Of a stretch of 42,467 nucleotides of DNA, positions 1 to 42,467 are shown piece after piece; position 1 is the stretch's first letter, and each line of letters starts with the position of its first letter. The stretch is from a virus, in IMG/VR virus record IMGVR_UViG_3300024432_000030, positions 1 through 42,467 of that record; one strand, written 5' to 3'. The notes beneath the pieces are model-generated. The model was not told the DNA's origin and searched no databases. It saw only the letters and a program-made list of their open reading frames with translations. The position numbers and the translations under genes were made by a program.

Positions 1-2
1 CC

Positions 3-314
3 TGCGAGGTGAAGTGCCCGTTCAATCCAGACAATCACAAGAAGACATTGCGATTCGGAATGGCAGTCTGGCATCACAACCAGACCCAGGGTCACATGGA
101 AGTCCATGACTTGGACGAGGGCAAGTTCGTGAGCTACGATCCACGGCACCCTATTGAAGAACAGCAGATCTATGTCCAGACGATCGAACGTGATCTTACC
201 TGGCAGAAGCTGTTCCGGGAGAAGATGGAGGCATTCGATGACCACTTCAGAAATGGGACGTTTTACGAGCATGCCATTGCCCAGGCAACGGATGGCATCC
301 CCTCAATGTTCTAA
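3..314 (+). CDS. Hypothetical protein, probably 5'-truncated by the window edge
   Basis: The frame is open to the left edge (Cys-Glu before a GTG at 9), and there is no room for a ribosome site before that GTG. The true start is therefore probably outside the window. About 101 residues are visible, starting CPFNPDNHKKTLRFG, and the protein is hydrophilic with many His and Asp residues. The stop at 312-314 is followed one base later by the next ATG, as expected in a packed phage operon. I recognise no family. The Cys pair at the visible N-terminus could be the end of a zinc site, but that is only a guess. Confidence 0.6.
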   Translation, partial: CEVKCPFNPDNHKKTLRFGMAVWHHNQTQGHMEVHDLDEGKFVSYDPRHPIEEQQIYVQTIERDLTWQKLFREKMEAFDDHFRNGTFYEHAIAQATDGIPSMF

Positions 315-315
315 G

Positions 316-501
316 ATGAAACCGATGACCGTTGAGCAGGGAGCCATCTATGCGAAATACAGAATCAATCACGATGCGATCAACGAACACAACCTGAAAG
401 CGTGGAGAACAATGTACACGCATGTTCAATCAGTTCTCGACACGCTAAAGGAAAATTTGAGAGGAGCTAGACCAGATGGACCTACAGTTACAAGCGAATA
501 G
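316..501 (+). CDS. Small hypothetical protein (61 aa)
   Basis: The ATG at 316 is two bases after the upstream stop, and the gene runs into the next gene with a 26-nt overlap. The product is predicted to be mostly helical, with a Lys/Asn/His-rich centre and a short Gly/Pro tail. The same frame is open further upstream inside the preceding gene, but that extension is Arg/Ser-rich shadow sequence, so the internal ATG is the sensible start. There is no strong Shine-Dalgarno motif, so translation may rely on coupling to the upstream stop. No family is recognised. Confidence 0.6.
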   Translation: MKPMTVEQGAIYAKYRINHDAINEHNLKAWRTMYTHVQSVLDTLKENLRGARPDGPTVTSE

Positions 502-835
502 CGAAGACATCACAGACCCCTGCATATTCCAGGCCGGCGACCTGAACGTCATGATCACGCCACCAGTTGGCGATGAAGACTACTGGTTATTCAAAGTCAT
601 GGTGTCTGATACCCAGGCGATCGTCGGATTCCCGAAATTTATGCAGATCGGTATCGGCTTCCAGCAAGAGGAAGACTGGAACACCAATCTACCCAGCACC
701 AGCGAAGCTGAAAAGATCTTCGACCACATCAGTCATAACAAAGGCGACAACTCGATCCCTGACAAACGCTGCATTGAAGCGATCGAGATGATCAGGACAG
801 CCGCCGCGTCATACCAACAGGAGAACACCGCATGA
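476..835 (+). CDS. Hypothetical phage protein (119 aa)
   Basis: The ATG at 476 has a GAGGAG ribosome site at 461-466. The product is acidic, with a mixed beta/alpha pattern: hydrophobic strands near residues 20-60 and a C-terminal helix around IEMIRTAAASY. The stop overlaps the next start as ATGA (832-835), so the two genes are probably translationally coupled. I do not recognise the family. Its place before a coiled-coil protein and SSB suggests a role in DNA metabolism, but only by association. Confidence 0.75.
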   Translation: MDLQLQANSEDITDPCIFQAGDLNVMITPPVGDEDYWLFKVMVSDTQAIVGFPKFMQIGIGFQQEEDWNTNLPSTSEAEKIFDHISHNKGDNSIPDKRCIEAIEMIRTAAASYQQENTA

Positions 836-1560
836 GACCAATGATACAGACGCCAGCCACTCTGCTCACGCAGTCGCAACCGCTCATCGACAATGCGAAC
901 AACCTGACGGAGCAGGCCAACAAGGCTGTGGTCTCGACCACCGAGGAGTTCGCCACTGCGACCGATTTCGTGCGAATCTGCCAGGGCCAGATCAACCAGG
1001 CCGAGGATGCCAGGAAGGCAATCACTGGACCGCTCAACGATCACATCGGATGGATCAACGATCAGTTCCGCCCGATCACCGATGCTGTGAAGAAGGCCAA
1101 GCAGATCGTGTCCACCAAGGCTGCCAAGTGGAAGTCTGAGGAGGATGAGCGTGTCCGCCAGGCCGCGATAGAAGAACAGCGCCTGGCTGATGAGCAGGCC
1201 CTGAGAGACGCTGAGGCGGCCTCAGAAGCCGGTGACGACGAGCGAGCTGAAGCGATACTAGATGTCGCCGCGGAAACGCCAGCTCCAGTGATGAAGGCTC
1301 CGGCTGCCAGGGGCTCGCTTACGGGCGCAACCGGAAGCACCAGAACCAACTGGAAGGGCGAAGTTCAGTACGAAGACATCAAAGCCGTATGTCAGGGCAT
1401 CATCGACGACCATCTCCCGACCAACATCATCAAGGATTGGAACAAGACCGTGATGAACGCAGTCGCCAAACGAGTCGGCGCTGAATGGCCGGAAGATCAA
1501 AAGACCGGCAAGCATCATGGCCTGACCGTCAACAAGGATGTGAGCCTATCAGTTCGATAA
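832..1560 (+). CDS. Coiled-coil phage protein of the replication/recombination block (242 aa)
   Basis: Residues about 20-135 are strongly helical and Ala/Glu/Gln-rich, with a clear coiled-coil region (DERVRQAAIEEQRLADEQAL). A flexible Ala/Pro/Gly-rich linker follows (about 140-170), then a compact C-terminal part containing GEVQYEDIKAVCQGIIDDHL. Similar helical-linker-globular proteins sit beside SSB or recombinase genes in many phages and are usually unnamed. The start overlaps the upstream stop by ATGA. A scaffold or partner role for SSB or a nuclease is inferred only from position and coiled-coil content; no catalytic motif is visible. Confidence 0.85.
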   Translation: MRPMIQTPATLLTQSQPLIDNANNLTEQANKAVVSTTEEFATATDFVRICQGQINQAEDARKAITGPLNDHIGWINDQFRPITDAVKKAKQIVSTKAAKWKSEEDERVRQAAIEEQRLADEQALRDAEAASEAGDDERAEAILDVAAETPAPVMKAPAARGSLTGATGSTRTNWKGEVQYEDIKAVCQGIIDDHLPTNIIKDWNKTVMNAVAKRVGAEWPEDQKTGKHHGLTVNKDVSLSVR

Positions 1561-1565
1561 CGATT

Positions 1566-1868
1566 ATGAAGAAGGTCTATAAGTACGAGCTGACCGTCCA
1601 TGCCGGTGTGCTGAAAATGCTGCTGCCAAAAGGCGCTCAGATCTTGCACTACGGACACCAGGGAGATCCGAACATCATTTGCATATGGGCCCTGGTAGAT
1701 ATTTATGAGAAGGAACAGGCTGAATACTCGTTCCATGTCGTCGGCACTGGTCACCAGATCGATGGCTGGGAGAATTGGATCTGGGTAGCCACGGTGAACT
1801 ACCATCCTGTTCCCCTGGTGTGGCACATATTCACGCTCCTGGAGCTTCCGGAAGCGTATCACCCATAG
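1566..1868 (+). CDS. DUF7352-like conserved phage protein (100 aa)
   Basis: The ATG at 1566 lies five bases after the upstream stop. The product begins [11 protein letters not shown], then has [17 protein letters not shown], a central IIC(I)WALVD strand and VVGTGHQI. This series (basic start, LPxGAxIL, WALVD, GTGHxI) matches a small conserved phage/bacterial family that I recall as DUF7352. The family has no assigned biochemical role. It is a short beta-rich single-domain protein with no signal peptide. It precedes ssb by 23 bases, so it probably belongs to the early DNA-metabolism operon. Confidence 0.8.
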
Positions 1869-1891
1869 CTGACAAATTTGAGGAGACCGCT

Positions 1892-2356
1892 ATGAACAAA
1901 GTAATACTGATCGGCAACCTGGGCTCTGACCCAGACACGAGGTACATGGACAACGGTGATGCCGTGACCACGATCTCGATTGCCACCAACCGTCGCTGGA
2001 AAGACAAGCAGAGCGGCGAGCAGAAGTCACATACCGAGTGGCATCGCTGCGTGGCGTTCGGCAAACGAGCCGAGACCATGACCACGTACCTGCGAAAGGG
2101 ATCCAAGGTCTGCATCGAAGGTGAGCTGCGGACCAGGAAGTGGGACGACAAGGATAACGTCACCAGGTACACGACCGAGATCCGTGTGGACAACTTCGAG
2201 TTCCTGGATAAGAAGGAAGGCGAAGGCCGACCGCCGCACCCTGCTGGCGAAGGCAAAGATCCTGACACTGACCAGGATGGTCTGCCACCTCAGTCACGCA
2301 CGGATGCTGATGACTCAGCTCCACCTGACGACTTCGACGACGACATACCATTCTGA
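1892..2356 (+). CDS. ssb: Single-stranded DNA-binding protein
   Basis: This 154-residue protein has the standard bacterial/phage SSB layout. The OB fold (about 1-110) begins [17 protein letters not shown] and contains [26 protein letters not shown] and [19 protein letters not shown] Pro/Gly/Asp-rich linker follows, and the protein ends in the acidic tip DDFDDDIPF, the classical docking peptide for SSB-interacting proteins. It coats single-stranded DNA during replication and recombination and recruits partners through the tip. AGGAGACC at 1881-1888 is a good ribosome site for the ATG at 1892. The conserved tip suggests it can recruit host replication and repair proteins. Confidence 0.97.
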
Positions 2357-2367
2357 GGAGGTGACGA

Positions 2368-2583
2368 ATGAACACCGAAGCGGACGAAGTGCTGTCGATA
2401 AAGGATGTACGAGACAGCTTCAGTGAGAACCTGCCGGAATGGCAGCGCGAGATAAACCTGCACTGGTTGACCAGCCTGCACAATCACATGGCAGAAGGTG
2501 GAATCTGGGGCTCACCGAACCTGGGCACCGTGTACCGCAAGTGCGGTGACGGATGGGTCCTGGTGGAGAACTTCCGTGGGTAA
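2368..2583 (+). CDS. Small hypothetical protein (71 aa)
   Basis: The start at 2368 has a strong GAGGAGGTG ribosome site just after the ssb stop. The product is acidic at the N-terminus (EADEVLSIKDVRDSF). Its C-terminal half carries GSPNLGTVYRKCGDGWVLVENF, which looks like a short beta sheet. The last bases overlap the GTG start of the next gene. The family is not recognised. Position directly after ssb suggests co-expression with the replication functions. Confidence 0.8.
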   Translation: MNTEADEVLSIKDVRDSFSENLPEWQREINLHWLTSLHNHMAEGGIWGSPNLGTVYRKCGDGWVLVENFRG

Positions 2584-3085
2584 AAACGCATACACATTCG
2601 GACCTGAGATAGAGGGGCAGACGCTATCGGAAGCTCATCGGAGGTACTTTGAAAAAGCCGTGAAGCCAAAAGGTGTCATCTGTCCATGTTGTAAACGCTT
2701 CGGCAAAGTGTATGCCAGAAAATTCAACTCAGGCATGGCCATGCAAGTGATTAACCTTTATCGACACAAGGATGAAGGATTCATTCATCTGCCATCGACT
2801 GGTACACGACACATTCTGAAAGACAACCAGGTTGGCAAGCTGGTGTTCTGGGGCATGGCGATAGCGCAGCCAAATCCAGATAATCCAGCAAAAAACAAAA
2901 GTGGCTACTGGAAAATCACTGATCGAGGGATCGCCTTTGTCGAGAACCGCATCTCAGTCTGGTCTCATGTAATTGAATACAACCAGATCATCCAGGGATT
3001 CCGCGAGAAAAAACGAATCACCATCTCAGATGCACTGGGGAGACCATTCCACTATCAAGAATTGATGAAGGATAGTCCGCCATGA
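2576..3085 (+). CDS. Zinc-knuckle / winged-helix-like protein (169 aa)
   Basis: The GTG at 2576 overlaps the upstream stop, and the sequence from there reads GKNAYTFGPEIEGQ; the open frame upstream of it is shadow of the preceding gene. A CPCC cluster (residues 36-39) followed by KRFGKVYARKF resembles half of a zinc knuckle. The C-terminal part has KSGYWKITDRGIAFVENR, the typical strand-turn-strand of a winged-helix domain. DNA binding, perhaps regulatory, is an inference from these two features. It overlaps the next gene by ATGA (3082-3085). Confidence 0.8.
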   Translation: MGKNAYTFGPEIEGQTLSEAHRRYFEKAVKPKGVICPCCKRFGKVYARKFNSGMAMQVINLYRHKDEGFIHLPSTGTRHILKDNQVGKLVFWGMAIAQPNPDNPAKNKSGYWKITDRGIAFVENRISVWSHVIEYNQIIQGFREKKRITISDALGRPFHYQELMKDSPP

Positions 3086-4038
3086 CTCAGCCACTTAACT
3101 ACTGCACCCATGCCTGCGAGAACATGAAGGCTCTCGATGATGCGATCATCAGGAACGAGACCAAAAAAGTAGGCAGAGCGATCCTGGCTTCGGCCATGGA
3201 GTGCATCATCCTGCTGGAACAGGCGGAGAAATTCATATTACCGTCATGGGGCAAGATCTTTGAGCAACACGAGATGGAGATGTGCGACGAGGTTCAAATC
3301 CCGACTCGTCTCCCGTATCCAATCGTGGCGCTTGAATTTCCTTGCCCCTATGACGACCCTCGATGCGAGCCGATGATGCCGCAGGAACGACAATGCTCGA
3401 AGCGCATCGCGTTATGCGTCGAGACCGAGGTGCTGGATGAGCAAACCGAAATGCTTGCTCACATCCACCAGGTCCACACTGGCGACATGAAGGGCTTCTA
3501 CGTGTTCCCGATCTCGTACTCGGATGATCTGGATCTCTGGATACCACCACCGGCTGGGATGTTCTTTCCTCGTGGCGGCAACGAGACCATGAAAGCGATG
3601 TCGAAGCATGGCCTGACCGCGGTCCTGCCCCTGGGCTTCTCTGCCTACAAGGAATATCCGGAGGAGGAGCGCCCCACCAGGGTCATGCGAGACCTGTCTG
3701 ACGAGGTGTTCGCTACGCTCCATCTGCTGACAGCTCTGGCAATCGACCATGGCCGCTACGAGACGTTGCCAGCACCCACGAAGCTCAACAAGAAACGAGC
3801 GAAGAAAAGCCGAACGCCATTCTATGAATACAAAGTCCTGGACATCGTGGCTGACATCCTCCAGGCATCTCCGGCTGCCAAGCCACACCAGGGAGGCACC
3901 CATGCCAGCCCCAGGATGCACAAACGCCGCGGCCACATACGCCGGCTACGCTCCGGCAGGACCACCTGGGTCCGCAACATGATCGTCGGCAAGCCCACTG
4001 CCGGCGCAGTCGAGAAGGAGTACAGCGTCCATGAATGA
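3082..4038 (+). CDS. Conserved hypothetical phage protein (318 aa)
   Basis: This 318-residue cytoplasmic protein is of mixed composition and has many Cys residues in its first half (FPCPYDDPRCEPM, RQCSKRIALC). The C-terminal quarter carries the most recognisable stretch: TPFYEYKVLDIV, then SPRMHKRRGHIRRLRSGR, TTWVRNMIVGKP and a final Val/Lys/Tyr segment. A similar block (SPR.H.RRGH.R....G...WV....VG) recurs in unnamed proteins of many tailed phages. The basic RRGHIRR motif could bind nucleic acid, but the role is unknown. The start is coupled by ATGA, and the end overlaps the next gene by eight bases. Confidence 0.85.
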   Translation: MTQPLNYCTHACENMKALDDAIIRNETKKVGRAILASAMECIILLEQAEKFILPSWGKIFEQHEMEMCDEVQIPTRLPYPIVALEFPCPYDDPRCEPMMPQERQCSKRIALCVETEVLDEQTEMLAHIHQVHTGDMKGFYVFPISYSDDLDLWIPPPAGMFFPRGGNETMKAMSKHGLTAVLPLGFSAYKEYPEEERPTRVMRDLSDEVFATLHLLTALAIDHGRYETLPAPTKLNKKRAKKSRTPFYEYKVLDIVADILQASPAAKPHQGGTHASPRMHKRRGHIRRLRSGRTTWVRNMIVGKPTAGAVEKEYSVHE

Positions 4039-4267
4039 ATACGTCCACCTGGTCGGCGCTGAGGAAGTGACTCGCGCTGCCAGCAACATGAGGGCTGCTG
4101 CCGAGCAGATGACCCAGGCTGCATCATCGATCGATCACACCCTGGAGATGTTCCTGCGACGTTACGAGGAGTTGGTCCAGCGTCAGGAGCTGGTGGTCGC
4201 GCAGATGACCGCTGTCGATGAGAAGTCGATATTCGAGAGAGTATTCGGGAAGGATCGTCATGGGTGA
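4031..4267 (+). CDS. Small helical hypothetical protein (78 aa)
   Basis: The ATG at 4031 lies within the end of the previous gene. The product is almost wholly helical, with heptad-like spacing (AASNMRAAAEQMTQAASSID, then LEMFLRRYEELVQRQELVV), so a short coiled coil or helical bundle is likely. There is no signal peptide or transmembrane segment. Its stop overlaps the next start (ATG at 4260). No family or function is recognised. Confidence 0.75.
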   Translation: MNEYVHLVGAEEVTRAASNMRAAAEQMTQAASSIDHTLEMFLRRYEELVQRQELVVAQMTAVDEKSIFERVFGKDRHG

Positions 4268-4508
4268 AATAGCAGAGATGATGCTGGACGGAACCATGTG
4301 CGAGGGCTGCGGTGAGTTCATGGATATTGGCGGCGAGCCCCCAGGCTATCCGGTTCGATGCGCTGCTTGCAGCGAGGAACCTGACGACAGCCAGCCGGTG
4401 AACTACAAGCCTCCGAAGACGGTGGCCTGTCCGAATGCTCCGAGCTGTGAGCGAATGTTCCGCAGCCGGCAAGCTGCTGCTCAGCACTGGGCCGACAAGC
4501 ATGGCTGA
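4260..4508 (+). CDS. Zinc-ribbon plus C2H2-finger small protein (82 aa)
   Basis: The first half has a CEGCGEF...CAAC pair, a classic four-Cys zinc ribbon of a kind common in small phage proteins. The second half has CPNAPSCERMFRSRQAAAQH, continuing WADKH, which matches a C2H2 finger with C-x5-C-x12-H-x4-H spacing. A ribbon joined to a C2H2 finger in 82 residues suggests a nucleic-acid-binding or adaptor protein. Phage C2H2 fingers are uncommon but known. The start overlaps the previous stop by eight bases. The ATG at 4260 is preferred to the longer open frame, because upstream sequence is shadow of the preceding gene. Confidence 0.85.
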   Translation: MGEIAEMMLDGTMCEGCGEFMDIGGEPPGYPVRCAACSEEPDDSQPVNYKPPKTVACPNAPSCERMFRSRQAAAQHWADKHG

Positions 4509-4716
4509 TGATGTTCCTCGCGATCTATTTCCCCAGGCAGAGATTCCCCTGGAAGCCCAGATCAAATGCGTCGAGCGTGAGATCACGTTCCGGCGTCGAG
4601 TCTATGCCAGGCGCGTTTCCCAGGGACGCATGAGCGAGATATTCGCTGACCAACAAATCAAACTGATGGAAGCCGTTTTGGAAACATTACAGGAGCTACG
4701 CAATGCTGATCTATGA
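4501..4716 (+). CDS. Small hypothetical helical protein (71 aa)
   Basis: The ATG at 4501 overlaps the end of the zinc-finger gene by eight bases. From that ATG the product is a compact helical protein with the stretches AQIKCVEREITFRRRVYARR and DQQIKLMEAVLETLQELR. The Arg-rich middle and regular helical spacing resemble small phage proteins of unknown role that often sit beside a nuclease. It overlaps the exonuclease gene by 14 bases. No catalytic motif is seen. Confidence 0.75.
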   Translation: MADDVPRDLFPQAEIPLEAQIKCVEREITFRRRVYARRVSQGRMSEIFADQQIKLMEAVLETLQELRNADL

Positions 4717-5278
4717 CTGCGAAATTGCCAAGCTGATCCCGCCGAAAGACGAGCCCAGGGAAGAAGGCTTCGAGTATTGCGAAGGCTGGGGAGATCACCT
4801 GGGCATGGGCATCTCTGTGGTCTCGGCCTATGACTTCGAGGAGGGCTTCCCCAGGATCTTCATGGAAGACAACCTGGACGAGCTGTTCGAGATGATGGAG
4901 AAGACCGATGTCATTGCCGGCTTCAACAGCAAGCACTTCGACAACAAGCTCATCGCTGCACACGGATACACGGTCCCGGACGAGAAGACATTCGATCTCT
5001 TTTTGGAGATTAAAGAGGCTGCCGGGGCCCACAAATTCGCCAAGGGATACAACCTGGACAACTGCTGCCTGGTGAACCTGGGCTATCAGAAGTCCGGAGA
5101 TGGTGCCCTGGCTCCCAAGCTATGGCAACTGGGCCGCATTGGAGCGGTCGTGGACTATGCGCTGCGTGACATCATGCTGGAAATGAAGCTCCTGGAGCTG
5201 TGCATGAAGCAGCCCATCATAGATCCAGGCAATACTGGCACCAGGATATTCGTCAAAAAGCCACAGACGACCTTGTAA
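4703..5278 (+). CDS. DnaQ-like (DEDDy) 3'-5' exonuclease-fold protein
   Basis: The 191-residue product shows the three motifs of the DEDD exonuclease family. Motif I is LIYDCEIA (Asp5, Glu7), motif II is VIAGFNSKHFD (Asn75, Asp80), and motif III is DYALRD, giving Tyr152-x3-Asp156, the DEDDy form. It should hydrolyse DNA or RNA from the 3' end using two metal ions. No polymerase domain is attached, so it is a stand-alone proofreading or processing nuclease. It ends the first rightward gene run, and a 56-bp gap follows. The fold assignment is fairly secure; the substrate is not. Confidence 0.85.
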   Translation: MLIYDCEIAKLIPPKDEPREEGFEYCEGWGDHLGMGISVVSAYDFEEGFPRIFMEDNLDELFEMMEKTDVIAGFNSKHFDNKLIAAHGYTVPDEKTFDLFLEIKEAAGAHKFAKGYNLDNCCLVNLGYQKSGDGALAPKLWQLGRIGAVVDYALRDIMLEMKLLELCMKQPIIDPGNTGTRIFVKKPQTTL

Positions 5279-5334
5279 TCGGTGCAATCCTGTGGTCTAA
5301 TTGATTATGTGTAAATAGCATAAAGGGTACAGTC

Positions 5335-5817
5335 ATGAAAAAGTTCTTCTTTCCAATAGCCATGCTGGTCATGGCTGCCCTGGCATACGGCCAGGACTCG
5401 GCACAGCCGCCGAAAGATCTGTCTGGCTTCAGCGGATACGCTTGGGGAGCCGGCATCGAGTTCGTCACCAATCACATGGAAGGCGAAGACTACGATCTGA
5501 TCAGCGCAAGCTGCAAGGATCTCTGGTATCGCGGCAAGCTCCTGAACGAAAAGCTCAGGCTCGTTTACTTATTCGAGGATGGGATGCTCACCAGTGGTAT
5601 CTGGATCTTCGATGACGTAGATTATGAATCGTATTGGCAGGTGAGTGAGTTCCTTCAGAACACGTACAGCACCAACGTCGAGATGACAGTCAAAGGCGAC
5701 GACTGGATCGAGGCCGAGATGTGGCCGAGAGGGACCAATGCTCAGATAGTTCACAACCTGGACGTAGAAGACGACCGTCATGAGGTCCATTACTACTACA
5801 GGAGCGGAGAGGAATAA
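5335..5817 (+). CDS. Secreted/periplasmic protein of unknown function (160 aa)
   Basis: The N-terminus MKKFFFPIAMLVMAALAYGQ is a typical Sec signal peptide, with likely cleavage after AYG. There is no lipobox Cys. The mature part starts with a Pro-rich linker and LSGFSGYAWGAGIEFV, followed by alternating strands. I recall a similar SG.WG..... start in bacterial periplasmic proteins of unknown role. A phage protein exported outside the lysis cassette could act on the envelope or in superinfection exclusion, but this is inference. AAAGGG at 5321-5326 serves as its ribosome site. Confidence 0.85.
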   Translation: MKKFFFPIAMLVMAALAYGQDSAQPPKDLSGFSGYAWGAGIEFVTNHMEGEDYDLISASCKDLWYRGKLLNEKLRLVYLFEDGMLTSGIWIFDDVDYESYWQVSEFLQNTYSTNVEMTVKGDDWIEAEMWPRGTNAQIVHNLDVEDDRHEVHYYYRSGEE

Positions 5818-5818
5818 T

Positions 5819-6073
5819 ATGGACATCACAATCGACAAGGGAATCCCAGTCCCAAAGGAACGACCGAACTTCAAAAGCTACATCGATACGATGGAAGTCG
5901 GAGACTCGTTTCGTGTCGATCCGGAATACTGGACTTCACTCCGCAATGCAGCCAGCAATATGAATAAGCGAACCGAGAAGCGGTTCGTGGTCAACAAGGT
6001 AAAGGAACCTGTGGACCCCAAGAAGCCGGATGGCAAGACTGGTGAGTTCGTCAGGATCTGGCGCAAGAAGTAA
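5819..6073 (+). CDS. Small hypothetical protein (84 aa)
   Basis: The ATG at 5819 lies just after the upstream stop. The product starts MDITIDKGIPVPKERP, then KSYIDTMEVGDSFRVDPEYW and SLRNAASNMNKRTEKRFVV, and ends in a basic strand (EFVRIWRKK). The 'MEVGDSF' turn followed by a helix and a basic strand is typical of small phage proteins of unknown function that may bind DNA. It is the last gene before the non-coding interval with the tRNA-like RNA. Confidence 0.8.
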   Translation: MDITIDKGIPVPKERPNFKSYIDTMEVGDSFRVDPEYWTSLRNAASNMNKRTEKRFVVNKVKEPVDPKKPDGKTGEFVRIWRKK

Positions 6074-6078
6074 ACAGT

Positions 6079-6236
6079 GGAGCGGTGACGAAGCGGCAGC
6101 CGTGCTGGTAGGGAGATTAGACACAACCTCTGTTGTGGAAAGACGTACCAACTCCCAGCGACCAGTGAGCCTGGCTGAATCGACGGACCCCGTTAGATTT
6201 TAGGCTCACGCCCAGGTTCGACTCCTGGGACGCTCC
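6079..6236 (+). ncRNA. tRNA-like structured RNA with expanded anticodon and variable arms
   Basis: A closing stem pairs GGAGCG (6079-6084) with CGCTCC (6231-6236). Then come T6086 and a D-like arm, stem ACG/CGT (6088-6090, 6101-6103) with a GG-containing loop AAGCGGCAGC. CTGGT (6105-6109) pairs with ACCAG (6161-6165) at the exact place of a five-bp anticodon stem. Instead of a 7-nt loop, it encloses 51 nt with a second stem GGGAG/CTCCC (6111-6115, 6152-6156) and a hairpin CACAAC-CTCT-GTTGTG (6122-6137). The variable arm is 6166-6208, with stem TGAGCCTG/TAGGCTCA. The T arm is canonical: CCAGG-TTCGACT-CCTGG (6212-6228). C6236-C6237-A6238 is not in a clean CCA register. It fits no ordinary tRNA length. 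The helices are read by eye, not calculated. Confidence 0.65.
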
Positions 6237-6265
6237 CATTACAACAATAACCGGAGAAGTCCATC

Positions 6266-6787
6266 ATGCAATTCGAGCTGACTCGCACGACCGCCAAGTT
6301 CGGCGTATTCAATCCACGAGAAGAAAAGAACAAAGGCAATGCCTTCGACCTCCCGTTCTCAGTAACCCTGGGATCTGAGGTCCTGGCCATGCTCGCACCC
6401 ACCAACGATGTCGATCAAAAAGACGAGGCCCTGGCCAGCGTAATGTTTACCCAGGAGGGTCACGTTGCCAGGCCATCGATCAATCCCATCGTCATCAATC
6501 GAAAACCAGAAGGCGCGGTTGTCAACATCTGGGATCAGGAAGACTTCGGGGATCCGCTGCAACTAAAACCGTGCAACCTGAAGTCACTGAAGGCTGAGCT
6601 GCAAACTCCCAACCATGTTGTCCTGACCGGGCTGATTCAATACTCGCAGTACAACGACAACGAACTCGTCCGCATCAATGCGCTGATGAACAAGTCATTC
6701 GACCTGGCCATCCACATCGAGCAGACAGATCTATTCGAGGATCCAGAGGCTGAATCCGAGGAGCAGGACGAGGGCTCCGAGGAGTAG
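6266..6787 (+). CDS. Conserved phage protein, acidic tail (173 aa)
   Basis: The start at 6266 has GGAGAAGT as ribosome site. The first 150 residues look like a compact beta-rich domain: TTAKFGVFNPREEK near the N-terminus, LPFSVTLGSEVLAMLAP, and INPIVINRKPEGAVVNIWDQ. The IxRKPEGxxVxVWDQ pattern recurs in unnamed phage proteins near SSB and recombination genes. The last 20 residues are nearly all Glu/Asp. The biochemical role is not known. The acidic tail could serve for protein docking, as in SSB. Confidence 0.85.
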   Translation: MQFELTRTTAKFGVFNPREEKNKGNAFDLPFSVTLGSEVLAMLAPTNDVDQKDEALASVMFTQEGHVARPSINPIVINRKPEGAVVNIWDQEDFGDPLQLKPCNLKSLKAELQTPNHVVLTGLIQYSQYNDNELVRINALMNKSFDLAIHIEQTDLFEDPEAESEEQDEGSEE

Positions 6788-6809
6788 TTCTACCAGGATC
6801 CGCTCAACC

Positions 6810-7157
6810 ATGAGTCACACGCATCCTATCGCCAGGGCCCAAGACCTCATCGATCGGTTGAAACATCTCACCAGGCCGATCGGTGAGGCTGAGAGCAAAG
6901 ATCTTCCCGCTGCATGGAATGAGTTGGAAGATCTTTTGGTCATGCTTGCCTCATCAAAAAAACTTCCACTCGACCAGAAAAAAGCAGATACACTTGCCAC
7001 CGTTATCGCCGCCATCGATGACTTACGGAAAACGGAGAAAAGGGATGCTGATTCTGACGAGGAACCAGGGCGAGTCGATAAACATCGGGGAAGCGGTGAC
7101 GGTGACGGTACTGGGCACGAAGGGAGGCCAGGTGAGACTGGGGATCCAGGCACCTAA
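6810..7157 (+). CDS. Small helical hypothetical protein overlapping csrA (115 aa)
   Basis: The first 78 residues are a convincing helical protein ([20 protein letters not shown], then [17 protein letters not shown]). The frame then continues 113 nt inside csrA, where it becomes Gly/Asp/Glu-rich and low in complexity before the stop at 7155-7157. The Gly-rich tail looks like a by-product of reading csrA in another frame, but there is no earlier stop, so the protein must carry it. Translation across the csrA ribosome site would couple the two genes. No family is recognised. Confidence 0.7.
7025..7045 (+). promoter_or_regulatory. Cluster of three ANGGA motifs at the csrA ribosome-binding site
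   Basis: ACGGA (7025-7029), ACGGA (7032-7036) and AGGGA (7041-7045) lie within 21 bases, ending at the csrA start codon. ANGGA is the core of the CsrA/RsmA RNA target, and CsrA often binds two or more such sites over its own ribosome site to block translation. The GGAG and AGGG elements here also serve as Shine-Dalgarno sequence. Autoregulation is therefore predicted from established CsrA biology, not shown. Confidence 0.55.
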
Positions 7158-7251
7158 ACAGATCAAGGTTCTTCGCTCGGAGCTGTTGGATCGGGCTCCT
7201 TCTGATTCAGAATCCCGCACCGATCAGCCTGAGCCTGATAGCGACGAGTGA
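7045..7251 (+). CDS. csrA: CsrA/RsmA-type translational regulator
   Basis: The 68-residue product begins [15 protein letters not shown] and continues [20 protein letters not shown], almost the standard CsrA core. Leu4 and Arg44, the usual RNA-contact residues, are present (KVLRSE). CsrA forms a domain-swapped dimer that binds GGA in mRNA leaders and represses or stabilises messages; a phage copy could redirect host carbon and biofilm control or time phage genes. The family is usually about 61 residues. The extra part is an acidic tail (about residues 48-68) that overlaps the oppositely oriented o-spanin gene by 89 nt. Two ACGGA and one AGGGA precede or overlap the ATG. Confidence 0.93.
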
Positions 7252-7522
7252 CGACGACCAGGCCATCAGCCCAGGTCACGTAATCTTCAACAGTCAATGA
7301 ACCTTCCGCAGACATCTCTGCCTGTGGGCTAACCTCGTGCTGCTCAAAGCAATCGTCAGGGAGAGGTGTCCGCACCGGGACTGGCACTTCCCGGATCTCC
7401 ACTTCGGTTAAGACTGTCGGCGCTGTCTCGCAGCCCTGTAGCCAAAGCAGGGCAAATAGCATTGATGTCCAAATTCCCCAACTCCTCGCACGATGGTTCA
7501 CGGAATATCTCCTCTCGCTCAA
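7163..7522 (-). CDS. o-spanin (Rz1-like outer-membrane lipoprotein)
   Basis: The 119-residue product has an N-terminal signal segment (about 15-30) ending in a lipobox, LQGC, with Cys31 as the lipidation site. The mature chain is Pro-rich ([10 protein letters not shown]), as in Rz1 proteins, and ends hydrophilic. It begins inside the i-spanin gene in another frame and runs past its end, a known Rz/Rz1 arrangement. Together with the i-spanin it bridges the inner and outer membranes and fuses them during lysis. Its 3' end overlaps csrA on the other strand by 89 nt, with no clear terminator between them. Confidence 0.85.
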
Positions 7523-7805
7523 TCCGGATACCGATTCCTTCTTCTTCCAGTTCCAGGATGTCCGCTTTCAGTTCTGATACCACAGCGACGTTCGCTGCTT
7601 CATCAACCAGGCGATCGGCTACGCACTTATCCAGCCGGTCTCCCAGGTCAGTAATTGCCACCAGGTTGTTGTCATTGGTTTGTTTGGCCTGAGTCACCGC
7701 GGCTTTCGCCTGGCCCAGCTTGTCATGCAGGCTTGAGTTCTCTCGCCACAGCAGTAGAGCAATGACAGCCATGATCCCTGCGGCAATCATCAATCCTTTA
7801 CTCAT
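7356..7805 (-). CDS. i-spanin (Rz-like inner-membrane protein)
   Basis: The start is placed at the ATG at 7805 (MSKGLMIAAGIMAVIALLLW), which puts a single transmembrane helix at about residues 5-20. The upstream part of the frame is basic, unsupported sequence. After the membrane anchor comes a long periplasmic coiled coil (LHDKLGQAKAAVTQAKQ, ELKADILELEEEGIGI), then a short C-terminal region with two Cys. This is the Rz topology. The o-spanin reading frame starts within it (7522), and the two products form the spanin complex for outer-membrane disruption. Confidence 0.85.
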   Translation of the reverse strand: MSKGLMIAAGIMAVIALLLWRENSSLHDKLGQAKAAVTQAKQTNDNNLVAITDLGDRLDKCVADRLVDEAANVAVVSELKADILELEEEGIGIRIEREEIFREPSCEELGNLDINAICPALATGLRDSADSLNRSGDPGSASPGADTSP

Positions 7806-8205
7806 AGCAAAAGTCCTTGTCGTCGATGTCATCATCCAGGAGACAGGCTTTCGTCTCCGTGAGATCATCACGCCGGCTTACCAGGTCCTGCAACCTGGCA
7901 GTCGCAATGTCGTTCGAGCCGTTGGCAGCGATCCACAACTGGGTCTCGGTGATCTGTTCAGTCACTGCCTGGATTTCATTGTTGAGATCCCGGATCTCTG
8001 ACTTCGAGATGAACTTGTAAAGCACCTCGGTATTCTCCTGCACCGCTTCGGCCAGCTCCTGGCCTTGTGCTTCGCTGAAGAAAAACTCATCCAAGACTTT
8101 TACCGTGAAGCTCTGAGCCCGAAAGCCGATCACTGCCACGGCAACAATCAGGATCACTGGCACAGTGACCTTGGTCTCGCCTAACTTCGATAAATTCATG
8201 GCCAT
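7798..8205 (-). CDS. Membrane-anchored coiled-coil protein of the lysis cassette (135 aa)
   Basis: The preferred start is the ATG at 8205 (MAMNLSKLGE), with GGGGG six bases upstream as ribosome site. One transmembrane helix follows (VTVPVILIVAVAVIGF, about 13-30). The remaining 100 residues are a charged helical domain (IRDLNNEIQAVTEQITETQ) ending in an acidic Asp-rich tail (LLDDDIDDKDF). It lies between the holin-like and spanin genes and overlaps the i-spanin start by eight bases. It could be a second holin, an antiholin or a lysis accessory protein. The fold does not say which. Confidence 0.75.
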   Translation of the reverse strand: MAMNLSKLGETKVTVPVILIVAVAVIGFRAQSFTVKVLDEFFFSEAQGQELAEAVQENTEVLYKFISKSEIRDLNNEIQAVTEQITETQLWIAANGSNDIATARLQDLVSRRDDLTETKACLLDDDIDDKDFCYE

Positions 8206-8207
8206 AA

Positions 8208-8393
8208 TTAGCCCCCGTTTTTTGCTTTCTGCCAGTCCGTCGCTGACTGGCCTGTTAAATACGCTCCATACAGAACACCGAGCGACGTTGCGAATGCTCC
8301 GAAAACGATTGGATTGCCAAAGAAAAAGCCCATGCACAATGCGCCAGTAGCCACCAGGAAACTCAGGAATCTCTTGCCTTGATATTTATTCAT
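8208..8393 (-). CDS. Holin-like small membrane protein (61 aa)
   Basis: The short product has two hydrophobic helices, FLSFLVATGALCMGFFF and IVFGAFATSLGVLYGAYL, between a basic N-terminus (MNKYQGKRF) and a polar C-terminus (QSATDWQKAKNGG). Size, two-helix topology and position beside the spanins fit a small class II-type phage holin that permeabilises the inner membrane. The start overlaps the upstream stop by ATGA (8390-8393). No family name is certain. Confidence 0.75.
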   Translation of the reverse strand: MNKYQGKRFLSFLVATGALCMGFFFGNPIVFGAFATSLGVLYGAYLTGQSATDWQKAKNGG

Positions 8394-8848
8394 GCGTAAT
8401 CCTCCACTGTGATCCAGACCTGTTCCTCGGCATCCAGGGCATCGACGATCGTCTTGTACAAACGTGTGTACGCGACCACTGAGCTGGTCACCTGGCCGCG
8501 CTCAATCACATTCGATACTTGACCGTCGCCAACCAGGAGACAGCCTTCGGAGTCGTCGTCCTTGTTGCCGACATGGATATAAATGAACTGGAAATCAGGT
8601 ACGTCCTGGAGCCATAGCATTCCCTTGTGGAAATCAAATCGATTGCCGTATCTCACGGTCATGCCGCCCTCAGTTCGCAGCTTGATCTGGTATCTACCAG
8701 GTGGGATTCGAGTCTCGCCTTTGATCTTTGGTTCGTTGAACTGATCTTCTAGCACGTAGCAGATGAACGCAGGCTGATTGCTCACCTCGAACATCGTACC
8801 CAGGGTAGCTTCATCTCCAGATGAGATGCGTCGATTAAGTAGTTCCAT
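8390..8848 (-). CDS. DUF5675 family protein, candidate lysis enzyme
   Basis: The 152-residue protein matches the DUF5675 pattern: an early TLGTMF, then ICYVLED, IKGETRIPPGRYQIKL, HKGMLWLQDVPDF, IYIHVGN and DSEGCLLVGD. The His-Gly-Asn and Ser-x-Gly-Cys pair in the last part recalls the active-site order of L,D-transpeptidase-like folds. DUF5675 genes are often found in phage lysis regions. No lysozyme, amidase or transglycosylase is recognised nearby, so this is the best endolysin candidate, by inference. It follows the giant gene by a TGATG overlap. Confidence 0.85.
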   Translation of the reverse strand: MELLNRRISSGDEATLGTMFEVSNQPAFICYVLEDQFNEPKIKGETRIPPGRYQIKLRTEGGMTVRYGNRFDFHKGMLWLQDVPDFQFIYIHVGNKDDDSEGCLLVGDGQVSNVIERGQVTSSVVAYTRLYKTIVDALDAEEQVWITVEDYA

Positions 8849-11800
8849 CAGACTGAGTTCTCCCGCATGATATTGCGAAGCCTGCTGCTCGGCTTCGTCG
8901 GCAATGAGACCAACAGATCCGCAGTTTTATCCAGACCTTGCTCAGCCAAATAATCAACCCGGTCTTCTGGCGATAGATCTATGAGGGTGTCCTGCAATGC
9001 CTCGAACTGGATAACAGCTCCAGCATTCGGTGGCTCATCCTCTTTATTTTCCGAAGATCCTGGTCGCTCCAACCAACCTTCCTTGGCTTCCTCCAACTTA
9101 TCCCGCAGAAGATTATTCAGCTCTATGCCCTTCTCCTCGCCGCTCATCTCCTCGTCTTCCCACAGCTCCGTGATCTCCTTGCGAATACGCTTCATCTCGT
9201 TGTAGCTGGGCTTCATTGCCTTGGATGCTTCGACGACCTGCTCGTTGGTGAAGGTTGAATCGTATTTTGATGGCTGCTCCATGAACGCATCGATCTCGTC
9301 CTCCATCTCCAGCTTCTCCATCTGGCTGACAGCTCGCTCGATCTCCCTGGCATTCTGGCGTACCTGATAAATGACCTCCTCGAACGAAGTCCTCGATGGC
9401 GGATCATCGCCAGTATAGAAGCGCCTTGCTACAGGCATCTTGTCCCATCTGAGGTCTGGCCTGGCTGGATAATCGAACGACTTCCGAACCAAGTCGTCGC
9501 TCATCATCATCACGTAAGCGCCCAAGGTCCCAAAATATCCACGAACCAGATGTTCAAGAAGTATTGGATTCCTTAACGTCGCTGGGGCCCACTTCGGTAA
9601 TCCCCTGGCAAGCTCGCGAGCTGTCGGACTGGTGGTAGGACGAAAGACGATCTCCGGCTTCACTTCGGCTATGTCCTGCATGTACTCAGGAACGATCGGT
9701 GATTGGAAGAAAGCGTTCCAGTTGTTCGTCGCTTCATACAACGGAGTGATGGCCTGCGGTAAAGGAACAAACGGGAACCGCGGACCCAGGATATTGAAAA
9801 CTTCACCCATGACCCACCACATTCGATCGATCGCTACCTTGCCGGCGTCATCTTCATTGGAGTAGTAATACTCAAACGTGCGCTCGATGCCGACACCAAA
9901 GATCATGCCCAGCTCGAAGGATTTCGGGAGACGCCAGTGCTTGCCATTGGTCCAGAAATGGACGTACATATCCTTGTCGTCTGGAGGTAGTGCCTTGTAT
10001 CTATCATCGTCTTTGTTCTTCAGCCAGATCATCAGTACAGCCATGGCATACATCATTGACTTGGCAAACGTCAGTCCTGGGGCTTCCGTGAATCGCTGTC
10101 CGTATCTAACCAGGCCCTGGACCCTGGCATTGAGGAACATCACGGACTGAACGAAGAATTGCACCGCGGCATGATCACCATGCTTGGCAAAGTTCATCAA
10201 GTCCTTGGCTTCCCAGATTGCCTCGGCCTTGCCGGCACCAGCTTTCATCGCAGGGATGTAGCCAGAACCAATTCGATTGGCATTCTCGGATGCTGCACCG
10301 ATGTCGTTGTACAGGTGGAACAGCTTCCATGGTGCATCCAGGATTCGGTTTTTGAATCCTGTCTGACGCAAGGCTCGCTTCATCGCCTTGACCGTTGATA
10401 CCGGATCGTTGGCGTTGATGTAGCCAGAATAAAAAGCGCCACCGGCAGCCATCATGGCCACCATCTCAGGCGACTTCGTGAACGCTTTCCAGGCTCCGGT
10501 CGCTGCCGACCATGGCTTGGGAAACTTCGCATGACGCGAGTTCGCGAATGCCAAAAAGATGTCTCGGAACCAGTTCGCCGCCATGAAATCTGGAGCGAGC
10601 GTGATCAAGGTGGTGCCGAGGCGCTTAACCTTTCGCAATGGCCACATGAAAAATCGGCCCATCACGCTTGAAAATTTCTTCTCATTGATCGCTGTGAGAG
10701 ATCTCAGCAGCGTTTCTTCTCGGACCTCAAACCATTTTTTCTTTCCGTTGTACAGCACCGAGATGTAGTCATCTCCAACAGGTCGCTGCAAGGTCCACAT
10801 CTTCTGCATGCTCTCCAGTGCTTCGGTGGGCATAGCTTCCCAGTCAACACCAGCTTGCTTGAGCTTACGCTTCAGCTCATCCATAGGGATGAACTCCTCC
10901 TTCAGGAAAGCAGTTGGTGGTGCCGGCACGAGCAGCCCAGAATCTTTGAGATTTTCGACTGCAAGCTGAGCAGCTTTGTTCTTCATCGTCGTCGTCGCGA
11001 TGTGCTGGAAGTTGACGATGATGTTCTCCAGGATGTCACCGAGCGGATGCTTGGCTCCACGGAGACGCTTGATCGGTTGTGCTACGTTCGCAATTCCTGG
11101 GCCGCCCATGCCGGCTCGCTTGGCAAAGGATCCGCCCAACTCGTCGGACTTGATGCGGTAGAACGGCACGTAATCTGCCTGATCCCACAGCGGCCTGGTG
11201 TCTTCGTTGATGACACCTGCCTCTGATGCCCAGTCCAGGAATTGCGTCTTCCAGTCGTTGTATGCGTCAGCCACATCCTGGAACTCAGGAAATCGCTCGC
11301 CTAACTTCAGCAGCTCGTCCACACGCTCCTGGGTGAACAGAGCTTCCCTACCTTCCTTCAGCAGACGATCGGCTCGCCTGGCAGCCATCCAATAGCCCCA
11401 GTACGTGATCTTGTCAGCAACCGGCTCCAGGACCTCCAGGAGACCCTTGCTGCCTGGCTTGATGCCAGTGATCGTGCCCTCACCTTCGGCAGTCGTTACC
11501 GTCTCCCACACCGGAATGCCGTGGGTCAGGAACACGTACATTTGCGAATCCATGCTGGTGGTGAAGTGAGCCTGCTTGTACGCTGACATCTGTGCCGGCA
11601 GCTCGTGACCATGCGTTTGTCTGATTGCCCACTTCAGGCCGGCGAACTGATCGATCAGAGCTTGCTCCAACTTCATCTGTTTACGTTCGATGTTGATGAT
11701 TTCGCTGATCTGTCTTTGCAGTCGCTCAAGCGATCGTGGTCCTGATGGACCGATATTCTTCCTCGCCCATTCGAGCGCATTGTCCAGACCAGTGTCGCCA

Positions 11801-14800
11801 GTCTTCGGCTTGCCTCGTTTGTGGAATAGCGGGAATCCTTTCTTCGCGGTCTCCTCCAGCTTCGGCGTGATCTCAATCTCCCAGGCTTCGTAACCCCAGT
11901 CCTTCTCGCCTTCTTGTCGCATGAGATTGTGCAGGCGCTCAACCGCTCTTGGTTTTCCTGGCAAGAAGCCGGCATGAGTATTAAATTCGTAAAAGCCATC
12001 TTCGGCTCGTGTTTCGATTCCCCAGACGCCTCTATCTTCCAGGTCAAACATCTCCCGGCCTTGTTTCACTAGATCAGAGTCGAGACCACCTTCGATAAAC
12101 CGATGGATTTCAGGAGTCGTCAGTCGCCTGAGCCGTGCGTTATCCCACTTTTCGTATTCGTTGCCAGGCTGACCAAGAGTGGCAACACCTAACCGTTCCG
12201 CCTCATCCCTGGACGATTGACTGTTATCACCAGGCACCCAGACATCCTTCACCTTGCCTTTGAATTTCTTCAGGAACTTGTTGATGCTGTTGACTGCGAC
12301 CTCGTTGTACGTGGTCCTGGATCCACTCAACGTCCTGCTACTACCTCGTGGAACCAGGATGCCCCTTAGACCGGCGTCTTCCGCTCGAATGGTTCCTCTA
12401 TCTTTTTCAGATCCCAGGATGAGCCTGGCTACACGATCACCAACATTCTTCCGAAGCTGCTTGTTGGTCGTCTTCATGTCGAGTTGATTCGCTCCAGGTA
12501 CTAACAGATCGATCGTGAAAGCATCTCCACGTTTGACCGGCGTGATCTCTCCGGTGAAAAGATCTGGTGTTGGATCTTGCTCAACTTCAGGGATTGGATG
12601 CTTAACAAACTCAAGTGATTCAACCGACTCAGCCCCTGACCAGCGAACCCCATGAACCTCGCCCTTGGAAAAGTAGATCCGTGGCATGCCACGCCTGGCC
12701 GCTTCAGCGATCATGTGTTTGATGACCAGTAGCTGCCAATCCTTCTCGAATGGCGCGAAGCTCTGGCCATCTGCATATCTTTGATACTTCCCGATGTTCT
12801 CATCAAAGCTCAGAATTTGAGCGCGGACAGTAGTTTGCAAACCTCTCGGCGCATCGTAATCAAAGAAGCCTGGCACTGGTCCACGCCCAGGCAATGGCTG
12901 ACGGTCAGCAGCCGAAATCTTGTGCATCGCATCAGCCAAACTCGACCAGACCTTCCACAACTCAGATGCGTTGTGTCGATCCCAGTTAGACGAATCGCCG
13001 CTTGCATCTTCGATTAGTTTCGTCCAGGTCGCTTGACTAAAATCTCTCGCTTGAGCGGTCCTGTATATCTTGCCTTGCCTCCTCGTTCCTGCCGGCAGAT
13101 CAGTCTCATCTCGCGTCTCATCCATGAGCTGGGCAATAGCCGTTTCTTCCCGCTCGGCCTCGATTTCCTTCTGCGGCGTTCCGTCCCATTCAGATATAAC
13201 TCGTGGTGAGTTAATAGCTTTACGGTCAATCGTTTGAGCGTTGCCTGCTGCCCACTGTCTCTCCATCCATTCAGAAAAATCGACACCAGCAGTCACGCCT
13301 GTATTTCTGGTCGCATAGATCAAACGAGTGGTTAAACCGTATTCCCTGGCTTGTTGATTCACATACTGATCGAACTCCTCTCTGGAAATCAGCTCAGCGT
13401 TATACTGTTCACCGCGCTCACTTTTTCGCATCTTTCGATAGGCCGCGAACAGTTTGTTGCTCGCCTCACCGAGAGAATGGTAGAAGCCATGGTCCTCAAA
13501 TACTTTGGCTTGAATCTCTCCTTCCTGTTGTTCCAAAGCAGTGTCAGCGGACGCTTGTCTTGAGGCCAGATCCGCTCTATAGCCAGCAAGTAGATCGATT
13601 GAGTTATTTGAGTATTCGCCAGTAAGGACAGCCTGGAGACGCTTTGACATATCCTTCGTCATTGGCCAGGATTTCAGTTCTTCGACGATCGTCTCTCTCG
13701 ACTTAGCGAGGGCCTTAAAATCCTGTTGAGCTAGATCTTTGTGCAGTTGCTTCAGTCTTGGATTATCAAGTGATTCAGCCCTGGCCTTCTCGTACATGAC
13801 CTCTGGAGGTGTGCCATCGTATTCCTCGCCACCACCAAAGGTGCCATCTCTGTTGTCGTAATCCTTATCGAAACCATGCTCAGCGTGAATCTCTTTCAGT
13901 TTGGCCTTGATCGTATCTCGAATCTCCTGATGCCAATCGGACTGCATCTCATCGATGTAGAAAACCTCGTTGCCATCAGGATCTTTGCGAATATCGAAGC
14001 GAACATGAGCTACGAAATTGTCGTCCTCCTCCCAGTGAGCGGTCTCTGTGAACAACTGCTTGTCTGGATTTTCCCAACGGAATAGCAGCACCCCGTAATC
14101 CTTGCCGGCAGGCTTGAGCATGTAGCTTGCCCAGGCATGAGTCTGTTCGTTGTAATGCTCCTCGGCAGCGTCCGCTGCTTCCTCCCAGGTGCTGTAATAA
14201 CCGAGGTCACCGCCCTGATCGTCATAGATTCGGAAGTCGCCATCGTCATCCGTCATCATCTGATAGTTGCCGGAGTACCATCGTCTCTTGGTATTCTTTT
14301 TCTCCCACTCCTCTCGCGCCTCGTCGTAGAAATCTAGTTCGATTGCCTCTCTGGTTTTATCGTTGGCTTCCTCCTCCATGTCTTCTTCGCTGGTCCCATC
14401 CCAGGCACCGAGAGCTTCGTTCAGCTCCTCGGTGTCCATGTCTGCTTCTTCCGGAATGTCCGGATCAGCTTCAAGATCTGGATTCCAGTTATGCTCTGCC
14501 CAGACCTCTCTTTGCTGAGTATCGAAATAGGATCCCCAGTTCTCTGATTCGATGGGCTCCCAATGGTCGTACCACGTATCCTCCTCCGGTGAATCCTCCT
14601 CATCCGGATAGTCTTCGCTCCAGTCAGGTGGGCCGTAGTCTTCTTCTGGATTACCAGGTTCCTTGACCTCGATGTCCACACCATTGCGCTCGATATACGA
14701 TTGAATGATATGCCTTGGGATCTTCTTCGGTTTTGTGCGACCAAACTCTTGGAGCTGGTTGGTCAACTCCTCGTGCCGCTCATCCATCAAAGCAGCATCG

Positions 14801-17800
14801 CGCTGCTCATTGACAGAAAGGAATTGCATCGGATCGTTTTCAGGATTTTTCTTCCAGTCATCCTTGAACTGTTGAGCTTCGCGGTTATATTTCTTGGCCT
14901 GTTTTTCCGTGGTCGGAAAGGCTTCCTCCCATGCTTGCTGCTGAGCAGCCTTGGCCTTCTCTGCAATCCCTTGAATCTCAGCGCCCAGTTCACGCTGCTC
15001 CTTGAAGACCGCAAACATTGGTGGTGGGAACAGCTTCTCAACATCCTCGAAGTTGGTGCGTCGTCCATAGCTGTGGTCTGATGTGAGCTGATACATCTGG
15101 CCCCAGGTAGCCTCGGCCAGCCAACCAGGATTCTTTGCATCACCCAGGCCCAGCCAATCGAGTTCGGCCTGCTTTATCTTTCCATTTTTGAGTTGGCCCT
15201 TCATAAACTGATACCAGCCATCGACAGAGGTGGCTTTAGTATCGGTCTCGTTGAATGCAGTCCACACCTGGGAGAAGAAGTATGGGGCACTGACATGACG
15301 CAGCCGGCCTCGCCGCTTGGATCTCTGATAACCACCTGGTCGTTGCACGAAGTCGCTCGACTGAGCAATGACCGACATGATCTGCCCAGTGGTGAACATC
15401 TGCTCCTGGCCAGTCATCCAGCGAACTACATTCTGTAGAGCCTCGACGATCCTATCCAAGATCTCCCTGGCTCTCTGCGATACGGTCTGTCCAGCCAAGA
15501 TTCGTTGTGCGATGTGAGCTATGTATTCCTCCGCAGCAATCCGGCGCTCCTCAACATCATTCCAGTCCAGCTCGTAACTCCGCGCTGCTTCTCTGACCTG
15601 CTTCGGGAACGACTTGGCCACCATGTCCATGAACTCATCGAATCGCCATGGCGGAATGACTTGCCGGAGGCCGAAGTGACCAACCACTTCATGCAGTAGG
15701 GTCTCGACCGCTTCCGCCATGGAGCTGACGTTATTGGCAATGATGTAAATGTCATCGTTGAAGGCACCCTGGTCATACATCCCGGTGGTGTTTTTCTTGG
15801 AATGCTCGTCCTCCATAGACACCTGGAGATGCCGCGGCAGGTCCTCGATGGACTCGACCACTCGTACCGGAGGCACAGTGCGGAACATCCGATAGATCTT
15901 TTGTAGGATCTGTTGCACATCATCAACGGACTGACCTCTGCCGGCATTCGTCTTACGCCTGGCTCTCGCTGATGGGCCTTTCTTCGTCTCGACTTCGAGT
16001 GGATCAAAGACAGCCGACACCAGGCCGAGACTTGGGTGCTTCAGCCAATAGCCGGAATAGCCGGCGTCACGGATGGCTGCCTCGGATTCATTCAGATCTG
16101 GAGTTGCTGCCAGGTTTTCAGGATCAACCTGGAGGTCATACAACAGACGAGCGTCGATGCTCGTCTCATAGGTCTCAGGCCCTAGTCCCGATTCCTTCCG
16201 ATACCCACCCGGAAGTTCCGGTGAGATACCATAGTACGTGCGGTCGATCCAGGTTTCCGGGAACGCTTGCGCCCTTTGCCCTTCGGCTCCGCGGATCCCT
16301 TGGCCATAGAAGCTGGGATCGATCCGGTCGATGTCGGCTCGCCGGCTGTAGTGCGTGAGGGTGATGCGCCCTTCTGCTGAGACTGGCGGAGCAACAAGCT
16401 CTCCGCCCTCTGTTGGGCGGCTTTCAGGAGTTGGTCGTTTGGCACTTAATCTACCCTCCTCGGACACCCAAACAGGCAGGAGTCCGATCTTCTGGTCAGC
16501 ATACACGGTATCCGCGGCTGATGCTGTGCGGTTCGTCTCACCATGAGGCCCGTAATTGACCCAGCTATTCTGGCCCCTGGTCTCTACGGTCATGGCTCGC
16601 CTGGCAAGCGGTGAATACATTGCTGCGTGGTGCTGCCAAGCGTTCTCCTCGCCCCTGGCGCGGAAGCCAAAGCCATTCGCCAGGTGGCCGAAGTAATCGT
16701 GGACCACTCGAAATATGTCGTTCGCCAGAGCTACCTTGCCAGAGATCTTGTACTTGGTCTCGTTCAGCAGGGGATTATCGATCGCCTCGAACTCAGCCCT
16801 AGTGCCAAAGGCTTCTCGTGTTGGCAAGACCCACAGGTGATTGTTCTCACGGATGTCCAGGATGGCATCTCTGGGGCTCCTGTACGGATCCTTGCCCTTG
16901 ACGAACTCGACCTCCAGGCCGCTCTCCAGGACATACTCATACTGTGCCAGGGTCTCATCGATCATTGCCTGGTAAGCTGCCGCGACAGCCGGATCACTCG
17001 GATCATGCTCCATCCTGGTGAACTCTCTGGCAATCATCGAAGCCCGGCGAACGTCGATCTTGGCTCGCTCTTTTGCTGGTTCGTACTCGATGTCATTGGC
17101 ATCGGCATACGCCTGAGCTGCGTCAATGGCCGGCTGGAATGGACGGAAGTCCACCTCACCTCTGCCAGGCACGAATACCACCTCCGATAGAACGGCAGGT
17201 GTCTTCGTATTGGCAGTCTCCAGCCACTCACGCAGCTCCTCAGTCGTCATCGCGACCACTGAGCCCATCTGTGCGCCACCATCGGTGTAGTTGCGACGGT
17301 ACGCCTCCTGTGCCTCCTCGGTGTCCCGGTAACCGAGCATGATCTTATGCTCGTCGAAGTTCTCCAGGGACATCGGTTTCGCTGGATCCTTCTTCTGGTT
17401 GATGATCACCGCATGGCCTGAATCCAGGTATGGACCAAAGAACGCATCGATCTGATCGAAGCCACCTCGACCATCAGGCTCCCTGCTCTCAGTGCCCTTC
17501 AGGTAGCCGTAGGCATCCTTCATCTTGAATTGCCATGGCTTACCCTTTCGATCAATACCCTTCCTGGTTCCGCCTTTCTTGGTCTCAATCGTTCCAGGAA
17601 TTGAATCGACTCGCAGATGCCCCTTCGGATAGTTGCCGGCCTCGGCCTGCTCTGGGCTCTTTGGTTCCTCTACTCGACGCTGAACGGCATCCAGGCGAGC
17701 CCTGACGGAACTGCGAGATTCAACGACATCAGATCTGAAGACTTCCATCGGGCTGATCTCGTCTTCTTCTGCCACGATCTCTGACCTGAGCATGTCGTAC

Positions 17801-20583
17801 TTTTCGACGAGCTTGTCGATCGCTCCCAGCATCGCATTGATATTCTGCACGGCTGTCACAGAGGCAGGCTTGTTGCGTAAATTGACAAGCAGGCCCTCAA
17901 TGCCCTGACCTTCCTGGAAAGCGGTCTCGATTGCCATATCGGTGACGCCTGGATAGGCCATCCTGAGTCGCTGCCGCACACCAGATCCCCACTCATTACT
18001 GACCATTCGCTTCGGAGCTGTTGGTTCCTTGGCCAATGGATGCGTTTGTAGTTCAGGTAACGGGCCCACGAGATCTTTCAATCGCTCAGGGACTGTCACC
18101 CTGTCAGTGTCATGCTCCGTTTTCGTTACTTGCTCGCCGGCAAACAAGCGCCTGGTTCGTCTCTTGAATCGAACCAACTCCTCGTCCTCGTCTGGCTCGC
18201 CCTTCGCTGCCTCCTGGAATTGCTTCAACAAGATTTCGAGGTCTTTCCTAAGTTTTGCTTCGTCTCCTGCTGGCAGCTTTTCAAACTCCTCGAAGACCGT
18301 CATGATCTCGTCCATCTGCTCAGGAGTTAAGGTACTCCAGCGATTATCGATCTTCGTTTTCAGCGCCGGAGTCATCGCTGTCATGGCCTTTGGATGAGCT
18401 TCCTGGACCTTGGCGTATTCCTCCATCACTCGCTGCGCTCGTCGAACCACGCCTGGCTCAACTGGCTCAGCAATGTCGATCGCTTCGCCGGTTCTCCTGA
18501 TGGTGATCTCCTCACCTTCCATGATGATTTCTTCGCCGGCAGCCCGTTCTCGCAGATTCTTGAGTTCCTTGAGGCCCTTCGGCAGCAGCATCACCCGTTC
18601 CTCGGCACCAACAAACATGCCGTATTTCCCGTTGGTCAGGGTGTATTGCTCATCGATTGTCAGGGGGTCGCCGGCAGCAACACGCTCCAACAGATCCACA
18701 TCAACATCCACCTCAGACAGACCAAGCTCGTCGGCCTCCTCCTTCGAGATTTCTCGGTCCATCTCGGATGGCATTTTCTTCAGTGGTTTACCACCAGGCC
18801 CTGTCTCAGGAAGATCAATCCAACCAGGACCACCATCTGGATCAACATCCCCTTCATCGACCACATCCTTGTAGAGTGGATGCACCGCAGTAGCCAGGGT
18901 GCCACCAACACCGAAACCGATGATGGCTGATCGCCTCAGCATGGCCCTGCCTTCTTCGGTTGTGACAATCTCAACAAGGGCTTCACCGAAGGTCATCTCA
19001 TCCTCGATGATGCCCATGGTGTAGGCTTCCTGAATAAGTTGGGTCACAGGCTCCTGAATCGCCTCAGCGCCTCCAGCCTTGAAGAATCGCTTCAGTAAGG
19101 TGCCACCTCCTTTGGTCAGAATCCCAAGCGGTATTTTCTCAGTCAGCATCTCCGCAGCAGCAAACACGGTGCCATCCAGCGTTGCTTCACTGTGCGATCG
19201 ACCTCGGCTTATTGACTCAGCGTACTGATCAGCGAATACCTGGCCGCCCATAACGGCAAGGCCAAGAGTTGGGCTCCTGGTTACAGCAGTCGTGATCAGC
19301 ATCGGAGACATATTGATCGCGCCTTCGATGATGGCTCCAGCGTAATACTTGGCCGAATCCTCCCGGACATTCGGTTGATAGTTCTGTAGGTATTGAGTCG
19401 CTTCCTGGTGGATCCGCAGACCTTCCTGAAGGTCGGCGTTGTTCTCCGCTTCTTTCAGCATCTCACCGTAATACTCAGCCGGCTCCTTGCCCTGGACGTA
19501 AGCCTCTACCTCAAGGGCAAAGCTATCCTCCGGGGCAACACCTTGGTCTGAAGCAGCCTCCAAAATGTATGCCAGATCTCGTGGCGCATTCAGGAACATC
19601 TTCGCGCCACCATATTGCCGCTTGAATCCCGCTGGTACGTTGGTCAGTGTGTCCCATAGCACCAAACCCCATGGATCTTCCGGCTTTTCTTCCCTCGGTT
19701 CTTTCGGCTCGTCAGGCTTGCGGTTTGCCCACTCCTCCCTGGCTGTCGGAAGGTAATCTGAACGGGCCCCAGCCGCCGCCACCGCTTCTTCCTGGGTAGC
19801 AAAATTCGGATGGATCCAACCTTTCTTCGCCCAGCTACGGGCGCTCTCGATCGCCTCCTCCTGGGAAACCTGCTTGCCATTTACCATGGATGGGATATTG
19901 AACCAGCGGCCATCAGCGTCGATCGTTATGCTGAGTTCGCTGGACGAACTGCCATCTGGATTTTGAACAATCGGCCTGGTTGGATCGATCAGGAAACCTG
20001 CTTGATCCTTTGGATACCTGGCCCATTGCTCTCGCTCTTTCTTCAGCCGGCCTTCGGGAGATGGCCTGCCTGGAGTATCTGCATTCGGGCGCAGATAATC
20101 ATTCAGTGCGTTCTCTACTTCATTTTCTGGTGGCTCCTCCAAGCCGGCGCGTACCAGGGCAGAATGCGGTGCCGGCCTGGAACTGCCAAAGCTAAACTGA
20201 CCACCACCTTTGTTGCTGAACAGCTCACGATTGAGCTTGATGTTGTCCTTGGTGATCTGCTGGCGTTCTTCACGAGTAGGAGCGTTTCGCTTCATCTCGG
20301 CTTTCGTTTCATCACGCCACGCCTGGAACGAATCGAATGCACGAGTCAGGAAACCAGGCTCCTCGTCTGATCCAATATCAATACGACTCACCGGAGACGC
20401 TATATCTTCGGTTTCCGCAACAATCGACAAGGGCTCTGGCTTTGGAATTGCAGCCGGAGGTGGAGCCTGAATCTCTGGTTCGTCGGCTTCACCTCCGATC
20501 GATAAAAGCCCTGGCTTCGGAGCTGCCGCTAAAGGCTCCTGCTCCTCCTCGTCTTCTTCGGATATGATTGAAAGCTCTGCCAT
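8848..20583 (-). CDS. Giant polyvalent virion protein (3911 aa)
   Basis: A protein of roughly 440 kDa, probably ejected with the DNA. Domains in order: low-complexity start with repeated PKPxxLSI; a common internal-protein segment (about 210-280, SITIDADGRWFNIP); a hydrophobic helical region (about 415-575); an inorganic-pyrophosphatase-like domain (985-1130, YPKGHLRVDSIPGTIE); a domain with HDYFGH at 1295-1300; an ADP-ribosyltransferase-like domain (1405-1535, LTHYS, GYSGYWL); a zinc metallopeptidase HEVVGH (1631-1636); an acidic linker; the common DEMQSDWH domain (2211-2218, with PFEKDWQ at about 2611); and a C-terminal LPD38-like region (about 2930-3700, PDFMAANWFRD). This matches the polyvalent-protein class known from phages and conjugative elements. 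No frameshift is visible. It overlaps both neighbours by stop/start fusions. Confidence 0.93.
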   Translation of the reverse strand: MAELSIISEEDEEEQEPLAAAPKPGLLSIGGEADEPEIQAPPPAAIPKPEPLSIVAETEDIASPVSRIDIGSDEEPGFLTRAFDSFQAWRDETKAEMKRNAPTREERQQITKDNIKLNRELFSNKGGGQFSFGSSRPAPHSALVRAGLEEPPENEVENALNDYLRPNADTPGRPSPEGRLKKEREQWARYPKDQAGFLIDPTRPIVQNPDGSSSSELSITIDADGRWFNIPSMVNGKQVSQEEAIESARSWAKKGWIHPNFATQEEAVAAAGARSDYLPTAREEWANRKPDEPKEPREEKPEDPWGLVLWDTLTNVPAGFKRQYGGAKMFLNAPRDLAYILEAASDQGVAPEDSFALEVEAYVQGKEPAEYYGEMLKEAENNADLQEGLRIHQEATQYLQNYQPNVREDSAKYYAGAIIEGAINMSPMLITTAVTRSPTLGLAVMGGQVFADQYAESISRGRSHSEATLDGTVFAAAEMLTEKIPLGILTKGGGTLLKRFFKAGGAEAIQEPVTQLIQEAYTMGIIEDEMTFGEALVEIVTTEEGRAMLRRSAIIGFGVGGTLATAVHPLYKDVVDEGDVDPDGGPGWIDLPETGPGGKPLKKMPSEMDREISKEEADELGLSEVDVDVDLLERVAAGDPLTIDEQYTLTNGKYGMFVGAEERVMLLPKGLKELKNLRERAAGEEIIMEGEEITIRRTGEAIDIAEPVEPGVVRRAQRVMEEYAKVQEAHPKAMTAMTPALKTKIDNRWSTLTPEQMDEIMTVFEEFEKLPAGDEAKLRKDLEILLKQFQEAAKGEPDEDEELVRFKRRTRRLFAGEQVTKTEHDTDRVTVPERLKDLVGPLPELQTHPLAKEPTAPKRMVSNEWGSGVRQRLRMAYPGVTDMAIETAFQEGQGIEGLLVNLRNKPASVTAVQNINAMLGAIDKLVEKYDMLRSEIVAEEDEISPMEVFRSDVVESRSSVRARLDAVQRRVEEPKSPEQAEAGNYPKGHLRVDSIPGTIETKKGGTRKGIDRKGKPWQFKMKDAYGYLKGTESREPDGRGGFDQIDAFFGPYLDSGHAVIINQKKDPAKPMSLENFDEHKIMLGYRDTEEAQEAYRRNYTDGGAQMGSVVAMTTEELREWLETANTKTPAVLSEVVFVPGRGEVDFRPFQPAIDAAQAYADANDIEYEPAKERAKIDVRRASMIAREFTRMEHDPSDPAVAAAYQAMIDETLAQYEYVLESGLEVEFVKGKDPYRSPRDAILDIRENNHLWVLPTREAFGTRAEFEAIDNPLLNETKYKISGKVALANDIFRVVHDYFGHLANGFGFRARGEENAWQHHAAMYSPLARRAMTVETRGQNSWVNYGPHGETNRTASAADTVYADQKIGLLPVWVSEEGRLSAKRPTPESRPTEGGELVAPPVSAEGRITLTHYSRRADIDRIDPSFYGQGIRGAEGQRAQAFPETWIDRTYYGISPELPGGYRKESGLGPETYETSIDARLLYDLQVDPENLAATPDLNESEAAIRDAGYSGYWLKHPSLGLVSAVFDPLEVETKKGPSARARRKTNAGRGQSVDDVQQILQKIYRMFRTVPPVRVVESIEDLPRHLQVSMEDEHSKKNTTGMYDQGAFNDDIYIIANNVSSMAEAVETLLHEVVGHFGLRQVIPPWRFDEFMDMVAKSFPKQVREAARSYELDWNDVEERRIAAEEYIAHIAQRILAGQTVSQRAREILDRIVEALQNVVRWMTGQEQMFTTGQIMSVIAQSSDFVQRPGGYQRSKRRGRLRHVSAPYFFSQVWTAFNETDTKATSVDGWYQFMKGQLKNGKIKQAELDWLGLGDAKNPGWLAEATWGQMYQLTSDHSYGRRTNFEDVEKLFPPPMFAVFKEQRELGAEIQGIAEKAKAAQQQAWEEAFPTTEKQAKKYNREAQQFKDDWKKNPENDPMQFLSVNEQRDAALMDERHEELTNQLQEFGRTKPKKIPRHIIQSYIERNGVDIEVKEPGNPEEDYGPPDWSEDYPDEEDSPEEDTWYDHWEPIESENWGSYFDTQQREVWAEHNWNPDLEADPDIPEEADMDTEELNEALGAWDGTSEEDMEEEANDKTREAIELDFYDEAREEWEKKNTKRRWYSGNYQMMTDDDGDFRIYDDQGGDLGYYSTWEEAADAAEEHYNEQTHAWASYMLKPAGKDYGVLLFRWENPDKQLFTETAHWEEDDNFVAHVRFDIRKDPDGNEVFYIDEMQSDWHQEIRDTIKAKLKEIHAEHGFDKDYDNRDGTFGGGEEYDGTPPEVMYEKARAESLDNPRLKQLHKDLAQQDFKALAKSRETIVEELKSWPMTKDMSKRLQAVLTGEYSNNSIDLLAGYRADLASRQASADTALEQQEGEIQAKVFEDHGFYHSLGEASNKLFAAYRKMRKSERGEQYNAELISREEFDQYVNQQAREYGLTTRLIYATRNTGVTAGVDFSEWMERQWAAGNAQTIDRKAINSPRVISEWDGTPQKEIEAEREETAIAQLMDETRDETDLPAGTRRQGKIYRTAQARDFSQATWTKLIEDASGDSSNWDRHNASELWKVWSSLADAMHKISAADRQPLPGRGPVPGFFDYDAPRGLQTTVRAQILSFDENIGKYQRYADGQSFAPFEKDWQLLVIKHMIAEAARRGMPRIYFSKGEVHGVRWSGAESVESLEFVKHPIPEVEQDPTPDLFTGEITPVKRGDAFTIDLLVPGANQLDMKTTNKQLRKNVGDRVARLILGSEKDRGTIRAEDAGLRGILVPRGSSRTLSGSRTTYNEVAVNSINKFLKKFKGKVKDVWVPGDNSQSSRDEAERLGVATLGQPGNEYEKWDNARLRRLTTPEIHRFIEGGLDSDLVKQGREMFDLEDRGVWGIETRAEDGFYEFNTHAGFLPGKPRAVERLHNLMRQEGEKDWGYEAWEIEITPKLEETAKKGFPLFHKRGKPKTGDTGLDNALEWARKNIGPSGPRSLERLQRQISEIINIERKQMKLEQALIDQFAGLKWAIRQTHGHELPAQMSAYKQAHFTTSMDSQMYVFLTHGIPVWETVTTAEGEGTITGIKPGSKGLLEVLEPVADKITYWGYWMAARRADRLLKEGREALFTQERVDELLKLGERFPEFQDVADAYNDWKTQFLDWASEAGVINEDTRPLWDQADYVPFYRIKSDELGGSFAKRAGMGGPGIANVAQPIKRLRGAKHPLGDILENIIVNFQHIATTTMKNKAAQLAVENLKDSGLLVPAPPTAFLKEEFIPMDELKRKLKQAGVDWEAMPTEALESMQKMWTLQRPVGDDYISVLYNGKKKWFEVREETLLRSLTAINEKKFSSVMGRFFMWPLRKVKRLGTTLITLAPDFMAANWFRDIFLAFANSRHAKFPKPWSAATGAWKAFTKSPEMVAMMAAGGAFYSGYINANDPVSTVKAMKRALRQTGFKNRILDAPWKLFHLYNDIGAASENANRIGSGYIPAMKAGAGKAEAIWEAKDLMNFAKHGDHAAVQFFVQSVMFLNARVQGLVRYGQRFTEAPGLTFAKSMMYAMAVLMIWLKNKDDDRYKALPPDDKDMYVHFWTNGKHWRLPKSFELGMIFGVGIERTFEYYYSNEDDAGKVAIDRMWWVMGEVFNILGPRFPFVPLPQAITPLYEATNNWNAFFQSPIVPEYMQDIAEVKPEIVFRPTTSPTARELARGLPKWAPATLRNPILLEHLVRGYFGTLGAYVMMMSDDLVRKSFDYPARPDLRWDKMPVARRFYTGDDPPSRTSFEEVIYQVRQNAREIERAVSQMEKLEMEDEIDAFMEQPSKYDSTFTNEQVVEASKAMKPSYNEMKRIRKEITELWEDEEMSGEEKGIELNNLLRDKLEEAKEGWLERPGSSENKEDEPPNAGAVIQFEALQDTLIDLSPEDRVDYLAEQGLDKTADLLVSLPTKPSSRLRNIMRENSV

Positions 20584-21917
20584 TACTCTACAATCTGAGG
20601 CACACCATTGACCATCTTGAATTTCCTGCCATCTTCTAACGTATAGACCTTGCCTGGTTTGATCCTGGCACGATCGTCAGGAGACAGTTTCTCCAGGATT
20701 CCGGTTGTATCCTTCGCGGCACCAGCACCTTCACCACCTTGAGTGGCATAGCGACGGACGATTTCCATTCTCTTATCGACACGAGTATTCGCCACTTCAT
20801 CCTGCTGCTCAGGAGTCATATCCTTCCATTTAATCTTTCTGTTGGCGCTTGGCACATGATGTTTCTGACTCTTACGATCAGGATCGTCAAGATCCTTTCT
20901 GACTCGATCAACCTGGTCAGCCGCTTCTAATTCTGGGAATGCAACCTTCGCTCCTCCGCCTGTCCCATAGGCAAGCGCACGACGCTTACATGCCTTCAAT
21001 GCAGATCCTGATAGACCTTCGCACTCCAATTCTTCGTAAGCCTGACGATCAACCTCAGAAGCAAATTTCTCGGCGTTTTCCGCACTAACTGGTTCACCAC
21101 TTGCATCCAGGATCGGAGTCGATACACCCTCCGAGATGCTTATGTAGTTTCCGCTTTTGTCGGTCTTGATCGTTGCGGTTGGAGTTTCGGCTTTCTTGAT
21201 CTGCGCCTCTGTGAGACGCCGCTTTTGCTCACGCTCCTGAGCGTCGATCGCGGCCTGTTTTGCAGCTTGCTTGCGACCTACGTGACCCTTGAGTGCAGCT
21301 CCACCAGCAATGCCGATGTCGCCGCCCAGGGTGCCTTCTCCCGTACCGGACTGAGCCATCAGGTTCAAGCCGAACTCCATCAGAATCAGGCCCTTCTCCT
21401 GCCTGGTCAGGCCCTCGCCTTTGGACTTGCCTTCCGGATCGTCCTCAGATTCCTCGACCTCGCCGCCTGTGGTCTTGGCATGCTCCTCATCGATTGACGA
21501 GCCCTTCTCATTGAGGGCTTTTTCCAGCGCGGCGGTCGCGCTATTTATGTCCTCTGGATTAGCGGTCTCAGACATACCGGCAAAGCTGTCAGGCCCAGGC
21601 TCGAACTCACCACTTCTATCTGGCTGTTGCTGAGCTTGCACAGGTGGAATCGCTGGTTGCGTACCTCCTGGATCTGGTGCGCCTGCAAAGGTAGGAGTTG
21701 CTGCTGCTGCTGGATTGATGCCACCTGGTCCTGGCAATGCCGCCATAGGCCCTGTTGGCGCACCACCTGGGCCGATAGGTTGGCCCTGTAAGGGTGCCTC
21801 TGGCTCCTGTGGCCCTGGAAAGGTCATCGCTCCTTCAGGTTGCTGGATGCCGCCACGAACGATGTCCTCTAATGCTGGGACGTTTGTGGCGATATATTCT
21901 TCAAGCAATCTACCCAT
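20583..21917 (-). CDS. Internal virion / ejection protein (444 aa)
   Basis: The ATG at 21917 has GGGAGGA as ribosome site; the slightly longer open frame upstream lacks one. The first 130 residues are Pro/Gly/Ala-rich and disordered. They are followed by an acidic stretch, then a helical core with LTRQEKGLILMEFGLNLMAQ, a Gly-rich turn and a basic coiled coil (QAAIDAQEREQKRRLTEAQI). This core resembles internal-core proteins encoded before the giant protein in many podoviruses. The C-terminal part ends in a small beta domain (KPGKVYTLEDGRKFKMVNG). It is coupled to the polyvalent gene by TAATG. Ejection into the host is inferred. Confidence 0.8.
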   Translation of the reverse strand: MGRLLEEYIATNVPALEDIVRGGIQQPEGAMTFPGPQEPEAPLQGQPIGPGGAPTGPMAALPGPGGINPAAAATPTFAGAPDPGGTQPAIPPVQAQQQPDRSGEFEPGPDSFAGMSETANPEDINSATAALEKALNEKGSSIDEEHAKTTGGEVEESEDDPEGKSKGEGLTRQEKGLILMEFGLNLMAQSGTGEGTLGGDIGIAGGAALKGHVGRKQAAKQAAIDAQEREQKRRLTEAQIKKAETPTATIKTDKSGNYISISEGVSTPILDASGEPVSAENAEKFASEVDRQAYEELECEGLSGSALKACKRRALAYGTGGGAKVAFPELEAADQVDRVRKDLDDPDRKSQKHHVPSANRKIKWKDMTPEQQDEVANTRVDKRMEIVRRYATQGGEGAGAAKDTTGILEKLSPDDRARIKPGKVYTLEDGRKFKMVNGVPQIVE

Positions 21918-23007
21918 GACTGATCCTCCCGTAATCAACGGTTAAGTAGCCATTCCTGCGCCCCACGAGATCTGGCCTGGTAACGATCACCTCATCAGCC
22001 ATCACGCCTTCAGATATGTTTTCGTCACAGCCGATTGCTTTGGCTGCATCGTTCCAATCCCACCTGTACCAGTTGAACTCACCATACTTTCCAATCAGTT
22101 CGACGTTATCCTTCAACCGGATGTCGGATTCGTCTCCGCCCTTATCGGCTCCAGCCTTAATCATCGTACTCAGGCCGCCAGTGAAGTAGGCCGCGGCCAC
22201 CGTGGTCGCCGCACCCAGGACTGCCTGGAATGTGCCACCACTGGTCTGTTCGGTGGTGGTCTGGGTCTCGCTGTAGGGTACGGTGCTGAGTGCAGCCAGG
22301 AGCGGTTGCAGATTGGTGATGTCCCAGTCCCTGGCTTCAACGAACTCCATGTAATCGAAGTCGAGATTCACCTGTTCCAACTGCCGGCGCAGTCCGCCTG
22401 TGACCAGGAGATTGTTCATCTCGTTGGAGAGCATCTGTTGGCCCTCTGCTCCGATTGCTCGGAACTGATCTGAAGCGGCTCGTGCCGCTACACGATCTTG
22501 CTCGAATCGATTCGCCGCGGACTCGAATGCCGAAGCATAGCCGCGCTCATACAGATCTGAGATTGCTTCCAGGCTCTTGCCGCTGGCCTCGGATGTCATG
22601 ATGGCAGCCCTGGATCCACCAAAGGCCGAAGCCATGGCAGCCTCCTGACCTGCCGCGACCTGCCGGCGCATTCCTTCCTCACGCATCTCACGAGCCGCAG
22701 GCTCTAATGCGCTCTGGATATAGGGATTCATGTACGCCTGAATATCGGCGTCGAGGAAAGACTGCCCTCCCCGTTCAGCAAATTCTCGCGACCGTTCTAC
22801 ATCAGCTCGGTACGCGCCACCTTCGGTAGCTGCCATCTCCATCGCTGCCTGCTCATTCGGATCGAGTTCAGCGAATCGTTGGCCTTCATATTCCTGGTAG
22901 GGACGATCGGCAATACGCCGACCCATCGCTACCGCTTGCTGACTACCTGCCTCAAGCCACTGCGGGATCTTCCGTTCTTGAGTCGTTGTCTTTTTCTTTT
23001 TGGACAT
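21910..23007 (-). CDS. Internal or tail virion protein with S74-like C-terminal element (365 aa)
   Basis: The first two thirds are helical and Ala/Glu-rich, with PYQEYEGQRFAELDPNEQAA, a YMNPYIQSALEPA segment and AFGGSRAAIMTSEASGKSLE, as in podovirus internal proteins. A hydrophobic stretch follows (about 255-280, AVLGAATTVAAAYFTGGLS). From about residue 290 comes SDIRLKDNVELIGKYGEFNW, the start of the intramolecular-chaperone (peptidase S74) motif usually found at tail-fibre ends, but here only about 75 residues long and without the full catalytic set I can recognise. It is coupled to the next gene by overlap. Its exact virion position is unknown. Confidence 0.8.
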   Translation of the reverse strand: MSKKKKTTTQERKIPQWLEAGSQQAVAMGRRIADRPYQEYEGQRFAELDPNEQAAMEMAATEGGAYRADVERSREFAERGGQSFLDADIQAYMNPYIQSALEPAAREMREEGMRRQVAAGQEAAMASAFGGSRAAIMTSEASGKSLEAISDLYERGYASAFESAANRFEQDRVAARAASDQFRAIGAEGQQMLSNEMNNLLVTGGLRRQLEQVNLDFDYMEFVEARDWDITNLQPLLAALSTVPYSETQTTTEQTSGGTFQAVLGAATTVAAAYFTGGLSTMIKAGADKGGDESDIRLKDNVELIGKYGEFNWYRWDWNDAAKAIGCDENISEGVMADEVIVTRPDLVGRRNGYLTVDYGRISHG

Positions 23008-23497
23008 CTCTTGGTGCCCTCACAAAGTTGCCGCCACCATATTGGTAGCCTTTGCGCTCCATCAACTTGTCTTTCAAGTCGGTGTCGCGGCCAGTCATCA
23101 TTCCGATAATGATTGGCAACCCTTTCCCTGTCGCCGGATCTCCACTTTTATCCGCAAATCTCTCGACCGCTTTCATAAGCTGGTCGGCAACATCCGTGTC
23201 TCTCCAAGTTCTCAAAACGTATGTCCAATCGTTCTGCATTACCCAGTCGTCGCTCCAGTCATCTCTCGCGATCGACATGCCCATCGCTGCTACGATCTGT
23301 TTCTGGTCGTGCGTCTCAGCGACAACGACAAAACCCTGATCAATCAGGCTCAGTATGTGGAAGATCTGCTTCGTTTCATTGATGCTGATCGTCGAATACC
23401 AAATATCCTCTCGTTGTTCCTTAGCCGCTCGCTTCAGTAAATGCGCGACCTTAATCACATCCCAGGGTGTTGCCCTGCGAATCTTCACCTTCTTCAT
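22952..23497 (-). CDS. GNAT-like acetyltransferase-fold protein (181 aa)
   Basis: The start MKKVKIRRATPWDVIKVAHL is typical of GNAT N-termini. A central strand-turn (QGFVVVAETHDQKQIVAAMG) is followed by a helix with DVADQLMKAVERFADK and a final strand with GYQYGGGNFVRAP. Such proteins lie between tail and internal-protein genes in many podophages. The clear acetyl-CoA Q/R-x-x-G-x-G/A loop is not obvious, so catalysis is uncertain. It overlaps the following gene by 56 bases in another frame. It may be virion-associated. Confidence 0.75.
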   Translation of the reverse strand: MKKVKIRRATPWDVIKVAHLLKRAAKEQREDIWYSTISINETKQIFHILSLIDQGFVVVAETHDQKQIVAAMGMSIARDDWSDDWVMQNDWTYVLRTWRDTDVADQLMKAVERFADKSGDPATGKGLPIIIGMMTGRDTDLKDKLMERKGYQYGGGNFVRAPRDVQKEKDNDSRTEDPAVA

Positions 23498-23532
23498 GAT
23501 GGCTGTCTCCTATGATTCCGACTCCAAAAAAA

Positions 23533-24192
23533 CTATACCTTCGGTAGCGATTGGTCCTCCAACCTCAAGAATCCATACACAATAACATTCATCGCATCGA
23601 TGCCGGTAATGTCGTCCCTAATCGTCAATACGACCTTTTGCATCGATCCGTTCCGTAATTCCAGGCCCCACCTGAATCCGAAAGTATCCTTGAGATCCAG
23701 AACTGGAATGATGCCTTCAGAATTACCAGACACGTTGAAAGCGATGAATGCACTGGTTCCATCACCCACGCCTGGCAATCCGGAGCATAAGCGAATGAAA
23801 TCGAAGTTGGTTTGCAAAGACTCCGCAATATCTACTTCTCCCAGCTCGTCCGTATAAAACAGCCGCACTCCATTGGTCAGCGCAGCTATATTTCCGAACT
23901 GATTCAACGTCATGTTCTGATCGACGATGATGAACGACAACCTGATGATGTAGAGATCCGCTTCCTGTGGTGCTGTCACAAAAAAATCGACTGGCGTCAC
24001 GCTACCATCAACCAGCATGTCGGATGATCCGCCTGGTGTTCCATCGAGAGTCAGGAACTGACGAAACGGACGGACATTCTGCCTCACGCCGAACGGAGGA
24101 AATGGCCGCTCGACGGTGCTTATCGCGCCCGATCTTTCAACTCGCGCTTCAGTTCGCTCAGGTCCTGCGCCGATTAACTTGGTTTTGAGCAA
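23533..24192 (-). CDS. Structural protein of the tail region, unknown (219 aa)
   Basis: Beta-rich protein with a Pro/Arg-rich N-terminal part (ERSGAISTVERPFPPFGVRQ) and later strands such as DLYIIRLSFIIVDQNMTLNQ and GFRWGLELRNGSM. The end (IDAMNVIVYGFLRLEDQSL) looks like a capping strand. It has no enzyme motif. Position between the LamG hub and the GNAT gene suggests a small tail component. The start directly abuts the upstream stop. I do not recognise the family. Confidence 0.75.
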   Translation of the reverse strand: MLKTKLIGAGPERTEARVERSGAISTVERPFPPFGVRQNVRPFRQFLTLDGTPGGSSDMLVDGSVTPVDFFVTAPQEADLYIIRLSFIIVDQNMTLNQFGNIAALTNGVRLFYTDELGEVDIAESLQTNFDFIRLCSGLPGVGDGTSAFIAFNVSGNSEGIIPVLDLKDTFGFRWGLELRNGSMQKVVLTIRDDITGIDAMNVIVYGFLRLEDQSLPKV

Positions 24193-24744
24193 TTACAGCT
24201 CCTCGTAGTAGCCCCGCATTCCCACGTTTGCTACGTCCGTTGCGCCGGTCACTTTCTGGAAAGCGATGGCGGTATCAGGCGGCAAGATTACTGCATCGTC
24301 CAGGACGACAAGCACTCCACCACCAGCACCATGACTGGCTATCGCAGTTTCACCTGTTGACGTTATTCCGGTCACGTTTTCCTCTAAGGCTTCGGTTTCG
24401 GCCAGGATACCTGAGCCGAAATTCAAATTAACCGGAATCACAGCCCCACCATCAGATACTGGCGCAGCGCCAGTGACCTTGTGGATCTTCCAGACTGATG
24501 CCACATCGCCTCCAAGACGAGCGAGTTCGACGACGAAGATTCTGCTCTGTGAGGTATTTCTGAAATACCCTACGAACTCTCCGGCTACCGCAGTAGCATC
24601 CTCAAAGATCGTGTTGAAAACCCGCTGGTCATCTCGCGACACGTAAAAACTTCGTGCGCGGGATTGCGCGTCAACAAGCGCCCTGCCCGTACTGTCTATA
24701 AGCAGCTTATTGCCATCTGCTGCACTTTCAATTTCTATGCCCAT
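24193..24744 (-). CDS. Structural protein of the tail region, unknown (183 aa)
   Basis: The product has the N-terminal turn DGNKLLIDSTGRALVDAQSR and many short strands (FVGYFRNTSQSRIFVVELAR), with a Gly-rich centre (SHGAGGGVLVVLDDAVILP). Beta content and lack of charged helices fit a small tail or head-surface protein. It starts at 24744, overlapping the upstream gene end by one base. No known family is recognised. Confidence 0.75.
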   Translation of the reverse strand: MGIEIESAADGNKLLIDSTGRALVDAQSRARSFYVSRDDQRVFNTIFEDATAVAGEFVGYFRNTSQSRIFVVELARLGGDVASVWKIHKVTGAAPVSDGGAVIPVNLNFGSGILAETEALEENVTGITSTGETAIASHGAGGGVLVVLDDAVILPPDTAIAFQKVTGATDVANVGMRGYYEEL

Positions 24745-24992
24745 TATGGTGGCTCCTCAATTTCCATGTCGTTCATGATCGTAAAATGTAGATTGGCGAT
24801 CTGCAATTCCCTGGTCGTAAGCTCCTGCAAAGTACGAGATTTCTGTAAGCTCGTTCGCACATCCGTATTGATGTCTTCAATGTCATCGAGCGTATTGCTG
24901 ATAGCTACGTTGCTGGCATTGAGAGCAGCAAGCTCAACCAATACATCGGCATTATCATCTTTCTCGATGCCCTGGGCATTAAAAACCTTCAT
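24744..24992 (-). CDS. Small helical tail-region protein (82 aa)
   Basis: The product is helical and acidic, with a coiled-coil-like run (VLVELAALNASNVAISNTLD, then DVRTSLQKSRTLQELTTREL). It ends in Glu/Pro residues. The ATGA overlap at 24989-24992 couples it to the preceding gene. No enzyme motif is present. It may be a small trimeric or bundle-forming tail part; the function is not assigned. Confidence 0.7.
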   Translation of the reverse strand: MKVFNAQGIEKDDNADVLVELAALNASNVAISNTLDDIEDINTDVRTSLQKSRTLQELTTRELQIANLHFTIMNDMEIEEPP

Positions 24993-25309
24993 GTCAACAC
25001 CGCCCCGGTGATCGTGAAATCGACCTGGTTGGGATCAGTAGTCTCCGCCTGGATTCGGTCAAATTGTGCCAATACCCATACCTTGCCATCCGATAGAACC
25101 TCTGCAAATTCATTCTCCAAGAGTTCGGCCCTGCCAACCTTTCTGCGTGTCGATCCGTCGCGAAGAATATAGAAAATGACATCCTGCTCTGAAACACCAT
25201 CATTATAGACATCGAAGGACCTGACGATCGTCGATACCGATGCGGTGAATAGCGTACCAGGCGCATTCGGAAGCTGACCATCTGCAAGTGACGCTCCAAC
25301 ATACGGCAT
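24989..25309 (-). CDS. Small beta-rich structural protein (106 aa)
   Basis: The start at 25309 overlaps the upstream stop as TAATG; a GTG at 25321 in the same frame would add four residues. The protein is beta-rich: GTLFTASVSTIVRSFDVYND, VIFYILRDGSTRRKVGRAEL, then a strand ending ITGAVLT. Phages often place such short single-domain proteins on the virion surface. The family is not recognised. It lies in a run of four small genes directly after the tail hub. Confidence 0.75.
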   Translation of the reverse strand: MPYVGASLADGQLPNAPGTLFTASVSTIVRSFDVYNDGVSEQDVIFYILRDGSTRRKVGRAELLENEFAEVLSDGKVWVLAQFDRIQAETTDPNQVDFTITGAVLT

Positions 25310-25662
25310 TACATTGCCCACTCAAGGAAGGAATCAGATTCATCCTGGTTCTCAAGCACAACAACCCTGGCTGTAAGCTGCGAGATTCCGATAGTGTTGA
25401 TCAATACCTGGCTGTTGATCGATGCCAGGGCAGAGACCAGTCCGGTAATCGCAGTCTGTGGATGAGCGTTCGCAGCATCTCGACCAGTCAATGCGTTATG
25501 CACTGTCTCAATAGGAGCAACACCACCACCACTACTTCCTGTCGTAGCCTCGACTGTATTGATCCATCGAACCAACTCATCGACGAGCTGACGCATCTTG
25601 TACTGGTCGTATGTCGCGTCAAATTGTGGAAATGATGGCCTACCCACCGCCGCGTCTCCCAT
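25309..25662 (-). CDS. Small structural protein after the tail hub (117 aa)
   Basis: The product begins with a Phe/Tyr/Gln-rich part (FPQFDATYDQYKMRQLVDEL), then a Ser/Gly turn and a helical Ala/Asn-rich segment (GLVSALASINSQVLINTIGI), ending in a short coiled-coil stretch (LTARVVVLENQDE). The helix-turn-helix-rich shape suits a small tail component. Its start lies 23 bases inside the end of the hub gene, so it is translated in another frame from the same mRNA. No family name is recognised. Confidence 0.75.
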   Translation of the reverse strand: MGDAAVGRPSFPQFDATYDQYKMRQLVDELVRWINTVEATTGSSGGGVAPIETVHNALTGRDAANAHPQTAITGLVSALASINSQVLINTIGISQLTARVVVLENQDESDSFLEWAM

Positions 25663-28600
25663 GTGGCCTGACGTTTGCTCGCCAGGTGCCCATGCGCCAA
25701 TCGTCGCCTAGTGCATCGGATTGAATCCGATACGAGATCTGCCTGGCTCTCATCCGCATATCGATGCGCTTGGTAGTCGGTAGAATCGTGAATGGTCCCT
25801 TGGTCACCTCATCACTTGGATCCTGGGGATACTGCCGGCCAGTCAGGATCAAATCAATCGAGCCGACCAGATTCTTGAAGTCCGGGATCATCGAGGCAAT
25901 GTGCATTATGTGTTGGCCGCCTGGCTCAATCTCAGCATCGTAGGTTTCGATGAACGAGTTCATCGGATGCAGGACACCATCTTCGTCAGAGTCATCCACG
26001 CCTGTTTCGTGCAGGAATAACTTGCCGCCCTGGGTAGCGTATGGAGCCAACAGGAAAGCACTGGAATCGTGGAAAGCGGTACGTTCGATCGTCCCATAAT
26101 CCCAGACCAGATCCTTATAGTTGAACTTCACGTATCGAGTATTGGTCTCGGACGACTCATCCGGATAGAGCCACCAGACTTCGGTGAACAGCTTATTGAC
26201 CGAGGCGAATACCTTGAAGCCCTGGGCTCCATTGAGGTCGTCGAATACCTGGTTACGAACATCACAATCCAGCACTCGCAGCACACCGTCATAGATCAGG
26301 AAGTCATCTTCGCCCATGAAGAACACGATGCCATTCACATCGACGCCGGCATTCGGGCCGATAATTGCCACGCTCTGGCCCAGGTGTCTGAGGCTGAAAA
26401 CCAAAGCGCCACCGATAAACTGCATAGCATGAAGCGACTCATCGGTCATGATGATGATGTCACCACGAGACTCGACTGCTGTGACGATCGCTGAGCCCTT
26501 ATCCAGGCGCAGGTCGCCGGCAGTATTGATTGAAGTCGGCACCCAGTCCTGGAAGTTCTCCGAGCTGGACCATCTGATCAGCAGCTTGTCTGGTTCACCA
26601 GGAGCTACTGCGTTTCCTGTTCCTGCCCCGAAGGCAATGACATGCCTGGCTTCCGGAGATACCAGCATCCACTGAATGGTGGCCGGAGCTTCCTCTACCA
26701 GGACAGCACGAGATGTCGTGCCGAGACTCAGATCCCAGTGGAATAAGGCTCCAGCACTCGGCGCGGCCAGCAGGTCTTCACCAAAGTTATCCAGGCTCCA
26801 GATCCTGAGTGCGACAGCAATGCCGGTGACAGTTGATCCAAAGCCGTACAGACCTGCACCATAGGGCCCGGTGCCCCAGCCCTGCACAGTGACATTGCCG
26901 GATGCACCGACATCGATGTCGTACTCGAACAGCACGGTGCCGCCGCCTGAAGCGGTAGCGGTGGCTGGGAAGTCTGCCTCGATGGTGTAGCTGTTGGCAT
27001 CGATCACGGCTCCAATCTGAAATTCACCGTTGAGATCCAGACCACCAACGATTGACGCGCCAGAAAATCGAACAAAGTTTCCTACCGCACCACCATGAGC
27101 CACATCATTCACGGTCACCGTCTGATCACCCAAAACGGTGTCGAATGGATCCGTGAGAATGCCTGTTTGGCGGAGCGGAGTAATGTCGAACAGTGTTCCC
27201 TGGTTTACCAGGTAGAGCTTTACGTCTGTGCCAATAGCAAGCCATCGCTCACCATCGAGATCTACCCAGTCATGCAGGGCCCTGGCAAATCCCAGGAAGC
27301 AGGTTTGTTCTGTTTCAAATTTCGGAGCCACCACGATTGATTCAGCGAAGCCGCTGCCATCCGCATTAGCAATCGTCGTGACTGGCGTGATCGACAGGCT
27401 GCTTGTCGCCGCCTGGTCGCCATTCGCCGTGACCTGCTGAAAGGGGAAGATGTTGACGTTATTGCCATCGGCATCGCATGGCAGGGATTCAGTGAGCCTG
27501 ACTGTCGTCGCGGCTGCGATCGGCGCTGACAGGAAGCGAACCACGTAGCTCAGCTCATTAACGTCATCCACAATGTCCGATGTGGCGCAGTACAAATTGA
27601 TGTTGTTGCCGAGAGCAGGAACAGCAGGCAATCCATTCTGTATCTGGATCGTCGATGTGCCAGCGATGATGTTCGTGACAGTCTTGGTCCAATGGACTCC
27701 GCCACCATCGAGGTCGATCCTGACGATCGTCTGGGCCGTAATGTAGGTGTTGATTGGCTGATCCAGCACCAGGACCTCAGAGCCCACTGTGCCGCCACCG
27801 ATGATCGATGCTCCACCAGCTCCACCGGAAGTGGGGAATGCTGCGGTGGGAGGCGTGATGTTGCCGCCTGTCGGATACCGAGCAACACCTACCGTGATGC
27901 GAACGTCATCAAGGTAGCCATCGAACCAGCCTGCATTGGCCCCACCGCCAGGATCATAAACACCAAGTTTGACGGTTTCAGTAGAATCATTCATCGGCCC
28001 AAAGATTACCGGAGCCTCGAACTCCAGCAGGCCATCGAACCACAGGCTCAATACGCCGCCTGCCGATGCCTGCATGACAAAGTGATACCACTGACCTGTA
28101 TTCGTCGAACCGGCTGGCAATGAGCCTTGCTCAAAGACGCTGGTAGCTTCACCTCTGAATCTGATTGCGCCTCCATCCTGGATAACGCTTACCGCAAATG
28201 CTCGATCAGACGAAGTGCCAATGGACCACTGCGACACCAGCGTCATTTCATCGCCAACAGCAGGGAACGAATTGAAAAATGCCCATCCTTCTATCGTGAA
28301 ATCTCCGGATCCTAAAGAGAAAGCAGGATCATCAGGATATTCCTGGTAGCTGCCAGCGGCTAAAAAGAAGCATGATGCTGAGCCCCACTTCTTCTGTGAG
28401 GTATCAAGTTGGGCACTACCGATGAAGTTCGCACTGAGGGCATTATTCGATTTCTCCGTGTAAACGGTAGCGCCATTAGGACCGTCTTGATCAGCGAGCA
28501 GTGCGACACTGGCGAACGAAGCATCACCAGCACCACCAAATTCAGCCGGATATTCGATGACACACGCATCTCCCAGGGAGGCTGTGACCGCGGCATCGAG

Positions 28601-28969
28601 GTCAAAGATGAAAGCTCCTTCGACTGCTGCTACATCATTGATCGTCCTGGTGCCCCAGACTCCAGTCAGAGATGTACCAAAGAGCCATATCGGATCTCCA
28701 TCGAGAACGCTAAACGTGCCCTCAAGCGGGATCGACGATGCGCCGATGATGTACGTCGCACTCAGGCCAGTGAACTGGCTGTTCGCATTATCTACGTTGC
28801 CAGGCGCAGTACCGATAGGAGCAAGGATCCAGCCGCCCAGCTTTTCAGGCAGGAGCTGGCGAAAGCGAATCCTGTCACCATCCTTGTATCGACCGAAGGC
28901 ACCACGAGCAGTCTCCTCGGTAAGGACACCAGGGCCGATCTCAAGCTCTACTAAATTTCCTCGCGCCAT
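25640..28969 (-). CDS. Tail hub/nozzle-like protein with inserted LamG domain (1109 aa)
   Basis: The N-terminus (about 1-60, ARGAFGRYKDGDRIRFRQ, EKLGGWI) matches the start of large podovirus tail proteins. Residues about 150-375 form an inserted LamG/jelly-roll domain: GDFTIEGWAFFNS, WYHFVMQASAGGVLSLWFDG and YLDDVRITVGVARY. The rest is a beta-rich, propeller-like tail part, with a GPYGAGLYGFG turn, LRIWSLDNFGEDLLA, GALFHWD, IIMTDESLHAMQFIGG and VWWLYPDESSETNTRYVKFN, similar to P22 gp10-like packaged-DNA stabilisation proteins. It should close the tail channel or hold the appendages. The LamG insert may bind surface glycans. It is coupled to the upstream gene by TAATG. Confidence 0.85.
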   Translation of the reverse strand: MARGNLVELEIGPGVLTEETARGAFGRYKDGDRIRFRQLLPEKLGGWILAPIGTAPGNVDNANSQFTGLSATYIIGASSIPLEGTFSVLDGDPIWLFGTSLTGVWGTRTINDVAAVEGAFIFDLDAAVTASLGDACVIEYPAEFGGAGDASFASVALLADQDGPNGATVYTEKSNNALSANFIGSAQLDTSQKKWGSASCFFLAAGSYQEYPDDPAFSLGSGDFTIEGWAFFNSFPAVGDEMTLVSQWSIGTSSDRAFAVSVIQDGGAIRFRGEATSVFEQGSLPAGSTNTGQWYHFVMQASAGGVLSLWFDGLLEFEAPVIFGPMNDSTETVKLGVYDPGGGANAGWFDGYLDDVRITVGVARYPTGGNITPPTAAFPTSGGAGGASIIGGGTVGSEVLVLDQPINTYITAQTIVRIDLDGGGVHWTKTVTNIIAGTSTIQIQNGLPAVPALGNNINLYCATSDIVDDVNELSYVVRFLSAPIAAATTVRLTESLPCDADGNNVNIFPFQQVTANGDQAATSSLSITPVTTIANADGSGFAESIVVAPKFETEQTCFLGFARALHDWVDLDGERWLAIGTDVKLYLVNQGTLFDITPLRQTGILTDPFDTVLGDQTVTVNDVAHGGAVGNFVRFSGASIVGGLDLNGEFQIGAVIDANSYTIEADFPATATASGGGTVLFEYDIDVGASGNVTVQGWGTGPYGAGLYGFGSTVTGIAVALRIWSLDNFGEDLLAAPSAGALFHWDLSLGTTSRAVLVEEAPATIQWMLVSPEARHVIAFGAGTGNAVAPGEPDKLLIRWSSSENFQDWVPTSINTAGDLRLDKGSAIVTAVESRGDIIIMTDESLHAMQFIGGALVFSLRHLGQSVAIIGPNAGVDVNGIVFFMGEDDFLIYDGVLRVLDCDVRNQVFDDLNGAQGFKVFASVNKLFTEVWWLYPDESSETNTRYVKFNYKDLVWDYGTIERTAFHDSSAFLLAPYATQGGKLFLHETGVDDSDEDGVLHPMNSFIETYDAEIEPGGQHIMHIASMIPDFKNLVGSIDLILTGRQYPQDPSDEVTKGPFTILPTTKRIDMRMRARQISYRIQSDALGDDWRMGTWRANVRPHGRRGGG

Positions 28970-29775
28970 TACAGCCCTCGATGAATAATGAACTCAAGCG
29001 GATACTGAGTTACCCGCTGAGACCCTGGTGTGAATTGCCCTCCGGCAGAGGGGTTAATCTGAACCGGGCCGGATCCGGCTATGCGGAACCAGCACTCGAC
29101 CAGGACACCATTCTCCTTTATGCACAGATCGTATTCGTTGAAGTTTGGCCCACTCGGCACCAGGCCAGGATTGACCGGACCTACTGGAACAAAAGTGAAA
29201 AGATTGGTGCTGATGGTCGAATCGATCAGTGGGATCCTGACAACTGTCAAACCACCTTGAGCCGAAAATGTAATCAGGACCTGCGTCTGCCCGGCAGTCG
29301 CATTGCTGATATTGAAAAGCTGACCCTCAAACGGAGCCTCCATCACCAGTGCCGTGTCGCCGGCTGCATCAGTTGGCGCACGAACAATGCTACCGGCCTG
29401 ATCAACGTACACGAATGATTTCTCACCAGGAGGAACGAGTCGTCCTGGATTAACCGAGGTCCTGACCTCTACATCAAACGGTGGATCGGTCTCGTTCGAG
29501 ACAACGTACAACTTTTGCAGCGGAGGAACCGTGATGACCCTGGGCTCACCTGGATTGCCGATCACATGCAAGAACATGGGCCTGGCAGTATCCGAAGATC
29601 CATTCGCCAGGCTCAGCTCAACACTCCCAAACGTGACCTCAAGATCGACTCGACCAGCAATCGCAGCCTCACCCAGGGTAATTACACCATCGTTGTAATT
29701 GTTGCCCCAGATGTTGACGTTTTCCTGGTCGCTCTGCTTGGTCAGGCGCAGTTGGTTAGTGAATGTATCAGCCAT
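28969..29775 (-). CDS. Tail-appendage protein, paralogue 1 of a tandem trio (268 aa)
   Basis: The N-terminal about 135 residues share a clear pattern with the next two upstream genes: an N-terminal helix, WG/N-rich turn, AIAGRVDLEV, a ...RPMFLHVIGNPG..R.ITVP stretch, then KLYVVSNETDP and SFVYVDQAGS. The C-terminal half is different (beta-rich, VLITFSAQGGLTVVRIPL). A constant N-terminus with variable C-terminus is how phages exchange receptor-binding tips on a common attachment domain. It sits directly before the tail hub. The receptor role is inferred. Confidence 0.8.
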   Translation of the reverse strand: MADTFTNQLRLTKQSDQENVNIWGNNYNDGVITLGEAAIAGRVDLEVTFGSVELSLANGSSDTARPMFLHVIGNPGEPRVITVPPLQKLYVVSNETDPPFDVEVRTSVNPGRLVPPGEKSFVYVDQAGSIVRAPTDAAGDTALVMEAPFEGQLFNISNATAGQTQVLITFSAQGGLTVVRIPLIDSTISTNLFTFVPVGPVNPGLVPSGPNFNEYDLCIKENGVLVECWFRIAGSGPVQINPSAGGQFTPGSQRVTQYPLEFIIHRGL

Positions 29776-30611
29776 CAGAAGCCCGACTTGTAGTAGGTTC
29801 TGGTCTCGGTGCGCGGTAGCGTCATGACCGAGTTATCTGGTATTGGTATCAGGAAATCGTCCTTAGAATACTTCCATACGCCAGCCGAAATGGTGAGGCT
29901 CCACTTCTCGACGATCGATGGACTGATCCGCAGATACGTTGGCCAGGATTGTTCAAACGAAGGCAGAGCTTCCGCAGGAAATAAAGCCGGCGTATTCGGG
30001 ATCAGCTCGAACTCCGAGAATGGATTGCCTGGATCTGGAGACATCGTGATGTTAATGAAGTCCTCTATTTGAAACATGATTCTCTCACCCTGGATCGCAT
30101 ACCGATAAGTCACTGTATGTAATGGTGTTGATCCTTCCAGATCGAACGTACCAGTAATCCAGACCGATGGAGCTTCCACAGCATTTTCCAAAAACCTGAT
30201 CGAGAAAACCTCGTCCAATACTTCATCGACGAAAACCACTGCGCGGATCTCTGGCTTCAGAATCACACCTGAGCCAGAGATCGTCTTGAAGGTCACATCA
30301 TCGTCAGCGACATTTTCCACCACGTACATCTTCTGAGTCGGTGGATCCGGCACTGAAATACTCCGCGGCACTCCAGGTGTGCCACTGGCGCGAAGGAACA
30401 TTGGTCGATGGCTATCAGGAAACCCATTATTTGCGCTCAAGATGACATCGCCAGGGCCCACATCGATGTCGAAGATCTGGGCCATAGCCTGATCAATCAG
30501 ATCGGCAACACCATCGTTCAGCCCGGCACTGATCGGTGGTGCCCATTCATCGAGCTTTGCTCCGACCTCTGGTTTGCGGAATCTCAGTCTTGAGGTAAAG
30601 GCATCGATCAT
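29775..30611 (-). CDS. Tail-appendage protein, paralogue 2 of a tandem trio (278 aa)
   Basis: This is a second copy of the same N-terminal scheme: MIDAFTSRLRFRKPEVG, RPMFLRASGTPGVPR, a TQKMYVVENVADDDV stretch and VVFVDEVLDEV. The alignment is weaker than between the other two copies near the first 45 residues. The C-terminal part (YRYAIQGERIMFQIEDFINI, then VEKWSLTISAGVWKYSKDDF) has no visible match in the other two. The stop fuses with the next start as TGATG. It is probably another tail spike or fibre component with its own tip. Confidence 0.8.
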   Translation of the reverse strand: MIDAFTSRLRFRKPEVGAKLDEWAPPISAGLNDGVADLIDQAMAQIFDIDVGPGDVILSANNGFPDSHRPMFLRASGTPGVPRSISVPDPPTQKMYVVENVADDDVTFKTISGSGVILKPEIRAVVFVDEVLDEVFSIRFLENAVEAPSVWITGTFDLEGSTPLHTVTYRYAIQGERIMFQIEDFINITMSPDPGNPFSEFELIPNTPALFPAEALPSFEQSWPTYLRISPSIVEKWSLTISAGVWKYSKDDFLIPIPDNSVMTLPRTETRTYYKSGF

Positions 30612-30614
30612 TGA

Positions 30615-31466
30615 TCAGACTCTTGGGTAATTCGTAAAAAGTGGCTTGTGGTTTTGCGAGATAAATCGAATCGTCCCGCTGATCCAGGGCGCTCCACTGC
30701 ACTTGAAGAACTCGATGCTCAGGCCATCAGCAAAAAAACAGACGTAACAATCGTGGAAAAACGTAACGAAACCATCGTCTTCTGCGATCGTGACTGTCGT
30801 GCAGTGATCGGCAGACGGTGATGGAGAATACTGCGAGCCATCCGCTGTGCCACCAGGGAAGTTGGTTTTGACCCATCGATAGCTTGTGTCATTCACCGTG
30901 ACACCTAAAGGACCTGCGTCAAGAGGGAGCTGAGCAGAGACAACATTGCCCTGCGTTGCGGTAATGAGCCCTGGAAACTGAGCGCCGGCACTTGCGCCGA
31001 TGATTGTTCCTGGTTGTGCTGGCGAATTGAAAGGATCACCCTGTTCAAAGGCTCCTCCTACCGAGCCGATCTGAATGACAGCATCGAGAGCCTGATCAAC
31101 ATACAGAGCAACTTTGTCTCCGATCGCAACTGTCACGCCGGTACTGTTCAGCGTCTTGATCACTGCCGGTCCTGTTGATTGATTTTTAACCAGGTAGAGC
31201 TTCTGCCTGGCAGGAACAATAACTTCCCTCGATACGCCAGGTGTGCCAATGATCACCAACATCATGGCCCTGGATTCATTCGGCGCACCAGGAAAATCTG
31301 TCAGAGTTTGACCCATCGAAGTTACGTCAATATCTGCTCGCCCAGAGATTGCATCATCCACCAGATCCATGAATCCGGTGTTGAGCGTATCGCCCCAGAC
31401 TCCATTAGGATTCTCGCCGGTCTGTTGCAAGACCAGTTGCAGTAGAGGTGTCGCAAGATTAGCCAA
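30615..31466 (-). CDS. Tail-appendage protein, paralogue 3 of a tandem trio (283 aa)
   Basis: The first residues are ANLATPLLQLVLQQTGENPN, then VWGDTLNTGF, DDAISGRADIDV, ESRAMMLVIIGTPGVSR, VPARQKLYLVKNQSTGP and VALYVDQALDAV. This is the same order of motifs as in the two downstream genes. The start codon is TTG at 31466; it is chosen because it aligns with the paralogue starts and no ATG lies near. The C-terminal half (TTVTIAEDDGFVTFFHDCYV, FFADGLSIEFFKC) has several Cys and aromatic residues and is unlike its sisters. It overlaps the upstream gene's end by eight bases. Confidence 0.8.
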   Translation of the reverse strand: MANLATPLLQLVLQQTGENPNGVWGDTLNTGFMDLVDDAISGRADIDVTSMGQTLTDFPGAPNESRAMMLVIIGTPGVSREVIVPARQKLYLVKNQSTGPAVIKTLNSTGVTVAIGDKVALYVDQALDAVIQIGSVGGAFEQGDPFNSPAQPGTIIGASAGAQFPGLITATQGNVVSAQLPLDAGPLGVTVNDTSYRWVKTNFPGGTADGSQYSPSPSADHCTTVTIAEDDGFVTFFHDCYVCFFADGLSIEFFKCSGAPWISGTIRFISQNHKPLFTNYPRV

Positions 31467-31929
31467 CGGATCTCACCATGGCCAAAGCTGGATTCGTTGG
31501 ATCAGGAAAGATGATTGTCAGAGGACCGTTATCTATCACGATCGGCGTTCCGAAGTTGATGATCCACAGGATCTTTCCGACCTGTGGGCCGGCTGTGGTG
31601 TTGTAAATGACTGCTCCCTGGGCTCCTTCATTCGGATTGACGTTTCCCCAGGTAGCGTTCGCAATAAAGATGTCATCGATGTCCATGACCGGACGATCAG
31701 CTCCGCCTGGCGTATAGATGACATTCGTAGTGAGCGCGAAGCCACCTGCGGCGTATCCGGTCCCAACCAGCTCGTTAGTCAGCGCAGACTGGAGATCTGC
31801 TGTCTTGACATCGATGTCGGCCAGGGTCGTGTACATAGCGAAGAACAGCGCATCGTTCTCCGGATCATGCAGCCCGTTGAATAGCTGATCCCGTAGAAAC
31901 TGGAAGTTGGTGCCTGCAACGATGGTCAT
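31459..31929 (-). CDS. Conserved phage structural protein (156 aa)
   Basis: The beta-rich protein has an N-terminal helical part (NFQFLRDQLFNGLHD, DALFFAMYTTLADID) and a conserved-looking core: YAAGGFALTTNVIYTPGGAD, DIDDIFIANATWGN, GAVIYNTTAGPQVGKIL, and a final VRSVG. A similar YxAGGxxL...VxY...AxxDxDDixFanaTw pattern recurs in unnamed tail proteins of podophages. It lies between the adaptor-type gene and the appendage trio and may attach the appendages. The function is not established. Confidence 0.8.
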   Translation of the reverse strand: MTIVAGTNFQFLRDQLFNGLHDPENDALFFAMYTTLADIDVKTADLQSALTNELVGTGYAAGGFALTTNVIYTPGGADRPVMDIDDIFIANATWGNVNPNEGAQGAVIYNTTAGPQVGKILWIINFGTPIVIDNGPLTIIFPDPTNPALAMVRSVG

Positions 31930-32597
31930 ACGACACCTATCGTTCTGGCTGCTTCAAGGACTGGACTGTAATCAGCTCTCCATTGCCTTCTCAGTTCGAG
32001 CCTCCTGGATGTTAGTATTTCACCGTAGCTCGACTTCCATGTTGCGATCTCGCCCTGGTCAGACTTCAACCACTCCTCACTGGCGACCAGGCATGCGTAC
32101 AGCAATATGTCGCCGGCATTCGTGCCCAGCCAGGTGTCCTGATTCGCTGGTGCCAATGACTCAGGGCTCTGGATCTGGCGCAGCTCGAAGGCATAAGTCG
32201 CATCCGCGGCTGGCACCATGAAGAACTCAGTATCGGTGAACTCAGCGTAATACTGAGGCTCTGCCGTGGCGCTCTCATCAGGCTCGAAGTCCAGGCACCA
32301 CTCGTAGCTCCTGCGTTCCAGGTAGCGCCTGAGACCGCCGCCACCGGAGTCTCGTAGGTGAAGGGACCTGGTGCCTTGCCAGTTCAATGGTTTGATTGCC
32401 TGGACGAACTGGCCGCTCGTGAGCGCCCCTGTGACCACTACGTCAAAGATCTCGAAGTTGAGATCTGTGGCAAGGCGACTTTCACCCATCTTTACCAGGG
32501 TCGGAAGATCGCCAGTGAACTCAGCAGCACCTTCCTCCAACCAGGTTCCGAGTGCAGCAATGAGCTGGTCGTATGTGAATGATACCGATGTAGCCAT
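31926..32597 (-). CDS. Phage adaptor protein (head-tail connector, DUF6682-like)
   Basis: The 223-residue protein carries the adaptor-family pattern: FTGDLPTLVKMGESRLATDL near the N-terminus, LRRYLERRSYEW, PQYYAEFTDTEFFMVP, FELRQIQSPESLAPANQDTW, then AGDILLYACLVASEEWLKS and a helical end. I recall this as the phage adaptor family (DUF6682). Such proteins stack below the portal to join head and tail. The ribosome site GAGGATTTAAT precedes the ATG at 32597. Exact ring position is inferred. Confidence 0.85.
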   Translation of the reverse strand: MATSVSFTYDQLIAALGTWLEEGAAEFTGDLPTLVKMGESRLATDLNFEIFDVVVTGALTSGQFVQAIKPLNWQGTRSLHLRDSGGGGLRRYLERRSYEWCLDFEPDESATAEPQYYAEFTDTEFFMVPAADATYAFELRQIQSPESLAPANQDTWLGTNAGDILLYACLVASEEWLKSDQGEIATWKSSYGEILTSRRLELRRQWRADYSPVLEAARTIGVV

Positions 32598-32606
32598 ATT
32601 AAATCC

Positions 32607-33800
32607 TCACGGAGTTCCTAATCGGAACCATGCCATTCTCCGTAGATTTTGATCACCTTCAATAAAGATGTCCTGATTACTTGGCCGCACATTGATTCCT
32701 CTTGGAATCGATAACGATGCTGCTGCTATGGCTGGCCCAATCGTGTAGTTCGTCATTGTCGTAATGTCGAACGCGACGGTGAGATTCCACGAGACCAAGT
32801 TCTGACCCTGCATTGCGTACATCACAGTACCATCTGTCGAAAAGGCAATGGTGCGTACATTATTGGCATCAGGGAACATATCAAAAGACGCGACAAACCC
32901 TGAACCAAGCGATACGGGATCAAAGGGTATCGTGGCAACGTATTTAAGAATGGTCGAAGTTCCAGCAGGTATCGCGCCTGTGTAATGCACCCAACACGTT
33001 AGACCGTCTGCGCTCCAGATATGATCTAACGGACCACCAGCTCCACCTGGACCGAAATTTTTGAAGGTCGATGCCCCAAGAACCGTCAGATCCCATGGAG
33101 TGGCTGATTGATCCCAGACGATGATCCTGAATGCTGTCGATGGAACTCGCGTACATATCGACATTTTCGTTCCATCTGGTGACCACCAGATGCTGCGATT
33201 ATTTGTTATTGCACCAGTGGTAACTCGATTCGTCCAACCAGGTGTACATGACCAGGCCGGAGACACATCGTTTTGTGCTGCCACTGAATTTTGCATGGTC
33301 GTGTAACATCTGGTGCCATCGGGCTTCCAGAAAGCATCCAGCCTGAAAGGAGCGCCACCAGGTTCTGCATTGTTGCAGAGTTCAGCTTCAGTTGAGCCAT
33401 AGTCGCTTGCTTTAGTTCCTGCCGGTGGAGGAGGTATCGGCGTAAAGTCACTCGTCACCTGACCCAGGGAGTAACCGAATGGCAGGGCTGCACTTCCAGA
33501 GCCCAGGCCCAGGGTCACACCGAATCCTCCGCCAGGAACGGTATCTACCGCAGGAGCGCCACCAAGTAAAATCGAGGCACCGATCTGATCTCGTTCAGGA
33601 GCTGGCCTGAATAACGAAGTTGGATCCCTGACACTGGGTAGAGATTCTTGGGGATGCTTAGGTTCGTACCACTCAGGATCGACGATCAGATTCGGATAGT
33701 ATCCATCCGCAACCATATTTCGGAGCAACATCTTGCGTCCGGAACGGGCACATTCTCCGACAGCCCATTTGCCTTTCGCCCATGCAGCCCCGATAGCCAT
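32607..33800 (-). CDS. Virion protein with degenerate zinc-ribbon start and beta-propeller C-terminus (397 aa)
   Basis: The start (VGECARSGRKMLLRNMVADG, then VDPEWYEPKHPQESLPSVRD) resembles the zinc-ribbon-type N-terminus of a common phage structural family, but only one Cys of the metal set remains. A Gly/Pro linker follows. From about 150 the chain has repeated WSPDG-type blades: FWKPDGTRCYTTMQ, SIWWSPDGTKMSICTR, HIWSADGLTCWVHY and AFSTDGTVMYAMQGQNLVSW. This is a beta-propeller layout with about five or six blades. A carbohydrate-binding or tail-tip role is inferred. Confidence 0.8.
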   Translation of the reverse strand: MAIGAAWAKGKWAVGECARSGRKMLLRNMVADGYYPNLIVDPEWYEPKHPQESLPSVRDPTSLFRPAPERDQIGASILLGGAPAVDTVPGGGFGVTLGLGSGSAALPFGYSLGQVTSDFTPIPPPPAGTKASDYGSTEAELCNNAEPGGAPFRLDAFWKPDGTRCYTTMQNSVAAQNDVSPAWSCTPGWTNRVTTGAITNNRSIWWSPDGTKMSICTRVPSTAFRIIVWDQSATPWDLTVLGASTFKNFGPGGAGGPLDHIWSADGLTCWVHYTGAIPAGTSTILKYVATIPFDPVSLGSGFVASFDMFPDANNVRTIAFSTDGTVMYAMQGQNLVSWNLTVAFDITTMTNYTIGPAIAAASLSIPRGINVRPSNQDIFIEGDQNLRRMAWFRLGTP

Positions 33801-33803
33801 CGC

Positions 33804-34508
33804 TTAGTAAAATGAAAACTTTCTGCCACCACGACCGCCACCACCTCGACGACCACCACGACGACCATCACGAGGCGGCCTCGTTGGTGGCGGCTCATCC
33901 GGTGGCGTCTCCTCTGGTGGCGGCTCAGGTTCTGGCAGTGGACCTGGATCAGTTCCATATCCACCACCTCCTACGCCGGTTTCCCATCTCGGAATAACTC
34001 CTGCTCCGCCACCGTATCGAGCGACCCCCATCGGATGAGCGGAAGATGGCAGAGGACGAGTTCTGCCATATTCCGCAATATGTTGCTCGCCAAACCGACC
34101 TCCTCGACCTGCCGATTCCTGTGCTTCTGTCGTTTCCCTGGCTATGTTGCCTGTGCGAGCCCGATAGCCTGCGCCACCTCCACGACGACCGGGACCATGA
34201 ACTCGTCGTGGTGGGCTCGGTGGAACCTGAACATCTGGTCCCTTTCCGTCTGGAAAATCCGGAATTACATCTGGATTGGGATCGTCGATTCCAACGACTG
34301 GTGCATCTGGGTCAGGCCCGATATACCTAGCACCACCACCACCGTTCTGCTCACGACGACGAACATTTCGTTGGCGTCTTGGGCCTGTTACTCCACCGAC
34401 ATCTCCTGCGGCGACAGCCAGGTCATCACTCGGATCTGGCCCATCCTGAACTGTCTTGAGAACGCCGCTGGGCCGCGGACGACCAGACAGGTTTGCTCTG
34501 CTAACCAT
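33804..34508 (-). CDS. Gly/Arg/Pro-rich disordered protein (234 aa)
   Basis: Nearly the whole chain is low complexity: Pro/Asp-rich blocks (PDPDAPVVGIDDPNPDVIPD), Gly/Arg blocks (RRVHGPGRRGGGAGYRART) and an RGG-rich C-terminus (RDGRRGGRRGGGGRGGRK). It should be unfolded on its own and may bind nucleic acid or other virion parts. It is a real frame: it starts at 34508 with TAATG coupling to the upstream stop and ends four bases before the next start. The bases encoding the C-terminal region contain short repeats, with GGTGGCGGCTC occurring at least twice on the plus strand. Confidence 0.75.
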   Translation of the reverse strand: MVSRANLSGRPRPSGVLKTVQDGPDPSDDLAVAAGDVGGVTGPRRQRNVRRREQNGGGGARYIGPDPDAPVVGIDDPNPDVIPDFPDGKGPDVQVPPSPPRRVHGPGRRGGGAGYRARTGNIARETTEAQESAGRGGRFGEQHIAEYGRTRPLPSSAHPMGVARYGGGAGVIPRWETGVGGGGYGTDPGPLPEPEPPPEETPPDEPPPTRPPRDGRRGGRRGGGGRGGRKFSFY

Positions 34509-35206
34509 TATCGTCTCCCATAGAATCGATCGTAATTGACCGAGATGACCATTGGTGCGCTCTCATTGTCTTCGTCCTTGGCTTCTCTGAATAGCGCCTC
34601 AGATTCAGCTATAAGCTCGCCAAACCTGTCTGGATTGTACTTTTGTGCGATCTTCGCAGCTAAGGCAGCCACGAATGCCTCTTGAAATCGGAACGGAATA
34701 TCCAGGGTATTTTGAGCGTTTCCTGCGTCCTCGATCTGTCCATAGACATTCGCGATGATCTGGTCGGTGGTGTTCTCACCAGCCAGCCAATAGAACATCT
34801 GTGGAGGGACCGCATCGCCAGGTGTATCTCGACGACGATCGATGAAATACCGATCCGGCCTGCCGGTCAGCAGCTTGTCATGGATGATCAGATAGTCCGA
34901 CCTACCGATCGGATACATCTCCGTATCCACACCATTACGCCTGAGAACGACAGTCTGCACATCGATCGTACCTTCCGGCAGATCGAAGACAGTCTCATCG
35001 ACCACAGTGTTGTGGACAACCTGCGTGAACTTCCATTGACGGAAGCCCTTGTTGGACCACCGTGACAGGATGAATCCGACCGAACGCCGAATCGAGATGA
35101 GATGCTGGGTCACAATCTCCTGGAGATCGAGCCCAGCTCTCTCAACCGCTTCGTCAGCGTAAGCGGCCAGGTTCGGATCCGTGATAAACGTACCCGTTGT
35201 GGCCAT
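34508..35206 (-). CDS. Podovirus connector/tail protein (232 aa)
   Basis: The helical start YADEAVERAGLDLQEIVTQH, followed by ISIRRSVGFILSRWSNKGFR, is typical of head-tail connector or tail-tube proteins of podoviruses. It continues with VVHNTVVDETVFDLPEGTID, a common beta-turn core, and QMFYWLAGENTTDQIIANV. The C-terminus (FGELIAESEALFREAKDEDN) is a helical arm. It probably forms a ring next to the portal. It is coupled to its neighbour by TAATG. A specific gp number cannot be given. Confidence 0.82.
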   Translation of the reverse strand: MATTGTFITDPNLAAYADEAVERAGLDLQEIVTQHLISIRRSVGFILSRWSNKGFRQWKFTQVVHNTVVDETVFDLPEGTIDVQTVVLRRNGVDTEMYPIGRSDYLIIHDKLLTGRPDRYFIDRRRDTPGDAVPPQMFYWLAGENTTDQIIANVYGQIEDAGNAQNTLDIPFRFQEAFVAALAAKIAQKYNPDRFGELIAESEALFREAKDEDNESAPMVISVNYDRFYGRR

Positions 35207-35208
35207 TG

Positions 35209-35907
35209 TTACGCTCCCCTATGTCCAGCCTGCAAGATCTCCAGGAATACCGGAGCCAGGGTCAATGCCGCATTCGATTTCAGCCGCAAAGCAGTACACG
35301 GAAAAGCGATATTACCTGACACATCAGCCGTTTCGTTCACCAGACTATCGTGATCGATAGGATTCACCACCGGATAAATCAACTTGAATTTCGAGCCCAG
35401 GTGATGGCCGACCGTTGGAAGTGGGTCGTTGCCTCTCCTGGACAGGAGATTCGATAGCGTCAGTTCGACGGTGAGATCAGCCACAGCAGTAGGAGTGACG
35501 GTGATGACCAGGCCAACATTGACTGGATTCCTGATGTAGTCGAGCGGAAACCAGTTGGTCGTAACCACGGTGACAATGCCGGCGCTGATCGCACCAGTCG
35601 TGTCACCGTCAACCAGGATCTCAGTAACCGTGGCGAATGCCTGGACAGTGGTAACCGTGGTGGTGTTCCCGCCAACGATTGCCTCGATCTGCAATTTGCC
35701 ATCGCGCCTGGTGCCGGTGATCAGGAATACGCGGCCTGTTTCATCCGCTGCTGAAACGATCGACACCTGGCGAGGTGTATCCATTGTGACTGGAGAACCA
35801 GTAAGCGTGAGGGCTTGTTCGCCTCCCGCTGCCGGTGTCTGTGAAACCGCCACAAAATCCACATCGGTCACTGCGTAGGGGTCAATTTGTAAGACATTTT
35901 GTCTCAT
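35209..35907 (-). CDS. Decoration/surface virion protein, paralogue of the upstream gene (232 aa)
   Basis: The core has VSQTPAAGGEQALTLTGSPV, RQVSIVSAADETGRVFLITG, KLQIEAIVGGNTTTVTTVQA and VTEILVDGDTTGAISAG. The same order, SQTPAAG, strand, VSI, TFTI-G, EaI-G-TT, V-dad-tGai, is found in the next gene upstream, so the two are paralogues. The family is common in phage head or tail surface proteins. The last 90 residues differ. No enzyme motif is present. A capsid-decoration role is inferred from position directly after the major capsid gene block. Confidence 0.78.
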   Translation of the reverse strand: MRQNVLQIDPYAVTDVDFVAVSQTPAAGGEQALTLTGSPVTMDTPRQVSIVSAADETGRVFLITGTRRDGKLQIEAIVGGNTTTVTTVQAFATVTEILVDGDTTGAISAGIVTVVTTNWFPLDYIRNPVNVGLVITVTPTAVADLTVELTLSNLLSRRGNDPLPTVGHHLGSKFKLIYPVVNPIDHDSLVNETADVSGNIAFPCTALRLKSNAALTLAPVFLEILQAGHRGA

Positions 35908-35926
35908 GACACTAGACTCCTATGCG

Positions 35927-36691
35927 TTAGATTGCAGAGAACGTATCCTGACGCGAATCAGTGTAGTTCACTCCCATTCCCTCTTTGCTGAGATCCGCCA
36001 GGTAAATTACCTCCATGTCTTGAGTGAAGGAAACCGGCTGATAGTCCGCACGTTGATCTGCATTCGACGCAGTTTGCGCCGTATCGTTGCCACCGTCGAA
36101 ACTGCCAGTGATCACGACCGTACTGCCTTCGACAGCAAGGTGCATTTGAGATTTCGGGAGGAAAGTTTGCAACGGATCTACGCATTTTCTTCTGAGACCA
36201 CGAGGACCAGTTTCCAGTTGTCCAACCTGGATGGCACCGATTGTATCGGCATCGACGATGACTCGCCTGATCTTGGTGAAATGCTTGAGACCTTCGAGCG
36301 TAGTCGTAGCTGGGCCAGCGATTTCTTCGGCCTGCGGCCTGCCGTTGGCATCATCACCGAGAATCGTGAATGTCCTAGCGCCATCACCACCAGATGATGT
36401 GATCGACACACGACCGCAAAAAAGATTCCTACTAACACCATCCACAGCATTGGTGCCGTTGATCAGCAGATCCTGGTCTGCGGTGCCAGCCGCTGGTGTC
36501 TGTGACGCGCAGTGCATTGCGTTATCGTCGCCTCCTCCCTGGATAAACTCGTGAACCAGGACACCCAGCCGTATTCCTCGAAGGGTATTTCCTAATTCAT
36601 CAGACATCCCGAAAAAGGAATCAGCGAGGTTCAGTGCGTTTCCATCACCAGCCAGTATTACCGGCGCATGTGAAATTGTATGTTTACTCAT
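35927..36691 (-). CDS. Decoration/surface virion protein, second paralogue (254 aa)
   Basis: After an N-terminal part (NLADSFFGMSDELGNTLRGI, GVLVHEFIQGG), it has CASQTPAAGTADQDLLINGT, GRVSITSSGGDGARTFTILG, QAEEIAGPATTTLEG and RRVIVDADTIGAIQVGQL. These line up block by block with the next downstream protein. The unusual N-terminal arm and a different C-terminus (VIYLADLSKEGMGVNYTDSR) suggest divergence after duplication. It is the first gene after the hairpin that follows the capsid gene. Confidence 0.78.
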   Translation of the reverse strand: MSKHTISHAPVILAGDGNALNLADSFFGMSDELGNTLRGIRLGVLVHEFIQGGGDDNAMHCASQTPAAGTADQDLLINGTNAVDGVSRNLFCGRVSITSSGGDGARTFTILGDDANGRPQAEEIAGPATTTLEGLKHFTKIRRVIVDADTIGAIQVGQLETGPRGLRRKCVDPLQTFLPKSQMHLAVEGSTVVITGSFDGGNDTAQTASNADQRADYQPVSFTQDMEVIYLADLSKEGMGVNYTDSRQDTFSAI

Positions 36692-36750
36692 AACAGCCCT
36701 CCTTACAGGGGCAAGACCGTCCCTGGCCAGTTAATTATTGCAAAAGGGAG

Positions 36751-36784
36751 TCCCGGCTGGCGCAAAGCCATGTTCCAGCCGGGA
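36751..36784 (-). terminator. Inverted repeat, possible terminator after the major capsid gene
   Basis: TCCCGGCTGG (36751-36760) and CCAGCCGGGA (36775-36784) form a perfect ten-bp stem with a 14-nt loop. On the minus strand the stem is followed by CTCCCTTTTGC, a weak T run. It lies between the capsid gene and the first decoration-type gene, in the largest late-region gap (36692-36825). It may act as a leaky rho-independent terminator that keeps capsid mRNA high. An overlapping palindrome CCGGGATCCCGG sits at 36779-36790. The weak T-run limits confidence. Confidence 0.55.
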
Positions 36785-36825
36785 TCCCGGTTCAGGTCAG
36801 TTGGAGATTACCCTGACCTTATCTG

Positions 36826-37737
36826 TTACGCGCCACCTGGCGAGCCGTATGCACCACGCCAATCGGACCAGCCGAAGCTGTACCGTTCGCGAGCCTTGTA
36901 GCGAAGATTGCCAGTCTCGAAGTCGCCTTCGATACCGCGGCTGATCTTCTTACGCAGCATGTGTTTCAGCCCATCGGGGCAGTCAGTCTTCAGTGTCCAC
37001 TGATCGGGATCAGTCAAGCGGTGGTTTACGCAGAAACCGTCGCCAACTGTTCCGAGAGTGTAGATGGCACTGATGTCGTTATCGCCAGTGTTCGTGCGAT
37101 ACGGTGACATCAAGATGCGCGTAGCCACGAATTGCAGCTCAGTCGGAATGACGAGCTTCGTGATCTGCGCGGCAATCGGGATGCCCCGATCGTCATCAAA
37201 CTCTGAGATGTCGATCGCTGCCTGCTCCAGTGATGCCTCTGCAAGGTCAGCCGGTGTGGCCAGGGTGTTGCTCTGGACACCTCCGCCGAACTGCGGATGG
37301 AGCGCGGAAAACAACGGAACACCGTCACCGCCAAGGAAGCCGGCGTCGAATCCGTTGTTGATGATGTCAGCACCTTTGACTTCTTTCGTGTGCTGATGTG
37401 AGCGAGCAAGGGCACGAGCGTACTTGTTACCCAGGCTGCCGTAGAGACCGTCTTCCTCGGCTTCCTCGGTGATGGCGAACGCCAGAGCGATCGTCTCATG
37501 AGTGTACCGAGCAACGTAACTCTCCGCGCCCTGGTCGTATGCCACGCCTTCGCCTTCGGGTTTGACTGGGGCACCAGCGAAGCCAGCGAGCAGTACGTCT
37601 TCCTCGAATGCTTTCATCGATCGCTCGATGTCGAAGATGTCGCGCCACTCCTCTGGATACCGCTTGTACTCCATGCCGAAGACTGCGTTCAGCCCTTCCT
37701 GTAATTGCTTGCGGAAGTCGCTTCGATTCATCGCCAT
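36826..37737 (-). CDS. Major capsid protein
   Basis: The 303-residue sequence matches a major capsid family common in environmental podophages. The start is NRSDFRKQLQEGLNAVFGME, followed by RYPEEWRDIFDIERSMKAFE, EDVLLAGFAGAPVKPEGEG, YVARYTHETIALAFAITEEA and LARSHQHTKEVKGADIINNG. The C-terminal part has a short strand set ending in ARERYSFGWSDWRGAYGS. An HK97-type fold is expected from the family. GGGAGGTG precedes the ATG at 37737 as a strong ribosome site, and the hairpin downstream suits a highly expressed gene. There is no visible protease or N-terminal scaffold domain. Confidence 0.9.
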   Translation of the reverse strand: MAMNRSDFRKQLQEGLNAVFGMEYKRYPEEWRDIFDIERSMKAFEEDVLLAGFAGAPVKPEGEGVAYDQGAESYVARYTHETIALAFAITEEAEEDGLYGSLGNKYARALARSHQHTKEVKGADIINNGFDAGFLGGDGVPLFSALHPQFGGGVQSNTLATPADLAEASLEQAAIDISEFDDDRGIPIAAQITKLVIPTELQFVATRILMSPYRTNTGDNDISAIYTLGTVGDGFCVNHRLTDPDQWTLKTDCPDGLKHMLRKKISRGIEGDFETGNLRYKARERYSFGWSDWRGAYGSPGGA

Positions 37738-37739
37738 GA

Positions 37740-38333
37740 CTAAACACCTCCCGCAGCGAGTTGGCCGTAACTATGATTGTTGATCAGTACGCGAGCCTTC
37801 GCGAACTCACCATAGTCATTCTCAGGGACTCTCGACAGACCAAGGATCCGAAGCTGCCTTGCGGTAGGATTCAGAGACGCCTGGTCTAATAGATAGCCTG
37901 ATCGGCCTGTAAATGCGTTCCCCGCACCTAGTACAAAGTTGGCCAACTGACCAACATCTGCTACTACCAGGCCAGTTGAGCTGACCTGTATAACGAACTC
38001 CATCCTTGGGTCGTCATATACGAGGGCTTCAGGGTTATCGTCTCCACGTTGTAACCCTGTGCCAACGGTGCCGCTTACCCAGTTCGGTCTGAACTGAACA
38101 TCCCCATTGGCATCGGTGTATCGGCAACCAGCAAAGATACCTACGATCAGGTTTGCATTGCCGGCTGTCGCGATAGTAATGGTTCGGCCAGAACCTACCA
38201 GGACAACAGGGTCGCCCGAAAATAGGTCTTGTGCTAAACCATTCGCTATCTCATACGAGCCTAGCCTTTGGGGAGTTCCGCCTGCACCGTGGCGAGTCGG
38301 CAGAAAACCTGCCGGTCGATCCACGTTTGTCAT
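37740..38333 (-). CDS. Conserved head protein encoded before the major capsid gene (197 aa)
   Basis: The chain contains RPAGFLPTRHGAGGTPQRLG, SYEIANGLAQDLFSGDPVVL, a TITIATAGNANLIVGIFAGC stretch, EALVYDDPRMEFVIQ, and a C-terminal NDYGEFAKARVLINNHSYGQ. These are typical of a widely distributed phage protein that sits just before the capsid gene and is usually detected as a virion or head-decoration protein. GGAGGTATCCGA is a good ribosome site for 38333. No enzyme motif is present. Confidence 0.85.
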   Translation of the reverse strand: MTNVDRPAGFLPTRHGAGGTPQRLGSYEIANGLAQDLFSGDPVVLVGSGRTITIATAGNANLIVGIFAGCRYTDANGDVQFRPNWVSGTVGTGLQRGDDNPEALVYDDPRMEFVIQVSSTGLVVADVGQLANFVLGAGNAFTGRSGYLLDQASLNPTARQLRILGLSRVPENDYGEFAKARVLINNHSYGQLAAGGV

Positions 38334-38347
38334 TCGGATACCTCCGG

Positions 38348-38971
38348 TTAATCATCATCGGCTACCCTCACTTGTCGTGACGGAGCCACCGTAACGGATG
38401 AGTGCCTGGTCGCTGTGATCGGGCCGAAACCTGACACATCTTCCCTGGACACTCCCTTGAGTTGACGTTCGATGGCTTGGTTCTGTCTCCGCTGCTTGTC
38501 GCGGAAAAACTTCTTCCGCTGAGCGTGAACTTCCTCGCGCATCTCACATAGGATCAAGTCCTCTACGCCGATGACATCACCGTACTGGTCGATCGAGATG
38601 GTCGGCAGTGAACGATCTGACACGCTTGACGCCTTGACAGGTCTCCATCCTTCTCGAATTGCATTTCTCAGTCGGGCTGTATCCTTAACCGTTCCCAGAC
38701 GTATCCGAATGAAACGATTTACATATCCATCCCTGGCAGGTGGCGCATCCAAGTCTGAATGCCTTCGCCACTCTGTTACTTCATTTTCTCCTTCCGAATC
38801 GTACAAGTCGTCCATGTCCCTGTCGGTATTTTCATCGTGGACCTTCTCATCCGCATGGACCACGGCTTCCGGAGCATTCTTCTGCTTGCCGGATTGTTTC
38901 TTTCCCTGGGCTGATTCTGTTCTCCGCTTCTCCGTTTGATTGCGAGCTTGCTGTTTTGCATTCGTAGCCAT
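38348..38971 (-). CDS. Conserved virion-assembly protein, unknown (207 aa)
   Basis: A Lys/Gln-rich flexible start (AKQQARNQTEKRRTESAQGK) is followed by an acidic segment and a conserved-looking core: GYVNRFIRIRLGTVKDTARL, RNAIREGWRPVKASSVSDR, GDVIGVEDLILCEMREEV. A basic helical end (QRKKFFRDKQRRQNQAIERQ) closes the chain. Its place between scaffold and capsid suggests a capsid-assembly or inner-head role. The start overlaps the scaffold stop by TGATG. It is not assigned to a named family. Confidence 0.75.
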   Translation of the reverse strand: MATNAKQQARNQTEKRRTESAQGKKQSGKQKNAPEAVVHADEKVHDENTDRDMDDLYDSEGENEVTEWRRHSDLDAPPARDGYVNRFIRIRLGTVKDTARLRNAIREGWRPVKASSVSDRSLPTISIDQYGDVIGVEDLILCEMREEVHAQRKKFFRDKQRRQNQAIERQLKGVSREDVSGFGPITATRHSSVTVAPSRQVRVADDD

Positions 38972-40038
38972 CAGTCACAGCCCTCCAAGTAGTTTTCAAC
39001 CGCTTTCGGATCTTCCGGATCCAGGCCAAAGGCTCTCATGTTGGCAACCCTGGCGCGGCTCAATGTCTTTCCCTTTTTCTTCCTGAACTTCTTCTTCGTC
39101 CTGGAAACCCCTCCTGGATCTCCTGCTGACACCGGGCTCCTTACCCGGCTCCGCTTCTTCTTTCGACGACGAGCAACCTTCTTCGAGGGAACGCTATCAA
39201 ACTCATCACCCTCGTCTTCGTCTTCGAGTTCGAGATCGGGATCTTCTTCCTCCTCCTCGTCGAACTCCAGGTCCATCGTGTGTTCCACGACACCTGGATA
39301 CTTCTCCTCAACGAGAGCTTCAAGCTGCTCGTAAAAGTCGTCGTCGTGGGGATCGTATCCTTTTTTCTGCAAGGCGAGGTCCGCCTTACGAACGTAGGCT
39401 CGAACGTGTCCGAGGTCTTCGTCATCCCACCAAACCTGCTCTCCGATCCATTCCATGGCCCTGGGAATAACTTTGGGCTTATCGCCCTCATCCTCCAGGT
39501 CTTCCGGCTCATCCTGAGCGACTTCCAGTTCGCGCTTTTTATCGCGCTGGTCCGCAGTTAGCTCAGACATCTGTCTGGTGAGAGATGCGACCTTCTTGCT
39601 GTCGCCATCCTCCATGGCTTGCTCGATCTGCGATTCGAGATCTTCGAGCTTACCAGCGAACTCGTTATCGAGTTCATCAGTCTTCCCTGACTGTTCAAGT
39701 GAAGCGATCCGTTCTTCCAGCTTGGAGATTGTCTCGCCGGCTTCCTTTTTGGCGGCTGCAATATCCCTGGTTGCTTCACGTTTGACCTTGACGAGACGCT
39801 TCCGCATCGCCTTGGTCATCTTCGCTGGACTGTACTCTCCTTCGTCGTCCAGGTCACCTTCATTCTCCAACTCCTCTCCATCGTCGTCCTTGGCTTTTGT
39901 GTCGTCATGACGCTCGTCCTCGTCTAAATCCTCGTCTTCGAGTCCAAGCTGGCCGAGTACGTTTTCTGGTATCGGATCAGTGTTCCGTCGCAGATCCTCA
40001 AATTCATACTCGATCTTGTCCCGTTGCGTATTAGCCAT
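38971..40038 (-). CDS. Capsid scaffolding protein
   Basis: The start is set at 40038 (MANTQRDKIEYEFEDLRR), with AGGAGAGCGAGG upstream as ribosome site, rather than the longer frame that lacks one. The 355-residue protein is very acidic and helical, with coiled coils (AAAKKEAGETISKLEERIAS, LEDLESQIEQAMEDGDSKKV). Its C-terminus is a basic arm (KKVARRRKKKRSRVRSP, then KKKFRKKKGKTLSRARVANM). This acidic-coil plus basic-tail layout, directly before the capsid genes, is typical of podovirus scaffolding proteins that bind the coat protein by the basic end and leave the head later. Confidence 0.88.
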   Translation of the reverse strand: MANTQRDKIEYEFEDLRRNTDPIPENVLGQLGLEDEDLDEDERHDDTKAKDDDGEELENEGDLDDEGEYSPAKMTKAMRKRLVKVKREATRDIAAAKKEAGETISKLEERIASLEQSGKTDELDNEFAGKLEDLESQIEQAMEDGDSKKVASLTRQMSELTADQRDKKRELEVAQDEPEDLEDEGDKPKVIPRAMEWIGEQVWWDDEDLGHVRAYVRKADLALQKKGYDPHDDDFYEQLEALVEEKYPGVVEHTMDLEFDEEEEEDPDLELEDEDEGDEFDSVPSKKVARRRKKKRSRVRSPVSAGDPGGVSRTKKKFRKKKGKTLSRARVANMRAFGLDPEDPKAVENYLEGCD

Positions 40039-40099
40039 CCTCGCTCTCCTAGTCCGCAACGACTATGTGTCGCTGATAATACTCCTCGCAATTCTCCAG

Positions 40100-40516
40100 T
40101 CAAAGAGACATGCAATCGAACGCTTCAGGTTCATCTGTCTTGCAGATAACCTGGGTGTCGGAAAGGATCACCCAGAGGGTGCCATCCAGCGTCCGAAATT
40201 TCTCACCGTCATGCTTGCCAAACTGCACCCAGTCGCCAACCTGGCAACCATGTGCCTTGCTCAGATCGAGTTGCGACCTGGTGACTGCCTGGTAACACAA
40301 CGGGCCCATGGATCTAACCATGCCCACGTAACTGCTGAACTCCTTGTTGTCGCGATACTCCTCCGGAGTAATGATTCCACCTGCACTTGTCTCAGGTGGC
40401 TCCGCAATCTGCACCGCAATGCGCCACAGATCGATCTTCCCTGGATAATCTTTCGGCTCAAACGTGTCCAACAATGTCGCTTCTTGCTGCTCTGCTACTT
40501 CCGCTTCAGAGTTCAT
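40100..40516 (-). CDS. GroES-like co-chaperonin (phage type)
   Basis: The start is placed at 40516 (MNSEAEVAEQQ), with AAGGAGAGG upstream. The 138-residue protein has a GroES-type barrel: IDLWRIAVQIAEPPETSAG, then GGIITPEEYRDNKEFSSYVG, VGDWVQFGKHDGEKFRTLD and TLWVILSDTQVICKTDEPEA. The segment from GGI to about PEEY takes the place of the mobile loop that docks on GroEL. Phage GroES-like proteins can replace host GroES so that the host chaperonin folds the phage capsid. The capsid gene follows two to three genes later, which fits this role. Confidence 0.85.
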   Translation of the reverse strand: MNSEAEVAEQQEATLLDTFEPKDYPGKIDLWRIAVQIAEPPETSAGGIITPEEYRDNKEFSSYVGMVRSMGPLCYQAVTRSQLDLSKAHGCQVGDWVQFGKHDGEKFRTLDGTLWVILSDTQVICKTDEPEAFDCMSL

Positions 40517-40709
40517 CCAATTCTTCCTCTCCTTCAACTTTCTCCAGGAACTCCCTGATGATGGTCTGGATCCACTTCAGCTCGACGTTCTTGCCGACGA
40601 GCTTCATGTACTGATCGTGACCACCGCCCTTATCCATCTGGGCATGATTTTCCGCCATGCGCTCCTTGGAGCGGTTGAGGACGAGTTCTGCCAACCTAAG
40701 TGCAGACAT
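40506..40709 (-). CDS. Small helical protein between portal and GroES-like genes (67 aa)
   Basis: The start ATG at 40709 has AGGAGAACGAG as ribosome site; the longer GTG start lies inside a neighbouring gene and lacks one. The product is a helical, charged protein (MSALRLAELVLNRSKERMAE, then LVGKNVELKWIQTIIREFLE), ending acidic (KVEGEEELDEL). It overlaps the GroES-like start by 11 bases. No family is recognised, and it may be a small head-assembly factor. Confidence 0.72.
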   Translation of the reverse strand: MSALRLAELVLNRSKERMAENHAQMDKGGGHDQYMKLVGKNVELKWIQTIIREFLEKVEGEEELDEL

Positions 40710-40722
40710 CTCGTTCTCCTGG

Positions 40723-40890
40723 TTAGCCTTCTCCGTCGCCAGTGCTTTGGTATTTACCCATCGCACCCTTGGCCTTCATGCCGGTCTTGCCCATGCCCAT
40801 GGTGCCTTTGGCTGTTGACTTCCTGGCCTTAGCTTTCTCGGCACTGGTATGAGCCTGGTTCGGTGGCTTGCTGCCAGTGGGCATCTTCAT
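40723..40890 (-). CDS. Short basic Gly/Lys-rich protein (55 aa)
   Basis: ATG at 40890 fuses with the upstream stop as TAATG, and the TAA at 40723-40725 ends the frame. The sequence is basic with many Lys, Gly and Met, including AKARKSTAKGTMGMGKTGMK and GAMGKYQSTGDGEG. The GAMGK-x-Q-x-TG motif repeats in the neighbouring upstream gene. Only 55 residues long and low in hydrophobics, it could be a DNA- or RNA-binding minor head protein, but its function is unknown. Confidence 0.6.
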   Translation of the reverse strand: MKMPTGSKPPNQAHTSAEKAKARKSTAKGTMGMGKTGMKAKGAMGKYQSTGDGEG

Positions 40891-41066
40891 TAGTAGCTTC
40901 CGCCCTTGTTGCCGCCACCTTCTTTACCAGTTCCGGTTTTTTGGTGCTTACCCATTGCCCCGGCAACTGAGTGCTGACCTCCGCCTTTCGCTGTGCCTGC
41001 TGGTTTGGCACTACGACCTGCGGTCTTGTCAGATTTCGGCTTTGGATATTTCTCATAATCTGTCAT
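40890..41066 (-). CDS. Short basic Gly/Lys-rich protein (58 aa)
   Basis: The ATG at 41066 is preceded by GAGGAGATCTGTC, a strong ribosome site. The product (MTDYEKYPKPKSDKTAGRSA, then GAMGKHQKTGTGKEGG and NKGGSY) is very basic and unstructured in appearance. The GAMGK-x-Q-x-TG motif it shares with the following 55-residue protein suggests a small duplicated pair. Its role is unknown. Proteins of this kind sometimes package with the head, which is only speculation here. Confidence 0.7.
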   Translation of the reverse strand: MTDYEKYPKPKSDKTAGRSAKPAGTAKGGGQHSVAGAMGKHQKTGTGKEGGGNKGGSY

Positions 41067-41107
41067 GACAGATCTCCTCACCTGCGTCGAACATTAGGGC
41101 ACGACGC

Positions 41108-41338
41108 TTACCCTTTTTCTGCTTCAGCAGCCGCAGCAATCGCACTCATGCGGAACTGCTGCTGAGCTTGGCCGCCAGAGTATAACCTGGCGATTAGCCG
41201 TAGCAACTTTCGGAATCCCATGTTGAGTTCCTTGGCTGAGTTGGCGAATTTACGTGGCGGAATATCCGACGACAGCGCACCCTGGTTCCGCAGGAACGCT
41301 CTCGCTGCTCGGACTTCTTTAGGACTTGCGACTGCCAC
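41108..41338 (-). CDS. Small helical protein after the portal gene (76 aa)
   Basis: The start at 41338 lies 20 bases inside the end of the portal gene in another frame. The product is basic and helical: SPKEVRAARAFLRNQGAL, FANSAKELNMGFRKLLRLIA, then an Ala/Glu tail. Such small proteins often follow the portal in this phage type and have no known role. The gap to the next start is only about 40 bases. Confidence 0.75.
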   Translation of the reverse strand: MAVASPKEVRAARAFLRNQGALSSDIPPRKFANSAKELNMGFRKLLRLIARLYSGGQAQQQFRMSAIAAAAEAEKG

Positions 41339-42467
41339 GTTTCTTTGCCTTCTTCCTCGTTGTACTCCGTACTGCGCTCACTGGCCCTCTCCCAAAGGTG
41401 GCCTGAGCGCGAGCTTTCTTGTCCAGGCGGCGAACTTCGGCTCTCGATTCCTTGTCTTTGCGTTTCCCCTCAGCATCAGATTCTTTATCCAGGCGCTTCT
41501 GCTCGGCAGTGGACTCCTCGTCCTTGCGCTCAATGCCGGCTGCTGACTCAGCTCGACCACGCTCGATCTTGCCGATGACCTCCAGGTCACGCTCGTCTTC
41601 CTCGCGCTGACGCTCATCCTGCTCGGCCTGTTCTTCAGCGGTCGGTGCAGGTGGTGGCGGAGGTCTGAGCTTCTTGGCCACAGCCTGGCTGATCAGTTGC
41701 TCCAGCTCAGGCGGCAGATCCTCGTTCTCGGCTGGATCATCCAGGTTGATGTATGGGAGTTGCGTACCCAGGTCAGCCTCGACCTGCTGCCGATACAAGT
41801 AGGCTTTGTGTTCCATGACATGAGCCTGGACCACCGGCTCCAGCATCGCTACCAGGTCAGGATTCTCCGCGGCCTGCTCTTGAGCAAAACTCATGTGAAC
41901 TGCGACATGCGACTCGTGGTCCTGGTTTGGATACACGGTCGAAGGATTACCAACCAGGAAGTTCATGTTCTCGCTCACCGGATCCAGGGCCGAGTCCGTG
42001 TCCTCCGGTAGAACCTGGTCCAGGTCCGGGATCCGCAGCGCCTCCAGCATGCGTCGATGAATAATCTTGCGCTGCTTCTTCGGATACAGCTCCGGATCCG
42101 CCATGACCAGTTCCAGCACTGCCTGACTCTGCGCGATGCGCTGAGTCGCTGACCAGATGTTCGGATCCGAGACCGGGATGATGTCCACTCGACCATCGAA
42201 GTCGGACTTGAGAATCGTGCGCTCCTCGCCCTGGACCTCGTAGGGATATTCCTCCACATCCATGAACTCGTAGTTCAGTGTGGCCATCATCTTGAACTCT
42301 TGCCTGGACGATACGTGCATGCGCTTGTGGATCCCGCTGAACACCTTCGAGCCTTGCTCGATCAGCGCCAGGGTCGTGCCCACTGGACCAGTATTCGATG
42401 CCTCGCCAACCATGTTCTCGGTCGTCGTGGCGAATCGCCGGCCCTCCTCTACGAGTGCTGACCAACT
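41319..42467 (-). CDS. Portal protein, C-terminal part (5' end outside the window)
   Basis: The frame is open to the right edge, with no stop (SWSALVEEGRRFATTTENMV), so only the last about 382 residues are visible. The visible portal core has GTTLALIEQGSKVFSGIHKR, FKMMATLNYEFMDVEEYPYE and VDIIPVSDPNIWSATQRIAQ, then a long helical arm ending in a Lys/Arg/Glu coiled coil (about the last 100 residues: ERGRAESAAGIERKDEESTA and following). The portal forms the dodecameric ring at the vertex through which DNA is packed and ejected. The missing N-terminal part is presumably next to the terminase gene. Confidence 0.88.
   Translation of the reverse strand, partial: SWSALVEEGRRFATTTENMVGEASNTGPVGTTLALIEQGSKVFSGIHKRMHVSSRQEFKMMATLNYEFMDVEEYPYEVQGEERTILKSDFDGRVDIIPVSDPNIWSATQRIAQSQAVLELVMADPELYPKKQRKIIHRRMLEALRIPDLDQVLPEDTDSALDPVSENMNFLVGNPSTVYPNQDHESHVAVHMSFAQEQAAENPDLVAMLEPVVQAHVMEHKAYLYRQQVEADLGTQLPYINLDDPAENEDLPPELEQLISQAVAKKLRPPPPPAPTAEEQAEQDERQREEDERDLEVIGKIERGRAESAAGIERKDEESTAEQKRLDKESDAEGKRKDKESRAEVRRLDKKARAQATFGRGPVSAVRSTTRKKAKKRGSRKS

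What the first reader, a model, noticed from the sequence alone, without database searches (positions are those of the whole stretch)
6079..6236. tRNA-like RNA with a structured anticodon arm and an oversized variable arm
A cloverleaf can be drawn from plain base pairs. It has an acceptor-like stem (6079-6084/6231-6236), a D-like arm with a GG-containing loop, a five-bp stem CTGGT/ACCAG exactly where the anticodon stem should be, and a canonical T arm with TTCGACT loop. The anticodon loop is replaced by 51 nt with further stems. The variable arm is 43 nt long with an eight-bp stem. The 5' half resembles a class II (Ser/Leu-type) tRNA. Such an RNA could be a tRNA with an unusual insertion, a decoy for synthetases or processing enzymes, or a new phage RNA class. 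I cannot assign an anticodon.
Basis: partly seen in the sequence, partly recalled or inferred. Interest (0 to 1): 0.8.

Follow-up and report, generated by a model that had tools for sequence, protein, structure and literature searches.

The report
Anticodon-less tRNA-mimic RNA in phages
A small group of uncultivated phages carries a strictly conserved RNA that copies the body of a transfer RNA but has a branched, fast-changing structure where the codon-reading loop should be, so it cannot decode and more likely acts as a tRNA look-alike than as a tRNA.

Summary
An RNA of about 159 nt (6079-6237, +) sits between two co-directional genes and recurs at the same place in five IMG/VR contigs (four distinct sequences counting the window). 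A 65-nt tRNA-like core (acceptor, D arm, anticodon stem, T arm) is 95-100% identical, although third codon positions of the next gene are only 58-71% identical. The anticodon-loop domain (40-74 nt) and the variable arm (26-43 nt) change in sequence and length yet keep their stems, with four compensatory pairs. The tertiary-contact bases (U8, A14, G15-C48, G18G19, TTCRA) are present; U33, a 7-nt anticodon loop and a regular acceptor are not. ARAGORN and Rfam tRNA, tRNA-Sec and YrlA models do not accept it. An intron is unlikely: no splice restores a conserved U33. It is a new tRNA-mimic RNA family, close in design to T4 rnaC and to bacterial Y RNAs (YrlA) but homologous to neither by these tests. 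A distant relative phage lacks it and instead carries YrlA-like RNAs beside a Ro60 gene. Best guess for function: a stable tRNA decoy against a tRNA-binding or tRNA-cleaving host enzyme (inferred, about 0.4). mRNA punctuation and a Y-RNA-like scaffold are live rivals.

The parts
6079..6237 (+). whole tRNA-like RNA (158 nt plus the unpaired C after the acceptor)
   Evidence: conserved block in 4 distinct phage sequences; CM R1 hits end to end
6079..6084 (+). acceptor stem 5' strand GGAGCG
   Evidence: pairs with 6231-6236; invariant in 4 sequences
6231..6236 (+). acceptor stem 3' strand CGCTCC; next base C (6237) conserved; CCA not encoded in register
   Evidence: sequence after it CA/CC/CA/CA
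6088..6103 (+). D arm: stem ACG/CGT, loop with A14, G15, G18G19; U8 at 6086
   Evidence: sequence; invariant except two positions in L007
6104..6109 (+). anticodon-stem 5' strand GCTGGT (G26 plus 27-31)
   Evidence: pairs with 6161-6166; GU to GC change at the outer pair in L006
6161..6166 (+). anticodon-stem 3' strand ACCAGT
6110..6160 (+). domain in place of the anticodon loop (51 nt here; 74, 40 and 72 nt in L004, L006, L007)
   Evidence: each homologue folds on its own into the same plan: 1-nt + 5-6 bp helix + 4-6 nt linker + hairpin + return strand
6111..6115 (+). inner helix 5' strand GGGAG, pairs with 6152-6156 (CTCCC)
   Evidence: 2 double changes and 1 G-U in L006, in register
6152..6156 (+). 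inner helix 3' strand CTCCC
6122..6137 (+). apical hairpin CACAAC-CTCT-GTTGTG; sequence not conserved, hairpin present in all four
6166..6208 (+). oversized variable arm (43 nt; 26, 26 and 42 nt in L004, L006, L007)
   Evidence: z -3.68 here, -2.42 in L007, not significant in the short versions; 2 compensatory pairs
6211..6229 (+). T arm CCCAGG-TTCGACT-CCTGGG (C48 at 6211, T stem 6212-6216/6224-6228)
   Evidence: canonical T loop; single T arm in the window
5819..6073 (+). upstream gene, 84 aa (weak match to phrog_10287, unknown function)
   Evidence: conserved neighbour in all contigs with the RNA
6266..6787 (+). downstream gene, 173 aa, no known family
   Evidence: conserved neighbour, 78-91% aa identity in the distinct relatives

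Best explanation
This is a phage gene for a structured RNA that mimics the body of a class II tRNA. Shown: a conserved tRNA elbow (D loop/T loop nucleotides), a 6-bp acceptor and an anticodon stem; a branched helical domain in place of the anticodon loop; a large variable arm; both of these evolve fast while keeping helices. Inferred from known biochemistry: it is cut out of the operon transcript by RNase P and RNase Z and modified like a tRNA. Proposed function: it cannot decode, so it acts as a stable tRNA look-alike that occupies a host tRNA-binding protein. The most attractive target is a tRNA-cleaving defence nuclease that cuts the anticodon arm or variable arm, because exactly those two regions are remodelled and variable while the recognition body is frozen.
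For: Core 95-100% identical against 58-71% at third codon positions. Covarying inner helix and variable arm. Same architecture in four inserts. One T arm per phage, only at this RNA, and no ordinary tRNA found by ARAGORN in the fetched sequence of the carrier phages. No conserved U33, so no decoding. [quoted passage not shown] the title of a paper cited there says that OLD amputates the anticodon arm; the YrlA tRNA mimic is proposed as a competitive inhibitor of an anticodon nuclease (PMC7790460). Relatives by capsid carry other tRNA-like equipment: over 20 tRNAs in G025, YrlA-like RNAs plus Ro60 in G022.
Against: No expression, processing or binding data. The host is unknown, so no target nuclease is identified. 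Only four distinct sequences are known. The core helices never vary, so conservation rather than covariation supports them. The RNA also sits right before a ribosome-binding site, which fits cis roles equally well. The acceptor is irregular (G.A mismatch, 8-nt 3' strand), so processing by RNase P/Z is not certain.
Confidence: 0.4

Rival explanations
1. Messenger punctuation: the tRNA-like fold is a processing signal. RNase P and RNase Z cut at its ends and set the 5' end (and stability) of the mRNA for the 173-aa gene and the 3' end of the upstream mRNA; the RNA itself is a by-product.
For: Intergenic in an operon, 29 nt before the downstream start codon; no promoter-like site found in 5300-6800. 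Streptomyces camviruses carry 8 intergenic mini tRNA-like elements each between small genes, with covarying acceptor and T stems, which look like natural RNase P minihelix substrates.
Against: A minihelix would be enough; the elaborate, length-variable anticodon domain and variable arm are not explained. In L006 and L007 the distance to the gene is about 137 nt. Single copy.
Confidence: 0.22
2. Y-RNA-like scaffold: the tRNA-like body is one binding module and the extended anticodon domain another, tethering a host RNA-binding protein (Ro60/Rsr or similar) to a nuclease such as PNPase, as YrlA does but with unpermuted ends.
For: Same overall design as YrlA (tRNA body plus extended helical stem at the anticodon end). 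A relative phage, G022, has YrlA-like RNAs directly upstream of a Ro60 gene.
Against: No YrlA match (E<=5), no TROVE gene in any of the window and six related records, different strand order, and the tip of the extended arm is not conserved as a Ro60 site would be.
Confidence: 0.15
3. Cis-acting operator: the folded leader is bound by the 173-aa protein or by a host synthetase or RNA-binding protein to control translation of the 173-aa gene.
For: Immediately upstream of that gene in all carriers.
Against: Spacing to the gene varies from 29 to about 137 nt; a closed acceptor with exact ends and T-loop/D-loop contacts is more than an operator needs.
Confidence: 0.12
4. A working tRNA with an unusual short intron, or a chargeable tRNA used outside normal decoding.
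For: Body with class II features; very weak tRNA-Sec model scores at the spot (E 0.12-2).
Against: No splice leaves a conserved U33 or a common anticodon. RF00005 gives no match. Discriminator C without G-1 and irregular acceptor. No tRNA-processing family listed among the 74 proteins scanned from the longest carrier.
Confidence: 0.07

Closest known systems
Phage T4 stable RNA rnaC (species 1 RNA, AF158101 70908-71046)
   Same: Phage RNA of similar size (139 nt) with canonical T arm, oversized variable-arm-like hairpin (10 bp) and a long extended arm where the D/anticodon arms would be (predicted fold z -4.57); a review states its biological role is unknown (PMC3014915).
   Different: No match to the covariance model; no clear D arm; lies in a tRNA cluster; different acceptor.
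Bacterial and phage Y RNA YrlA (Rfam RF02553)
   Same: tRNA body that cannot decode, with a long extra stem at the anticodon end; also found in a distant relative phage.
   Different: YrlA is circularly permuted (ends in the long stem, T arm before D arm), is associated with Ro60/Rsr, and its model does not match here.
Allo-tRNAs and irregular metagenomic tRNAs (reviewed in PMC7609411)
   Same: Class II, non-canonical acceptor/T stack, some proposed not to work in translation and to be linked to mobile elements.
   Different: Allo-tRNAs keep an anticodon and have 8/4 or 9/3 stacks; none described in that review section has a branched insertion in place of the anticodon loop.
Phage-encoded tRNAs that neutralise PARIS, retron-Eco7 or Septu
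   Same: Phage tRNA-shaped RNAs that counter tRNA-cleaving defences (works-like comparison only; PMC13096335).
   Different: Those are complete decoding tRNAs.
tRNA-Sec (Rfam RF01852)
   Same: Long variable arm, 13-layer acceptor/T stack possible here (6 bp + G.A + 6 bp); weak sub-threshold score at the spot.
   Different: No UCA anticodon loop, no 6-bp D stem, score 9.6-12.8 against cut-off 47.

Membership tests
decoding tRNA | 7-nt anticodon loop with U33 and an anticodon | tested here: not met
   51/74/40/72-nt structured domain; no register gives conserved U33
decoding tRNA | tRNA elbow nucleotides (U8-A14, G15-C48, G18G19 with TTCRA) | tested here: met
   present in all four distinct sequences; position 21 is G in three, A in L007
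decoding tRNA | 7-bp acceptor, N73 and CCA | tested here: not met
   6 Watson-Crick pairs plus G.A, 8-nt 3' strand, C then A or C; CCA addition not testable
decoding tRNA | recognised by tRNA models (ARAGORN, RF00005) | tested here: not met
intron-containing tRNA | removable insertion restoring one anticodon in all homologues | tested here: not met
   ARAGORN -i: none at default; inconsistent anticodons when relaxed
tRNA-Sec / allo-tRNA | 13-bp or 8/4, 9/3 acceptor-T stack with anticodon | tested here: not met
   RF01852 far below cut-off; no anticodon; stack length ambiguous
YrlA Y RNA | match to RF02553 | tested here: not met
   no match at E<=5; the same kind of search does score the relative G022; a permuted relative would be missed by this model
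YrlA Y RNA | Ro60/TROVE gene nearby | tested here: not met
   none in G000-G006; present in G022
YrlA Y RNA | 5' and 3' ends paired in the Ro60-binding stem, permuted tRNA order | tested here: not met
   ends pair in the acceptor; order D arm, anticodon stem, variable arm, T arm
T4 rnaC | sequence/structure homology | tested here: not met
   CM R1 does not hit L150; architecture alike
tmRNA | tRNA-like end plus tag ORF and pseudoknots | tested here: not met
   no tmRNA call; insert far too short
anti-defence tRNA decoy | binds or protects against a tRNA nuclease | not testable with these tools
   needs experiment

The most novel reading that the evidence does not exclude
The first phage RNA that is a tRNA mimic with unpermuted tRNA order and a protein- or RNA-binding domain grafted in place of the anticodon loop: a dedicated inhibitor of tRNA-targeting immunity whose anticodon domain and variable arm are under arms-race evolution.
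Probability: 0.25. Interest if true: 0.85.

Novelty: new variant of a known kind. Interest (0 to 1): 0.62.

Why it matters
tRNA-targeting phage defences (PARIS, retron-Eco7/Septu, OLD, PrrC/RloC) are an active field. An anticodon-less tRNA mimic with a frozen body and fast-evolving anticodon and variable arms would be a natural RNA inhibitor of such enzymes, and the family gives defined sequences to test. It also suggests that T4 rnaC, of unknown role, and phage Y RNAs may belong to one functional theme.

Tried and rejected
Intron reading: rejected, no conserved U33 or anticodon. Pseudogene: rejected, core conserved more than coding DNA. attP tRNA fragment: both halves are conserved and no integrase family was listed among the scanned proteins of the longest carrier. 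tmRNA: no call. Chance T arm: 0.17 expected. Wider homologues: looser D-arm, T-arm and insert patterns over IMG/VR gave no further true members (the one extra hit, L013, is a lone D-arm match without the rest of the RNA); GTDB contigs 0; phages and plasmids no real match. The CM hit in G022 (E 1.9e-4) is an ordinary tRNA-Met. A 17-nt similarity at the syntenic gap of G022 is not significant enough to call a remnant (17-78 of 1000 shuffles). ARAGORN -i call at c40102-40258 lies elsewhere and is taken as chance. The extra leader in L006/L007 does not fold better than shuffles.

Full report
What is there. The window is a linear fragment of an uncultivated tailed phage (IMG/VR). ARAGORN and all 4227 Rfam models are silent.

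Is it real. Relatives of the 173-aa protein were found in six IMG/VR contigs. Five hold the RNA at the same place: two identical to the window, and L004, L006 and L007 distinct; the sixth contig (L005) ends 103 nt upstream of the gene. In the four distinct sequences the tRNA-like core of 65 nt is 95-100% identical to the window, while third codon positions of the neighbouring gene are 58-71% identical. This is strong purifying selection on the RNA core. Outside the core the RNA changes freely in sequence and length: the domain in place of the anticodon loop is 51, 74, 40 and 72 nt, the variable arm 43, 26, 26 and 42 nt. Both keep their helices. Inner helix GGGAG/CTCCC is GAGGG/CCCTT in L006, in register, with the same 1-nt and 4-nt joints; the variable arm has A-U to G-C and G-C to A-U swaps. 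Four pairs have double changes, all cells pair, and 2 of 500 shuffles do as well; slid controls pair at 37-48%. The core helices are invariant, so covariation is silent about them; they rest on conservation and on tRNA-specific bases.

Is the body tRNA-like. Read in standard numbering from G1 = 6079: U8, A14, G15, G18G19, C48, G53-C61, TTCRACT with A58; D stem ACG/CGT; position 26 can pair with 44. All are in the four sequences (position 21 is G in three, A in L007). The acceptor is not regular: six Watson-Crick pairs, then G7 opposite A, and a 3' strand one base longer than usual, so the acceptor/T stack has about 13 layers if C48 pairs with G66, or an 8-bp acceptor with G.A and U.G. No CCA is encoded in register. 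RF00005 gives no match, and RF01852 (tRNA-Sec) gives only sub-threshold scores of 9.6-12.8 bits at the spot.

Can it decode. So it is neither an ordinary nor an intron-bearing translational tRNA.

Who has it. Further pattern scans of IMG/VR with loosened D-arm, T-arm and insert motifs return the same contigs, apart from one lone D-arm match without the rest of the RNA. GTDB genome contigs returned nothing for the DNA pattern or the 173-aa protein. A covariance model (R1) run over 48 phage records chosen through the capsid protein and neighbours finds only these five; its one other hit is an ordinary tRNA-Met. A more distant relative, G022, has homologues of both neighbour genes side by side with a gap of about 80 nt and no such RNA, so the RNA was gained or lost. 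The nearest isolates by capsid are Roseobacter phages CRP-901/902, Pelagibacter HTVC023P and Planktothrix Pag-Yong1; the four isolates searched have no match. The host is not known.

Context. ARAGORN finds no ordinary tRNA in the fetched sequence of the carrier phages, and they have exactly one full T arm, in this RNA. The relative G025 instead has over 20 ordinary tRNAs. The relative G022 has a cluster of RNAs scoring against YrlA (best 32.8 bits, E 3.8e-5, below the gathering score) directly before a Ro60/TROVE gene. Scans of 74 proteins of the longest carrier (72.8 kb) show replication and recombination genes but no tRNA-processing family among the listed hits, and TROVE is absent from the window and the six related records. 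So phages of this wider capsid group use different tRNA-like equipment, which points to recurring conflict or cooperation with tRNA enzymes (inference).

Mechanism. Shown: a selected, structured RNA with a conserved tRNA elbow, no anticodon, and two variable structured arms. Inferred from established tRNA biology: excision by RNase P and RNase Z and tRNA-type modification. Proposed: a decoy or competitor for a tRNA-binding host protein. [quoted passage not shown] a 2025 paper cited there reports in its title that OLD amputates the anticodon arm; and the YrlA mimic has been proposed as a competitive inhibitor of an anticodon nuclease (PMC7790460). The two arms remodelled here are the two sites those nucleases cut. 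No direct evidence exists for binding. The main rival is mRNA punctuation, encouraged by the Streptomyces camviruses, which carry eight covarying mini tRNA-like elements each between small genes; next is a Y-RNA-like scaffold.

Known kinds. T4 rnaC is the closest in architecture (canonical T arm, oversized variable-type hairpin, long arm instead of anticodon arm), and a review states that its role is unknown (PMC3014915); the model R1 does not match it. YrlA works by a similar idea (tRNA body plus a long stem at the anticodon side; PMC8394870) but is permuted and Ro60-linked; the membership tests made here fail, with the caveat that a YrlA model would not see a permuted relative. I therefore rate it a new family of a known kind, the tRNA-mimic noncoding RNAs.

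Noticed in passing
L151 (Saftant NC_054675) 42915-47493 and L152 (Sitrop MT701598) 40820-45086, - strand: Eight copies per genome of an intergenic mini tRNA-like element (acceptor-like stem with bulge, GGCA D-loop-like stretch, full T arm, no anticodon arm), one between successive small genes; T and acceptor stems differ between copies but stay paired. Resembles natural RNase P minihelix substrates. One copy overlaps an annotated tRNA-Arg; one paper search found no description.
   Followed up: partly
G022 (IMGVR_UViG_3300037755_000349) 67700-68230 = L134:7700-8230; Ro60 at G022:68754-69389: Tandem cluster of about four YrlA-like tRNA-mimic Y RNAs directly upstream of a phage-encoded Ro60 (TROVE) protein; one is called tRNA-Asn by ARAGORN, probably wrongly.
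   Followed up: partly
G025 (IMGVR_UViG_3300037478_000343), L158:9805-14204: Cluster of over 20 ordinary tRNAs covering many amino acids in a relative by capsid.
   Followed up: no
T4 AF158101 70908-71046 (rnaC): Predicted fold has a canonical T arm, a 10-bp variable-type hairpin and a long arm replacing D and anticodon arms; z -4.57.
   Followed up: partly
L006:4862-4990, L007:4864-4985, L005:1-90: Extra leader of about 100 nt between the RNA and the 173-aa gene; L006 and L007 share GGAGGTGGC...GAACGCCTCC; folding not better than shuffles in these two, but z -2.91 in L005.
   Followed up: partly
window 8848-20583, - strand: Single open reading frame of 3911 aa, more than a quarter of the window.
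   Followed up: no
G022 gap between the 84-aa and 173-aa homologues (L131:13670-13742): 17-nt similarity to the 5' part of the RNA core (AGCCGCGACGATGCGGC); 17-78 of 1000 shuffles as good, so undecided whether it is a remnant.
   Followed up: yes
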